Assembly (NCBI GenBank): GCA_030531085.1 | Contig: JAUNOM010000015.1 | Coordinates: 1-56,677, forward strand | Direction of reading: 5' to 3' | From: Prevotellaceae bacterium | GTDB taxonomy: Bacteria; Bacteroidota; Bacteroidia; Bacteroidales; Bacteroidaceae | Length of the DNA: 56,677 nucleotides | Shown: piece after piece, positions 1-56,677 of the stretch | How positions within the stretch are numbered: position 1 is the stretch's first letter | Layout: every line of letters begins with the position of its first letter | Notes under the pieces: generated by a model | Seen by the model: only the letters and a program-made list of their open reading frames with translations | Databases searched by the model: none | Told to the model about the DNA's origin: nothing | Made by a program: the position numbers and the translations under genes

Positions 1-323
1 GCTTTTACCTCGCAATTAGATAGATATTGGTTGGTAATATCTATCTAATTGCGAGGTAAACTGTATCTAATTACAACACCAATAGAGGCAAAAAACTCCG
101 ATTTCACACCACATATTCAGATTTAAGGGATAGTATATACGGCATTAAGGAAACTTTAACATTTCACAGAGAACAATTTTAACATTTTGGGTGCATTTGT
201 TATAAGCTAAAATTTCAGCAATAAAGGTATGGAATTATAGCGAAATAATGCAACAAAACTTGGCAACCTATATACGTTTCTGAATCATGAGGATTTTTAA
301 TATAAATAAAGGAAAACGGCTTA
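1..323. other. Gene-free left edge
   Basis: No convincing coding region. The stretch opens with a long perfect inverted repeat (4-60). Further in, TTTAACATTT occurs twice as a direct repeat at 155-164 and 178-187. No clear terminator was found for the minus-strand gene that ends at 324. Confidence 0.6.
4..60. repeat. 25-bp perfect inverted repeat with 7-nt loop
   Basis: The arm at 4-28 is the exact reverse complement of 36-60, around loop 29-35 (GGTTGGT). A partial third copy of the arm core, TATCTAATT, follows at 64-72. The stem is AT-rich and no T-run follows on either strand, so it is not a standard intrinsic terminator. It could be an element end, an inversion site, or the edge of something lying left of the window. 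Confidence 0.75.
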
Positions 324-1760
324 TTATATAATCTCTATTATAAAGCGTTTATATTTAGTAAGTATTGGAATCCCATCATCTGAAACTTGACAAACAATAT
401 GTATTGTATCTCCTACATGAGCGTCTTTAGGTATTTTTAAGCTCACTTTCCTTTTATTAGAATCAATAGAAAATGTCCCCTTATAAGTACTTGGTTCTAA
501 ATAAGTCCACCAATGGAAAGTGAGTTTATCTCCGTCAGGGTCTTCGCTGTTTGATGCGTCAAGCACAATTTTTTCTCCAATTTTTGCTTTTATGTCCAAT
601 GAAGAGTTTTTTAAACGTATTATAGGATGATGATTGGCTGAAGCATAGTCTTTAACACACCAGTCAGCTCTGGCGGCAAAATCATTTTGCACATCAATCA
701 ACCATCTCCATATAGGTTTGAAATAGTTTGTCCGGATTGTAACATTAACAGAATCTGTATAGTGCTCCATTTTCTTAGACCAACTATTGCTAAATCCCCA
801 CTGGCCATTAGGATAAGCAAAATCCGAAGACGGAGCTGGATCCAACCATACATTATTCCTTATCTTGACATAACGTCCTCCCCAACCGCCATAACCTGGA
901 TTCTCCATATTGCGTAATCCTGTGTCAATAGTGTGTAAAAAGGCTGGGGTGTCACCCTCTCCATTGAAAGCACCGTTCTTATTCGGATATGCACCACAAA
1001 GGACACCATGTCTTTGGATAATATTTTCTGTCATCCAATTTTTACCGAAATATAATTGCACATGTTGTGGAAGAACCTTATCCCATATATATGCCATGCA
1101 ATCAAACTGGTCGGAAATAATCGTTGGGATATTGAAATGTTCCCAATTCGGACGAATATATTTTTGGTATGCCTCATCTTGTTCCCATATTAAAAACAGA
1201 CGCATCTTTCGTGCCACTTCCAGCATTTTATCTGGATGGCCTTCTTGTATAATCTTCAATGCAGCAGCCAATGTGTTGCAACCTCCCCATGCCTGAATCC
1301 ATATAGGACGAGAATCGCCTTCTTTCAAAAGTACGTCTGCAATGAAGCGCGCACCTTCAGTTCGCTCATCATAATTTCCTCCCCCATCAATATTACCTAC
1401 TTTCCATTTACTTAATAAATACTCTGGGGACGGATAACTATTATCATGCAGCAGAAGATTTGGATATATTTTGCTATAATATCCGATATACTCCTTTACC
1501 CAGTCAACAGGATGAAATGCGTTCCATCCTGTTCCACCTACCCAGTGGAACTGAGAACTGCTGTTGATTATACCCTCAATATCAAATTCATTTGAGGAAA
1601 GTAAGAATCTTACCATTGAAGCCCTGTCATCCGCTTCACCATCAGTAGTGACAATAATACGTGGTTTAACCGACATATCTGTTATATCGGGTGCAGTTTG
1701 AGCTACCGCCATAAAATTGGTGATTAGTAGAACAGCCATTAATAACATTTGTCTTTTCAT
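324..1760 (-). CDS. Secreted Sde182-type (DUF1593) nucleoside-hydrolase-like protein
   Basis: The predicted product is about 478 aa. I chose the ATG at 1760 because a hydrophobic export signal (MKRQMLLMAVLLITNF, then AVAQ) begins there; an in-frame ATG eight codons upstream (1784) would place charged residues before it. The N-terminal half carries PRIIVTTDGEADDRAS and a later WGGCNTLAAAL segment, typical of the DUF1593 / Sde182 family with a nucleoside-hydrolase-like fold. The C-terminal part (KIVLDASNSEDPDGDKLTFH) looks like the beta-sandwich found in that family. Members are secreted and associated with polysaccharide use, but the reaction is unproven. The gene stands alone, with tRNA-Ser upstream. 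Confidence 0.8.
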   Translation of the reverse strand: MKRQMLLMAVLLITNFMAVAQTAPDITDMSVKPRIIVTTDGEADDRASMVRFLLSSNEFDIEGIINSSSQFHWVGGTGWNAFHPVDWVKEYIGYYSKIYPNLLLHDNSYPSPEYLLSKWKVGNIDGGGNYDERTEGARFIADVLLKEGDSRPIWIQAWGGCNTLAAALKIIQEGHPDKMLEVARKMRLFLIWEQDEAYQKYIRPNWEHFNIPTIISDQFDCMAYIWDKVLPQHVQLYFGKNWMTENIIQRHGVLCGAYPNKNGAFNGEGDTPAFLHTIDTGLRNMENPGYGGWGGRYVKIRNNVWLDPAPSSDFAYPNGQWGFSNSWSKKMEHYTDSVNVTIRTNYFKPIWRWLIDVQNDFAARADWCVKDYASANHHPIIRLKNSSLDIKAKIGEKIVLDASNSEDPDGDKLTFHWWTYLEPSTYKGTFSIDSNKRKVSLKIPKDAHVGDTIHIVCQVSDDGIPILTKYKRFIIEII

Positions 1761-1851
1761 TGATCTTATATCCATATCAAACAAGGCTAATTATTCGTTC
1801 CCAAATGTGGAATACTGATTTATTATACTATATACACGTCTATAAACAAAA

Positions 1852-1888
1852 ATGGAAAATAAAATTATTTATTCATTTTATTTTCCAT
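1852..1888 (-). terminator. Intrinsic terminator after tRNA-Ser(UGA)
   Basis: A 14-bp perfect AT-rich stem pairs 1852-1865 with 1875-1888. Read on the minus strand it is followed by TTTTGTTTAT. It lies just downstream of the tRNA gene. Confidence 0.65.
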
Positions 1889-1902
1889 CAAAGTTTTATT
1901 AG

Positions 1903-1987
1903 CGGAGAGAGAGGGATTCGAACCCCCGGTGCCTCTCAGCACGGCGGTTTTCAAGACCGCTGTAATCGACCACTCTACCATCTCTCC
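1903..1987 (-). tRNA. tRNA-Ser(UGA)
   Basis: The minus strand folds as a class II tRNA. The acceptor GGAGAGA pairs with TCTCTCC. The anticodon loop CTTGAAA gives UGA. There is a long variable arm and a T-loop TTCGAAT. The discriminator is G and no CCA is encoded. Confidence 0.95.
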
Positions 1988-2023
1988 TTGATTGTTTAAA
2001 AGGTGATCTTCTTAAAACGGATG

Positions 2024-2054
2024 CAAAGTTACGAAAAATATTTTGTTTTACAAA
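2024..2054 (-). promoter_or_regulatory. Bacteroidota-type promoter for tRNA-Ser
   Basis: Minus-strand TAACTTTG (2024-2031) lies 19 nt from TTTG (2051-2054), matching the TTTG/TAnnTTTG consensus. Confidence 0.7.
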
Positions 2055-2152
2055 ACATTCCGCATAGTATTTTAACTTGTGTGTTCAATTTACTAATCAT
2101 TGTAGAGTCAACCAGCAAGTTAATCATGTCTTTTACAATCCGACAATATAAT

Positions 2153-2199
2153 TAATAGCCGTTGATGGAGGCTATTATATAAATCTCTCCATCAACGGC
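2153..2199 (-). terminator. Terminator of the GH35 transcript with alternative hairpins
   Basis: A 13-bp perfect stem pairs 2158-2170 with 2187-2199, downstream of the beta-galactosidase gene. The left arm also takes part in a competing 8-bp hairpin (2153-2160 with 2170-2177), so the two folds exclude each other. Confidence 0.55.
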
Positions 2200-2227
2200 C
2201 ATCACACATTATATATAAGGTGTATAA

Positions 2228-4219
2228 TCAGTCTTTTGCTCCAGGAGCAGCGTCATTACCCGCACCTCCGTCTGTCACCTTTGAGACTGACACCTTGCCT
2301 CTACCGGAAAGAGCCTTCTTCAGGGCTTCCCCCTTCACTGCGTCAGAGGGAAGATACTCACGGTGCAACTCTGAGACATTAGGCTTGGACAGTCCCCTCA
2401 CCACTGCACTGCGTGGACCTGTTATATCCAGCACTACAATCTCATTCTTACCTTTCTTTAACCAGCAACCAGGAACATAAAGGGTCTGCTGCGGACCTAC
2501 CTCCCAGAAACGGCCAAGGCAGTAACCGTTTATCCATACAAGACCCTTGCCCCATGTGCTCATGTCCAGATAGGTGTCTCCGACCTTTGTCAGATTAAAC
2601 GAGGAACGGTAAAAGGCGGGAGTGTCAGAAGGGGACGCATCCGCAGAAGTATAAGTGAGACTCTCTCCCTTATTCTCTACTGGGAACAGCCTCACCTGCC
2701 AGTCCTTCAGATTGTATGTTACCTCATGAGAGCCTTTGGTGGAGAGCAGCTCCACACTTTTTGTTATGCCCTTTGGATCATGGATGAGCTTGCTGTAGTT
2801 TATTCGGCCCATCGCCTCTATGAATATGTCAAGCTGTGCGCCCTCCCTGACATCCTCCTTCAGGGCGAGGGTGGTCTCATAACCGTTTCCACGATACAGC
2901 TCGCCCACCTTCTTACCGTCTATGAACACTATGGCATAGTCACACATATCCGTTATCTGCAAAAGCGTACCTGCGCCGACAGCCGGCATTGTAGTGGAGT
3001 ACATGATACTTCCATAGCCCTGATTGAACTGTTCCATCGGCTCTATACTATGGCTGCGTACCGGCTTCGGAAGATTATCTTTGGCAAGAAGCGCCGCCTT
3101 CTCCGTGAACTTCACCTCTGGAATTGAGATGACTGGCAGGGCCTTGGGCACAGCGGGAAGTTTCTTGTCTGAATACTTCTGGAGCAGCTCCCTCAACTGA
3201 TAGTATTTCTCGGTCGCTACTCCCTGCTCATTGATGGGAGCGTCATAGTCATAGCTGGTACAGTCCGGGGCGAAACCTGTATTGTTGGCTCCGGCCCAGT
3301 GCCCGAAGGACGTGCCGCCGTGGGTCATGTAAAGGGAGAAGGAGATGTTGTTGTCAAGCATGGTCCTGATGCCGTTAACCATGGCGTCACTCGAACGGGT
3401 CTGGTGGGCCGTGCCCCAACCGTCAAACCATCCGCTCCAATACTCTGAGCACATCAGTGGGGTGTCCGGCCTCAACTGCTTCACACGCTTGAACTGATCC
3501 AGGACATTAGCTCCTGTGCCGAAATTCATCGTCCATATCATGTCTGGCAGAGCATTCATCTCGAAATTGCTTGACCAGTCACACTGGAACAGTGTCACTT
3601 TGTCAAAGCCAACGGAACGCAGACAGTCGCGGATCTCACTAACATACGGTTTGTTTGCGTCGTATGATCCATACTCATTCTCCACCTGCACCATGATAAT
3701 AGGTCCGCCATTCTGGATGGTGAGTGGAGCCAGCTGTTTGCCGACCTCCGTCTCAAAGGCCCTGACGTGTTTCATGAAGAAAGGATCCTGCGTGCGGAGT
3801 TTCACGTCCTTCTTCTTCAGCAGCCACCATGGCAGTCCGCCCATCTCCCATTCCGCACACACGTATGGTCCGGGACGTACAATAACATACATGCCATGCT
3901 TCTGTGCAAGTTTACAGAAGGCAGCCACATCATTGTTACCTGTCCAGTCAAACTGTCCCTCTTTCTGCTCATGGATATTCCAGAAAATATAGATACAGAT
4001 AGTGTTCATACCAAGAGCCTTGCACATCTTGATGCGGTGCTCCCAGTAAGGACGTGGTATTCGCGGATAATGGATTTCCGCAGCCTTTACGACAAAAGGC
4101 TTGCCATTAAGCAGGAATGTACCTTTGCCTGCCTCGAATGTTCCTCCCTTTGTTGCCGACATTGCCGGAAGTGCAGCAAAGGTAAGCATCAAGCAGAGGA
4201 TTGTAAGTAGTTTTTTCAT
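2228..4219 (-). CDS. Secreted GH35 beta-galactosidase
   Basis: The 663-aa product hydrolyses terminal beta-galactosides, judged by family. A signal peptide (MKKLLTILCLMLTFAALPA) is followed by a complete GH35 catalytic domain. It contains EIHYPRIPRPYWEHRI (residue 48 on), the acid/base Glu182 in VENEYGSY and the nucleophile Glu259 in SEYWSGWFDGWG. Beta-sandwich modules fill residues of about 380-620, and a low-complexity tail (DGGAGNDAAPGAKD) ends the protein. The length fits bacterial exported GH35 enzymes. The gene lies 30 bp downstream of a DAACS transporter on the same strand, with no terminator between, so co-transcription is likely. No SusC/SusD pair is in view, so this is not a standard polysaccharide utilisation locus. 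Confidence 0.93.
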   Translation of the reverse strand: MKKLLTILCLMLTFAALPAMSATKGGTFEAGKGTFLLNGKPFVVKAAEIHYPRIPRPYWEHRIKMCKALGMNTICIYIFWNIHEQKEGQFDWTGNNDVAAFCKLAQKHGMYVIVRPGPYVCAEWEMGGLPWWLLKKKDVKLRTQDPFFMKHVRAFETEVGKQLAPLTIQNGGPIIMVQVENEYGSYDANKPYVSEIRDCLRSVGFDKVTLFQCDWSSNFEMNALPDMIWTMNFGTGANVLDQFKRVKQLRPDTPLMCSEYWSGWFDGWGTAHQTRSSDAMVNGIRTMLDNNISFSLYMTHGGTSFGHWAGANNTGFAPDCTSYDYDAPINEQGVATEKYYQLRELLQKYSDKKLPAVPKALPVISIPEVKFTEKAALLAKDNLPKPVRSHSIEPMEQFNQGYGSIMYSTTMPAVGAGTLLQITDMCDYAIVFIDGKKVGELYRGNGYETTLALKEDVREGAQLDIFIEAMGRINYSKLIHDPKGITKSVELLSTKGSHEVTYNLKDWQVRLFPVENKGESLTYTSADASPSDTPAFYRSSFNLTKVGDTYLDMSTWGKGLVWINGYCLGRFWEVGPQQTLYVPGCWLKKGKNEIVVLDITGPRSAVVRGLSKPNVSELHREYLPSDAVKGEALKKALSGRGKVSVSKVTDGGAGNDAAPGAKD

Positions 4220-4249
4220 AGACTTATAGTTTAGTTAATAAATAATCCA

Positions 4250-5446
4250 TCAGTTTTTAGGCATATCATTATCTATCATGGCGCATACGCATGAGTCTGA
4301 CCACACATTCTCCGCGGTCTCTATCATATCTATAATAGTGAAAATCGGCAAAATTATTCCCATAATGCCCATAGGAGCGCCCTGACCAGTCATGAGTGAC
4401 AATGTGAGGAAATAACACCCCATAGGCACGCCGGCGTTACCTATTGCAGATATTACCGCTATGACCAACCACAGTATCATCTCCGGTACGGTAATGGGTG
4501 CAATATGCTGCATGACAAAAAGAGAAGTGACAAGTATAAAAGCCGCACAGCCATTCATATTTATAGTTGTGCATATTGGCAATACAAATCGTGAAACTGC
4601 AGGACGCACTTTAAGATTATTCTCTGCCGAACTCATTGTGACAGGCAATGTGGCCGCTGAACTTTTGGTAAATAAAGCCATCAGCACTGCCGGCGACATG
4701 GCACGGAATACTTTTAACGGATTTAGTCCACGAGCCACAAGGAATAAAGGCAGCACGACAAAGAACTGTATAAGATTGCCACCAAGTATCACAGCAACAT
4801 ATTTTCCCAAAGACCCGACAATAACACCTGCAGTAACCTGTGCGGCAAGTTGCGCGGCAAATGCCACTATGCCAACAGGCAATGCCCAAATAAGTGCACG
4901 GATTAGAGTGTACAGCAGTTCCTGCAATCCTTTTATAAATTTAATGACAATATCCCTATTCTCCGTTGCCGGCATGAAAGCCAAAGCAAGGCCAACCGCA
5001 GCGGATATGATAAGCACACTCAACACATTTCCTGTTGTAAATGGAACAATGATATTGTTTGGTATCACTCCAAGTATATGATCATAATATGACAGTTGCT
5101 CTAAATTCTGATCAACATTGGCATTACCCATATTTACCACTTCCTGCGGCAGTGTTTCTGGAGCCACTAATATAAATAGGAGTAACCCAACAGCCGCAGC
5201 CGCCACTGTTGTAAGCATCGTATAACTTATTGTACGCAGAAAAATCTTTCCTGTATCATTATTCTTCGCCAACATTGCCAAAGTGGTAATAACAGCCAAG
5301 GCGATAGTAGGAACAGCGACAAACTGGAACAAGCGGGTATAGACAGCAGCAATAAAATTAAACAAGCCATTGAGCCATTCTATTTCAAGGCATCCCAATA
5401 CAGCGCCGACAACAAGTGCCAGCACCCACACTATTACATTTTTCAT
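4250..5446 (-). CDS. Dicarboxylate/amino acid:cation symporter (DAACS/SstT-GltP type)
   Basis: A 398-aa polytopic inner-membrane protein. Family hallmarks are present: a Ser-rich re-entrant segment (TKSSAATLPVTMSSAE) and the substrate/cation-binding NMNGCAAF motif, a variant of the usual NMDGT. Early helices (VAVPTIALAVITTLAML) also fit. Members take up glutamate, aspartate, serine/threonine or C4-dicarboxylates with Na+ or H+. The Cys in place of the usual Thr of NMDGT leaves the substrate open. It is the first gene of a probable pair with the GH35 gene. A minus-strand TATCTTTG box sits 36 nt upstream. Confidence 0.88.
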   Translation of the reverse strand: MKNVIVWVLALVVGAVLGCLEIEWLNGLFNFIAAVYTRLFQFVAVPTIALAVITTLAMLAKNNDTGKIFLRTISYTMLTTVAAAAVGLLLFILVAPETLPQEVVNMGNANVDQNLEQLSYYDHILGVIPNNIIVPFTTGNVLSVLIISAAVGLALAFMPATENRDIVIKFIKGLQELLYTLIRALIWALPVGIVAFAAQLAAQVTAGVIVGSLGKYVAVILGGNLIQFFVVLPLFLVARGLNPLKVFRAMSPAVLMALFTKSSAATLPVTMSSAENNLKVRPAVSRFVLPICTTINMNGCAAFILVTSLFVMQHIAPITVPEMILWLVIAVISAIGNAGVPMGCYFLTLSLMTGQGAPMGIMGIILPIFTIIDMIETAENVWSDSCVCAMIDNDMPKN

Positions 5447-5481
5447 CTTATTTATTTGTTATTTTTTACCATAATCTGGTG

Positions 5482-5489
5482 CAAAGATA
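5482..5489 (-). promoter_or_regulatory. Promoter -7 box for the DAACS-GH35 pair
   Basis: Minus-strand TATCTTTG matches TAnnTTTG and lies 36 nt upstream of the start codon. I saw no well-placed -33 TTTG. Confidence 0.5.
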
Positions 5490-5560
5490 ACAAAAAAACT
5501 ATAGATTTAATAACATAAAGCAAATTAAACAGCAAAAATAAGCACAAAAAGCCAAAAGAT

Positions 5561-5591
5561 TTTGCTATTTTAAGAAAATGTTGTAACTTTG
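5561..5591 (+). promoter_or_regulatory. Promoter of rpsP
   Basis: TTTG (5561-5564), 19 nt, then TAACTTTG (5584-5591). The start codon is 62 nt downstream. Confidence 0.75.
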
Positions 5592-5653
5592 CATCAATGT
5601 TACGAGTTAACAGATAATTCAAATCTATAAAAAACAAAAAGAAACAAAGAAAA

Positions 5654-6178
5654 ATGGCAACAAAAATCCGTTTGCAGCGTGGCGGCCGTAAAAGCTACGC
5701 CTTTTACAGTATCGTAATCGCTGACGTAAGAGCTCCACGTGATGGTAAGTTTACTGAGAAGATTGGCACTTACAACCCTAACACCAATCCTGCCACAGTA
5801 GATCTGAATTTTGAGCGTGCACTTTATTGGCTGGAGTGCGGTGCACAGCCAACAGACACCGTTCGCAACATTCTTTCTAAAGAAGGTGTCCTTCTCATGA
5901 AGCACCTCAATGGTGGCGTAAAGAAGGGTGCTTTCGACGAGGCTGCAGCACAGGCCAAGTTTGAGGCTTGGAAGAAAGCTAAAGCTGAAGGTTTCGAGGC
6001 TATCAAGGCTAATGATGCCAAGGCTAAGGCCAAGGCTGCCGCAGAGGCTCTTGAGGCAGAAAAGAAAGTAAACGAGGCTATCGCCAAGAAGATTGCCGAG
6101 AAAAAGGCCGCAGCTGCTGCAGCAGAAGCCGCAACAGAAGAGGCAAGCGCAGAAGAGAGCGCCACTGAGGAGGCGTAA
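5654..6178 (+). CDS. rpsP: 30S ribosomal protein S16
   Basis: A 174-aa protein. The N-terminal part is canonical S16 ([20 protein letters not shown]; later [11 protein letters not shown] and [15 protein letters not shown]). It binds 16S rRNA and helps assemble the 30S subunit. S16 is usually 80-90 aa. Here residues of about 100-174 form a tail rich in Ala, Lys and Glu, highly charged and probably helical, ending in an acidic AEESATEEA. Extended S16 tails are known in Bacteroidota, so this is lineage-typical. The gene has its own promoter and a strong terminator before the next gene, so it is probably transcribed alone. Confidence 0.97.
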
Positions 6179-6214
6179 GTCTTCAAGGGGATAGAAAAAG
6201 TAATCCAAACCTAC

Positions 6215-6264
6215 ACAGGGGGATGTGCACAGGCGCTAAGCCAAAGGCGCATTCCCCTGTTTTT
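6215..6264 (+). terminator. Intrinsic terminator of rpsP
   Basis: The arm starting ACAGGGG at 6215 pairs with the arm ending CCCCTGT at 6260, with inner GCGC pairing. TTTTT follows from 6260. Confidence 0.8.
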
Positions 6265-6323
6265 CATCTGCACACATTATAAGAAGAGGAAAATATACGG
6301 ACAACAAGGAACACGCCGCCAAA

Positions 6324-6719
6324 GTGACAGAAACGCTTGCCATGGCATTACCAGAAACTTTCTCTGCCATTATAAAGCAAATAACCAACATAAAGTTGGC
6401 TGTTGTAATACTAAGCATTTATGACGGACAGTATCAGGCGCTTATCGAAGACCAGATCACAGGCCAGGCTTTTCCGATACGCATAAGCGAAGGTGTGCTA
6501 TTATGTTACGCAGATCAAAGCATACCGTTGTTCATTGAGGAGTCATTATGGTTAAGACAAAGCGTACCATATATGGGAGATCAGGCACAGGGAGTTGCAA
6601 TGCCTCTAAACACATTGAACGTTGAGATGCTGAAACAAGCCCTGCAAAAAAGCATTGATGAGGAAAAATACGAATTGGCTAAACTTCTAAAGGAAGAGAT
6701 TGACAGGAGGCAGAAATGA
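6324..6719 (+). CDS. Half-length bifunctional-nuclease-like (DUF151) domain with C-terminal UVR motif
   Basis: A 131-aa protein. The start is probably GTG at 6324; ATG at 6342 is the alternative. Residues of about 25-75 (VVILSIYDGQYQALIEDQ, then ESLWLRQ) resemble the second half of the DUF151/BFN domain. Residues of about 94-131 (LNTLNVEMLKQALQKSIDEE, ending EEIDRRQK) form a UVR motif, as in UvrB/UvrC and in Bacteroidota BFN proteins. Usual BFN-UVR proteins are near 200 aa, so roughly 60 N-terminal residues are missing. The upstream space holds the rpsP terminator and cannot encode them in frame. The gene overlaps rsmE by 4 nt (ATGA). Role unknown; activity is doubtful with half the domain absent. 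Confidence 0.65.
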   Translation: MTETLAMALPETFSAIIKQITNIKLAVVILSIYDGQYQALIEDQITGQAFPIRISEGVLLCYADQSIPLFIEESLWLRQSVPYMGDQAQGVAMPLNTLNVEMLKQALQKSIDEEKYELAKLLKEEIDRRQK

Positions 6720-7441
6720 AAGAGGAACGTTTTTTCTATGTACCCGACGCCGCTTGCAAAAAGGAGCTGCCGCAAGATGAGGCCATACACGCAACGAGGG
6801 TTCTAAGACTGCATGAGGGAGACAACATATTCCTTATGGATGGCAAGGGGACCTTCTACAAGGCAGTTGTAACCATGACAAGCGGGAAACGTTGTACATA
6901 CAGCATAGAGGAAGAGCTGCCGCAACAGCATCCATGGCATGGGCACATACACATCGTGATGGCGCCAACAAAAATGATGGAGCGTGTAGAATGGATGGCT
7001 GAGAAAGCAACAGAGATAGGGATAAACGAACTTTCGTTTATAGAATGCCGTTTTTCCGAAAGGAGACAATTAAGGACAGACAGAATAGAGAAAATAGTCA
7101 TTGCGGCTATGAAGCAAAGCCACAAGGCATGGAAGCCTGCCGTAAACGAATTATGTCCTTTCGAGGAGTTTGTGAAACAAAAGCGCGATGGCAGCAAGTT
7201 CATCTGCCATTGCTATAATGAAATCGAGAAAAAGAATCTCTTCAATATATTGCAAACACAAAGTGACAAAGATGAGGATATAACAATACTTATAGGTCCT
7301 GAAGGTGACTTCTCCATGGAAGAGGTGAAACAGGCCTTGCAGTATGGTTTTCAATCTGTATCATTAGGCACATCAAGACTGCGCACAGAGACCGCCGCAC
7401 TAAGTGCTGTCATGATGGCACAACTAACAAGACAAGAATAA
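6716..7441 (+). CDS. rsmE: 16S rRNA (uracil-1498-N3)-methyltransferase RsmE
   Basis: A 241-aa SPOUT methyltransferase that transfers a methyl group from SAM to U1498 of 16S rRNA. The N-terminal PUA-like part includes HATRVLRLHEGD (about residue 26). The trefoil-knot SAM site is seen as ILIGPEGDFS and the C-terminal LGTSRLRTETAALS. The middle segment MERVEWMAEKATEIGI is typical. Length is normal. The start overlaps the preceding stop by 4 nt, and the next gene begins 3 nt after the stop, so it sits inside a multi-gene transcript. Confidence 0.95.
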   Translation: MKEERFFYVPDAACKKELPQDEAIHATRVLRLHEGDNIFLMDGKGTFYKAVVTMTSGKRCTYSIEEELPQQHPWHGHIHIVMAPTKMMERVEWMAEKATEIGINELSFIECRFSERRQLRTDRIEKIVIAAMKQSHKAWKPAVNELCPFEEFVKQKRDGSKFICHCYNEIEKKNLFNILQTQSDKDEDITILIGPEGDFSMEEVKQALQYGFQSVSLGTSRLRTETAALSAVMMAQLTRQE

Positions 7442-7444
7442 ACT

Positions 7445-8587
7445 ATGAGAAAGAGCTACAGCATTGTGACATTACTGGCTATTATAATAGCTGTCCTCAC
7501 ATCATGTACCGGTAATGACTATAGAAACAGCATTCCTTCAAACAGTACAGCCCTAATAGCTATCAATCCTACTGAATTTGTCGGAAAGCAATCCCCTTTC
7601 GCTTCCTTGCTCACACCTTTTGTTGACGAAAAGAACAAGAGAATCAAAGGCGTAGACTTAACAAAGGAGATATATCTGTTCATCTCCGGTGATGGAAATC
7701 TTGGTCTCTGCGCTCCTCTGGCCGATGCAGAAGAGTTTGACGACTTCATGCAACGTCTTGTTACCCTTGACATTGCCAGCTGTCACACTAAGAACGGAGA
7801 CAAGGACTTCTATTCTTTCAACAAACAATGGGTGGTAGGACATGACGACAACACATTGCTTGTAGCAGGACCCGTTATCGGAGCTGACGCTGAGGCACGT
7901 CTCAAAAGGAGAATGGCAAAGCTGATTGAGAAAAGCGAGGACCAGAACGTAACACGTCCAACTCTATGGGAACACCTTGACGAACAGCAGGGAAACATCA
8001 GAATGGTAGCACAGGCAGATGTGCTGCCCGAACAAATTGCAGCATCAGTGTCTCTCGGCGCACCACGGGGAACGTCAACATCAGACGTGTTAATAGAGGC
8101 GAATATGACATACAGCAAAGGGACATTAACCATCAACGGACATACGTGTTCCTATAATCTTAATGTCAAGCAGGCCTTAAAACGGATGGAAACACTTTAC
8201 AAGCCTATCACCATTGACTGGGAAAAGAACATGAACGACTCGGCATTCATCGGCTTCTTCATGAACATAGACGGTAAAGAACTTACACCATACATCGCGA
8301 AGAACACTGTCCTGAACACAATGCTTATCGGAACAGACGCATACGACCAGATATACAGGAACAAGGGCGACATGGCCGTAATGCTAACGCCAAACAAGGT
8401 CAAGGACGGCACTTTATTCTGTACAGAGGTGACCAGTTTGCCTGCAGGGAATGTAAAAAGTAATGACAAGCTGATAGTAGCAATCAATATAGACGCCATC
8501 AAGGGACAGACTCTACAGGCTCTGTTGCCATTTTTAGGGAAAGTGAAAAGAATTGTATACAACATGAACAGCGAAGAGTATGAATAA
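7445..8587 (+). CDS. DUF4836-family lipoprotein
   Basis: A 380-aa probable lipoprotein with hydrophobic signal and lipobox LTSC (Cys21), followed by TGNDYRNSIPSNSTALIAIN, the opening typical of DUF4836. The family is almost confined to Bacteroidota and has no known function. No enzyme motif is visible, and the body looks like a repeated alpha/beta periplasmic fold. The stop overlaps the start of the ABC ATPase by 8 nt, and a permease follows. This suggests an envelope lipoprotein working with that transporter, although the link is inferred from position only. Confidence 0.78.
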   Translation: MRKSYSIVTLLAIIIAVLTSCTGNDYRNSIPSNSTALIAINPTEFVGKQSPFASLLTPFVDEKNKRIKGVDLTKEIYLFISGDGNLGLCAPLADAEEFDDFMQRLVTLDIASCHTKNGDKDFYSFNKQWVVGHDDNTLLVAGPVIGADAEARLKRRMAKLIEKSEDQNVTRPTLWEHLDEQQGNIRMVAQADVLPEQIAASVSLGAPRGTSTSDVLIEANMTYSKGTLTINGHTCSYNLNVKQALKRMETLYKPITIDWEKNMNDSAFIGFFMNIDGKELTPYIAKNTVLNTMLIGTDAYDQIYRNKGDMAVMLTPNKVKDGTLFCTEVTSLPAGNVKSNDKLIVAINIDAIKGQTLQALLPFLGKVKRIVYNMNSEEYE

Positions 8588-9224
8588 GATTATATTCGAC
8601 AATGTAACCCCTAATGTATTCAAGGCTGTAAGCAACCTTAACTCTGACATCTGGCAGACTAAAGCCGTGTTCGAGAAAGGAAAGACCTATCTGGTCGCTG
8701 CAGAATCAGGAAAAGGGAAAAGCACATTCTGCAGTTACATTATGGGATACCGTCATGACTATTCCGGCAGCGTGTTATTTGACAATGAAGACATAACACA
8801 GTTCAACGCTGCCAGATGGACGCAAATAAGACAATGCAACATCAGCCATGTATTTCAGGAGTTACGTCTCTTCCCTGAACTGACCGCACTCGAGAACATC
8901 CTCATCAAGAACCAGCTGACGCAGCACGTTGACGAGAACAAAATCATGAAATGGTTTGACAGGTTTGGCATCCCGGAAAAGATAAATACAAAAATCGGCC
9001 TGATGTCATTCGGCCAACAGCAGCGCGTTGCCATGATGCGCGCACTGTCACAGCCCTTCGACATACTACTGGCCGACGAGCCCACCAGCCATCTCGACGA
9101 CCGCAACTCGCAGATAATGGCGGAAATAATGTTGGAGGAGGCACAAGCGAAGAACGCCTGCATCATTGTGACAAGCATTGGCAAGCACATGCAGTTAAAA
9201 TATGACAAGCTCCTGCAACTGTAA
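8580..9224 (+). CDS. ABC transporter ATP-binding protein (LolD/MacB-like) with altered H-loop
   Basis: A 214-aa nucleotide-binding subunit. Walker A is AESGKGKST (residues 41-49). The Q-loop Gln is at 93 (VFQELRLFPELTALEN). The signature is MSFGQQQR (142-149), replacing the usual LSGGQQQR. Walker B with catalytic Glu167 is DILLADEPTSHLD. Where most ABC ATPases have the switch His (VTH), this one reads VTS (Ser199), with a His four residues later. It overlaps the DUF4836 gene and is followed by a permease 46 nt downstream. It probably powers a mechanotransmission-type complex, with hydrolysis possibly weakened or regulated. Confidence 0.88.
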   Translation: MNKIIFDNVTPNVFKAVSNLNSDIWQTKAVFEKGKTYLVAAESGKGKSTFCSYIMGYRHDYSGSVLFDNEDITQFNAARWTQIRQCNISHVFQELRLFPELTALENILIKNQLTQHVDENKIMKWFDRFGIPEKINTKIGLMSFGQQQRVAMMRALSQPFDILLADEPTSHLDDRNSQIMAEIMLEEAQAKNACIIVTSIGKHMQLKYDKLLQL

Positions 9225-9270
9225 AAAATTCCTGTACACTACAACTATAACATAATCCACATATAGACCG

Positions 9271-10455
9271 ATGTATCTTCTTTGGAAATTACTCAGACAA
9301 CATATCAGTATAAGTCAGTTTTGCGGATTCTTCCTGGCAAATCTCATAGGCATGACGATAGTACTCGCCGGATACCAGTTCTATAATGACGTACTGCCTA
9401 TATTCACATCCGAAGATTCATTCATGAAGTCAGACTACCTTGTGGTGACAAAGCAGATTGGAACCGCCACCACGTTGTCCGGACGCTCCAACACCTTTAA
9501 CGCAAAAGACATTCAAAGCATTCAGGAGCAACCCTTTGTAAAGAAATTAGGAGCCTTCACTTCAACGAACTATAAGATCAACGGTTTAATGAGCATAGAG
9601 GGGAAGAATATCCTTAACTCCGAGATTTTCTTCGAAAGTGTCCCTGACGAGTTCATTGATGTGAACACACGCGACTGGCATTACACGCCCGGAGACACGA
9701 CAGTGCCCATCATCCTTCCCAGAACATACATCAATATGTATAATTTCGGTTTTGCGCAGACCCATTCCCTGCCCCAGATATCCGAGGGCGTGATGGGAAT
9801 GATTGATTTAAGGCTCCTCCTGCGCGGCAACAGCAGACAACAGGAGTTCAAAGGCCGTATTGTAGCCTTCTCCAACTCCATCTCCACCATACTTGCGCCG
9901 CAGTCTTTCATGGAATGGAGCAACCACGAGTTTGCGCCTAACGAAGAGCCGACATCCACACGACTGCTTATCGAGGTGACAAACCCCGCCGACGAGAAGA
10001 TAACAGAGTATCTGGACGAGAACGGACTGGAGATAGACAAGGACCAGCTTGACATGGAGAAGACAGCGTACTTCCTGCGCATCACCGTAAGCCTTGTCAT
10101 GACTATAGGCATCATCATCAGCACCCTCAGCTTCTACATTCTCATGCTAAGCATCTACCTGCTTGTCGAGAAGAACACGAAGAAGCTCCAGAATCTGCTG
10201 CTCATAGGCTACCCAACCTCACGTGTGGCCCTGCCATACCAGTCCCTCACCTGCATCCTCAACTTCCTCGTACTCATCATGGCCATTACCATGGTTGCGC
10301 TGTCACGCAGTTATTACATGAACATCATCAACAGCCTGTATCCTGACACGAGCAACGGAACATTGTTGTATTCCATTGCATTGGGAGGCATACTTTTCAT
10401 GATAGTCACAACGATAAACATCGTCACGATACGCAAGAAAATCAAGAGTCTGTAA
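9271..10455 (+). CDS. FtsX/MacB-like ABC permease
   Basis: A 394-aa inner-membrane protein with MacB/FtsX topology. One helix lies near the N terminus (about residues 14-36). A periplasmic domain of roughly 230 residues follows. Three C-terminal helices lie near 270-298, 325-345 and 365-385. Sequence outside the helices is poorly conserved, so assignment rests on topology and the ATPase just upstream. Such permeases move lipoproteins or peptides, or signal to periplasmic hydrolases, rather than import solutes. The substrate is unknown. The U32-family gene rlhA begins 22 nt after the stop. Confidence 0.8.
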   Translation: MYLLWKLLRQHISISQFCGFFLANLIGMTIVLAGYQFYNDVLPIFTSEDSFMKSDYLVVTKQIGTATTLSGRSNTFNAKDIQSIQEQPFVKKLGAFTSTNYKINGLMSIEGKNILNSEIFFESVPDEFIDVNTRDWHYTPGDTTVPIILPRTYINMYNFGFAQTHSLPQISEGVMGMIDLRLLLRGNSRQQEFKGRIVAFSNSISTILAPQSFMEWSNHEFAPNEEPTSTRLLIEVTNPADEKITEYLDENGLEIDKDQLDMEKTAYFLRITVSLVMTIGIIISTLSFYILMLSIYLLVEKNTKKLQNLLLIGYPTSRVALPYQSLTCILNFLVLIMAITMVALSRSYYMNIINSLYPDTSNGTLLYSIALGGILFMIVTTINIVTIRKKIKSL

Positions 10456-10477
10456 TGCTGTAACCGTTCTACCATCC

Positions 10478-12313
10478 ATGACTACCCCACTCGAACTACT
10501 CTCTCCCGCCCGCAACCTTGAATGCGGCATCAACGCCATAGACCACGGCGCGGATGCCGTGTACATCGGCGCGCCCAAGTTCGGGGCAAGAGCCGCTGCT
10601 GGCAACAGCATCGAAGACATAGCGGCATTATGCTCATACGCCCATCGGTTTGACGCAAAGGTGTACGTCACCGTCAACACTATCATATACGACGATGAGA
10701 TTGAGGAGACTCTAACCATGGTCAAGGCGCTGAAGGATGCCGGAGCCGACGCCATTCTGCTGCAGGACATGGGGCTGCTGAGCCTTATACGCAAACAGGG
10801 CATCGACATAAGGGTTCACGCCTCCACACAAACGAACAACCGTACCGTGCAGAAGGTGAAATGGTTACGCTCCATGGGGATAAGGAGAGTCGTACTGGCG
10901 CGCGAGCTAAGCATCGCCGAGATTGCCGACATCCACAACGCAGTACCCGACGTAGAGCTTGAGGTTTTCGTGCACGGTGCCCTATGCGTCAGCTACAGCG
11001 GACAATGCTACGCCTCGCAGCACTGCTTCACACGCTCCGCCAACCGCGGAGAATGCGCCCAGTTCTGCCGCATGGCCTTCAGCCTTACCGATTCTGAAAA
11101 CAATATCATCGAGAAATCACGCCACCTTCTGTCGCTGAAGGACATGGCGCAGATAGACAATCTCGAGCGTCTGGCCGCATCCGGCGCCGTATCCTTCAAG
11201 ATTGAGGGACGGCTGAAGGACGCAGACTACGTGAAGAACGTCACCGCCGCCTACAGCGAGAGGCTGAACGCCCTGTGCAGGCGCTATCCCGAGAAATACC
11301 GCAGGGCCTCAATGGGCAAATGCACCTACACGTTCAAGCCAGACATACAGAAGAGCTTCAACCGCGGCTTCACCACATATTTCGCTGATGGCCGGCAGGC
11401 CTCCATGGCGTCGCTGAACACGCCAAAGGCGTTGGGCGAGCCCGTGGGCAAGGTAAAGGAAATACGGGGCAACAGCTTCAACGTGTCATCGACGGCGACT
11501 TTCAGCAACGGCGACGGCCTGTGCTTCTTCAACTCACGCCACGAACTCGTCGGCTTCCGCGTCAACAAGGCAGAGGGCAACAGACTCTACCCTCTCGCCA
11601 TGCCGCGCGACATCAAGGCCGGCACACAGCTGTACCGCAACCACGACCAGGCCTTCCAGGCCCTTCTCTCCAAACCCTCCGCCTCACGCAAAATCTCCGT
11701 AACCATGTCGCTGCGCATCACGCCGCACGCGCTGACGCTCACCATGATCGACGAGAGAGGCGGCAGCACAACGGCCAGCATGGCGTACGAGCCGCAGACC
11801 GCCCTGAAGCCACAGGAGGACAACATAAAGCGGCAGCTGCTGAAACTCGGGAACACCATATACCAGTGTGACAGCATAGAGATTGACACGGCAGACGGCA
11901 TGGAACGGCCGTTCATACCAAGCAGCCTGCTGTCAGCGATACGGCGCGAGGTCACCGAGAAGGCCATCCACCGCACCGGCACAGCCCCTATATATATAAA
12001 TAAGGTGTCAGAAGAACTGTGTCCACGGGAATATGCCGCGCCATACCTGTACAATGCGGCCAACGCCGAGGCCATAGAGTTCTACAACGAGGCGGGTATC
12101 GAAGCCGACGCTCTGGAGACACACAGCGGCATCGCAGCCCACGGCATCACAATCATGCAATGCAGATACTGCATAAAGGCAGAATTAGGATATTGCACCA
12201 AATACGGAAAGAAGACTCCATGGCGCGAACCCCTGAAGCTGGTGCTTGATGGCGGGCGCGAGTTCACCGTAACCTTTAACTGCAAACGATGCGAAATGAA
12301 TATACTGGCATGA
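10478..12313 (+). CDS. rlhA: U32-family RNA hydroxylase, RlhA-like
   Basis: A 611-aa U32 'peptidase' family protein that follows E. coli RlhA closely throughout. It opens ELLSPARNLECGINAI, then HGADAVYIGAPKFGAR. The Fe-S cysteines lie in FVHGALCVSYSGQC and RGECAQFCR (Cys170, 177, 193, 197). A DUF3656-like region covers the C-terminal half, and a Cys-rich end carries CRYC and CKRCEM. By family, RlhA hydroxylates C2501 of 23S rRNA, with prephenate as the likely oxygen-transfer precursor; it is not a protease. The next gene overlaps its stop by 4 nt. GC content here is visibly higher than in the 24-37 kb region. Confidence 0.87.
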   Translation: MTTPLELLSPARNLECGINAIDHGADAVYIGAPKFGARAAAGNSIEDIAALCSYAHRFDAKVYVTVNTIIYDDEIEETLTMVKALKDAGADAILLQDMGLLSLIRKQGIDIRVHASTQTNNRTVQKVKWLRSMGIRRVVLARELSIAEIADIHNAVPDVELEVFVHGALCVSYSGQCYASQHCFTRSANRGECAQFCRMAFSLTDSENNIIEKSRHLLSLKDMAQIDNLERLAASGAVSFKIEGRLKDADYVKNVTAAYSERLNALCRRYPEKYRRASMGKCTYTFKPDIQKSFNRGFTTYFADGRQASMASLNTPKALGEPVGKVKEIRGNSFNVSSTATFSNGDGLCFFNSRHELVGFRVNKAEGNRLYPLAMPRDIKAGTQLYRNHDQAFQALLSKPSASRKISVTMSLRITPHALTLTMIDERGGSTTASMAYEPQTALKPQEDNIKRQLLKLGNTIYQCDSIEIDTADGMERPFIPSSLLSAIRREVTEKAIHRTGTAPIYINKVSEELCPREYAAPYLYNAANAEAIEFYNEAGIEADALETHSGIAAHGITIMQCRYCIKAELGYCTKYGKKTPWREPLKLVLDGGREFTVTFNCKRCEMNILA

Positions 12314-13308
12314 GAAGATTATTGTACATACTTGTCATCATACAGCTGTGCGTCTGCATCACATCGTGCTATCACGAGAGGACGCCGAACAAGCACGACG
12401 CCCTCACCGTGCCGGACAGTCTTGAAATGACCGACTCCATGCCATTCCACGCCACGCACCATTACGGCATAGGGTATAACTTCCTCGTAAACAGCGACTC
12501 ACTCCTGCTCATTCAACAGCAGCCCGAGGAGCATATCTCCCTTCTGGTGACCGATACCATATACATTCCATACGACACCCACATCGCCGTGGCCGACATC
12601 CGTATCCTGCCGCAGGACAGCATCGACTCCGTGTGGGTGCAGCTGGTCGACGAGCAGGGGAGCACGGGCTGGGTTCACGAGACGGAGATGCTGCGCAACG
12701 TGGTGCCCACGGACCCCATCTCACAGTTCATCATGCTGTTCAGCAACACCCACGTCCTGCTGGCACTCATCATCCTCGTGCTCATCAGCGCCGCATATAT
12801 AATAAGGATAATACAGCGCAGGCAGGCCCACATCGTGCATTTCCGCGACATACCGAGCTTCTACCCCACCCTGCTGTGCGTCACGGTGGCAGCCTCCGCA
12901 ACCTTCTACGCGTCGCTGCAGATGTTCGGCCCAGACATCTGGCGTCACTTCTATTATCACCCATCTCTCAATCCGTTCGCCATGCCGCCAATACTGTGCA
13001 TATTCATCTCGAGCGTCTGGGCCATGCTGATAATCGGCATCGCCGCTGTCGAGGACATCAGGCACCACCTCAATCTTGAGGACACCATACTATACCTCTC
13101 GGGACTCGTAGGCGTGTGCGCCATCATATATATAATTTTCTCCATCAGCACGCTTTATTACATTGGCTATCCGCTACTTATACTCTACTGCTGGTACGCC
13201 ATCTCCAACTATATGCGCAAATTCAGCCAGCGCTACATCTGCGGCAACTGCGGCAAGCGCATCAGGAAAAAAGGAAGGTGCCCGCACTGCAACGCCATCA
13301 ACGAATAA
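12310..13308 (+). CDS. Lipoprotein-like membrane protein with SH3-like domain and C-terminal zinc ribbon
   Basis: About 332 aa from the ATG at 12310, which overlaps the previous stop (ATGA) and begins the signal MRRLLYILVIIQLCVCITSC with a lipobox-like end. An upstream in-frame ATG at 12289 is less likely. After the signal comes an SH3-like stretch (VWVQLVDEQGSTGWVHETEM). About five membrane helices follow, for example HVLLALIILVLISAAYII. The C terminus has two Cys pairs (CGNCGKRIRKKGRCPHC), a zinc ribbon. The domain order suggests an envelope sensor or scaffold, but no function is known. The C11 protease gene begins 12 nt later. Confidence 0.7.
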   Translation: MRRLLYILVIIQLCVCITSCYHERTPNKHDALTVPDSLEMTDSMPFHATHHYGIGYNFLVNSDSLLLIQQQPEEHISLLVTDTIYIPYDTHIAVADIRILPQDSIDSVWVQLVDEQGSTGWVHETEMLRNVVPTDPISQFIMLFSNTHVLLALIILVLISAAYIIRIIQRRQAHIVHFRDIPSFYPTLLCVTVAASATFYASLQMFGPDIWRHFYYHPSLNPFAMPPILCIFISSVWAMLIIGIAAVEDIRHHLNLEDTILYLSGLVGVCAIIYIIFSISTLYYIGYPLLILYCWYAISNYMRKFSQRYICGNCGKRIRKKGRCPHCNAINE

Positions 13309-13320
13309 AGACCAAACCGC

Positions 13321-14586
13321 ATGAAAAGACTCTTCACCCATATCATGTTCCTCCTGTCCGCCATACTGGCAGTGTCATGCGCCTCTGACGACGACTTTAC
13401 AGACGGCGGCAATGGGTCCACCGACCCTTCCGAGGAGCTGAAACCCGTCCGCAAGACCATCATAGCCTACATTACGGGTGACAACAACCTGTCCTCCAGC
13501 CTGTCAAACGACCTGCGGGAGATGACAACCGGCTCCGCGCAACTTCCGGCCGACTGCCATCTGGTGGTATTCGCCGACTTCAGGGGCGAGAAGCCATACA
13601 TCGCCCACCTGAAGGACGGCGCTCTGGAGAAAGTCAGGGAATACGGGAACGAGTTCTACTCCACCTCGCCCGACAGCATGAGGAGCGTGTACCAATGGAT
13701 CATAGACCATTACCCGGCAAGGGAATACTCCACCGTGCTTAGCGGACACGGAAGCGGAGCGATAATCAGCAGCGACACCATCAGCACCAATCTGCTGAAA
13801 CTGAACGCCTACGGCTATGACGGAGCGGGCGAGGTGTCGGCCACAAGCACCAGCACGTGGATGAACGTGCCATCCATGGCCGCGGTGTTCGGCAGTCTGA
13901 GGGATTATGACGGCGGCAGGCTGCACTTCGACTACATCTTCCTTGACTGCTGCTGCTTCCAGACCGTGGAAGCAGCATACGAGTTCCGCCACGCCGCAGA
14001 CTTTATCGTGGCACCGGTATCGGAGACACCGGCGGCAGGTGCGGACTATGAGAAAATGACTGCGGCCCTGTCACTCAGCGGCGAGGATGCGGTCAGGACA
14101 ATCGTTGACACATACTCCGCCAACACCTCCATCTGCATATCCGCCATCCGGACGGATATGCTCGACGGCCTGTGCGCCGCGACAAGACGGGCTTTGGGCA
14201 CCATATATGACGGAAAAGAGAAGCTGACCCTCAACCACGCGCGCTGCATATACTATTACAGGGGCAACGAGACGGGCTATCAGAGGCAGGCTTCGCTGCA
14301 CGACATGAAGCACGTCATGCGGACAAACCTTGAGGACAGCGTATACAGGGAATGGCTCGCGGAGTTAGAGAAGGCGGTGGTGCACAAGAACGTGGCAAAC
14401 AGGTGGGACACCAGTCTCGGCATAAACTTCAGCCTGTTCCAGGAGTTCCTCACTGACGAATACTACGGCGGCGTGAGTATGCTGGTGCCCGATGACGACT
14501 ACACCCTGTACGGCAACGACATAAACACCAGTATGTTCAAGCTGCAATGGTGCAACGACGTGGGATGGAAGCGGATGGGATGGTGA
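13321..14586 (+). CDS. C11 (clostripain-like) cysteine protease, lipoprotein
   Basis: A 421-aa protein. The signal ends in lipobox AVSC (Cys20), with an acidic DDD next, consistent with an outer-membrane or surface lipoprotein. The C11 fold is clear: KTIIAYITGDNNLSS near residue 45, catalytic His143 in LSGHGSGA, and the Cys loop FLDCCCFQTVEAAYEFR. Alignment with the family D-A-C motif makes Cys211 the likely nucleophile, flanked unusually by Cys210 and Cys212. C11 enzymes cleave after Arg or Lys. It is the last gene of the run starting at 6324. The 21-bp repeat array begins 9 nt after the stop. Confidence 0.88.
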   Translation: MKRLFTHIMFLLSAILAVSCASDDDFTDGGNGSTDPSEELKPVRKTIIAYITGDNNLSSSLSNDLREMTTGSAQLPADCHLVVFADFRGEKPYIAHLKDGALEKVREYGNEFYSTSPDSMRSVYQWIIDHYPAREYSTVLSGHGSGAIISSDTISTNLLKLNAYGYDGAGEVSATSTSTWMNVPSMAAVFGSLRDYDGGRLHFDYIFLDCCCFQTVEAAYEFRHAADFIVAPVSETPAAGADYEKMTAALSLSGEDAVRTIVDTYSANTSICISAIRTDMLDGLCAATRRALGTIYDGKEKLTLNHARCIYYYRGNETGYQRQASLHDMKHVMRTNLEDSVYREWLAELEKAVVHKNVANRWDTSLGINFSLFQEFLTDEYYGGVSMLVPDDDYTLYGNDINTSMFKLQWCNDVGWKRMGW

Positions 14587-14594
14587 AAAAGACG

Positions 14595-14783
14595 GCCCTT
14601 TTCCGCCCTTGAACAGCCTTTGCGGTCGTGTGGATGGCGCATGGAGAAAAATCTAACGTCCGCAGAAAAAAATCTAACGTCGTTTTGAGAGGCATCGCCC
14701 ATCGACAGCCAATTTGGGAGCATTCACAGAGTATTCTGGTGCGCCCACGGAGAAAAGCGGAACGCCCACGGACACACCTTATT
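14595..14783 (+). repeat. Degenerate 21-bp-period tandem array A
   Basis: About nine units start at 14595, 14616, 14637, 14658, 14679, 14700, 14721, 14742 and 14763. The clearest are 14637-14678, where AATCTAACGTC recurs exactly 21 bp apart (14650 and 14671), and 14742-14783, where CGCCCACGGA recurs exactly 21 bp apart. The core is (G/C)TCCGCAG, an A-tract, then ATCTAAC. The central units are degenerate but stay in register. The same core occurs in reverse orientation at 51188-51313. Confidence 0.75.
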
Positions 14784-14845
14784 ATATATAAAACAGTGAA
14801 AAAGCGTCCTTTATTACCCTAATTAATAAAAAAAATGGGAAAGAA

Positions 14846-14877
14846 TTTGAATAAACCATAAAAAAGCGCTAACTTTG
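14846..14877 (+). promoter_or_regulatory. Promoter of carB
   Basis: TTTG (14846-14849), 20 nt, then TAACTTTG (14870-14877). Confidence 0.75.
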
Positions 14878-14945
14878 TAGCATACTTTGTGCTGACACAG
14901 CAAGACAATAAATAGAGAATACAAACTCAAACTTAACAACCTTAA

Positions 14946-17900
14946 ATGAACAAACAACTTAAGAAAGTCCTGGTCCTTGGCTCAGGCGCCCTAAAGATAG
15001 GACAGGCAGGAGAGTTTGACTACTCCGGTTCGCAGGCCCTGAAGGCTCTGCGTGAAGAAGGCATCCGTTCAGTGCTCATCAACCCCAATGTTGCCACTAT
15101 CCAGACGAGCGAGGGCATTGCCGACAAGGTATACTTTCTGCCAGTCAACACGCATTTCGTAACAGAGATTATCAAGAAGGAGCGTCCGGACGGCATCCTG
15201 CTGGCATTTGGCGGACAGACCGCGCTGAACTGCGGCACAGAACTTTACCAGACCGGTGTTCTGAAGGAATATGGCGTGGAGGTTCTTGGCACAAGCGTCG
15301 AGGCCATAATGAACACGGAGGACCGTGACCTTTTTGTAAAGGAGCTGAACAAGGTGGACCTGAAGACTCCCGTGTCACAGGCCTGCGAGAGCATGGACGA
15401 GGCCGTGGCTGCGGCACGCCGCATAGGCTTCCCGATCATGATACGCTCCGCCTACGCCCTCGGCGGCTTAGGCTCCGGCGTATGTCCCGACGAGAAGACT
15501 TTCAGAGAGATAGCCGAGTCCGCATTCACCTTCGCGCCACAGGTACTCGTGGAGGAGAGCCTGAAAGGCTGGAAGGAAATTGAGTTCGAGGTGATACGTG
15601 ACAGCAACGACCGCTGCTTCACCGTTGCGTCAATGGAGAATTTTGATCCGCTCGGCATACACACAGGCGAGTCCATCGTGGTGGCTCCAACCTGCTCGCT
15701 GACCGAGGAGCAGGTCACGATGCTGCAGGAGCTGGCGATAAAGTGTGTGCGCCACCTCAACATCGTCGGCGAGTGTAACATACAGTACGCCTTCAACGCG
15801 GAGACCAACGACTACCGCATCATCGAGATTAACGCGCGTCTGTCACGCTCATCCGCCCTCGCCTCAAAGGCCACAGGATATCCTCTGGCGTTCGTGGCAG
15901 CAAAGATAGCATTGGGATACACCCTCGACCAGATAGGCGAGATGGGAACGACGAACTCCGCATACGTGGCGCCGTCACTGGACTACCTGATATGCAAGAT
16001 ACCGCGCTGGGATCTCACCAAGTTCTCCGGCGTAAGCCGCAAGATCGGCTCAAGCATGAAGTCCGTGGGAGAGATTATGTCAATAGGCCGCACCTTCGAG
16101 GAGCTGATACAGAAGGGATTGAGGATGATTGGCCAGGGTATGCACGGCTTCGTGGGCAACGACCATATACATTTCGACAACCTCGACGATGAACTCGCCA
16201 ACCCGACCGACCTCAGAATATTCGCAATCGCACAGGCGCTGGAGGAGGACTACTCAATAGAGAAGATTTATGAGCTGACAAAGATTGACCCGTGGTTCAT
16301 ACAGAAGCTGAAGAACATCGTGGACTTCGAGAAGGTGCTCAAGGGATACAGCAGCATCGAGGAGATACCTGCCGACATCATGCGCCAGGCCAAGATCATG
16401 GGCTTCTCTGACTTCCAGATAGCAAGATTCGTCCTCGACAGGCACGAGGGCAACATGGAGAAGGAGAACCTCGCGGTGCGCGCGCAGCGCAAGAAACTCG
16501 GAATACTGCCGGCAGTGAAGCGCATACCGACCGTGGCCAGCGAGCACCCGGACCTGACGAACTATCTCTACATGACATACTCCGCAGAGGGGCACGACAT
16601 AAACTATTACAAGAACGACAAGTCCGTCATCGTGCTTGGCTCCGGCGCATACCGCATCGGCTCTTCCGTAGAGTTCGACTGGTGCTCTGTGAACGCCATC
16701 GAGACAGCGCGCAAGCTGGGGTATAAGAGTATCATGATAAACTACAACCCCGAGACCGTGTCCACAGACTATGATATGTGCGACCACCTGTATTTTGACG
16801 AGCTGTCATTTGAGCGCGTGCTTGACGTCATAGACCTTGAGTGCCCTTGCGGCGTCATTGTCAGCGTCGGCGGACAGATTCCTAACAACCTTGCCATGAA
16901 GCTGCACCGTCAGGGAGTTCCTGTGCTTGGCACATCGCCTGTCAGCATCGACCGCGCGGAGAACCGCAGCAAGTTCAGCGCCATGCTCGACCAGCTTGGC
17001 ATAGACCAGCCTAAGTGGAGCGCGCTGACATCCATGGACGATGTGAAGGCATTCATCGACGAGGTGGGGTACCCGGTACTCGTACGTCCGTCGTATGTGC
17101 TGTCCGGAGCGGCCATGAATGTGTGCCACAACGATGAGGAGCTGACACGCTTCCTCGCCGCCGCGTCCGAGGTGTCCAAGGAGTTCCCCGTTGTGATCTC
17201 ACAGTTCATGACTGAGACCAACGAGATAGAGTTTGACGGCGTTGCACAGAACGGTGAGGTTGTGGAGTACGGCATATCAGAGCACGTGGAGTACGCAGGC
17301 GTGCACTCCGGCGATGCAACGATGGTCTTCCCCGCCCAGCAGATTTCCTTCGCCACGGCCCGTCAGATAAAGAAGATTTCACGCGCAATTGCGAAAGAGC
17401 TGAATATCTCCGGACCTTTCAACATCCAGTATCTGGCAAAGGGACGTGACGTCAAAGTCATAGAGTGTAACCTGCGCGCGTCACGCTCATTCCCGTTTGT
17501 CAGCAAGGTTCTGAAGCGCAACTTCATTGAGACGGCCACGAAAATAATGCTCAACGCGCCATACCAGAAGGCCGACAAGTCCGCATTCGACATAGACCGC
17601 ATGGGCGTGAAGGCTTCACAGTTCTCTTTCGCGCGTCTGCAGAACGCAGACCCTGTGCTCGGCGTGGACATGAGCTCTACCGGCGAGGTAGGCTGCATGG
17701 GCGACACTTACGAGGAGGCTCTGCTCAACGCGATGATCGCCACAGGTTACAAAATTCCGTCACGCGAGAAGGGAATAATGCTGTCATCAGGCGGTGCAAA
17801 GGAGAAGGCCTCATTGCTTGACTCCGCACACGCACTGGTAAAGGCCGGCTACAAGATTTACGCCACAGAGGGCACGGCGAAATTCCTGAGCGAGAACAAC

Positions 17901-18179
17901 GCACCGGCTACACCTGTAGGCTGGCCGGACGAGGCGCACAAGGATATCCCGAACATCATGGACATGATTGCAAGCCACAAGTTTGACCTCATCATCAATA
18001 TCCCGAAGAACAACTCACGCCGTGAGCTGACAAACGGATACCGCATACGACGCGCCGCGATAGACCACAACATTCCGTTGTTCACCAACGCGCGCCTTGC
18101 AAGTGCATTCATCGAGGCGTTCTGCCATCTGTCGCTGAACGACATTCAGATAAAGAGCTGGCAGGAGTATGACTCGTAA
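14946..18179 (+). CDS. carB: Carbamoyl-phosphate synthase large subunit
   Basis: A 1077-aa cytoplasmic enzyme making carbamoyl phosphate from bicarbonate, ATP and glutamine-derived ammonia for arginine and pyrimidines. Both ATP-grasp halves are present. The first starts KKVLVLGSGALKIGQAGEFD with the ADP site IRSAYALGGLGSG. The second starts VIVLGSGAYRIGSSVEFD with VRPSYVLSGAAM. The C-terminal MGS-like allosteric domain (SGGAKEKASLLDSA, later ATEGTAKFLSE) is complete. Length is normal. The small subunit carA is not adjacent in this window, so the two genes may be transcribed apart. It has its own promoter and a strong terminator. Confidence 0.98.
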   Translation: MNKQLKKVLVLGSGALKIGQAGEFDYSGSQALKALREEGIRSVLINPNVATIQTSEGIADKVYFLPVNTHFVTEIIKKERPDGILLAFGGQTALNCGTELYQTGVLKEYGVEVLGTSVEAIMNTEDRDLFVKELNKVDLKTPVSQACESMDEAVAAARRIGFPIMIRSAYALGGLGSGVCPDEKTFREIAESAFTFAPQVLVEESLKGWKEIEFEVIRDSNDRCFTVASMENFDPLGIHTGESIVVAPTCSLTEEQVTMLQELAIKCVRHLNIVGECNIQYAFNAETNDYRIIEINARLSRSSALASKATGYPLAFVAAKIALGYTLDQIGEMGTTNSAYVAPSLDYLICKIPRWDLTKFSGVSRKIGSSMKSVGEIMSIGRTFEELIQKGLRMIGQGMHGFVGNDHIHFDNLDDELANPTDLRIFAIAQALEEDYSIEKIYELTKIDPWFIQKLKNIVDFEKVLKGYSSIEEIPADIMRQAKIMGFSDFQIARFVLDRHEGNMEKENLAVRAQRKKLGILPAVKRIPTVASEHPDLTNYLYMTYSAEGHDINYYKNDKSVIVLGSGAYRIGSSVEFDWCSVNAIETARKLGYKSIMINYNPETVSTDYDMCDHLYFDELSFERVLDVIDLECPCGVIVSVGGQIPNNLAMKLHRQGVPVLGTSPVSIDRAENRSKFSAMLDQLGIDQPKWSALTSMDDVKAFIDEVGYPVLVRPSYVLSGAAMNVCHNDEELTRFLAAASEVSKEFPVVISQFMTETNEIEFDGVAQNGEVVEYGISEHVEYAGVHSGDATMVFPAQQISFATARQIKKISRAIAKELNISGPFNIQYLAKGRDVKVIECNLRASRSFPFVSKVLKRNFIETATKIMLNAPYQKADKSAFDIDRMGVKASQFSFARLQNADPVLGVDMSSTGEVGCMGDTYEEALLNAMIATGYKIPSREKGIMLSSGGAKEKASLLDSAHALVKAGYKIYATEGTAKFLSENNAPATPVGWPDEAHKDIPNIMDMIASHKFDLIINIPKNNSRRELTNGYRIRRAAIDHNIPLFTNARLASAFIEAFCHLSLNDIQIKSWQEYDS

Positions 18180-18200
18180 ATAATATATAGCGCAAAAGGA

Positions 18201-18247
18201 AATGAGACTGATATTATCAAAAGATAGTACCAGTCTCATTCTTTTTT
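18201..18247 (+). terminator. Terminator between carB and hisB
   Basis: A 10-bp perfect stem pairs 18201-18210 with 18231-18240, followed by CTTTTTT. The A-rich left flank suggests it may also stop the converging hisB transcript. Confidence 0.85.
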
Positions 18248-18267
18248 ATGCTTGATTTGTCCCGGAA

Positions 18268-19338
18268 CTAAAGCGCTCCTTTTGTCGAAGGCAGCTGGTA
18301 ATGGTAAATATCCCTTTTCACCGCCATGCGGACGCTTCTTGCGAAGGCCTTGAAGATGCCCTCTATCTTGTGGTGCTCGTTCTCGCCTTCCGCTTTTATG
18401 TTCAGGTTCATCTTTGAGGCGTCACTGACACTCTTGAAGAAGTGCTTGAACATCTCTGTCGGCATCTCCCCTATCTTTTCACGATGAAATTCTGCATCCC
18501 AAACCAGCCATGGCCTGCCGCCGAAGTCAAGACAGACCTGTGCGAGGCAGTCGTCCATCGGCAGGGAGTATCCGTAGCGTTCTATGCCACGCTTGTCGCC
18601 AAGCGCCTTCGCTATACACTCGCCAATAACGATGCCCGTGTCCTCGATTGTATGATGCTCATCGACGTTAAGGTCGCCATTACAGCGGACATACAGATCC
18701 ATCATGCCGTGACGGCCTATCTGCTCCAGCATATGGTCGAAGAAACCCAGCCCCGTGGCGATGTCACACTTTCCTGTGCCGTCAAGATTCATGCGGACAC
18801 AGATATCCGTCTCCTTTGTGGTGCGGGTAATCTCCACTGTGCGCTCACCGGCGAACAGCAGCTCCGCAATCTTGTCCCATGTCATGCCGTCCTTGCCAAG
18901 GATGAGTGCCTTGCAGCCCAGGTTCTCGGCAAGCTGCGCGTCTGTCTCGCGGTCACCGATGACGTATGAGCCGGGGATATCGTACTCGGGATTGTTAATA
19001 TAAGAGGTCAGCAGACCCGTTCCCGGCTTGCGGCACGGATGATTGTCCTCAGGGAAATGCCTGTCAATCAGAATATCGTCGAACTCTATCCCCTCGCCCT
19101 TTAAAGTCTGCAAGATAAAGTTGTGCACAGGCCAGAAAGTGTCTTCGGGAAAGGACTCCGTGCCCAAGCCATCCTGATTTGACACCATCACAATTTGAAA
19201 ATCAAGGTTCTTGCATATAAATGAGAGGTTGCGGAATACTCCATCAACAAATACAAGTTTCTCAAATGCGTCAATCTGCTCGTCTTCCGGCTCTTTTATA
19301 AGAGTACCGTCACGATCTATAAAGAGAATCTTTTTCAC
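18268..19338 (-). CDS. hisB: Bifunctional histidinol-phosphatase / imidazoleglycerol-phosphate dehydratase
   Basis: A 356-aa fusion catalysing two steps of histidine synthesis. Residues 1 to about 165 are a HAD phosphatase ([10 protein letters not shown] with the DxD pair, and zinc-binding [14 protein letters not shown]). The rest is the IGP dehydratase, with metal-binding His clusters in [11 protein letters not shown] and [13 protein letters not shown]. The start codon is GTG at 19338. It lies 10 bp after a membrane-protein gene on the same strand and is probably co-transcribed with it. No other his genes are in view. Confidence 0.96.
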
Positions 19339-19348
19339 TGTAAATTAA

Positions 19349-20287
19349 TTATTTATTCTTAGAATATATGTCACCGAACAAATGCAGCAGAGATATGGCG
19401 TATGCCACTCCGAAGATGCCACACAATGTCACGGCAATGGTTCCTATAATATACATCAACGTGTATCCATAAGCAGGGATAAGCGCCGTGTCGCCATAGT
19501 TTACACTTCCCTCGACACTGCTCAAATATGCCTCCGTAGCCACAATGCCTGGCATCAAAATGACAGCGCAGGCTATAAATAGAAGGAAAGAGCCCCATAC
19601 GGCAAGCGACAAGATTTTCACAACATTGCGAAATCCCTTGCGATAGGCCACAAGGAAGTCAAATTGCTTCATGTCTGGCACACCGCTCACCTCTCTGTTG
19701 GGCTTCATCATGCGACAAAAGAACGTATATATCATAGGAGCAAGGACAATAGCGAGAAGTACAGACAATATAAACGTCGCACCTATTATCAAGGCCCTCT
19801 TCTCCCACGACAAAGCATCAACATAGTTCATATATGTGTTGATTATCGGGAAACCGGGCATATTGATAACCAGCACCCATATTGTATATGGAAGACTGCG
19901 CCACGCCAACTGCACTGTACGTACCATTGTTCTCCTGAACATCATCCATTTTGTGGCCGTGGCGTCTTCAGGCAAAGGTATTTCAAGGGCCATAAGACGC
20001 CTGAACATAAGGAACATCCTCGACATGGCCAGCACCGTTGCCAACCATGATAGAGTATAAAGAGCCATTGCCTGTATAACTTCGTTAAGTGTCACACCGC
20101 TATACGCCTGCACTGCAACATTTAGCTTTATATTATAAGCAATGGAAAGAACACTAAGAAAGGAGGCTACGGTGAAATATGGCATCAGGACTTTTGACAC
20201 CATTGGCAGCTGCCGAACAAGGAACATACAGCCCTCATTGATGCACGATGTTAATGAATGACTCGAAAACAGTGATTTCTTATCCAT
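19349..20287 (-). CDS. Six-helix inner-membrane protein of unknown function
   Basis: A 312-aa protein that I do not recognise. About six hydrophobic helices are visible, for example MPYFTVASFLSVLSIAYNI, IQAMALYTLSWLATVLAM and LIIGATFILSVLLAIVLAP. Basic loops lie between them, including FRRTMVRTVQLAWRS. No catalytic or binding motif stands out. Its stop is 10 bp before the GTG of hisB, so the two probably share a transcript. The valS terminator lies between it and valS, so it needs its own promoter, which I did not find. It is unlike histidine transporters I know. Confidence 0.7.
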   Translation of the reverse strand: MDKKSLFSSHSLTSCINEGCMFLVRQLPMVSKVLMPYFTVASFLSVLSIAYNIKLNVAVQAYSGVTLNEVIQAMALYTLSWLATVLAMSRMFLMFRRLMALEIPLPEDATATKWMMFRRTMVRTVQLAWRSLPYTIWVLVINMPGFPIINTYMNYVDALSWEKRALIIGATFILSVLLAIVLAPMIYTFFCRMMKPNREVSGVPDMKQFDFLVAYRKGFRNVVKILSLAVWGSFLLFIACAVILMPGIVATEAYLSSVEGSVNYGDTALIPAYGYTLMYIIGTIAVTLCGIFGVAYAISLLHLFGDIYSKNK

Positions 20288-20314
20288 TGAATATATATTA
20301 AGGTAAAAGATAAA

Positions 20315-20371
20315 AGGATACCATATAAGATAATCTATGGAAAGTCCATAAACTATTATACATGGTATCCT
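20315..20371 (-). terminator. Terminator of valS
   Basis: A 10-bp perfect stem pairs 20315-20324 with 20362-20371. On the minus strand it is followed by TTTTATCTTTT. A smaller hairpin can form inside the loop. Confidence 0.7.
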
Positions 20372-20380
20372 AATGTATAG

Positions 20381-23104
20381 TTAGCGTTTCTTCAATTCTG
20401 CGATTGTCTGCTCAAGCGCCGCAATCTTCTCGCAGGAGTCCTGCTCCTTCTTGCGCTCCAGTGCGACCACAGCCTCTGGCGCATTGGCGACAAACCGTTC
20501 ATTTGCCAGTTTCTTCCGCACTCCAACAAGGAAACCTTTCAGATGCTTCAACTCCGCCTCGGCCTTCGCCAACTCCGCCTCAACGTCAATAAGGTCTCCC
20601 AAAGGCACTGCGTACTCGCGTGTTCCAATCATGAAGATGCTGCAACCATCGTCTTTCTTTAGAACATAAACGATATCAGACAGTCCCGCCATCTTCTTGA
20701 TTATATAGTTCAAAGACGGGCATTGGGTCACCACAGCATCCTTATCATCCGCCACAACGACCTCTAACTGCAACGGTTCGCGAGGTGCTATATTCTTAGT
20801 CTGGCGTACTCCGCGCACTCCTGACACTACCTGCTTGGCCTCCTCTACCTGCTCTAACAAAGCCTTTTCCTCATCGGATGGAGCATCACAAGTAAATACG
20901 GACACCATCAGTGACTCACCGGGGTTTCTTTCCACGATATGCTGCCAGAGTTCCTCTGTGATAAATGGCATAAACGGATGGATGATATGCATGAGTTTGT
21001 CGAAAATCTCAAGTGTTGCCCCCAGAGTTTCCTTATCAATCGGTGCCTGATATGCGGGTTTTATCATTTCAAGGTACCATCCGGAGAACTCATCGGTAAA
21101 GAGTTTATACGTAGCCATGAGAGCCTCGTTAAGACGGTACTTAGAATAATCGTCATTTATCTCCTCGTATGCGGACTTTATCTTTGCGTTCATCCATGCA
21201 ACGACCTTCTTATTAGCTTCGGGCTGCTCTATATCAGCTACCTGCCATCCTTGCACCAGTCTGAAGGCATTCCAAATCTTATTACTGAACGCCATACCCT
21301 GCTGACAAAGTGACTCGTCGAAAAGGATGTCATTACCAGCAGGCGCAGCAAGCAGCATTCCCATACGCACTCCATCAGCGCCATATTTGTCTATGAGTCC
21401 GATAGGGTCAGGAGAGTTGCCCAACTGCTTGGACATCTTACGTCCAAGGTTGTCACGCACAATTCCTGTAAAATAGACATTACGGAAAGGCACGTCTTTC
21501 ATATACTCCTCACCGGCCATAATCATACGCGCAACCCAGAAGAAGATAATATCTGGTCCTGTAACGAGGTCGCAGGTAGGATAATAGTACTTTATCTCCT
21601 CATTTCCCGGATTGTTTATACCATCAAACAATGATACAGGCCACAACCATGACGAGAACCATGTATCCAGTGCGTCCTCATCATGTCGGAGGTCATCCAT
21701 AGTAAGCTCCGGCATATCATATTTTTCCTTCGCCTTCTCAAGAGCCTCCTCTTTCGTCAACGCTACGACAAAACGTTCCTCACCATCATCGCCTACTGGC
21801 AGATAGTAAGCAGGAATACGGTGTCCCCACCATAACTGTCGAGAGATACACCAGTCCTGAATGTTCTCCAGCCAGTTCTTATATGTGGTGACATACTTTG
21901 CTGGATAGAACTTTATGTCTCCATTGAGTACTGGTGGCAATGCGATATCCGCAAAATGCTGCATAGACAGGAACCACTGCTTACACAATCTTGGCTCCAC
22001 AGCAGTGTCAGGGTTACGCTCTGAATAACCGACCTTATTGTCGTAATCCTCAATCTTCTCCAACAATCCTGCATTGGCAAGGTCTACAGCTATCTGCTTA
22101 CGCACATCCATACGATCCATGCCAACATACATACCAGCAGCCTCGGAAATTGTTCCGTCAGCATTGAATATGTCTATGGTCTCCAGATTATGCGTCTTGC
22201 CGAGGTTATAGTCATTAACATCGTGTGCCGGAGTCACCTTCAAACATCCTGTACCGAATTCCATGTCCACATACCTGTCCTCTATCACAGGTATCTCTCT
22301 GTTGACAAGTGGCACAATAACTTTGTGACCCTTTAGCCATTTATTCTTTGCGTCATTAGGATTTATGCACATGGCCGTATCACCCATAATTGTCTCTGGA
22401 CGTGTAGTCGCCACAACAGCATAATATCCTTTTTCATCCTTATGGATAATCTCGCCCTCTGCGCCTGTTGACTTCACGGCCGACTGATCTACCACATAAT
22501 ATTTAAGATTATAGAGCTTAGACTTCTCCTCACGATATACGACCTCTTCCGTAGACAATGCCGTCTGGGCTTTCGGATCCCAGTTTATCATACGCAGGCC
22601 ACGATAAATAAGTCCCTTATCGTAAAGGTCCACAAATACTTTTAATACAGACTCTGAACGCTTCTCGTCCATGGTGAATGCCGTGCGATCCCAATCACAT
22701 GAAGCTCCCAGACGCCTAAGCTGCTTTAGGATTATTCCGCCATGCTCATGAGTCCAATCCCACGCGTGCTCAAGAAACTCTTCACGGGTAAGGTCTAATT
22801 TACGTATTCCTTTATCTGCAAGACGCTTCACAACCTTTGCCTCGGTAGCAATAGAAGCGTGATCCGTACCTGGCACCCAGCACGCATTCTTTCCATCAAG
22901 TCTTGCCTTGCGGACCAATATATCCTGTATAGTCTCATTAAGCATGTGCCCCATGTGAAGCACTCCTGTAACATTCGGCGGAGGTATAACCAGTGTGTAC
23001 GGCTCACGTCCGTCAGGCTTACTTGAAAAAAGATTGTTGTCAGTCCAATACTGATACCATTTAGCCTCCACATTCTGTGGAGAATACTTACTTGCAAGTT
23101 CCAT
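20381..23104 (-). CDS. valS: Valyl-tRNA synthetase
   Basis: A 907-aa class I aminoacyl-tRNA synthetase that charges tRNA-Val and edits mischarged threonine. The HIGH motif appears as HMGH (residue 51 on) in [18 protein letters not shown]. The KMSKS loop reads [14 protein letters not shown]. The CP1 editing domain carries [12 protein letters not shown] and [11 protein letters not shown]. The C-terminal coiled-coil arm ([16 protein letters not shown]) is present. Length is normal. It has its own promoter and terminator. Confidence 0.98.
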
Positions 23105-23141
23105 TATATATATAAGGTTATTTATATTATTTTTTGATTGG

Positions 23142-23173
23142 CAAAGTTAACACTTTTTTTTTTCTCTCGCAAA
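23142..23173 (-). promoter_or_regulatory. Promoter of valS
   Basis: Minus-strand TAACTTTG (23142-23149) lies 20 nt from TTTG (23170-23173). The start codon is 37 nt downstream. Confidence 0.75.
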
Positions 23174-23200
23174 TTTTCACGTCTGAAAAGATTGGCAACA

Positions 23201-24109
23201 TCAATACACCTTGAGTCTGTCGCCAACCACGGGAGCATAATCTGGAGAAAGATGGTTTTTTTTATACAATGACTTCAGCCTTATACCGTACTTCTGCGAT
23301 ATATCATAAAGACTTTCGCCAACCTTCACTATATGCGGTTTACGCTTATATGTCTTATCTGCCTTCGTACGCTTTTTCTTTAGATATACAAGGTCTCCTT
23401 TATTTAGCACATCTTTCCTATTACGCTCATTATATCTGGCAAGTTTCCGTGAACCCATGTCAAGTTTCTTCGCTATAGACATGAACGTCTCTCCACCCTT
23501 TGCCACGACGTAATAGTTCTTATTATTATAGTTTATAATATATCCGCTATATCCATTAGATCCTGCCCCCTCATGCTTTGCAAGATATTTATCATACGAT
23601 CTGGCCTTGTCATACTTGTCAAGATTATACGTCTCAATAATGTCAATAAGTCTTGTAGCATATTGTGGGTTCGTTGCATATCCACAGCTCTTCAACCCTT
23701 TGGCCCAACCTTTATAGTCCGTGCGCCTCAAAGAGAACAACTGTGAATAACGCTTCCTTTTCAAAAAGAGGCTATGATCTTCGTAACTATCCCTCACATT
23801 CTTATATACCCGAAAACACTCATTATGCTCATCATCATCCTTATAAATAGTAGCCCCAGTCCAATCGTGGCACTTTATACCAAAATGATTATTACCCCGT
23901 GTTGCAAGAGAACTACGCCCTGCCCCACTCTCAAGCAATCCTTGTGCAAGCGTTATGGAAGCGGGAATATCATGCTTCAACATCTGCTCCACTGCTATAT
24001 CCTTATACTTTGATATATACTCTTGATAGGCCGAATTCTGTCTTAGTTGTGCAAACGTTTGCACAACATAAAAGACCGCCAATAACATTATGTGACATAG
24101 ACGCATCAT
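23201..24109 (-). CDS. Secreted glucosaminidase (GH73-type) with two LysM domains
   Basis: A 302-aa peptidoglycan hydrolase that cuts the glycan strand. A signal peptide (MMRLCHIMLLAVFYVVQTFA) is followed by the glucosaminidase domain (residues of about 30-165). Probable catalytic Glu60 lies in AQGLLESGAGRSSLA, and NNHFGIKCHDW follows. Two LysM modules at about 205-252 (YYVVAKGGETFMSIAKKL) and 258-302 (HIVKVGESLYDISQKYGI) bind peptidoglycan. It probably acts in wall remodelling or cell separation. Start could be either of two adjacent ATGs (24109 or 24106). The tRNA-Glu terminator lies just upstream. Confidence 0.92.
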   Translation of the reverse strand: MMRLCHIMLLAVFYVVQTFAQLRQNSAYQEYISKYKDIAVEQMLKHDIPASITLAQGLLESGAGRSSLATRGNNHFGIKCHDWTGATIYKDDDEHNECFRVYKNVRDSYEDHSLFLKRKRYSQLFSLRRTDYKGWAKGLKSCGYATNPQYATRLIDIIETYNLDKYDKARSYDKYLAKHEGAGSNGYSGYIINYNNKNYYVVAKGGETFMSIAKKLDMGSRKLARYNERNRKDVLNKGDLVYLKKKRTKADKTYKRKPHIVKVGESLYDISQKYGIRLKSLYKKNHLSPDYAPVVGDRLKVY

Positions 24110-24138
24110 ATAGTAATCATAGTTATATTAAAACAATT

Positions 24139-24170
24139 AAAGCGATGCTCATAAAATAGAACATCGCTTT
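24139..24170 (-). terminator. Terminator of the tRNA-Ser-Glu-Glu transcript
   Basis: A 9-bp perfect stem pairs 24139-24147 with 24162-24170, directly after the last tRNA on the minus strand. Confidence 0.7.
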
Positions 24171-24173
24171 TTG

Positions 24174-24245
24174 TAGTGGATAGGGGATTCGAACCCCTAT
24201 GGCAAGATTGAGAATCTTGAATCCTAACCCTTAGATGAATCCACC
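24174..24245 (-). tRNA. tRNA-Glu(CUC), copy 2
   Basis: A 72-nt cloverleaf on the minus strand. The acceptor GGTGGAT pairs with ATCCACT with a terminal G-U. The anticodon stem CAAGA/TCTTG encloses TTCTCAA, giving CUC. The T-loop is TTCGAAT and the discriminator is A; no CCA is encoded. It is identical to the copy at 24271-24342. Confidence 0.92.
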
Positions 24246-24270
24246 GTCAGATTATGTATGTTGCCTTTTG

Positions 24271-24342
24271 TAGTGGATAGGGGATTCGAACCCCTATGGC
24301 AAGATTGAGAATCTTGAATCCTAACCCTTAGATGAATCCACC
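24271..24342 (-). tRNA. tRNA-Glu(CUC), copy 1
   Basis: Same sequence as the copy at 24174-24245. The two sit in 79-bp perfect direct repeats (24169-24247 and 24266-24344) offset by 97 bp, so this is a tandem duplication inside one tRNA transcript. Confidence 0.92.
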
Positions 24343-24371
24343 GTAGGCATTTGGCAACTAAAGAGAAAGTG

Positions 24372-24459
24372 CGGAAGGTGGGGGATTCGAACCCCCGGTA
24401 CGGTAAACCCGTACGTCAGTTTAGCAAACTGGTGGTTTCAGCCACTCACCCAACCTTCC
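24372..24459 (-). tRNA. tRNA-Ser(GCU)
   Basis: An 88-nt class II tRNA on the minus strand. The acceptor GGAAGGT pairs with ACCTTCC, the anticodon loop TTGCTAA gives GCU, and the long variable arm (CGTACGGGTTTACCGTACC) folds on itself. It is the first gene of the Ser-Glu-Glu transcript. Confidence 0.95.
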
Positions 24460-24569
24460 TTTTTACATTAAGTATGTATAACACCTTAACTCTTTAGGCG
24501 TGCATTATTTAAATGCTTCAGCAATCCGACTATCGCGATTGTTTTACAGCCGTTTCCGAATTGCGAGTG

Positions 24570-24601
24570 CAAAGGTAGCAATTATTTTTAATACTGCCAA
24601 A
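24570..24601 (-). promoter_or_regulatory. Promoter of the tRNA-Ser-Glu-Glu transcript
   Basis: Minus-strand TACCTTTG (24570-24577) lies 20 nt from TTTG (24598-24601). Confidence 0.72.
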
Positions 24602-24699
24602 TTTTATATAATCTTTTTTCAAGAAAAGAATAAAAAAGGCTTCTTTAAACCATAAAAACTGACCTTTTGCCATCATACACCTTATATTTATATACTTTC

Positions 24700-25968
24700 T
24701 TAACTTAACTTATGTATCACAAGTCCAGAACGCAGTTTGGGTTCAAACCATGTAGCCTTTGGAGGCATTATGTTACCAGAATCCGCAATATCCATTATCT
24801 GTTTCATTGACACAGGATACAAAGCAAGGGCTGCACGCATCTCACCAGAATCAACTCGACGCTTTAACTCTGCAAGCCCACGAAGGCCTCCAACAAAATC
24901 CACTCTTTGACTGGAGCGCAAATCTCCTAATTCTAAAATATCCTGCAAAATAAGTCGTGAAGAAATGTCCACATCAAGCACTCCTATAGGGTCTGAGTCA
25001 TCATAAGTGCCAGGCTTGGCACTCAACGAATACCACTCGCCGTCAAGATACAAAGAAAACTCATGCGCACGCTGTGGACGGTATTCTTCCGCACCTTTGT
25101 TCTCTACAACAAAATTCTCTGACAATTTCTCAAGGAACTGTTCAGAAGTATTACCGTTAAGGTCTTTAAACACCCTGTTATAATCAAGCACGGTCAGTTG
25201 GCTGGCTTGGAAGCACACGGCCATGAAATAGTTATACTCCTCATCCCCTTTATGATTCGGATTCTGTGCCGCCTTCTCGGTTCCAACAAGTGCAGCTGCC
25301 GCTGAACGGTGATGACCGTCAGCAATATAGAGTGAAGGCATCTTGGCAAATTCATCTGTTATTACCTTTATATCTGCATCATCACTCACCACCCAGAACT
25401 GATGACGGAAGCCATCAATTGGCGCCACGAAATCATATTCAGGCTCCATACCAGCATACTTCTTTATCAACGCATCAAGAACTGCATTATCGGGGTATGC
25501 AAAAAATACCGGCTCTATATTCGCATCGTTTACACGCACGTGCTTCATGCGGTCCTCTTCCTTGTCACGGCGAGTCAGTTCGTGTTTCTTTATAACTCCT
25601 GTTTGATAGTCACCGGAATAAGCACCAACCACAAGACCATACTGTGTCTTTTCCTTATTGCCATTGGCAGGCAAGCAAGAAGTCTGAGCGTATATGTAAT
25701 ATTGTTCTTTAGAATCTTGCACAAGCCAGCCATTATCCTGAAACTTTTTAAAGTTCTCTGCAGCCTTCTCATATACACGGGCATCATACTCACTCGTACC
25801 TACAGGAAAATCTATTTCAGGCTTTATTATATGATACAATGACTTTTCGTTATCTCCAGCTTCCGCACGTGCCTCTTCAGAATCAAGAACATCATACGGA
25901 CGGCTCTCTACATACTCCACCAGTTTTTTTGGTGGGCGAACTCCCTTAAAAGGTTTTACTATTGCCAT
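24700..25968 (-). CDS. DUF1015 family protein
   Basis: A 422-aa cytoplasmic protein of the DUF1015 family. It starts MAIVKPFKGVRPPKKLVEYV and PYDVLDSEEARAEAG, and has the conserved ADGHHRSAAAALVG motif near the middle and a C-terminal MPPKATWFEPKLRSGLVIH. The family is widespread and lacks an established activity. In Bacteroidota it often neighbours serine-synthesis genes, but none is seen here. It has its own promoter. No strong terminator follows. Confidence 0.9.
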   Translation of the reverse strand: MAIVKPFKGVRPPKKLVEYVESRPYDVLDSEEARAEAGDNEKSLYHIIKPEIDFPVGTSEYDARVYEKAAENFKKFQDNGWLVQDSKEQYYIYAQTSCLPANGNKEKTQYGLVVGAYSGDYQTGVIKKHELTRRDKEEDRMKHVRVNDANIEPVFFAYPDNAVLDALIKKYAGMEPEYDFVAPIDGFRHQFWVVSDDADIKVITDEFAKMPSLYIADGHHRSAAAALVGTEKAAQNPNHKGDEEYNYFMAVCFQASQLTVLDYNRVFKDLNGNTSEQFLEKLSENFVVENKGAEEYRPQRAHEFSLYLDGEWYSLSAKPGTYDDSDPIGVLDVDISSRLILQDILELGDLRSSQRVDFVGGLRGLAELKRRVDSGEMRAALALYPVSMKQIMDIADSGNIMPPKATWFEPKLRSGLVIHKLS

Positions 25969-26014
25969 AGTTTTAAGTTGCTTGTTTTGTAAATGTGTTT
26001 ATATTCTTTGCGTG

Positions 26015-26045
26015 CAAAAGTACTAAAAAAAATCCACCTGACAAA
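26015..26045 (-). promoter_or_regulatory. Promoter of the DUF1015 gene
   Basis: Minus-strand TACTTTTG (26015-26022) lies 19 nt from TTTG (26042-26045). Confidence 0.68.
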
Positions 26046-26121
26046 ATAATCCTAAAAAATATTACAGAATGTACAAGACAGAAGCCAATCGTAGTTCACT
26101 GAATTCACACTGTATTAAAGC

Positions 26122-26159
26122 AAAGAGTCCTGTTTGAAACTTTCCAAACAGGACTCTTT
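26122..26159 (-). terminator. Terminator of tRNA-Cys
   Basis: A 15-bp perfect stem pairs 26122-26136 with 26145-26159, 6 nt after the tRNA 3' end on the minus strand. Confidence 0.78.
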
Positions 26160-26165
26160 ATTTAG

Positions 26166-26237
26166 AGGTGCGTGGCGGAGTCGAACCGCCTTGGCTGGTT
26201 TTGCAGACCAGAGACTAAACCGTTCATCCAACGCACC
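26166..26237 (-). tRNA. tRNA-Cys(GCA)
   Basis: A 72-nt cloverleaf on the minus strand. The acceptor GGTGCGT pairs with ACGCACC, the anticodon loop CTGCAAA gives GCA, and the T-loop is TTCGACT. The discriminator is U, as expected for tRNA-Cys. No CCA is encoded. Confidence 0.95.
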
Positions 26238-26293
26238 ATCTATATCTTCCGTACTAAATGATGAACGAAAGCACTTGTTTTCCAAATGCGATG

Positions 26294-26325
26294 CAAAGGT
26301 ACAACTTTTTTCTGAATAACACAAA
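26294..26325 (-). promoter_or_regulatory. Promoter of tRNA-Cys
   Basis: Minus-strand TACCTTTG (26294-26301) lies 20 nt from TTTG (26322-26325). Confidence 0.72.
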
Positions 26326-26384
26326 CTTTTCTTGAAAAAAAACAAAAAAAACTCCATTCCCTTCATTTTATCATTTTTTTTTTG

Positions 26385-26392
26385 TAATTTTG
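26385..26392 (+). promoter_or_regulatory. Promoter -7 box of tRNA-Leu
   Basis: TAATTTTG begins 28 nt upstream of the tRNA 5' end. The expected -33 TTTG is not clear within the T-rich stretch before it. Confidence 0.55.
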
Positions 26393-26412
26393 CACCCGAT
26401 TTATAAAGCGAT

Positions 26413-26494
26413 GCGCCTGTGGCGAAATTGGTAGACGCGCTAGACTTAGGATCTAGTGTCTTGCGATGTGCAGGTTCGAGTCCTGTCAGGCGCA
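26413..26494 (+). tRNA. tRNA-Leu(UAG)
   Basis: An 82-nt class II tRNA. The acceptor GCGCCTG pairs with CAGGCGC, the anticodon loop CTTAGGA gives UAG, and the T-loop is TTCGAGT. The discriminator is A and no CCA is encoded. Confidence 0.95.
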
Positions 26495-26500
26495 CATTTT

Positions 26501-26536
26501 CCCTAACCTTACATGAAAAAGGTTAGGGATTTATTT
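26501..26536 (+). terminator. Terminator of tRNA-Leu
   Basis: A 10-bp perfect stem pairs 26501-26510 with 26519-26528, followed by ATTTATTTT. Confidence 0.8.
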
Positions 26537-26625
26537 TCCCTGACCGACATTAGACAAACATTAGTTTTTCACAATACACTAACGTCATATAGATTTCTCA
26601 CGCAAACAAATCACCTTTATATATA

Positions 26626-26928
26626 ATGTATCAGAAATTCATCATAAACCAAGACGGAGTATTAAAATTCGGCCACACATACCTTCATCGCGATATGCTC
26701 TCACCAGGAGAGCGTTGCGTATATGGTGGAGGATTATGGAAAGTCGATGAAAATCGCAAAGTCATTCTGTTATATGGTCGTTCTTTTGATTTTGGACCAC
26801 CAGACTTTGAATATGTGCGTAAAATAGACTGGACAGGATTAGAAGGCAGCCATTATCCATTACTGTACCTGCCTTACTGGCCTGACGAGAAGTATGCCAA
26901 GCCCATTTTCACAAATACGAGATCATAA
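26626..26928 (+). CDS. Small conserved-looking protein, function unknown
   Basis: A 100-aa soluble protein with no signal peptide. It begins MYQKFIINQDGVLKFGH and ends LYLPYWPDEKYAKPIFTN. It is rich in aromatic residues and Gly, suggesting a small beta-rich fold. I do not recognise a named family. Codon use and a clean start support it being real. It lies 24 nt before the flavodoxin-like gene on the same strand and is probably co-transcribed with it; a partner or regulatory role is only a guess. Confidence 0.65.
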   Translation: MYQKFIINQDGVLKFGHTYLHRDMLSPGERCVYGGGLWKVDENRKVILLYGRSFDFGPPDFEYVRKIDWTGLEGSHYPLLYLPYWPDEKYAKPIFTNTRS

Positions 26929-26952
26929 CTAACAATTCAAACAAACAATACT

Positions 26953-27576
26953 ATGGCAAAAGTCCTATTAATAAACGGAAGCCCAAAGAAAGAGGGTAAC
27001 ACATTCATCGCTTTAAGCGAAATAGAGAAAGTTCTTAATTCAGAAGGTATAGAGACCGAAATCATACACATTGGCCATAAAGACATTCATGGTTGTGTAA
27101 CTTGTTACAAATGCGGAGAATTAAAACGCTGCGTATTCAACGACATTGTCAATGATGTGTCAAAGAAATTTCAAGAGGCTGACGGCTTAATAATTGGTTC
27201 ACCGGTATATTATGCCTCACCGGCAGGAACATTAATGGCATTCCTTGACAGGCTCTTCCTGTCTTCAAAGTTCGACAAGACAATGAAAGTCGGAGCAGCA
27301 GTGACAGTAGCGCGCCGTGGCGGTATGTCGTCAACATTTGATGTATTAAACAAATACTTCACAATTTGCGGTATGCCTGTAGTAAGTTCTCAATACTGGA
27401 ACATGGTATACGGCCGCTATCCTGGTGAAGCCGTCAATGACTTGGAAGGTCTACAAACAATGCGACGTCTTGGCAAGAATATGGCTTTCCTTATAAAAAG
27501 CATACAATTAGGAAAGGAATCATTTGGCGCTCCCACATTTGACGAAACACCAATCATGACTAATTTTATAAAATAA
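26953..27576 (+). CDS. Flavodoxin-fold NAD(P)H-dependent reductase (iron-sulfur flavoprotein-like)
   Basis: A 207-aa cytoplasmic FMN-dependent oxidoreductase. The N terminus has the FMN phosphate loop MAKVLLINGSPKKEGNTF. A Cys-rich segment, CVTCYKCGELKRC (residue 50 on), resembles the compact cluster motif of iron-sulfur flavoproteins. GSPVYYASPAGTLMAFLDR is the usual FMN-ring contact region. Members reduce quinones, nitro compounds or other acceptors; the substrate is unknown. It follows the 100-aa gene, and a strong terminator begins 36 nt after its stop. Confidence 0.88.
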   Translation: MAKVLLINGSPKKEGNTFIALSEIEKVLNSEGIETEIIHIGHKDIHGCVTCYKCGELKRCVFNDIVNDVSKKFQEADGLIIGSPVYYASPAGTLMAFLDRLFLSSKFDKTMKVGAAVTVARRGGMSSTFDVLNKYFTICGMPVVSSQYWNMVYGRYPGEAVNDLEGLQTMRRLGKNMAFLIKSIQLGKESFGAPTFDETPIMTNFIK

Positions 27577-27611
27577 GAGTGAAGCTAAGAAAGTGTTTCT
27601 CTGGCTATATT

Positions 27612-27655
27612 AAGAGTGTGGTGGTATGTTAGGATACGCCACCACACTCTTTGTT
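27612..27655 (+). terminator. Terminator after the flavodoxin-like gene
   Basis: A 13-bp perfect stem pairs 27612-27624 with 27639-27651, followed by TGTTAAT. It is GC-containing and strong. Confidence 0.78.
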
Positions 27656-27885
27656 AATAAATAGATTTTCTTCTTCGCCTTAAATTCCATGGAACTTGAT
27701 ATGTCTGACACTGTGCCTTGCATCTCTATCCCGTCACTACTAATATATGAGACTACATAACGTATGCACTCTTTACCGTTTACATAAGTTACGATGGTGT
27801 TTCCTGCAGCCGTGTATGTCCCACTGCCGTTCCCCAATGCTCTCGAACCTGTATATATGTGCCGTCAGAGTAAAATTACCATTTT
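27655..27885 (-). pseudogene. Decayed C-terminal remnant of a lipocalin-like small protein
   Basis: On the minus strand one frame reads SGTYTAAGNTIVTYVNG, later EMQGTVSDISSSMEFKAKKK, a pattern I associate with the C terminus of small secreted lipocalin-like Bacteroidota proteins. Just upstream the homology seems to continue in another frame (GNFTLTAHIY), implying a frameshift. No start or signal peptide is found, and the frame runs on past the expected end into the terminator. A plus-strand TATCTTTG at 27891-27898 lies next to it but serves no visible gene. Family assignment is tentative. Confidence 0.4.
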
Positions 27886-28112
27886 ATTGCTATCTTTGCA
27901 TCGCAAAAACAAACAAAGCAAGGTCGGGGAGAAGTTTTATTCGTACCCGTATTGTAATTCGACACTACAAAGATAACAATAATTTTCACACAAAAGCAAA
28001 AATCATAATAAAATGCATCCATGCGGCTACATACGCCTTCTTCACATACGTACCGTCAAAAAAATAGATTAATACCTGTAGGTACGTACTTTTATCTACG
28101 GTCATAATCATT

Positions 28113-28333
28113 TGCAATACCACTGCAATACCTGTCTTTTATTTGTAGTACCTTCATATTTTATGCACATAAAGTAATTTGCGGAATCATACGAAAATCT
28201 GGTAAATTCAGTAGTACCAATGCGTTAAAGGTACTGCAAGGAGTTTCAAGTATTGCATAAGGTATTGCAAAAATATGAGAAAAGGTTAAAAACATAGGCA
28301 TTTTAACCTTTATTTTCAATATTCAGTATTGCA
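28113..28333. repeat. Cluster of a 9-bp motif (GGTATTGCA / TGCAATACC) in both orientations
   Basis: TGCAATACC occurs at 28113-28121 and 28124-28132, 11 bp apart. The reverse form occurs as GGTACTGCA (28230), AGTATTGCA (28249), GGTATTGCA (28261) and AGTATTGCA (28325). Weaker copies lie at 28144 and 28210. The left copies point one way and the right copies the other. Confidence 0.6.
28281..28316. terminator. Bidirectional terminator-like hairpin
   Basis: An 11-bp perfect stem pairs 28281-28291 with 28301-28311, with a 9-nt loop. A-rich sequence lies on the left and TATTTT on the right. No gene obviously uses it, since tRNA-Arg has its own hairpin nearer. Confidence 0.5.
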
Positions 28334-28380
28334 CGGCATTTATAGGAAAAGCACGCATAACTGCTTAACTACAAACAAAG

Positions 28381-28403
28381 AAGGGAACTTTAAAAGCTCC
28401 CTT
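28381..28403 (-). terminator. Terminator of tRNA-Arg(UCU)
   Basis: AAGGGA...TCCCTT hairpin with one internal mismatch, 6 nt beyond the tRNA 3' end on the minus strand, followed by CTTTGTTTG. Confidence 0.55.
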
Positions 28404-28408
28404 TTAAG

Positions 28409-28482
28409 TGATTCCGCGGGGATTCGAACCCCGGACCCACAGCTTAGAAGGCTGTTGCTCTATCCAGCTGAGCTACGGAACC
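28409..28482 (-). tRNA. tRNA-Arg(UCU)
   Basis: A 74-nt cloverleaf on the minus strand. The acceptor GGTTCCG pairs with CGGAATC with one G-U. The anticodon loop CTTCTAA gives UCU. The T-loop is TTCGAAT and the discriminator is A. No CCA is encoded. Its 3' end faces the motif-rich gene-free block. Confidence 0.95.
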
Positions 28483-28507
28483 AACTTCTGTGCTATTTTA
28501 GCGGATG

Positions 28508-28515
28508 CAAAATTA
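28508..28515 (-). promoter_or_regulatory. Promoter -7 box of tRNA-Arg(UCU)
   Basis: Minus-strand TAATTTTG, 25 nt upstream of the tRNA 5' end. No clear -33 element was seen. Confidence 0.5.
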
Positions 28516-28609
28516 CTAAAAAAAAATGACATCCACAAATTTTTATCACATAAAATAACACACAAGTAGTATTAAATTGTTGGCCGTTCAATTAAGCTAT
28601 CCCATCTTA

Positions 28610-31600
28610 TCACTTACCACAGCAATTTTTATACTTCAAGCCAGAGCCACATGGACACGGATCATTTGGCCTTGGAGTCTTTGCATTAATGATAGGCTTG
28701 TTACGCACTACAGTAGGATCATTATACTTTGGGCGATCCATACCATCGGGCATATCAGATGCCGCACTACCGTCTGCATTCAATTCCTGCTTATGCGTCT
28801 CGTACTCTGGCTGTTTCTGTTCCTCCTGCTGTTCCTGCTTTGGCATATCCGTAGGCATATTATCCTTGAATATACGTATTCGAGAAAGGGTCGTGCATAC
28901 AGAATCATTCATCTGATTAATCATAGAATCCCACAACTTAACACTTTCAAGTTTGAAAATCAACAAAGGATCTTTCTGCTCATAACTTGAATTCTGTACT
29001 GAATGACGCAATTCGTCAAGCTGTCTAAGGTTCTCCTTCCAATTATCATCAATGGTATGTAACAGTATCATCTTCTGGAACTGCTTCATCACATTCTGAC
29101 AATTAGTCTCATAGCATTCCTTCAAATCAAATGACATACGATATATCATGTGCATATCTGTCAGCGGAATAAGAATACGCTCAAAGTTTGCATCAGGGTT
29201 CTCATATATGTCTTTCACTACCGGGTATGCTTCCTCAGCAATGGCATCCATACGTTGTTTGAACAGCGTCATAACCTTTTGGAAAGTCTCTTCCTCCAGC
29301 TTCTCCCGCTGCACTGTTGCAAACTCCTCTTCTGTAAATGGACACTCCATGAAGAACACCTTCAAGAAACGTTCCTTACATCCTGCATAATCATTATTAT
29401 TCAATATTGACAGAACACGATCCCATACAGTATTAGTTATATCCATGCCAATACGCTCACCCATAAGAGCATGATGACGTTTGCCATATATAACTGTACG
29501 TTGCTTGTTCATTACATCGTCATATTCAAGCAGACGTTTACGAATACCGAAATTGTTTTCCTCCACCTTCTTCTGCGCACGCTCAATGCTTTTTGAAATC
29601 ATTGGGCTCTCAATACGCTCCCCTTCTTCAAATCCAAGCCTGTCCATTACCTTGGCAATACGTTCAGAAGCAAAGAGTCTCATCAGTTTGTCCTCAAGTG
29701 AAACATAGAAAACAGAAGAACCAGGGTCGCCCTGACGTCCCGCACGTCCACGTAACTGTCTGTCAACACGTCGACTCTCATGGCGTTCTGTACCTATGAT
29801 AGCAAGACCACCAGCCTCCTTCACTTCTGGTGTCAACTTAATATCAGTACCACGACCTGCCATATTAGTTGCTATAGTTACAGCACCTTTTCCGTCAACA
29901 CTACGTCCTGCCTCCGCAACAATCAAGGATTCGCGTGCGTGTTCCTTTGCATTCAACACATTATGCGGTATATTACGCATCTTCAGCATTCGTGAGATAA
30001 GCTCAGAGATTTCCACAGAAGTAGTACCAACAAGCACAGGACGACCAACATTACGCATCTCCTCCACCTCTTCTATAACAGCTTTGTACTTCTCACGCGC
30101 AGTCTTATACACACGATCATCCATATCCTTACGAAGGACAGGGCGGTTAGTAGGTATCTCGACCACATCCAGCTTATATATATCCCAGAACTCTCCGGCC
30201 TCTGTTGAAGCCGTACCAGTCATGCCGGACAGCTTATGATACATACGGAAGTAGTTCTGCAATGTAATTGTTGCATAAGTCTGTGTTGCGGCTTCAACCT
30301 TAACGTGTTCCTTTGCCTCAACAGCCTGATGAAGACCATCACTCCAACGACGACCATCCATTATACGTCCAGTCTGCTCGTCCACAATCTTGACCTCACC
30401 GTTCATCACAACATATTCATCATCTCGGTTATACAGACTATAAGCCTTTAATAACTGCTGTAACGTATGGACACGCTCTGACTGTACGGAGTAATGATTC
30501 ATCAACTGGTCTTTCCTTTCCAAACGTTCCTCATCTGTCAGATTTTTCTCTGATTCCAAAGCTGACAATTCCGATGTTATATCAGGTAATACAAACAGCT
30601 GCTTGTCATCAACCTGCGCAGACAACCACTCCACTCCCTTATCCGTAAGGTCGGCAGAATGCAGTTTCTCATCAACCACGAAATACAATGGCTCAATAGC
30701 CTCCGGCATTTTACGGTTATTGTTTTCCATATATATTTCCTCTGTAGAAAGCATTCCTGCCTTTATACCCTCTTCAGAAAGGAATTTTACAAGAGGTGTA
30801 TTCTTTGGCAAAGCCTTATAGGAACGATACAAAGCAAGGAAACCATCTGCCAACATCTGCTTGTCACCAGTCTGGTTACCTTTTACTATCAACTGCTTTG
30901 CATCAGCCAGCAATTGAGTTGCCAATTTACGCTGCACACCAACAATTTTCTCTACAAGCGGCTGATATTCTTCAAACATCTGAACATCACCCTGTGGTAC
31001 AGGACCACTTATAATAAGAGGTGTACGAGCATCATCAATAAGCACAGAATCCACCTCGTCCACTATAGCATAATTATGCTTGCGCTGTACCAAGTCCTCT
31101 GGTTGCATAGCCATATTGTCACGCAGGTAATCAAATCCGAACTCGTTATTTGTACCGAACGTTATGTCTGCCTGATACGCCTTGCGTCTTTCCTCAGAAT
31201 TGGGGCGATGCTTATCAATGCAATCCACGGAAAGACCATGGAACATATAAAGAGGTCCCATCCACTCAGAGTCACGCTTAGCCAGATAATCGTTAACCGT
31301 GACAACATGGACACCATTACCGGTAAGAGCATTCAAAAATACCGGGCAAGTTGCTACAAGAGTCTTACCCTCACCTGTTGCCATCTCCGCAATCTTCCCC
31401 TGATGCAATACTGTACCACCAAAGAGCTGCACATCATAATGTACCATCTCCCACTTCAAGTCGTTGCCGCCCGCAGTCCAATGATTATGGTATATAGCCT
31501 TATCACCATCTATAGTGATAAAATCATGCGTAGGATCAGCTGCCAGTTCACGGTCAAAATCTGTAGCAGTCACAACCGTCTCTTCATTCTCTGTAAAACG

Positions 31601-31957
31601 GCGTGCTGTATCCTTTACGATGGAAAACGCAACCGGGTAAACCTCATCCAATGCCTTTTCAAGCACTTCCAGAGACTCTTTCTCTATCTTATCTATCTGA
31701 TTGAAAATGGGCTCACGCTCATCTATCGGTGTCTTCTCTATCTGCTCTTTCAGTTCAGCAATCTGCTTCTTGTAGTCGCTAATAGAATTCTGTACGTACG
31801 ACTGAATCTCCTTGGTCTTGGCTCGGAGTTCATCGTTTGTCAAGGCTTTAATGGTAGGATATGTTTCCTTCACCTTTTCTACCAATGGTTGGATCATCTT
31901 TCTATCACGTGTGGCCTTATTGCCAAATAATGCAGAAAGTATAGAAGTAAAATTCAT
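28610..31957 (-). CDS. secA: Preprotein translocase ATPase SecA
   Basis: A 1115-aa motor of the Sec pathway that pushes unfolded preproteins through SecYEG. The Walker A motif is MATGEGKTL (192-200). The DEAD-type Walker B reads [23 protein letters not shown] and [14 protein letters not shown] mark the second motor domain. The C terminus has the zinc-binding SEC-C motif [14 protein letters not shown]. It is longer than E. coli SecA (901 aa) because of insertions, including a charged segment around residues 50-100, as is usual in Bacteroidota. It has its own promoter. Confidence 0.98.
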
Positions 31958-32026
31958 ATTGTGTTTTTTATTTTATTAATTCAGTTTATTTAATGTCCTT
32001 AATGTATCTATATACAAAAAGTTTTG

Positions 32027-32058
32027 CAAATATAGCACATTTTTTCGGTTCGGCCAAA
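32027..32058 (-). promoter_or_regulatory. Promoter of secA
   Basis: Minus-strand TATATTTG (32027-32034) lies 20 nt from TTTG (32055-32058). The start codon is 69 nt downstream. Confidence 0.72.
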
Positions 32059-32075
32059 CATAACGCAAAAAAACT

Positions 32076-33305
32076 TCATTTTTTACGCAGTCCATTCGCG
32101 GAACGGCCAAGATACATATTGTTCGAAACAATTAAGAGCAAAGCCAATGCCATAATGTTCATGCCATCCGCGTATGACTGAATGGCATTGCCAGCAAAGA
32201 ACAGCAGCAACATTATTAGCATGAAGTGCCAACGCCATTTTATATGCAACACAGGCAAAGTAATAAACAGATACAAAGGATTTAAAAGAAATATCTGAAA
32301 ATTCTGATTCACAGTAGGATGTGCACTGAACAGCATTGCGCCAAGAATGACACCTGCCAACCCATAAATCAACACCACACAGTAATCCACCCAAAGTAGT
32401 ATTCTCTTCAGTAAAAGAAGCTCATACAAGCATAATGACAGAATGGCACAGAAGAAAAGAACTGCCATTTGTCTTGGTTTTAAAGGACACCACCATCCTC
32501 CTTCGGCATGATACGGAGTTCCCGGCAATAGCACCCACATGGCAGAATCAACCAACGCTTTTCTACTTCCATCAGGTCTAACCACCGTAGCACTGTCAAA
32601 ATCGTTCATCAACACCTCTGGCAAGAACTGTCTTTCAGAATGACTGGCCAGGTCATCGGCCTTCACTCCTACCAACAAGTCCACTCCCACACGCTCCCAT
32701 GGATAATCCTTTGTCTTAAAATGAAGTAAATCCCGTATCGACAAATCATCCTTTTGCAACCATGTTGACTCGTATACCACATTTCCATTAATGGACTCTA
32801 ATATAATATCCCGTGCTTTTGTCGTACAATTATTATATAGGAAATTATAACGATAAACAACATTCTCGGGTCTTGAGTTTTCATAAAGTGCCTGCAAGAA
32901 TACGCGTTTCTCTTCACGGTCCATATTTATGCACTGCTGATATACGCCACTTCCATAGTGTCTGTATTCTTCTATAAAACGACTGAAATCATACACCGCC
33001 ATCATATAGTCTGTCTGTCCAAAAACAAAGCGCCACACAAAATAGTCCGCTGATGAATCAAACACACCAAAATTAACTGCTATATCTGTACCGTTCCTAA
33101 AATCCTGAACCCTTATAGAAGTATGTCCATAAAGGCTGTACACTTCGTCATGAGGCTGGCATGTCAGCAAGGATATATCTATACTATCCAGAGAGGAATT
33201 ATTCACAGCCGACAAAGACTGCTGAGCTGAAACACTTCCAACATGAGTCAAAAGTGTCATCAGACATACAAAAAAACTCTTAAAAAGACAAATATTTCGT
33301 TTCAC
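32076..33305 (-). CDS. DUF4105 / Lnb-like membrane protein (putative lipoprotein N-acyltransferase)
   Basis: About 409 aa from a GTG at 33305, which begins a clear signal (KRNICLFKSFFVCLMTLLTH, then VGSVSAQQ). In-frame ATGs at 33323 and 33362 are alternatives. The N-terminal periplasmic domain is DUF4105, with conserved His in VYSLYGHTSIRV and Cys in LYNNCTTKARD, a plausible catalytic pair. About five helices follow from roughly residue 290 (for example MAVLFFCAILSLCLYELLLL). This domain order is that of Bacteroides Lnb, reported to N-acylate lipoproteins in a phylum without standard Lnt. Function here is inferred; other DUF4105 proteins may differ. Confidence 0.75.
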   Translation of the reverse strand: MKRNICLFKSFFVCLMTLLTHVGSVSAQQSLSAVNNSSLDSIDISLLTCQPHDEVYSLYGHTSIRVQDFRNGTDIAVNFGVFDSSADYFVWRFVFGQTDYMMAVYDFSRFIEEYRHYGSGVYQQCINMDREEKRVFLQALYENSRPENVVYRYNFLYNNCTTKARDIILESINGNVVYESTWLQKDDLSIRDLLHFKTKDYPWERVGVDLLVGVKADDLASHSERQFLPEVLMNDFDSATVVRPDGSRKALVDSAMWVLLPGTPYHAEGGWWCPLKPRQMAVLFFCAILSLCLYELLLLKRILLWVDYCVVLIYGLAGVILGAMLFSAHPTVNQNFQIFLLNPLYLFITLPVLHIKWRWHFMLIMLLLFFAGNAIQSYADGMNIMALALLLIVSNNMYLGRSANGLRKK

Positions 33306-33309
33306 GATG

Positions 33310-33317
33310 CAAAAATA
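33310..33317 (-). promoter_or_regulatory. Possible promoter -7 box of the DUF4105 gene
   Basis: Minus-strand TATTTTTG lies only 4 nt before the GTG at 33305 and inside the reading frame from the ATG at 33362. If real, it rules out the longest start. Confidence 0.45.
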
Positions 33318-33362
33318 ACTCATATTTCCGAGAAAACCTTCGGCTATTTCATTTTTTTTCAA

Positions 33363-33370
33363 TAATTTTG
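33363..33370 (+). promoter_or_regulatory. Promoter -7 box of the FadL-like/lptC/corC run
   Basis: TAATTTTG, 62 nt upstream of the start codon at 33433. The expected -33 TTTG was not found. Confidence 0.5.
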
Positions 33371-33432
33371 CACCAAATAGCGAAAAAATGCCTCAAAAAA
33401 GGCATAATCAAGCATTAATACTATAAATTATA

Positions 33433-34749
33433 ATGAAGAAAACCATTTTCACTGCCGCTCTCTTTGCCATATCTTTAAATGTTATGGCACAAAGCGGTAC
33501 AAACTCTCCCTACTCTCAATTCGGCTATGGAAAACTGTCTGAACAGTCGCAAGGATTTAACCGCGGCATGAACGGCGTTGGCCTGGCTTTCAGAGAACAC
33601 AATCAAGTAAACTACCTTAACCCTGCATCATACTCCGCCATAGATTCCATAACATTCATCTTTGACATAGGAATGTCATTACAAATGACAAACTTTAAGG
33701 AAAATGGCAAAAGCAAAAATGCGAACAATGCAGACTTCGAATATGCCGTAGGCTCATTCAGGCTTGTAAAGAACATAGGCATGAGTTTTGGTTTCATACC
33801 TTATTCCAACGTAGGATACAATTTCTCAAGCAGCACAAATGTGCCAAACTACAGTGTCACTCCAGGAGCGGGCAACACAACAACAAATACATTAAACTAT
33901 TCCGGCTCTGGCGGTCTACACCAGTTCTTTATAGGTGCAGGATGGAAGACACCGCTCAAAGGACTATCCATAGGTGCAAACATCAATTACCTATGGGGTG
34001 ACGTAGCTAATTATGTCACCAGCACATATAGTGACACTTATGTAAAATCTCTCGCCAAACAATACACCACGACAGTACGCAGCTATAAACTTGATCTCGG
34101 ATTACAATACAGTCACCAACTGGCAAATAAGGACATTGCCACAATAGGCCTAACTTTATCACCAGGACACAGTCTGTCCGCCACTCCGGAATGCCTACTT
34201 CTGGCCTCCAACTCACAGAGTGCTGTCAATGACACTACAAGACTTACAGCAGATGGTGGTTGCGGCATTCCCACACAATTCGGATTGGGTGTTTCATACA
34301 GACACGCCACACAGTGGCTCATAGGCTTGGACTATACATTACAAAAGTGGTCCTCAACAAAATTCCCTGTATACGGAGAGTTGGGAGACCGCACAGATTA
34401 TACAACCCAGACAAACGTATTCACCGACAGGCACCGTATCAACGTTGGTGGAGAATACTGTCGTAATGAGAACAGCCGCGATTTCAGCGACCGTCTAAGA
34501 TACCGTTTCGGTATGGGCTACACATCCTCTTATCTGAAGGTAAACGGTTCAGATGGTCCAAAGGAATTTTCAGTAAGCGCGGGTGTTGGCATACCTATCA
34601 TGAACTCTTATAACAACCGCTCTATCCTCAACGTCAGCTTCCAATGGCAGAACCTTGCAGGCAAAGGACTACTCACAGAAAACACTTTCTTAATAAACAT
34701 TGGCATGACATTCAATGAACGCTGGTTCGCAAAGTGGAAATTTGATTAA
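33433..34749 (+). CDS. FadL/PorV-like outer-membrane beta-barrel protein
   Basis: A 438-aa protein with signal peptide MKKTIFTAALFAISLNVMAQ. The mature start SGTNSPYSQFGYGKLSE is common in FadL-like (OMPP1 superfamily) proteins of Bacteroidota. Alternating beta-strand pattern and aromatic girdles run to the C terminus, which ends in NERWFAKWKFD. The specific role is unknown. It is the first gene of a run followed by lptC (18 nt) and a CorC-like gene, which suggests outer-membrane biogenesis or export, but this is inferred from position. Confidence 0.72.
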   Translation: MKKTIFTAALFAISLNVMAQSGTNSPYSQFGYGKLSEQSQGFNRGMNGVGLAFREHNQVNYLNPASYSAIDSITFIFDIGMSLQMTNFKENGKSKNANNADFEYAVGSFRLVKNIGMSFGFIPYSNVGYNFSSSTNVPNYSVTPGAGNTTTNTLNYSGSGGLHQFFIGAGWKTPLKGLSIGANINYLWGDVANYVTSTYSDTYVKSLAKQYTTTVRSYKLDLGLQYSHQLANKDIATIGLTLSPGHSLSATPECLLLASNSQSAVNDTTRLTADGGCGIPTQFGLGVSYRHATQWLIGLDYTLQKWSSTKFPVYGELGDRTDYTTQTNVFTDRHRINVGGEYCRNENSRDFSDRLRYRFGMGYTSSYLKVNGSDGPKEFSVSAGVGIPIMNSYNNRSILNVSFQWQNLAGKGLLTENTFLINIGMTFNERWFAKWKFD

Positions 34750-34766
34750 GAATCCTATACTATAGA

Positions 34767-35402
34767 ATGCAAATCACCAAAATCCTATATATAATATGTC
34801 TTATTGGCATAACTTCGTGCAGCAAGCCCAAAGAACATACAGCCCCAGCTGTCAACCCTCGTGACTCTGTGTCCATGATGCGTTCTTATGGCATCAATAC
34901 ACTTATAAGCGACTCCGGTGTCATGAAGTACCGCATAGTGGCAGAACAGTGGGAAGTTAACGAGGTACGCACCCCTCCAAGATGGACCTTTAAACGAGGC
35001 ATCTTCATGGAACAGTTCGACCAAAATTTCCATCCAGAAGCATACGTGCAGGCCGACACAGCATACTATTTCACAACAAAGAAGCTATGGCATCTTATTG
35101 GTAATGTCAAAGTAAAGACTATTGACGGGTTACGCTTCAACAGTGAAGAGTTGTTTTGGGATCAAAACCGCCATGAGCTATACTCCTACAAGTTCTCCAA
35201 AGTAATATCACCAGAACGTGAACTGCAAGGCACATATTTCACCAGTGACGAACGTATGCAGCATTACACGGTCTCCAATTCTGTAGGCTCTTTCATACGC
35301 GATGAGAACAAGAAGGACAACAGCGCCCCCAACAAAGCAGACACTACACACAAAGACAGTCTCGCGCCAAAACGAGAGCCTATAACGCCAAGACACAAAT
35401 AA
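34767..35402 (+). CDS. lptC: LPS export component LptC
   Basis: A 211-aa protein. The N-terminal hydrophobic segment ends in a lipobox-like ITSC (Cys18), so it may be lipid-anchored rather than held by a helix as in E. coli LptC. The core (WTFKRGIFMEQFDQNF, then ADTAYYFTTKKLWHLIGNVK) matches the LptC/OstA-like beta-jellyroll that passes LPS from LptBFG to LptA. A Lys/Asp-rich tail is likely disordered. It follows the FadL-like gene and precedes a CorC-like gene. Confidence 0.85.
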   Translation: MQITKILYIICLIGITSCSKPKEHTAPAVNPRDSVSMMRSYGINTLISDSGVMKYRIVAEQWEVNEVRTPPRWTFKRGIFMEQFDQNFHPEAYVQADTAYYFTTKKLWHLIGNVKVKTIDGLRFNSEELFWDQNRHELYSYKFSKVISPERELQGTYFTSDERMQHYTVSNSVGSFIRDENKKDNSAPNKADTTHKDSLAPKREPITPRHK

Positions 35403-35465
35403 TATTGTTATTAACAGCAGTATACATTAATAATAAAACAACATAGCCCCACCCCGACAGTAAAA

Positions 35466-36734
35466 TTGGACTTACATCTTATAACATCAATAGTCATCAC
35501 TATGCTGTTCTCCGCCTTCTTCTCTGGCATGGAGATAGCATACGTGTCAAGTAACCGTATGCTGGCAGAAATGACCGGTGACAATAACAGTCTCAGCCAC
35601 CGTATCGTCTCTTTTTTCTACAAACACCCCAACACATTTGTCAGCACCATGCTCGTAGGCAACAATATTGCACTCGTAATCTACGGCATTCTTATTGCCA
35701 AGCTATTCGACTCTACAATATTCTACGGAATGTCCGAAGCCTTCACTGTCACAGCAGACACCATTATCTCAACAATAATAGTACTCTTCACAGGTGAATT
35801 TCTCCCGAAGACCATTTTCAAGAACAATGCCAACACACTGTTAAGTCTTTTTGCCTTACCTGCAAGTATATGCTACTTCATCCTCTTCCCGATATCACGC
35901 CTATGCACATCAATTTCAAAGATAATGCTCAAATCCCTCGGAGTGGACGTAAGCAAGGAAGAACCAAAAGAGGAATTCTCCAAGGTTGACCTTGATTTCC
36001 TTGTGCAGCAAAGCATAGACAAGGCAGACAACGAGGAGGACATACAAGAAGAGGTTCGTATATTTCAAAATGCCCTTGACCTATCAGACACCAAGGTACG
36101 CGACTGCATGATTCCACGCACTGAAATCAACGCAGTAGACCGTAACACTCCATTAGATGATCTAAGACAAAGGTTTATCGAAAGCGGACGTTCTAAAATC
36201 ATAGTCTACAACGATGACATAGACCACATCATAGGCTACATACACTCGTCAGAGATGTTCAGCATAAAAAGCGAATGGCAGTCACATATCCGACAGATGC
36301 AGTTCGTTCCGGAAACTATGGCCGCACGCAAACTGATGCAAAATATGCTTATGCAGAAAACAAACCTTGCCGTGGTGGTAGACGAGTTTGGTGGCACCAG
36401 CGGTATTGTTGCATTGGAGGATATTGTTGAAGAAATCATCGGCGAGATAGAAGACGAGCATGACACAACCAATTATGAATGCCGCAGAACAAGCGATGGA
36501 GGATACCTTATCTCCGCAAGAATGGAAATAGAAAGGGTTAATGACATTCTGAATATCAATCTTCCGGAAAGTGATGATTACAAGACTATTAGCGGATTCA
36601 TTTTAGACAGGTACCAAAGTTTCCCAAAACTGAATGAAGTTATAGTCATTGATGATTGGAAATGCAAGATATTAAAGACCACACAGACAAAAATTGAACT
36701 TGTCAAATTTACAAAACGTGGACAAGAACAATAG
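35466..36734 (+). CDS. CNNM/CorC/HlyC family membrane protein
   Basis: A 422-aa protein starting with TTG at 35466. The N-terminal DUF21/CNNM membrane domain starts with a helix containing SAFFSGMEIAYVSSNR. Two CBS domains follow (about residues 216-266 and 280-335, the second including LAVVVDEFGGTSGIVALEDI). A CorC_HlyC domain ends the protein (NLPESDDYKTISGFIL). Relatives transport Mg2+ or Co2+ or, as GldE in gliding Bacteroidota, act in envelope processes. No gld genes are near. It closes the FadL-like/lptC run, and a near-perfect palindromic terminator follows. Confidence 0.88.
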   Translation: MDLHLITSIVITMLFSAFFSGMEIAYVSSNRMLAEMTGDNNSLSHRIVSFFYKHPNTFVSTMLVGNNIALVIYGILIAKLFDSTIFYGMSEAFTVTADTIISTIIVLFTGEFLPKTIFKNNANTLLSLFALPASICYFILFPISRLCTSISKIMLKSLGVDVSKEEPKEEFSKVDLDFLVQQSIDKADNEEDIQEEVRIFQNALDLSDTKVRDCMIPRTEINAVDRNTPLDDLRQRFIESGRSKIIVYNDDIDHIIGYIHSSEMFSIKSEWQSHIRQMQFVPETMAARKLMQNMLMQKTNLAVVVDEFGGTSGIVALEDIVEEIIGEIEDEHDTTNYECRRTSDGGYLISARMEIERVNDILNINLPESDDYKTISGFILDRYQSFPKLNEVIVIDDWKCKILKTTQTKIELVKFTKRGQEQ

Positions 36735-36785
36735 CGTGGTTGCCCTTTTAAGACAAAGAATAAATTTCCATATATCCACAATTTC

Positions 36786-36822
36786 AGAGTAAGTAAAAAG
36801 CCTTTTTACTTACTCTGTTATA
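36786..36822 (+). terminator. Terminator of the CorC-like gene
   Basis: A 15-bp arm at 36786-36800 is the reverse complement of 36802-36816, then GTTATAT. The run AGAGTAAGTAAAAAG mirrors onto CTTTTTACTTACTCT. Confidence 0.75.
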
Positions 36823-36859
36823 TATCATTTCCTATATCTATCAAAGTCCACTGTAAAAG

Positions 36860-36938
36860 GATAGAGATTACACAGTAAACAGATAGAGATTACACTCCAA
36901 TTTGATAGAGATTACAATGTAATTTGATAGAGATTACA
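36860..36938 (+). repeat. Four-copy 22-bp-period direct repeat array C
   Basis: GATAGAGATTACA occurs unchanged at 36860, 36882, 36904 and 36926, exactly 22 bp apart each time. The 9-bp gaps differ (CAGTAAACA, CTCCAATTT, ATGTAATTT). Conserved core with variable fixed-length gaps suggests selection on the core and its spacing. Confidence 0.9.
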
Positions 36939-37133
36939 GCAGCAGAGATATCAGACTGGTTATCAGCAGATTAAAAGTAATAAAACTTCAGATTTTCACA
37001 AATTCAGCCACTAAAGACGGACAAATACCTTACTTCATATTTTACACATCAAATATTCAAAAAATTGTCATAGTATGAATATTTATTCAAGCAGGCGACG
37101 CCGTACAGTAAGCCATGCAACTTATAGACATTA

Positions 37134-37141
37134 TATATTTG
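37134..37141 (+). promoter_or_regulatory. Possible upstream promoter box
   Basis: TATATTTG matches TAnnTTTG, 125 bp upstream of the main ppiD-like promoter box. Between the two lies no gene, so it would give a long leader or a small RNA. Confidence 0.35.
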
Positions 37142-37234
37142 CACTTCACTATAACATTAATCGTACATTATCATCACATTTAACTTTACAAAGCCTCACA
37201 ATTTAATAAGATATAAATAATTTTAGGTCTAAAA

Positions 37235-37266
37235 TTTGTATATTAAAGAAAAAAGCATTAACTTTG
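37235..37266 (+). promoter_or_regulatory. Promoter of the PpiD-like gene
   Basis: TTTG (37235-37238), 20 nt, then TAACTTTG (37259-37266). Confidence 0.72.
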
Positions 37267-37338
37267 TGGCGCTTTTGGTGTACTCAAAACACCATACCAC
37301 AAATAAAATAATAAAAATTAAAACATACAATTCACAAA

Positions 37339-39483
37339 ATGGCAGTATTAGGAAAAATCAGAAGCAGGGGAGCCTTGCTCGTTGGCATAATAGGCCTTGG
37401 CCTCTTTGCTTTCATTGCCGAAGAAGCAGTACGTTCCTGTGACTCTACAAAAAACAATGAACGGCAGCAGATTGCAAAAATCCTCGGCGAGAAAATCAGT
37501 TTTCAGGAATTTCAGGCACTTGTTGACGAATACATTGACGTTATCAAGATGACGCAAAACAAAGACAACCTTAATGAGGAGGAACTCAATCAGGTGCGCG
37601 ACATGGTATGGAATACGTATGTGCAGAATGCACTTGTAGCCAAAGAAGCTAAGGAACTTGGACTTACTGTTACAGACGATGAGATGCGTGACATCCTCAA
37701 CCAAGGCACAAATCCTATGCTGATGCAGACCCCGTTCATGAACCAGCAGACTGGAAGATTTGATGCCAATGCCCTAAAGCAGTTCATTAATGAGTACAAG
37801 AAGGCACAAACCTCTAATCCTCAGGCTGCAGAGCAGTATCGCACTATATACAATTACTGGAAATTCATAGAGAAGACACTTCGCCAGCAGACACTGGCAC
37901 AGAAATACCAGAATCTTCTGGCTTCATGTTTCCTATCCAATCCGGTAGAGGCAAAGCAGGCATTCGAGGAGGAGAACAACGAGGCTGACATACAGCTCGC
38001 CGCATTCACATACGCATCAGTAGCAGATAAGGATATAAAGATAACAGACTCAGACCTTAAGGCGAAGTATGACGAAATAAAGCCACGCTTTAAGCAATAT
38101 GAGGAGACTCGTGACATTAAGTATGTAGCTGTACAGGTCACAGCATCAGCAGCTGACCGTACCAAGCTAAACGCACAGGTTAACGACTACGCAAAGCAAC
38201 TGGCAGAAGCAGCAGAGCCTGCAGAAGTGATACGTAAGGCAAATAGCACAGTAGCATATCTTGGACTTCCAGTATTAAAATCTGCATTCCCTATGGATAT
38301 AGCACAGCAAATAGACTCTATCTCCGTAGGTGCGACAACAGCAGTAAAGGAAAACAAGCAAGACAACACTCTTAATGTAATCAAGCTCATTTCCAAGCAG
38401 GAGTTACCGGATTCTGTTGAATTTCAGGCCATACAGGTTGGTGGCAATGACATAGAGGATGCAAAGAACCGTGCAGATTCCATTGTCAAGGCGCTGAACG
38501 CCGATGCCACACAATGGGATGCTTTAGCAAAGAAATATGGCCAGACAGGAGAAAAGCAGTGGATGACTACACAACAGTATCAATATTCCACAAGCATCAG
38601 CTCTGAAAACAGGACATTCCTTAACGCCCTTAACACTATGTCTACCGGTGAGATGCGTAACATCAGCACGGCTTCCGGCAATATCATTGTCAAAGTAACA
38701 GACCGCAGGAATTTCCAGACAAAGTATATTGCAGCTGTCATAAAGACAAAGATAGCATTCTCTGATGATACTCAGAACCAGGCATACAATAAGTTCTCAC
38801 AATACGTATCAGAGAACCAGTCACTCGAAGGACTTGAAAAAGCCGCCAAGAAATATGGCTATACTGTATTGGAACAGAACGATGTAAGAAGTGCACAGCA
38901 TGTAATTGCCAACATACCTGGCACTCATGAGGCTTTGAAATGGGCATACGAGGCAAAAGCAGGGGAGGTTTCTCCACTGTATGAATGTGGCAATAACGAC
39001 AGCTTCCTTGTACTTGTTGTAACAAAAATACATGAGAAGGGTTATCGCTCACTCGATGATCCAATGGTAAAGGAACTGGTAAAGGCTGAAGTCATGAATG
39101 ACAAGAAGGCCGAAGTCATATTAGCTAAACTGAATGGCGTAAAGGACATAAACGCTGCCAAGGCAAAGGGCGCGCAGATAGTACCTGTAAAGCAGATTAC
39201 TTTTGCAGCTCCTACATTCGTAAGTGTCGTAGGTTCATCAGAGCCAGCACTCAGCGGCGCAGTATCTGGTACAAAGGCTGGAATGTTCTCATCTCATGCT
39301 GTCAAGGGCAACGGTGGTGTTTACCTCTTTAAGGTGAACTCTAAGAAGAGCCGTGGTCAGAAATATGACCAGAAACAATATGAGCAGCGTATGACACAGC
39401 GTGCCATGCAGGCTGCTGGCAACTTCATGCAGGAGCTTTACATTAACGCTAATATCACAGATAACAGATATATGTTCTTCTAA
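37339..39483 (+). CDS. PpiD/SurA-like periplasmic peptidyl-prolyl isomerase chaperone
   Basis: A 714-aa protein anchored by one N-terminal helix (GALLVGIIGLGLFAFIAEEA) after a short basic stretch. A SurA_N-type helical domain follows (KILGEKISFQEFQALVDEYI). A parvulin-type region lies near residues 350-455 (DSVEFQAIQVGGNDIEDA, KKYGQTGEKQWMTTQ), and a second parvulin-like domain lies towards the C terminus. PpiD chaperones hold proteins emerging from SecYEG on the periplasmic side. Prolyl isomerase residues in these domains look diverged, so chaperone action may dominate. It is flanked by its own promoter and a terminator. Confidence 0.87.
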   Translation: MAVLGKIRSRGALLVGIIGLGLFAFIAEEAVRSCDSTKNNERQQIAKILGEKISFQEFQALVDEYIDVIKMTQNKDNLNEEELNQVRDMVWNTYVQNALVAKEAKELGLTVTDDEMRDILNQGTNPMLMQTPFMNQQTGRFDANALKQFINEYKKAQTSNPQAAEQYRTIYNYWKFIEKTLRQQTLAQKYQNLLASCFLSNPVEAKQAFEEENNEADIQLAAFTYASVADKDIKITDSDLKAKYDEIKPRFKQYEETRDIKYVAVQVTASAADRTKLNAQVNDYAKQLAEAAEPAEVIRKANSTVAYLGLPVLKSAFPMDIAQQIDSISVGATTAVKENKQDNTLNVIKLISKQELPDSVEFQAIQVGGNDIEDAKNRADSIVKALNADATQWDALAKKYGQTGEKQWMTTQQYQYSTSISSENRTFLNALNTMSTGEMRNISTASGNIIVKVTDRRNFQTKYIAAVIKTKIAFSDDTQNQAYNKFSQYVSENQSLEGLEKAAKKYGYTVLEQNDVRSAQHVIANIPGTHEALKWAYEAKAGEVSPLYECGNNDSFLVLVVTKIHEKGYRSLDDPMVKELVKAEVMNDKKAEVILAKLNGVKDINAAKAKGAQIVPVKQITFAAPTFVSVVGSSEPALSGAVSGTKAGMFSSHAVKGNGGVYLFKVNSKKSRGQKYDQKQYEQRMTQRAMQAAGNFMQELYINANITDNRYMFF

Positions 39484-39514
39484 AACAAATTGATCACATT
39501 ATTTGAAATATAGA

Positions 39515-39550
39515 AGAGAGATGCGCCATAAAGGTGTATCTCTCTTTTAT
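39515..39550 (+). terminator. Terminator of the PpiD-like gene
   Basis: AGAGAGATGCGCC at 39515-39527 pairs with the arm at 39533-39545 (one G-U), then TTTTATT. Confidence 0.75.
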
Positions 39551-39574
39551 TATCAACACTAATAATATAGTAAA

Positions 39575-40291
39575 ATGAACAGAATCATACAAAATTACAT
39601 AGAAAAGAACGGCTTTGAGCAACTCTCACCTACTACAGTTCTGTTTGACATGGATGGAGTACTATACAACTCCATGCCACATCATGCCATAGCATGGTGT
39701 GAATGCATGAAAGATGCCGGTCTGAAGATGTCTAAAACAGATGCTTACCGTTATGAGGGTATGCGCGGAGTGGAAACAATACAGCTCATAGCAAGGCAGC
39801 AATGGAATAGGAGCATCAGTGAAGAGAAAGCCACCGAGATATACAAAAAGAAATGCGAGCTGTACAACAGTTTTCCAATGGCACAGCAGATAGACGGAGT
39901 CTATGAACTACAAGAACACATAGTACACCGAGGTTGGAATATAGGTGTTGTGACTGGTAGCGGACAAACGAAACTCATAAACAGGATACTGGAAGACTTT
40001 CATGGCCTTGTCAATCCGAATATCATTGTAAGTGCAAAAGACGTGTCGCATGGAAAGCCTGCACCAGACCCATATATAAAAGGTATGCAGAAAGCAAACA
40101 GCGAGCCATGGCAGACCATAGTTGTGGAAAATGCTCCATTAGGAGTAAGGGCAGCAGTAGCGGCTAAATGCTTTACCATAGCTGTAAATACAGGTCCCCT
40201 ACCCTATCAGTCTCTTCAAGAAGAGGGAGCAGACCTCATTGTTTCATCTATGAGCGAAGCAAAAAAATGGATAGAGGAAACATTCTCTTGA
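39575..40291 (+). CDS. HAD hydrolase, beta-phosphoglucomutase/phosphatase-like
   Basis: A 238-aa cytoplasmic HAD-superfamily protein. Motif I is LFDMDGVLYNS (nucleophile Asp25, acid/base Asp27). Motif II is GVVTGSGQ, motif III is SHGKPAPDPYIKGM, and ENAPLGVRAA gives the motif IV area. The subclass with a helical cap after motif I includes beta-phosphoglucomutase and sugar phosphatases. The substrate is not evident. A terminator separates it from the gene upstream, and it converges on the GHL10 gene with 22 bp between stops. Confidence 0.88.
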   Translation: MNRIIQNYIEKNGFEQLSPTTVLFDMDGVLYNSMPHHAIAWCECMKDAGLKMSKTDAYRYEGMRGVETIQLIARQQWNRSISEEKATEIYKKKCELYNSFPMAQQIDGVYELQEHIVHRGWNIGVVTGSGQTKLINRILEDFHGLVNPNIIVSAKDVSHGKPAPDPYIKGMQKANSEPWQTIVVENAPLGVRAAVAAKCFTIAVNTGPLPYQSLQEEGADLIVSSMSEAKKWIEETFS

Positions 40292-40313
40292 ATGTACGTA
40301 TGATAAAACGGTG

Positions 40314-42023
40314 TTATGGCTCTATGGAAAAGACACCCAGACGGTGCTGATACCCCTTTTTATTTATTATATATACTATATAATGTCCTGAAGCAATTCC
40401 TGAAGCGTCAAAATATAAATGTCCATCTTTCACCTTAACAAGGCGTGACGTATATGCAGTACCAATAACCGTACGCACATCCAACAGTTGTCCCTCTGTA
40501 ACGTCGCAACCGTCCAGATGCACACGCTTTCCATCATAGCTCAGCAATTTTTCCCTCAAAACCTGTGAAGCGACATAGGCTTCCCTCGTACTTTCTCCAT
40601 CAAATGACTGAGTTGACAAAAGGGACTCATTGCCATAGCGGTCAACAGCCGTTATGGCAAAATATTTTATGCGAGGACTTTGGGGCACAACAATAGAAGT
40701 ATCTCTATACGATGCCATCAATAGGTTCGACGCTTGTCTTGTATCAACAGGCGCTTTATCTGAACCATAAACATTATATAATATATTACGTGTTGTATCA
40801 CCTGGCCATGACAGGAGCAGTGTGGCATCTTTCCTTTTCTCTACATTTAACACAGAAGGAGGTGTTGGAGGCTCTGTCTCATACCATGTCATGACTGGCT
40901 GCAAAGCCGGAATGCGTGAGAAGCTTCCGCGAGTGTACTCATACAATCCCTTCGTGTCATCAGTAAAGAACTTTGAACGAAACATACACACTCCCATACC
41001 ATATTGACGTGAAACATACATTTCTTGCGTAATATCCCGCAAGGGCCAGTCTTTCTGGTGTTTGTCAAGAAAATATACGCCAAGGCCGGGAGTAACAATG
41101 CGCCCCGAAGAACGCTCCATCCAATCCATTAAAAAAGGATAGAAATTACTACCACGGAAATACATCATTGGAAACAAGGCGTCCATTATTCCCTCTTCAA
41201 GCCATTGGGACGCATCCTGGCACACTATGTCTCGGGCATTCCATCCATTACTGCACTGCCGTTCCGTATCCGCATACTTACCTATAGGCGAGCATGACAG
41301 CATCACCCATGGCTTCTCTGCCTTAACAGCAGAATATACTTTACGGACTATGCGTGTGATATTAGAACGCGCATGGTCACGATTTGCGATGGCTCTCCAT
41401 TGTTCCGGGTATCGGATATAATCAAGATGGATACCGTCAACATCATAACGTCTGACAATATCACGGCAGAAGCATGCTAAATACTCTGCAGTTTCCGGCA
41501 CTTCAGGATTCATATAAGCCTCTTTACCTATTCTTTTTACTAATTTAGGAGACTTCTTCATTAACGAGCGACATCCTGCACCATCCCATTTTCCGATAGG
41601 AATGGCAACTATCCATGAATGCAATGCTATTCCACGTTTATGACATTCCTCTATGGCAAAAGCCAATGCGTCATACCCAGGCGACCGTGCAGGAACACCA
41701 GAAAGACATCCGTCCCATGGTTCCATATCTGACGGGAATATAGTTGTTGCACGTATGCGTGTCTGTAAAAGGACGGTATTAATGCCAGCGGCAACAAGTT
41801 TGTCAAGGATGTCACACAGCTCACGACGCTGGACCGCAGCAGACCGCTGTGTATTGGCATAGGAATGCGGCCAATCTATTCCTCCTATTGTTGTAAGCCA
41901 TACTGCACGCATCTCGTGCAATGGCTCTGTCACAGGAGACTGACTATATAATACAGCACTGCTTGCAGACATTTTAACTGCAAGACACAAAGCTATAATG
42001 ATTAAAGATGCTATTTTCTTCAT
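40314..42023 (-). CDS. Family 10-like glycosyl hydrolase (GHL10/DUF187), secreted
   Basis: About 569 aa from the ATG at 42023, which begins the signal MKKIASLIIIALCLAVKMSA. A further 20 in-frame upstream codons (ATG 42083) are unlikely, because the promoter box falls among them. The catalytic barrel starts EMRAVWLTTIGGIDWP and includes HLDYIRYPEQWR and PWVMLSCSPIGKY, as in GHL10 proteins related to divisome-localised glycosidases such as E. coli DigH. A fibronectin-like domain and a C-terminal sandwich follow. Possible roles are peptidoglycan glycan-strand cleavage or polysaccharide degradation; sequence alone does not decide. Confidence 0.85.
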   Translation of the reverse strand: MKKIASLIIIALCLAVKMSASSAVLYSQSPVTEPLHEMRAVWLTTIGGIDWPHSYANTQRSAAVQRRELCDILDKLVAAGINTVLLQTRIRATTIFPSDMEPWDGCLSGVPARSPGYDALAFAIEECHKRGIALHSWIVAIPIGKWDGAGCRSLMKKSPKLVKRIGKEAYMNPEVPETAEYLACFCRDIVRRYDVDGIHLDYIRYPEQWRAIANRDHARSNITRIVRKVYSAVKAEKPWVMLSCSPIGKYADTERQCSNGWNARDIVCQDASQWLEEGIMDALFPMMYFRGSNFYPFLMDWMERSSGRIVTPGLGVYFLDKHQKDWPLRDITQEMYVSRQYGMGVCMFRSKFFTDDTKGLYEYTRGSFSRIPALQPVMTWYETEPPTPPSVLNVEKRKDATLLLSWPGDTTRNILYNVYGSDKAPVDTRQASNLLMASYRDTSIVVPQSPRIKYFAITAVDRYGNESLLSTQSFDGESTREAYVASQVLREKLLSYDGKRVHLDGCDVTEGQLLDVRTVIGTAYTSRLVKVKDGHLYFDASGIASGHYIVYIINKKGYQHRLGVFSIEP

Positions 42024-42031
42024 TTTATCTG

Positions 42032-42063
42032 CAAAGTTATTGTTATTATTTTGCAATAACAAA
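42032..42063 (-). promoter_or_regulatory. Promoter of the GHL10 gene
   Basis: Minus-strand TAACTTTG (42032-42039) lies 20 nt from TTTG (42060-42063). Only 8 nt separate the box from the ATG at 42023. It overlaps the divergent cstA promoter. Confidence 0.62.
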
Positions 42064-42080
42064 TATTTTTTGTAATTTTG
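42050..42080 (+). promoter_or_regulatory. Promoter of cstA
   Basis: TTTG (42050-42053), 19 nt, then TAATTTTG (42073-42080). It overlaps the divergent GHL10 promoter, so the two may compete. Confidence 0.68.
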
Positions 42081-42112
42081 CAAAAATTATGTACTTATTT
42101 TGAAATTAAAGG

Positions 42113-43630
42113 ATGGTATCATTCACATTAAGTCTCATAGCCTTAATTTTAGGCTATTTCATTTACGGAAAGTTTGTAGAGAACGTTTTTGGTCCAAACA
42201 AAAAACGCAAGACACCTGGCATAAGGAAGTTTGACGGGGTTGACTATCTTGTACTCCCCTCGTGGAAAGTTTTCATGATACAGTTTCTGAACATTGCCGG
42301 CACAGGCCCTATTTTCGGTGCGATAATGGGTATGTGGTTCGGTGTGTCCTCTTACCTGTGGATTGTATTTGGATGTATATTCGCAGGAGCTACGCATGAT
42401 TACCTTTCTGGTATGATTAGCACTCGCAAGGGCGGCATTTCACTTCCGGATATGGTAGGACAGTACCTTGGTCCCAATTTCCGCAAGGTTATGCTGGTAT
42501 TCTCTCTTCTGTTGTTAGTACTTGTCGGAGCTGTCTTCGTACTTAGTCCTGCAACACTTCTTGCCAACATGATGCCAAAGGACAGTGGTCTGGACAATCT
42601 GCTTATATGGATAATTGTAATCTTTGCCTATTATATCATAGCGACAATGATGCCTGTAGACAAGATTATCGGAAAGATTTATCCATTGTTCGCTTTTGCC
42701 CTTATATTCATGGCCTTAGCCCTGATGGTTACACTATTCATCAAATGGCCTACTCTACCGGAGCTATGGGATGGCTTAGGCAATTTAGGAACGGAGAAAT
42801 TAGGCATCAAGGACTCTGAACCTATATTCCCTGCCCTGTTCATAACCATTGCCTGCGGCGCTATCAGTGGTTTCCATGCCACTCAAAGTCCACTCATGGC
42901 ACGCTGCATACGCGAGGAGAAATTAGGCAGACCTGTTTTCTATGGTTCCATGATAACAGAGGGCATAGTTGCTCTCATCTGGGCAACCATAAGCAGCTGG
43001 TTCTTCTATGACTCCGGCTGGCATGAGCTATGTCCTGATGCGTTCCTCGCCCAGAATGAAAAGACTCTAACCCAATTCTTCACAGCGCCCCAGGTTGTGA
43101 TGACAGTTTGTGAAGGATGGTTAGGAGTTGCAGGAGGAATTTTAGCAGTACTTGGAGTTGTTGCAGCACCTATCACAAGCGGTGACACCGCACTACGCTC
43201 TGCACGTCTGATTATTGCTGACACCTTTAACATCAACCAGCGCTCAATAATAAAACGCCTGATGGTATGCGCTCCTTTATTTATATTATGTATAGCGTTG
43301 CTGGTATGGCAGATGGGAAATCCAGACAGTTTTAACACTATATGGAAATATTTCGGATGGGCAAACCAGACACTTTCCGTGTTCACCCTTTGGACCATCA
43401 CGGTCTATCTTGCACTGAAGAAAAAGCTGTATATAATAATGCTCATACCTGCAATATTCATGACATTTGTATGTACAACATTCCTCCTTATAAGTAAGAC
43501 AACTCTTGGATTACCTACATCTATAGGATATACAATAAGTATAACTGTCACTCTTATATGTATTATATACTTCTTCTGGTGGCATCATAGAAAATTCAGA
43601 CTAACCTATGCCTACGGTAAGGCCGAATGA
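42113..43630 (+). CDS. cstA: Carbon starvation protein A family peptide/pyruvate transporter
   Basis: A 505-aa polytopic membrane protein. CstA hallmarks are present: QFLNIAGTGPIFGAIMGMWF, CIFAGATHDYLSGMIS, GAISGFHATQSPL and APITSGDTALRSARLI. Relatives take up peptides or pyruvate when carbon is scarce. It is shorter than E. coli CstA (701 aa) because C-terminal helices are absent, a length seen in many Bacteroidota members. The start ATG follows AAAGG. A small barrel protein gene follows after 36 nt and may be co-transcribed. Confidence 0.92.
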   Translation: MVSFTLSLIALILGYFIYGKFVENVFGPNKKRKTPGIRKFDGVDYLVLPSWKVFMIQFLNIAGTGPIFGAIMGMWFGVSSYLWIVFGCIFAGATHDYLSGMISTRKGGISLPDMVGQYLGPNFRKVMLVFSLLLLVLVGAVFVLSPATLLANMMPKDSGLDNLLIWIIVIFAYYIIATMMPVDKIIGKIYPLFAFALIFMALALMVTLFIKWPTLPELWDGLGNLGTEKLGIKDSEPIFPALFITIACGAISGFHATQSPLMARCIREEKLGRPVFYGSMITEGIVALIWATISSWFFYDSGWHELCPDAFLAQNEKTLTQFFTAPQVVMTVCEGWLGVAGGILAVLGVVAAPITSGDTALRSARLIIADTFNINQRSIIKRLMVCAPLFILCIALLVWQMGNPDSFNTIWKYFGWANQTLSVFTLWTITVYLALKKKLYIIMLIPAIFMTFVCTTFLLISKTTLGLPTSIGYTISITVTLICIIYFFWWHHRKFRLTYAYGKAE

Positions 43631-43666
43631 TAGGTATAAAGTTTAATAACAATAAATTTATAGCAA

Positions 43667-44146
43667 ATGAAAAAGATTATGTCCATGCTTGCCATGCTGA
43701 CAATGACGCTGGCAGCGAACGCGCAATTTGAGTCGGGCACTAAATATGTGGGAGCTTCCCTAACAGGTATCAACCTATCATATAACGGAGCAAAGGAAAC
43801 ATCAATAGGCATTCAAGCTAAAGGTGGATACTTCGTTGACGATTGCTGGCAGATAAACGCCATGGTAGGATATGACAAGCCGGGCAAAGGCATAAAGGGT
43901 GTATTCCAAGCTGGCGTAGGTGGCAGATACTATATCTTACAGAATGGACTGTATGCCGGAGTGAATGCAAAAGCCGTATTGAGTAGTGGTTATAACGATA
44001 TTATGCCGGGAATAGAATTGGGCTATGCCTTCTTCCTAAATGACAAAGTGACAATAGAGCCAGCTGTCTATTATGACCAAAGCCTGAAGAGTCACTCTGA
44101 CTACTCTACCGTAGGCTTAAAGGTTGGAGTTGGACTATATTTCTAA
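43667..44146 (+). CDS. Small outer-membrane beta-barrel protein
   Basis: A 159-aa protein with signal peptide MKKIMSMLAMLTMTLAANA. The mature part starts QFESGTKYVGASLTGINLSY. Short alternating strands (KAVLSSGYNDIMPGIELGYA) end in VGLKVGVGLYF, with the terminal aromatic typical of outer-membrane barrels; about eight strands are likely. Function unknown. It follows cstA on the same strand. Confidence 0.75.
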   Translation: MKKIMSMLAMLTMTLAANAQFESGTKYVGASLTGINLSYNGAKETSIGIQAKGGYFVDDCWQINAMVGYDKPGKGIKGVFQAGVGGRYYILQNGLYAGVNAKAVLSSGYNDIMPGIELGYAFFLNDKVTIEPAVYYDQSLKSHSDYSTVGLKVGVGLYF

Positions 44147-44206
44147 GACAACAAATGTTTAAACTTCACAGAACAGGAAATAGTGCATTAATTAATTAGG
44201 ATACAA

Positions 44207-45058
44207 ATGCTCAGCGTAGAAGAACTTACAGACAAACTCATAGATTTGAGTTTCGCAGAAGATATTGGTGATGGTGATCATACCACTTTATGTTGCATTC
44301 CAGCAGACGCGATGGGAAAAAGCCGTCTTATAATAAAGGAAGACGGTATCATTGCAGGAATAGAGGTTGCCAAAGAGGTTTTCAGACGTTTTGACCCAGA
44401 AATGCAGGTCGAAGTACTTATTAATGATGGTACAAAAGTAAAGAAAGGTGACATCGCCATGGTTGTGACAGGCAAGACGCAGAGTCTGCTACAAACCGAA
44501 CGTCTCATGCTTAACATCATGCAGAGGATGAGCGGCATTGCAACCATGACAAACAAATACCAGCAGGCACTTATTGATGCAGGCACAAAAACCCGTGTGC
44601 TTGACACAAGAAAGACAACGCCGGGTATGCGTATGCTGGAGAAGGAAGCTGTCAAGATAGGTGGTGGCATGAACCACCGCATAGGGCTTTTCGACATGAT
44701 TCTCCTCAAGGATAACCATATTGACTTTGCAGGCGGCATACACAATGCCATGACAAGAGCCAAGAACTACTGCAAGGAAAACAACAAAGACCTGAAGATA
44801 GAGATAGAAGTCCGCAATTTCAAGGAGTTAGAAGAAGCATTGGCAGAGTGTCCAGACCGCATTATGTTCGATAACTTCACACCGGAAGAGACTGTCAAGG
44901 CTGTGAAAATAGTAAACAACCAGTGCGAGACAGAGTCAAGCGGCGGCATCACATTTGACACGATGATACCATACGCCAAGGCTGGAGTTGATTTTATCTC
45001 ATTTGGCGCATTGACCCATAGCGTAAAAGGTCTTGACATGAGTTTCAAAGCCGTATAA
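44207..45058 (+). CDS. nadC: Nicotinate-nucleotide pyrophosphorylase (carboxylating)
   Basis: A 283-aa enzyme that converts quinolinate and PRPP to nicotinate mononucleotide with release of CO2, in de novo NAD synthesis. Strong signatures: LSFAEDIGDGDHTT near the start, RLMLNIMQRMSGIATMT, LDTRKTTPGMRMLEKEAV and GLFDMILLKDNHI. Length is normal. The rhamnose genes start 27 nt downstream on the same strand, so they may share a transcript. nadA and nadB are not in view. Confidence 0.97.
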   Translation: MLSVEELTDKLIDLSFAEDIGDGDHTTLCCIPADAMGKSRLIIKEDGIIAGIEVAKEVFRRFDPEMQVEVLINDGTKVKKGDIAMVVTGKTQSLLQTERLMLNIMQRMSGIATMTNKYQQALIDAGTKTRVLDTRKTTPGMRMLEKEAVKIGGGMNHRIGLFDMILLKDNHIDFAGGIHNAMTRAKNYCKENNKDLKIEIEVRNFKELEEALAECPDRIMFDNFTPEETVKAVKIVNNQCETESSGGITFDTMIPYAKAGVDFISFGALTHSVKGLDMSFKAV

Positions 45059-45084
45059 CATTAAAGGACAAGTTCTTTATAAAA

Positions 45085-45969
45085 ATGAAGATATTAGTAA
45101 CTGGCGCCAACGGCCAATTAGGCAATGAGATAAGGATCGTAGCAGAGAACTCTTCTGACGAGTATATCTTTTCAGACGTAACGGAACAGCAGGGCGTAAG
45201 CACGACGTTTCTTGACATGACAGATATAAACGCATTGCGTGATATTGTCAGAAAAGAAAATGTTCAGTGTATTGTCAACTGTGCCGCTTACACTAATGTA
45301 GACAAGGCGGAAACAGACGAGGAGCTATGCAGGAAACTTAACGCTACTGCGCCGAAGCTGCTGGCACAAGTCATGAAAGAGGTTGACGGCCTGCTGATAC
45401 ATATAAGTACAGACTATGTTTTTGGCGGAGACCCATACAACACCCCATGCAAAGAAGATCAGAAGGGAACTCCTACCGGTGTGTATGGCATGACAAAGCT
45501 TGAGGGGGAGAACAACATCATCGGGACAGGCGTCAACCATATTATCATACGCACAGCATGGCTGTATTCCGAGTTCGGCCGTAACTTTGTAAAGACAATG
45601 ATGAGCCTCACGGCCACCAAGCCCAATCTCAACGTAGTCTTTGACCAGGTTGGCACACCGACATACGCAGGTGACCTTGCTGAATTCATATACGACATCA
45701 TCACTAACCGCAAATATAAAGGAAACAACGGCATATACCATTACAGCAACGAGGGTGTATGCTCATGGTATGACTTTACAATAAAGATAGCGGAGCTGGC
45801 AGGGAACAAAGACTGCGACATACAACCATGTCACAGCGACGAGTTTCCATCACCTGTCAAGCGCCCCGCTTTCAGTGTGCTTGACAAGACAAAGGCCAAG
45901 ACCACATTCGATGTGACAATTCCCTATTGGACGACTTCCTTAAGGAAGTGCATTTCTAATATGAAATAA
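45085..45969 (+). CDS. rfbD: dTDP-4-dehydrorhamnose reductase
   Basis: A 294-aa NAD(P)H-dependent short-chain reductase making dTDP-L-rhamnose, the last step of the pathway. Nucleotide-binding motif VTGANGQLGNEI opens the protein. The catalytic region has STDYVFGGDP and the YGMTKLEGE tyrosine-lysine pair. CAAYTNVDKAETDEE is typical of RmlD. It is first of the contiguous order rfbD-rfbA-rfbC-rfbB, with gaps of 11-28 nt. Confidence 0.95.
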   Translation: MKILVTGANGQLGNEIRIVAENSSDEYIFSDVTEQQGVSTTFLDMTDINALRDIVRKENVQCIVNCAAYTNVDKAETDEELCRKLNATAPKLLAQVMKEVDGLLIHISTDYVFGGDPYNTPCKEDQKGTPTGVYGMTKLEGENNIIGTGVNHIIIRTAWLYSEFGRNFVKTMMSLTATKPNLNVVFDQVGTPTYAGDLAEFIYDIITNRKYKGNNGIYHYSNEGVCSWYDFTIKIAELAGNKDCDIQPCHSDEFPSPVKRPAFSVLDKTKAKTTFDVTIPYWTTSLRKCISNMK

Positions 45970-45992
45970 TAACCCACTAAAATAATACAGCA

Positions 45993-46892
45993 ATGAAAGG
46001 AATAGTCCTTGCAGGTGGCAGCGGCACACGCCTCTACCCTATCACCAAAGGCTTGTCAAAACAACTTATGCCCATCTATGACAAACCGATGATATACTAT
46101 CCGATATCCGTATTGATGCAGGCTGACATACGCGATATACTCATAATATCCACTCCCTTTGACCTGCCCGGTTTCAAACGGCTGCTTGGTGACGGCTCTG
46201 ACTATGGAGTGCACTTTGAATATGCGGAGCAACCTTCGCCAGACGGCTTGGCACAGGCCTTCACAATCGGAGCTGACTTCATCGGTGACGACTCCGTATG
46301 TCTGGTATTGGGTGACAACATCTTCCAAGGCGTAGGTTTCCATGATATGCTAAAGGAGGCTGTAATTACTGCTGAAACAGAGCAAAAGGCCACGATATTC
46401 GGTTATTGGGTTAATGACCCTGAAAGATACGGCGTAGCGGAATTTGACGCGAACGGCAACTGCCTGTCCATTGAGGAGAAGCCGGAGGTTCCCAAAAGCA
46501 ACTATGCCGTTGTGGGTCTTTACTTCTATCCAAACAAGGTCGTGGACATTGCGGCCAATATTCAGCCGTCCGCGCGTGGTGAATACGAGATAACAACAGT
46601 AAACCAGCGTTTCCTTGAAGACGGTGAACTGAAAGTACAGACACTTGGCCGCGGCTTTGCATGGCTTGACACAGGCACACACGACAGCCTTTCCGAGGCA
46701 TCCACATACATTGAGGTTCTGGAGAAGCGCCAGGGACTCAAAGTGGCGTGCCTGGAGGGTATTGCCTACCGTAAAGGATGGATAACAGAGGAGCGGATGC
46801 GTGAGCTGGCACGTCCTATGCTGAAGAATCAGTACGGACAGTACCTGCTCAAGGTAATCGATGAGGTGAAACGCTTCGGACCGGGACTATAA
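45993..46892 (+). CDS. rfbA: Glucose-1-phosphate thymidylyltransferase
   Basis: A 299-aa nucleotidyltransferase that joins dTTP and glucose-1-phosphate to give dTDP-glucose, the first step of the rhamnose pathway and usually feedback-inhibited by dTDP-rhamnose. Signatures are [48 protein letters not shown] and [15 protein letters not shown]. Length is normal. It lies 23 nt after rfbD. Confidence 0.97.
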
Positions 46893-46920
46893 TTCGCCAA
46901 TCACATATCATACAAGTCAC

Positions 46921-47520
46921 ATGGAAATCATACAGACAGATATAAAAGGAGTATTGATAATAGAACCACGCGTGTTCAAAGACAGCAGAGGATATTTCTT
47001 TGAAAGTTTCTCCCAGCGTGAATTTGACGAGAAGGCCGCACCCATACTTGGTCACACCGTACGCTTTGTACAGGACAACGAGTCCATGTCAAGCTATGGC
47101 GTCATGCGCGGACTACATTTCCAGCGTCCGCCATTCACACAGTCCAAGCTGGTGCGCTGCGTGAAAGGCTCTGTTCTTGACGTTGCCGTTGACATACGCA
47201 AAGGCTCGCCGACATACGGCCGCCACGTGGCTGTTGAGCTGACAGAGGATAACCACAGACAATTCTTTGTGCCGAGAGGTTTCGCGCATGGCTTTGCCGT
47301 ACTGTCGGACATTGCGGTCTTCCAATACAAATGCGACGAATTCTATCATCCCGAAGCGGACGGAGGCATCAGCATAACAGACCCCTCGCTCGGCATTGAC
47401 TGGCGCATCCCAACGGATAAGGCCATCCTGTCCGAGAAAGACACCTTCCATGCCACACTATCAGACTTCATTTCCCCTTTCGATATAGAGCAGAACCTAT
47501 ATCCTGACACACAACTATAA
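46921..47520 (+). CDS. rfbC: dTDP-4-dehydrorhamnose 3,5-epimerase
   Basis: A 199-aa cupin epimerase acting on dTDP-4-keto-6-deoxyglucose. Family residues are clear: FKDSRGYFFESFS, QDNESMSSYGVMRGLHFQ with the catalytic His, LVRCVKGSVLDVAVDIRKGS, and VPRGFAHGFAVLSD. Length is normal. It lies between rfbA and rfbB. Confidence 0.96.
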   Translation: MEIIQTDIKGVLIIEPRVFKDSRGYFFESFSQREFDEKAAPILGHTVRFVQDNESMSSYGVMRGLHFQRPPFTQSKLVRCVKGSVLDVAVDIRKGSPTYGRHVAVELTEDNHRQFFVPRGFAHGFAVLSDIAVFQYKCDEFYHPEADGGISITDPSLGIDWRIPTDKAILSEKDTFHATLSDFISPFDIEQNLYPDTQL

Positions 47521-47531
47521 AGAATAACACA

Positions 47532-48671
47532 ATGGCCAAACGAAATATAGTAATCACGGGCGGAGCCGGCTTCATAGGAAGCCATGTCGTAAGGCTCTTC
47601 GTAAACAAATATCCAGAGTATAACATCATAAACCTGGACAAACTCACATACGCGGGCAATCTCGCCAATCTCAAGGACATTGAGGACAAGCAAAACTACA
47701 AGTTCGTAAGGATGGACATCTGCGACTTTGACGCCTTCTACCAGTTGATGCAGGACGAGAAGGTCGACGGAATAATCCATCTTGCGGCAGAAAGCCATGT
47801 GGACCGCAGCATAAAGGACCCGTTCACCTTCGCACGCACCAATGTAATGGGCACCCTGTCCCTGCTCCAGGCCGCAAAGCTCTACTGGGAATCACTGCCA
47901 GAGAAGTACGAGGGCAAGCGTTTCTACCATATCTCCACCGATGAGGTGTACGGAGCCCTCGCCATGAACAAGCCAGAGGGCGTAAAGCCACCGTTCTCCA
48001 CCACCGCCTCCTCCTCAGAGCATCATCTGGCATACGGCGATGACTTCTTCTATGAAACGACAAAGTACAATCCGCACAGCCCGTACAGCGCATCCAAGGC
48101 CAGCTCGGACCATTTTGTCAGAGCGTACCACGACACATACGGTATGCCCACCATTGTGACAAACTGCTCCAACAACTACGGGCCATACCAGTTCCCGGAA
48201 AAGCTCATACCGCTATTCATAAACAACATACGCAACAGAAAGCCGCTGCCTGTATACGGCAAGGGCGAGAATGTGCGCGACTGGCTGTTTGTGGAAGACC
48301 ACGCAAGGGCCATAGACACGATATTCCACAACGGAAAGATTGCAGAGACCTACAACATCGGCGGATTTAACGAGTGGAAGAACATCGACATCATCAAGGT
48401 GGTAATCAAGACCGTCGACAGGCTGTTAGGACGCGGCGAGAACGAGGACCTGGACCTGATAACATACGTCACAGACCGCCTCGGGCACGACGCACGCTAC
48501 GCCATAGACTCCACAAAACTGCAGAAGGAGCTTGGCTGGGAGCCATCCCTCCAGTTTGAGGAAGGAATAGAGAAGACCGTACGCTGGTATCTCGACAACC
48601 AGGAGTGGATGGACAACGTTACATCCGGCGACTACGAGAAGTATTACGAAAATATGTACAAAGGCAGATAA
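47532..48671 (+). CDS. rfbB: dTDP-glucose 4,6-dehydratase
   Basis: A 379-aa extended SDR enzyme that oxidises dTDP-glucose to the 4-keto-6-deoxy intermediate. The Rossmann motif ITGGAGFIGSHVVRLF opens it. STDEVYG supplies catalytic Asp/Glu, and YSASKASSDHFVRAY contains the Tyr-x3-Lys pair. NNYGPYQFPEKLIPLFI is typical of RmlB. Length is slightly above the usual 350-360 because of an insertion around residues 145-170. It closes the rhamnose cluster; ffh starts 60 nt later. Confidence 0.97.
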   Translation: MAKRNIVITGGAGFIGSHVVRLFVNKYPEYNIINLDKLTYAGNLANLKDIEDKQNYKFVRMDICDFDAFYQLMQDEKVDGIIHLAAESHVDRSIKDPFTFARTNVMGTLSLLQAAKLYWESLPEKYEGKRFYHISTDEVYGALAMNKPEGVKPPFSTTASSSEHHLAYGDDFFYETTKYNPHSPYSASKASSDHFVRAYHDTYGMPTIVTNCSNNYGPYQFPEKLIPLFINNIRNRKPLPVYGKGENVRDWLFVEDHARAIDTIFHNGKIAETYNIGGFNEWKNIDIIKVVIKTVDRLLGRGENEDLDLITYVTDRLGHDARYAIDSTKLQKELGWEPSLQFEEGIEKTVRWYLDNQEWMDNVTSGDYEKYYENMYKGR

Positions 48672-48731
48672 TATAATACAGGCTTTATCTGCACACATCA
48701 CAAATAATTACAAAAAAGCATACAGTAAAAA

Positions 48732-50093
48732 ATGTTTGAAAATCTTAGCGACAGATTAGAACGCTCATTCAAAATTCTGAAAGGCGAAGGGAAAATCACG
48801 GAGATAAACGTTGCAGAGACACTGAAGGACGTCCGCCGCGCACTTCTTGACGCCGATGTAAACTATAAGGTAGCCAAGACTTTCACTGACACAGTAAAGA
48901 AAAAGGCCCTCGGCATGAACGTTCTCACAGCCATCAAGCCTGGACAGCTGATGGTGAAACTCGTGCACGACGAGCTTGCGGAACTGATGGGCGGAGAGGC
49001 CAAGGAGCTGAACCTGAACGGGCGTCCGTCTGTGATAATGATGGCCGGACTGAACGGTGCAGGTAAGACAACCATGTGCGGAAAGCTCGCGAAACTGCTG
49101 AAGGAGAAGCGCAACAAGAAACCGCTGCTCGCCGCGTGCGACACCTTCAGACCTGCGGCCATGGAGCAGCTGCGTGTACTCGCAGAGTCCGTCAACGTTC
49201 CAATATACCTTGAGGAAGGAGCCACAGACCCTGTCAGCGTAGCAAATAACGCCATCGCCGAGGCGAAGGCCAAGGGCTATGACGTCGTCATCGTGGACAC
49301 CGCCGGACGACAGTCCATAGACGAGGAGCTGATGCAGCAGGCTGAGAACATCAAGAAGGCGATCTGTCCAAACGAGACGCTGCTTGTCGTTGACTCCATG
49401 ACCGGTCAGGACGCGGTGAACACTGCCAAGACCTTCAACGAGCGCCTGGAGATAGACGGCGTGATACTCACCAAGCTGGACGGCGACACCCGCGGCGGCG
49501 CGGCGCTGTCAATACGCACCGTCGTCAGCAAGCCTATCAAGTTCATAGGCACGGGCGAGAAGATGGAAGCGCTTGACGTGTTCCACCCAGAGCGCATGGC
49601 CGACAGAATACTCGGTATGGGCGATGTCGTGTCACTCGTGGAGAGGGCGCAGGAACAGTTTGACCTCGAGGAGGCCAAGCGTCTGCAAAAGAAGATAGCG
49701 AAGAACAAGTTCGACTTCAACGACTTCCTCGGCCAGATACAGCAGATAAAGAAGATGGGCAACATCAAGGAGCTCGCCGGCATGATTCCCGGCGTAGGCA
49801 AGGCCATAAAGGACGTGGACATAGACGATGACGCCTTCAAGGGGATAGAGGCCATAATATATTCCATGACCCCCAAAGAGCGCACAAACCCAGAGATACT
49901 GAATATGTCACGCAAGCAGCGCATAGCCAAGGGCTCCGGCACGAACATACAGGAGGTGAACAGACTCATCAAGCAGTTCGACCAGATGCGCAAGATGATG
50001 AAAATGCTCTCCGGCAACAACATGGCAAACATGGCGAAGATGGCCGGCATGATGGGCAAGATGAAGGGAATGCCGGGGATGCCACGCTTCTAA
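48732..50093 (+). CDS. ffh: Signal recognition particle GTPase Ffh
   Basis: A 453-aa protein that binds signal sequences and 4.5S RNA and docks with FtsY to target membrane proteins. It has the N domain (MFENLSDRLERSFKILKGEG), the GTPase G1 loop GLNGAGKTTMCGK (residues 106-118), DTFRPAAMEQL, DTAGRQ and TKLDGDTRGGAA. A Met-rich M domain from about residue 330 ends in MAGMMGKMKGMPGMPRF. Length is normal. folD follows 44 nt later. Confidence 0.98.
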   Translation: MFENLSDRLERSFKILKGEGKITEINVAETLKDVRRALLDADVNYKVAKTFTDTVKKKALGMNVLTAIKPGQLMVKLVHDELAELMGGEAKELNLNGRPSVIMMAGLNGAGKTTMCGKLAKLLKEKRNKKPLLAACDTFRPAAMEQLRVLAESVNVPIYLEEGATDPVSVANNAIAEAKAKGYDVVIVDTAGRQSIDEELMQQAENIKKAICPNETLLVVDSMTGQDAVNTAKTFNERLEIDGVILTKLDGDTRGGAALSIRTVVSKPIKFIGTGEKMEALDVFHPERMADRILGMGDVVSLVERAQEQFDLEEAKRLQKKIAKNKFDFNDFLGQIQQIKKMGNIKELAGMIPGVGKAIKDVDIDDDAFKGIEAIIYSMTPKERTNPEILNMSRKQRIAKGSGTNIQEVNRLIKQFDQMRKMMKMLSGNNMANMAKMAGMMGKMKGMPGMPRF

Positions 50094-50137
50094 AAACATT
50101 TCAAACCACAGACTAACAAACAGTTCATATAAAGAGT

Positions 50138-51016
50138 ATGCAGTTAATTGACGGAAAGGCAACCGCGGCGGCCATCAAGGAAGAGATAGCGGCGGAAGTG
50201 AAGGAGATAATGGCGGCAGGTGGAAAGCAGCCCCACCTCGCGGCAGTGCTCGTGGGCCACGACGGAGGCTCCGAGACTTATGTGAAAAACAAAGTGCTGG
50301 CGTGCGAGGCGTGCGGCTTCAAGAGCACACTGATACGCTACGAGGCGGACATCACCGAGGAGGAGCTGCTCGGATGCGTCGACAAGCTGAACAATGACCC
50401 GGACATTGACGGGTTCATAGTGCAGCTGCCACTGCCAAAACACATCAACGAACAGAAAATCATCGAGGCCATAGACTACCGCAAGGACGTTGACGGCTTC
50501 CATCCCATAAACGTAGGACGGATGGCTATCGGTCTGCCCTGCTTCATATCCGCCACGCCGCTCGGCATCATCACATTGCTGAAGAGATACAACATCGAGA
50601 CATCCGGCAAGAAGTGCGTCGTGCTTGGACGCTCCAACATCGTGGGCAAGCCTATGGCACAGCTGATGATGCAGAAGGAGTATGGCGACGCCACCGTCAC
50701 CGTTTGTCATTCACACTCTGCCAATCTGAAGGAGGAATGCCGCGAGGCCGACATTATCATTGCGGCTATAGGCCGTCCAGGCTTCGTGACGGCGGACATG
50801 GTCAAGGACGGTGCGGTCATAGTTGACGTAGGCACGACACGCGTTCCCGACGCCACACGTAAAAGCGGCTTCCGCCTGTCAGGCGATGTAGACTTTGAGA
50901 ACGTGGCGCCCAAGTGCTCATTCATAACGCCCGTTCCCGGTGGCGTGGGCCCGATGACTATCTGCTCACTGATGAAGAACACACTGTCAGCAGGCAAGAA
51001 AGAGTTCTACAGATAA
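50138..51016 (+). CDS. folD: Methylene-THF dehydrogenase / methenyl-THF cyclohydrolase
   Basis: A 292-aa bifunctional enzyme interconverting methylene-, methenyl- and 10-formyl-THF in one-carbon metabolism. Signatures are [14 protein letters not shown] with the catalytic Lys, [26 protein letters not shown], the NADP site [14 protein letters not shown], and [15 protein letters not shown]. Length is normal. It ends the nadC-rfb-ffh-folD run with a strong terminator. Confidence 0.97.
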
Positions 51017-51051
51017 CATTCACGCAAGACGGGGAACTGTACAAATATCCC

Positions 51052-51090
51052 AAAACTACGTAGTATTTCATCCATACTGCGTAGTTTTTT
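51052..51090 (+). terminator. Terminator of folD
   Basis: AAAACTACGTAGTAT (51052-51066) pairs with the arm at 51074-51088 with one mismatch, ending in a run of seven T. Confidence 0.85.
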
Positions 51091-51187
51091 TGTTTTTCAT
51101 AGTCCCGATATCCGGCAAAAAGCCTGCATTTCCCTGCGAAAAATATATAATTTTACATAAACGATACAAAATCACTCCCACAGAACG

Positions 51188-51313
51188 ATAGATTTTCTCA
51201 TACGGATGGCGCAAAAAATTCTGAAGGCCGTCTAAAAATCTCTAAAGGCTGCGGATTTTTCGCTGCGGACCATAGATTTTTTCCTGTGGACCGTGGATTT
51301 TTTCAAAAAGGCC
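51188..51313 (-). repeat. Degenerate 21-bp-period tandem array B
   Basis: Six consecutive units start at 51188, 51209, 51230, 51251, 51272 and 51293, each exactly 21 bp. The last three share GATTTTTTC- or GATTTTTCG-type tracts followed by CTG(C/T)GGACC or AAGGCC. The core TAGATTTTTT then CTGYGGAC is the reverse complement of the core in array A at 14595-14783. Partial units extend beyond both ends. Confidence 0.78.
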
Positions 51314-51432
51314 GCCCAAAAATTTCCAGCTATATGGTAAGAAACTCCATACCATACAGCATACAATAAAAAGATTAAGAATAAGTAGTAAAAAGATTTA
51401 GGCGATACAAATAAACAAGTCAGAAAAGTTCA

Positions 51433-51855
51433 TCACTTCCTTTTAAAATTCATTATCTTGGGCAGCTTTATCCATTTTCCCTTACCCGCCATCTTTATTA
51501 CGCTGCCTTCCAATTGTTTCAGGGTGTATCCGCCATCGGCATCGGCCGTCAACTCGGCCACAAGGTCCTCGGAGCCATAATCATTCACGATGACGAGGCG
51601 TGCACTCCTTGCCTTCTCGTCCAGCGTAGCCTCCATAATTATCCATACGCGTGAGTCCGTCGCCTTTTTTATGTACCCATAGACTTTTCCCAACAGCTCC
51701 TGGCCGGGAATTGTTATGCTCTCCTCATATAGATTGACATCGAGAAAAACGTCATAGTCCTTATTATATACGCGAGCCTTGAACATACCGTCCTGCGCCA
51801 TGCCCACAATGCTTTGAATCATGCAGAATAATAATATGAAGAGTGTCTTTTTCAT
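51433..51855 (-). CDS. Small secreted protein, function unknown
   Basis: A 140-aa protein with signal peptide MKKTLFILLFCMIQSIVGMA. The mature part (VYNKDYDVFLDVNLYEESIT, then IPGQELLGKVYGY and IVNDYGSEDLVAEL) looks like a small beta-sandwich. It ends KWIKLPKIMNFKRK. I recall similar unnamed proteins from Bacteroides and Prevotella but no function. It stands alone between the array and the divergent glycogen genes. Confidence 0.65.
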   Translation of the reverse strand: MKKTLFILLFCMIQSIVGMAQDGMFKARVYNKDYDVFLDVNLYEESITIPGQELLGKVYGYIKKATDSRVWIIMEATLDEKARSARLVIVNDYGSEDLVAELTADADGGYTLKQLEGSVIKMAGKGKWIKLPKIMNFKRK

Positions 51856-51898
51856 TTGCGGATAGCCTTAATTTGAGAGAAAACATTTTTTTCAGCCA

Positions 51899-51906
51899 CA
51901 AAAGTA
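51899..51906 (-). promoter_or_regulatory. Promoter -7 box of the small secreted protein gene
   Basis: Minus-strand TACTTTTG, 43 nt upstream of the start codon. No well-placed -33 TTTG was seen. Confidence 0.5.
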
Positions 51907-51981
51907 CACAATATAAATCAATAAATTCGTACTTTTAGACAAGAAAATGTAACAATCTATCTGTTTTTTAATATTTTTTAC

Positions 51982-51989
51982 TACTTTTG
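51982..51989 (+). promoter_or_regulatory. Promoter -7 box of the glycogen gene pair
   Basis: TACTTTTG, 22 nt upstream of the start codon at 52012. The -33 element is weak. Confidence 0.52.
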
Positions 51990-52011
51990 CAACAATAATT
52001 TATAAAAGACT

Positions 52012-53652
52012 ATGAATAAAACATTAATAAAGCCCGACTATATATTTGAATCAAGTTGGGAGGTTTGCAACAAGGTGGGCGGAATTTATGCTGTATTGTC
52101 CACTCGTGCAAACACACTGCAGAACGCCCTGCGCGACCACGTCTTCTTTATTGGTCCGGACTGCTGGGGCGAAAAGATAAATCCTTATTTTATTCAGGAT
52201 GACGCACTGCTGGCCGAATGGCGCGCGCAGGCTGTCAAAGAGGGACTGAACGTAAAGGTTGGACGCTGGGACATACCGGGACAGCCTATATCCATAATCG
52301 TTGACTTTCAGCCATATTTCGCCAAGAAGGATGAGATATACGGCCAGATGTGGCAGGATTTCCAGGTGGATTCGCTGCACGCCTACGGCGACTATGACGA
52401 GGCCAGTATGTTCTCCTACGCCGCCGCGCTTGTAACGGAGAGCCTTTACAACTTCCTCGGACTTCAGGACAAGAAGGTTATATATCATGCTAACGAGTGG
52501 ATGTGCGGTCTGGGAGCGCTGTACATACACAAGAATATCCCAGCAATCGGCACTATTTTCACAACCCACGCAACTTCAATAGGCCGCTCCATAGCCGGCA
52601 ACAACAAGCCGCTGTACGAATATCTCTGGGCGTACAACGGAGACCAGATGGCAGAGGAGCTGAATATGCAGTCCAAGCACTCCATCGAGAAGCAGACGGC
52701 CCATTATGTGGACTGCTTCACTACGGTCAGCGACATAACCGCCACCGAGTGCAAGGAGCTTCTGGAGCCAGTGGATGTAGTGCTTCCTAATGGTTTTGAG
52801 AACGATTTCGTGCCCAAGGCGGCCAAATTCACCTCAAAGCGCAATGCGGCGCGCAAGCGTATCCTGCAGATGGCCAACTGCCTGACGGGATGCGAGTATC
52901 CAGCTGACACACTTATCGTTGCAACCAGCGGACGCTATGAGTTCCGCAACAAGGGCATAGACGTGTTCATCGAGGCCATGAACCGCCTGAACGGCGACGC
53001 GCGCCTGAACAAGCAGGTTCTGGCACTCATAGAGGTGCCCGCATGGGTGGGATGTCCGCGCGCGGACCTGCAGGAGCGCATGGCAAGCGGCAAGACATAC
53101 GACACGGCGCTTGAAACCCCGATGCTGACGCACTGGCTTAACAACATGGATGAGGACAAGGTGCTCAACATGATGAAATCGCTGGATATGTGGAACCAGA
53201 GGGAGAACAAGGTGAAGGTTATCTTCGTGCCATGCTACCTCACAGGCGATGACGGCATCCTGAACATACCGTATTACGACTGCATCATCGGCAATGACCT
53301 GAATGTATACCCGTCATATTATGAGCCATGGGGCTACACTCCGCTCGAGGCAGTGGCGTTCAAGGTTCCATGTATCACCACCGACCTCGCCGGCTTCGGT
53401 CTCTGGGCCAACAGCGTCAAGGGAGCGTACAGCGAGATAGCGGACGGAGTGAAGACGGTGCACCGCACAGACTATAATTATTCAGAGGTGGCAGACTCGA
53501 TAAAGGACACGGTAGCGCAATTCTCCAACTTCTCTGACGCAGAGGTGAAGAAGGCGCGCACGGCAGCCGACAAACTGTCAAAGAAGGCGCTCTGGAAGGA
53601 GTTCATAAAGTATTATTGGCAGGCTTACGACTTTGCCCTGAAGAACAAATAG
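52012..53652 (+). CDS. GT3-type (eukaryote-like) glycogen synthase
   Basis: A 546-aa glycosyltransferase resembling the GT3 glycogen synthases of animals and fungi rather than the bacterial GT5 GlgA. The N-terminal acceptor loop reads FESSWEVCNKVGGIYAVLST. HANEWMCGLGALYI, TIFTTHATSIGRSIAGN and the C-terminal YEPWGYTPLEAVAFKVPCIT (E-x7-E catalytic region) fit that family. It extends alpha-1,4-glucan chains from a nucleotide sugar, probably UDP-glucose by family. It is shorter than animal enzymes and lacks their phosphorylated tails. A GT35 phosphorylase follows 54 nt later, so synthesis and breakdown genes probably share one transcript. Confidence 0.9.
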   Translation: MNKTLIKPDYIFESSWEVCNKVGGIYAVLSTRANTLQNALRDHVFFIGPDCWGEKINPYFIQDDALLAEWRAQAVKEGLNVKVGRWDIPGQPISIIVDFQPYFAKKDEIYGQMWQDFQVDSLHAYGDYDEASMFSYAAALVTESLYNFLGLQDKKVIYHANEWMCGLGALYIHKNIPAIGTIFTTHATSIGRSIAGNNKPLYEYLWAYNGDQMAEELNMQSKHSIEKQTAHYVDCFTTVSDITATECKELLEPVDVVLPNGFENDFVPKAAKFTSKRNAARKRILQMANCLTGCEYPADTLIVATSGRYEFRNKGIDVFIEAMNRLNGDARLNKQVLALIEVPAWVGCPRADLQERMASGKTYDTALETPMLTHWLNNMDEDKVLNMMKSLDMWNQRENKVKVIFVPCYLTGDDGILNIPYYDCIIGNDLNVYPSYYEPWGYTPLEAVAFKVPCITTDLAGFGLWANSVKGAYSEIADGVKTVHRTDYNYSEVADSIKDTVAQFSNFSDAEVKKARTAADKLSKKALWKEFIKYYWQAYDFALKNK

Positions 53653-53706
53653 GATACAGAATACAGGATAAGAGTTATTTTATAATTAAAAACACATTAT
53701 AATATT

Positions 53707-56268
53707 ATGAAAATTAAATCTGATTATGTAAATACTCCGATATGGAAGGAGTTTAACATCAAGTCCACTCTTCCAAAGGAGCTGGAGTGCCTTGATGAGA
53801 TAGCGCACAACCTCTGGTGGGTGTGGAACTATGACGCACGCGAGATGTTCCGCAGCCTTGACGAGGAGCTTTACGAGAAGGTGGCGCACAATCCGGTACA
53901 GCTTCTGGAGCTTCTCAGCTACGAGCGCAAGGAGGAGATTGTGAAGAACGCGGAGATCATGAAGAATGTCAAGGCCGTTTACAAGCATTTCCAGGAATAC
54001 ATGAGCGTGAAGCCTGACGCTTCCCGTCCTTCTGTGGCTTACTTCTCTATGGAGTTCGGTATCCACAACTCCCTGAAGATATACTCTGGCGGTCTCGGTA
54101 TGCTTGCCGGCGACTATATCAAGGAGGCTTCAGACTCAAACGTTGATATGTGCGGTATCGGCTTCCTCTATCGTTACGGATACTTCAAGCAGAGCCTCTC
54201 AATGGACGGCCAGCAGATAGCGAACTATGACGCACAGAACTTCACATCCCTCCCTATCACCCGCACACTGGACGAGAACGGCAATCAGGTAGTGGTTGAC
54301 GTTCCGTATATGAACTATATGGTGCACGCTCTGGTATGGCAGGCAAATGTAGGCCGCGTAACTCTCTATCTGCTTGACACGGACAACGAGATGAACTCAG
54401 AGTTTGACCGTCCTATAACGCACGCTCTCTATGGCGGCGACTGGGAGAACCGCCTGAAGCAGGAGATTCTGCTTGGTATCGGTGGTATCCTCATGCTCCA
54501 GAAGCTCGGCATACAGAAGCAGGTATACCACTGCAACGAGGGTCATGCCGCACTCTGCAACCTCCAGCGCCTTGTTGACTATGTAAAGCAGGGCTTCACA
54601 TTCAACCAGGCAATGGAGATAGTACGTGCATCCTCACTCTACACAGTGCATACACCGGTGCCTGCAGGCCACGACTACTTCGACAAGGATCTTTTCGGCA
54701 AGTACATGGGCGGATATCCGCAGATGCTCGGCATAACATGGAACGAGTTCATCGGCATGGGCCGCATAAATCCGGACGATGACAACGAGCGCTTCTGTAT
54801 GTCTACTTTCGCCTGCAACACTTGTCAGGAGGTTAACGGCGTGTCTATGCTCCACGGATGGGTATCGCAGAAGATGTTCTCATCAATATGGAACGGATAC
54901 TATCCGGAAGAGAACCATGTGGGATACGTTACGAACGGTGTGCACTTCCCATCATGGTGCGCTACGGAGTGGCGTAAGATATATGACAAGTATCTCGGCA
55001 AGGGTTTCTACAACGATCAGTCCAACGAGGAGCTGTGGCACGGCATATATGACTGTCCGGACACAGAAATCTGGGAGACACGTATGGCCCTGAAGCAGAA
55101 ACTCGTGAAGTACATACGTGACAAGTTCACAGAGTCTTGGCTCAAGAACCAGGGTGACCCAGCACGCGTGGTGTCTCTCCTTGAGCGCATCAATCCTAAC
55201 GCACTGATGATAGGCTTCTGCCGCCGCTTCGCCACCTACAAGCGTGCACACCTGCTGTTCACTGACCTTGACCGCCTCTCCAAGATTGTAAACAATCCTG
55301 AGCACCCTGTACTCTTCTTCTTCTCTGGTAAGGCTCACCCTGCTGACGGTGCGGGTCAGGGACTTATCAAGCGCATATTCGAGATTTCACAGCGTCCGGA
55401 GTTCCTCGGCAAGATTATCTTCCTTGAGGACTATGACTTCCAGCTTGCACGCCGCCTCGTTTCCGGTGTCGACATCTGGATGAACACTCCGACACGTCCT
55501 CTGGAGGCTTCCGGTACATCTGGCGAGAAGGCAGAGATGAACGGTGTCGTGAACCTCTCCGTTCTTGACGGCTGGTGGGTTGAAGGATACCGTCAGGGCG
55601 CCGGTTGGGCACTCAAGCAGGAGCGCACATACCAGAACCAGGACTATCAGGACAGGCTCGACGCTGCAACAATATACAATATGCTCGAGAATGAGATTGT
55701 GCCAATGTATTACAACAAGGACAAGAAGGGCATATCTAAGGACTGGGTTAAGGTTATAAAGAACTCAATTGCAACGATAGCCCCTCACTACACCATGAAG
55801 CGTCAGCTTGACGACTATTATTCTAAGTTCTATGGCAAGTTGGCAGAGCGTTCTGCAAAGATAAACGCTGACGGCTACAGAATGGCGAAGGAGATAGCAA
55901 GCTGGAAGGAAAGCGTGGCAGAGCGCTGGGACAGCATCAAGGTTGTCTCTTCCGACACCACAGTCCTCAACACTGGCGCGGAGACAGGTAAGGCGTACAC
56001 CATACGCTACGCCATCGACGAGCAGGGTCTCAATGACGCTGTAGGCCTTGAGCTTGTTGTCCTGAACAATGACCAGGCAGGTTCAGACCGTCAGATACAT
56101 AAGGTTGCACCATTCAATCTGGTTAAGCAGGAGGGTAACATCTACACCTTCGAGTGCATAATCGAGGCAAATCAGGCAGGCGCATACAAGACTTGTGTAC
56201 GTATGTACCCAAAGAACGCGCTGCTGCCTCACCGTCAGGACTTCTGCTACATCAAGTGGCTTGACTAA
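53707..56268 (+). CDS. glgP: Alpha-glucan phosphorylase (GT35)
   Basis: An 853-aa PLP-dependent enzyme that releases glucose-1-phosphate from alpha-1,4-glucans. The N-terminal domain ([20 protein letters not shown]) marks the 'alpha-glucan family phosphorylase' subgroup rather than the classical GlgP/Mal[21 protein letters not shown] and [16 protein letters not shown] lie near residue 100. The PLP Lys is Lys608 in [14 protein letters not shown]-terminal extension of roughly 100 residues after about 750 looks like a beta-sandwich. It pairs with the GT3 synthase for glycogen storage and use. Confidence 0.94.
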
Positions 56269-56325
56269 TAATGCATATAAATGCCCATACCACATAAAAT
56301 AATGTGGAGGAGCATTAAATAAATG

Positions 56326-56388
56326 AAGTCAGCATCTGTCACTACAATTCTTTTTAAGGATAAAAGTGAACAGATGCTGACTTTTTAT
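56326..56388 (+). terminator. Terminator of the glycogen gene pair
   Basis: A 14-bp perfect stem pairs 56326-56339 with 56370-56383, followed by TTTATTTC. Confidence 0.78.
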
Positions 56389-56537
56389 TTCTTTTGACAG
56401 CAGCAGCGACAGGACTATCATTGCTACATATCATATATGAACGCCATTAATAAGCGGCACCATAATTCAGATAAGAATAACAACATAACAGGAAACGATA
56501 TAAACGCATAAGTTTAGGCAAAAAACGGTTAAAAAAA

Positions 56538-56569
56538 TTTGGTAGAATGCAAAAAAATGACTAACTTTG
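56538..56569 (+). promoter_or_regulatory. Promoter of tRNA-Arg(ACG)
   Basis: TTTG (56538-56541), 20 nt, then TAACTTTG (56562-56569). Confidence 0.75.
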
Positions 56570-56623
56570 CACTCGCAAAACAGAAATACATATCTAACCC
56601 ATAAAGATAGCATTTCAAATGTT

Positions 56624-56677
56624 GGCTCCGTAGCTCAACTGAATAGAGCATCTGACTACGGATCAGAAGGTTACAGG
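56624..56677 (+). tRNA. tRNA-Arg(ACG), cut by window end
   Basis: The first 54 nt of a tRNA: acceptor GGCTCCG, D-arm TAGCTCAACTGAATAGAGCA, and anticodon stem TCTGA/TCAGA around CTACGGA giving ACG. The window ends in the T-arm. Confidence 0.88.

Follow-up and report, generated by a model that had tools for sequence, protein, structure and literature searches.

The window, the whole stretch of 56,677 nucleotides analysed here, carries two short arrays of a tandem unit. The longer one, array B, is placed between folD and the 3′ end of a convergent 140-aa ORF. The shorter one, array A, starts about 60 bp past a 421-aa Peptidase_C11 gene. The features around both arrays are as follows.

14600–14760, reverse strand: looser 21-bp-spaced neighbourhood of array A, in register as read by eye
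14647–14682, reverse strand: array A, two clean units from the array B family, located by pattern matches
50138–51016, forward strand: folD (THF dehydrogenase/cyclohydrolase)
51052–51088, forward strand: folD terminator hairpin with T tail, upstream of array B (fold z −4.3)
51188–51313, forward strand: array B, six units, each with its AT tract at one constant place in the register (lag-21 identity against shuffles)
51314 to about 51334, forward strand: degenerate, partial seventh unit with an A tract in phase (register reading)
51433–51855, reverse strand: 140-aa ORF without a Pfam match, convergent neighbour of array B

Two turns of B-DNA take up 21 bp. The segment 51188–51313 consists of exactly six contiguous units of this length, as an earlier note on this DNA had stated. 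The self-identity of array B at lag 21 is 0.51, and this lag is the sole outlier, since all other lags from 15 to 31 give at most 0.32. Dinucleotide shuffles gave an identity of 0.25 at lag 21, and none of 5000 reached 0.51. Tandem Repeats Finder reports only 2.3 copies because the units have diverged. The tract changes polarity along the array: units 1, 4, 5 and 6 carry a T tract, and in units 2 and 3 the same place is taken by an A tract. The A tract of units 2, 3 and 7 reads AAAAA, in register. A scan of 50950–51500 gave no promoter-like sites, and the only Rfam families in the window are tRNAs. The unique spacers of a CRISPR array are absent, the units of array B being contiguous. Elsewhere in the window, 24169–24344 is a perfect 97-bp tandem duplication with two tRNA-Glu (CTC) genes.

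The earlier note had also proposed that arrays A and B share one unit and that both follow the 3′ end of a gene. Both proposals were borne out. With up to three mismatches, TAGATTTTTTNNTGYGGAC has four matches in the window against 0.34 expected, and none of 100 shuffles reached four. The pattern GGACCRTAGATTTTT at three mismatches is weak in the window alone (5 matches against 2.61 expected; 8 of 100 shuffles). By these pattern counts, the likeness between the two arrays is above chance.

The family extends over the window's genome (G000; 2.37 Mb, 61 contigs). With at most one mismatch, GGACNNTAGATTTTT has 38 matches genome-wide and none for the reversed control. The matches merge into 20 loci, 19 of which are arrays on read-out; the locus on contig C28 shows none. 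Ten of the 19 arrays lie at contig ends. The earlier note's claim of a dispersed family with one constant period, frequently close to the 3′ ends of genes, is supported. Its claim of a fixed orientation is not: 19 matches are forward and 19 reverse. Four contigs carry at least two array loci; three of these (C15, C24 and C50) have arrays on both strands, 29–75 kb apart (the contigs are unordered), and C34 has one strand. The GC half of the unit is well conserved within the genome, copy number is variable, and array edges are degenerate. Across 106 register positions, 6 carry an A tract, 40 a T tract and 60 neither, so that A-for-T swaps are few overall and common in array B. Read by eye in register, many arrays have a unit polarity in common, with GGATGAT or GGACGTT units with CTGC first, followed by AGGCCGT and AGGCCGC units with CTAA or CAAAA. 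This common order suggests, at the level of sequence, copying between loci rather than independent origin of the arrays.

Three further observations were made around these arrays. A near-identical terminator-like hairpin, AAGAACCCACTGA..TCAGTGGGTTCTTG, adjoins two different arrays (L227 and L228). An AT-rich palindrome of about 40 bp around GTACGCGTAC is found near several arrays, on either side (L001 at 1652–1695, L012 at 1350–1392, L010 at 1420–1456), and over the genome as a whole it is not frequent. The palindrome AAGGTACGCGTACMTTAT, also near several arrays, was rejected as a genome-wide partner, as it has 7 matches and its reversed control has 7.

An all-against-all blastn comparison of 17 array loci of this genome gave 221 cross-locus rows, 198 within the arrays and 23 elsewhere. 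Nineteen of these 23 join the flanks of L005 (C24), L015 (C50) and L018 (C59); the other four are short matches. Each of these three loci, out of 17, holds an element of about 0.5 kb that has the array as its interior, a conserved leader and tail, and a hairpin of about 45 bp at either end (fold z −8.9 and −6.4). L015 has its array inverted relative to leader and tail. No hairpin ends were found at arrays A and B or at the other 14 loci; contig ends truncate some of these 14. A scan of 0.71 Mb of the genome revealed eight hairpin pairs with ends 370–545 bp apart. Three enclose a 21-bp array, four (L287, L293, L302 and L323) enclose units resembling GATAGAGATTACA, and L292 has neither repeat. 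With up to two mismatches, GATAGAGATTACA has 84 matches in the same 0.71 Mb against 15 for the reversed control. This repeat is also present in the window, where a tandem array with a GATAGAGATTACA core (36849–36938, period 22 bp, 4.1 copies) lies ahead of a gene at 37339.

36860–36938, forward strand: second two-turn repeat, four copies of the GATAGAGATTACA core exactly 22 bp apart; the same repeat lies inside sister elements

As units of this kind occupy the same element slot as the 21-bp array, two unrelated two-turn repeats have one vehicle in common. In other genomes, the hairpin scan was positive at 3 of 19 array loci in G054 and at none of 31 in six others.

The exact unit is restricted to the window's species among the genomes sampled, a sample from a larger genus that may miss the closest relative. 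Five of 199 other genomes from the genus have one chance-level match each. The DNA of array B gave three weak matches in 397 other genomes; those in G784 and G756 are not arrays on reading. A relaxed search on 21-bp spacing matched 27 of 100 genomes, the window's own included, and many of these are chance by their control columns; a spacing search at one mismatch matched 2 of 399, the own genome and G377. A search of viral contigs gave no match, and four plasmid records match at 90 % over 31 bp (E 0.2–0.5). Read by sequence, arrays with a 21- or 22-bp period are dispersed in other species too; they keep an A/T tract in register, but their letters differ. Units of their own were read in register in G097 and G129 and in the following genomes.

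G051: TTATATTTTTTCACGAGAGGC, read in register
G054: TGAGATTTTTGGCCATTTTTC, in palindromic pairs, read in register
G081: TCGTCCGACGGAATTTTTTTT, read in register
G377 (another genus): AGTTAGATTTTTTTTCCACGG, read in register

A loose pattern search of contigs gave mostly chance matches; among the matches listed, only L032, L105 and L091 resembled relatives. Their genomes have 10, 5 and 2 matches, respectively, at up to three mismatches and none for the controls. The named records with the same frame are a goat-rumen Bacteroidaceae MAG, a rumen Bacteroidales MAG and a MAG labelled Fibrobacter. In the latter, the array at L091 has a 21-bp unit close to that of the window's genome (GGACTTTAGATTTTTTCTACA); misbinning and wider spread are both possible. 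In G054 (L174–L192), 17 of 19 arrays of the 21-bp family have units in both orientations, forming REP-like head-to-head palindromes. Four loci of G029, on C20, C94, C101 and C279, carry another dispersed sequence with a T tract (like GTTTGCCTATTGATTTTTTCTATTTTGAAGATTTTT).

Array positions are not conserved across species. Ten locus pairs have a homologous flanking gene, one of them above 50 % identity. This pair, L189 (G054) and L210 (G377), comes from two genera and has unrelated units; in both, the array lies about 240–290 bp past that gene's 3′ end. The flanking proteins are 75 % identical, and one such pair is near chance.

To compare periods between species, tract spacing was left free from 17 to 25 bp, and rows with equal spacing and a unit identity of at least 0.6 were kept. 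In the 105 rows examined, six genomes have a period of 21 bp, five of 22 bp, and one each of 17, 20 and 24 bp. Thus 11 of 14 genomes have 21–22 bp, which under uniform periods has a p of about 1e-5, genomes being counted and species treated as independent. These 105 are among the rows listed; the 16 of G147 are absent from them, as are the majority for G081 and G001 and individual rows for G019, G049, G054 and G080. Thirteen more genomes, picked for many matches, added 21-bp arrays in G144, G092 and G052 and a 24-bp array in G138; this test used even-length rows only, in which equal spacing is possible, and left out repeats of G144, G053, G092 and G004. Two cases of period 21 were not counted as arrays: in G053 a simple repeat of 7 bp underlies it, and in G009 the sequence is of low complexity. 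G083 and G029 have period 21 with a unit identity under the cut. That periods of 20 and 24 also occur speaks against the reading preferred below.

The tracts are coherent at 10.5 bp in three genomes: 0.60 against 0.40 for shuffles in the window's genome (12 loci), 0.86 against 0.38 in G051 (8 loci) and 0.50 against 0.35 in G054 (13 loci). In each, the vector sum exceeds all 100 shuffles. The coherence of G081, G377, G034, G097 and G129 is not above the largest shuffle, and in G081 and G054 little or no phasing is seen outside the core units. Such coherence would be expected of any 21-bp repeat that bears a tract; it predicts curvature and does not demonstrate selection for it.

The arrays are not distributed evenly over intergenic gaps. 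For 67 loci in eight genomes, with genes taken as longest-ORF calls, 25 gaps are tandem, 18 convergent, 6 divergent and 15 one-sided, and 3 loci lie inside ORFs; this set omits L222 of G097 (no motif match) and misplaces L025 (wrong cluster). The 29 control gaps of the same loci are 14 tandem, 3 convergent and 12 divergent. The comparison of convergent with divergent gaps is 18/6 for arrays against 3/12 for controls (p 0.001). Arrays run either way relative to the adjacent gene. The bias in gap type would follow alike from selection or from mere tolerance.

A role in segregation or in the nucleoid had been among the suggestions of the earlier note. A related species offers a lead, and the window's own species lends it no support. 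The near-closed genome G010 (three contigs) has a 22-bp family with 47 pattern matches at up to three mismatches and none for controls. On its 1.98-Mb contig C3, 23 of 33 loci, merged by hand, lie at 649–1095 kb (L265–L281; Rayleigh p about 4e-5, with the contig treated as circular); seven further loci are on the smaller contigs C1 and C2. Motif density is 13.8–15.9 per 100 kb in the zone (649–1100 kb, set after viewing the distribution) against 2.5 outside. TTTTTT is rarer in the zone (1.65 against 2.11 per kb). The single exact parS-like palindrome of G010 is at 834 kb, about 0.8 kb from gidA/mnmG and with uvrC on the other side. Allowing one mismatch adds a site on C2, and one-mismatch controls occur too. 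GC skew is weak, with a cumulative low at 780–900 kb. An assignment of the cluster to the terminus was dropped given the finer skew and parS. The zone around parS and gidA is likely the origin; we only infer this placement because dnaA lies on another contig. The unit strands on the two sides of 880 kb are 12+/8− and 4+/9−.

Origin proximity was then assessed for all species by mapping array-flanking genes to G010. An uncontrolled first mapping placed 17 of 21 genes in the zone. With controls, three species had 9 of 14 blocks in it and their controls 4 of 14 (p 0.13; stricter, 8/13 against 2/9, p 0.10); taking every array together, the figures were 14 of 26 and 8 of 30 (p 0.055; stricter, 13/23 against 6/20, p 0.12). 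The array contigs of the window species show the opposite trend, with 3 of 30 blocks in the zone against 4 of 16 for controls (stricter, 2/26 against 4/11); 3 of 30 lies below the sampled share of 0.33 (p 0.004) and argues against origin proximity. Two other mappings of this species gave the same result (3/16 against 8/20 and 3/20 against 9/23). Origin proximity in all species was therefore rejected: the window species is opposite, and the lean of the others towards the origin is not significant. The clustering in the origin domain of G010 is kept as a lead.

Our preferred, though tentative, reading is that the arrays are a dispersed intergenic minisatellite with a period of two helical turns, which spreads as a module and acts, if at all, at the level of DNA. 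Hairpin-ended elements, together with copying between loci, may disperse the arrays. An A/T tract every two turns would align the tracts along a single face of the helix, and this would give a bent or stiff segment or a regular ladder of minor grooves. An abundant architectural protein could then coat the ladder at gene ends. The frame would be kept, while the remaining letters would drift and be homogenised within a species.

A selected role of this kind has a close competitor in a neutral or selfish mobile minisatellite, which we consider nearly as likely. Here, arrays would grow by slippage, hairpin-ended elements would be moved by a transposase in trans, and the products would be tolerated away from promoters; the period would be incidental, and nothing would bind. 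The elements at 3 of 17 array loci, together with the five hairpin pairs that lack a 21-bp array, are what such a minisatellite would leave, as are species-restricted units, variable copy number and degenerate edges. Neutral insertions also avoid divergent gaps, and the unconserved positions fit them equally. There is a precedent in BrickBuilt of Porphyromonas gingivalis, with 23-nt units, a leader and a tail in the part of the description available (PMC4596501). Neutrality accounts less readily for separate unit families that converge on 21–22 bp with an AT tract, for a register in array B that survives swaps of polarity, and for one element slot filled by two unrelated two-turn repeats. Most arrays of the window's genome, A and B among them, also lack element ends.

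Operators for a sequence-specific DNA-binding protein that co-evolves with the unit in each species would likewise give tandem sites at a fixed helical phase and a fast turnover of sequence, and the well-conserved GC half within a genome would suit them. We regard this as unlikely, as divergent gaps are rarer for arrays than for controls and the units are arranged as palindromes in G054 and directly in the others.

The earlier note had further considered a transcription boundary, which for array B is superfluous, folD having its own strong terminator hairpin ahead of the array. A terminator or 3′ boundary acting at the RNA level through T runs is very unlikely in general. It would explain the location near 3′ ends and the terminator-like right edges seen by eye in some arrays of the window's genome. 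However, the sole terminator site near array B is the upstream one of folD, and the one weak minus-strand site beside array A is about what chance gives (one site, with 0.8 expected). In array B, T tracts give way to A tracts, arrays lie either way to the gene, and the RNA folding of arrays A and B (z −1.1, −0.6, +1.0 and +1.0) is no better than that of shuffles. Action on DNA is favoured over termination because the tracts are phased, RNA structure is lacking, folD has its own terminator and orientation to genes is not fixed. A fragment of a repeat-coding ORF is hardly credible: 21 bp would make seven codons, a multiple of three, but no ORF of at least 100 aa covers array B, array loci rarely lie inside ORFs, and the unit is 22 bp in other species.

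A wider version of the preferred reading is a clade-wide architectural system of Bacteroidales. Selection would act on the helical frame and not on the letters, hairpin-ended elements would bring interchangeable two-turn repeats to gene ends, and the arrays of some species would mark the origin/parS domain as a ladder for chromosome organisation or segregation. We hold this to be improbable. With its family concentrated around parS, G010 is a genome in which a role in the origin domain could be checked. Were it the frame and not the sequence that is conserved, the usual searches by homology would miss the class, and the frame would offer a testable handle on chromosome organisation in Bacteroidales. 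Even if the arrays are neutral, they coincide with assembly breaks, and an interior swapped between two unrelated two-turn repeats shows how such repeats can travel.

In the literature on intergenic repeats, minisatellites and phased tracts of Prevotella, Porphyromonas and Bacteroidetes, in which subscription journals are poorly covered, BrickBuilt is the sole near relative found. According to the part of the paper available, it is an intergenic minisatellite/MITE of 23 nt at 19 loci in the 2.3-Mb P. gingivalis genome, with a limited host range and assembly gaps at its sites; 3 of 19 copies lack both leader and tail (PMC4596501). It is bounded by 12-nt repeats that resemble the ends of IS5-family elements, and the consensus given there has no T tract (PMC4596501). 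As far as this partial description goes, the present family resembles it as an intergenic tandem repeat of about two turns at 19 loci, species-restricted in the sampled genomes and associated with assembly breaks, with 3 of 17 arrays enclosed in an element that has a leader, a tail and inverted ends. It differs from what is described there in its 21-bp unit of different letters, which does not match the published 23-nt consensus, in its hairpin ends of about 45 bp, in the lack of such ends at most arrays and in an element that may hold a 22-bp repeat instead.

The arrays are dispersed extragenic repeats, as REP/BIME sequences are, and most arrays of G054 combine both unit orientations. Unlike REP/BIME, the array units of the window's genome are not hairpins (only the separate element ends are), and copy number is low. 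For a strand-directional motif of the KOPS kind, the relevant observation is the even split of matches between strands, on contigs that are not ordered into replichores. As in the A-phased (curved) DNA of bacterial intergenic regions, A tracts lie between genes in helical phase (PMC4060949). In the portion of that paper available, the pattern is counted genome-wide, whereas here it belongs to a discrete family with species-specific units (PMC4060949). The kind is thus known, a dispersed and partly MITE-borne minisatellite; what is new is that unrelated units share a two-turn frame and that the interior of the element can be exchanged.
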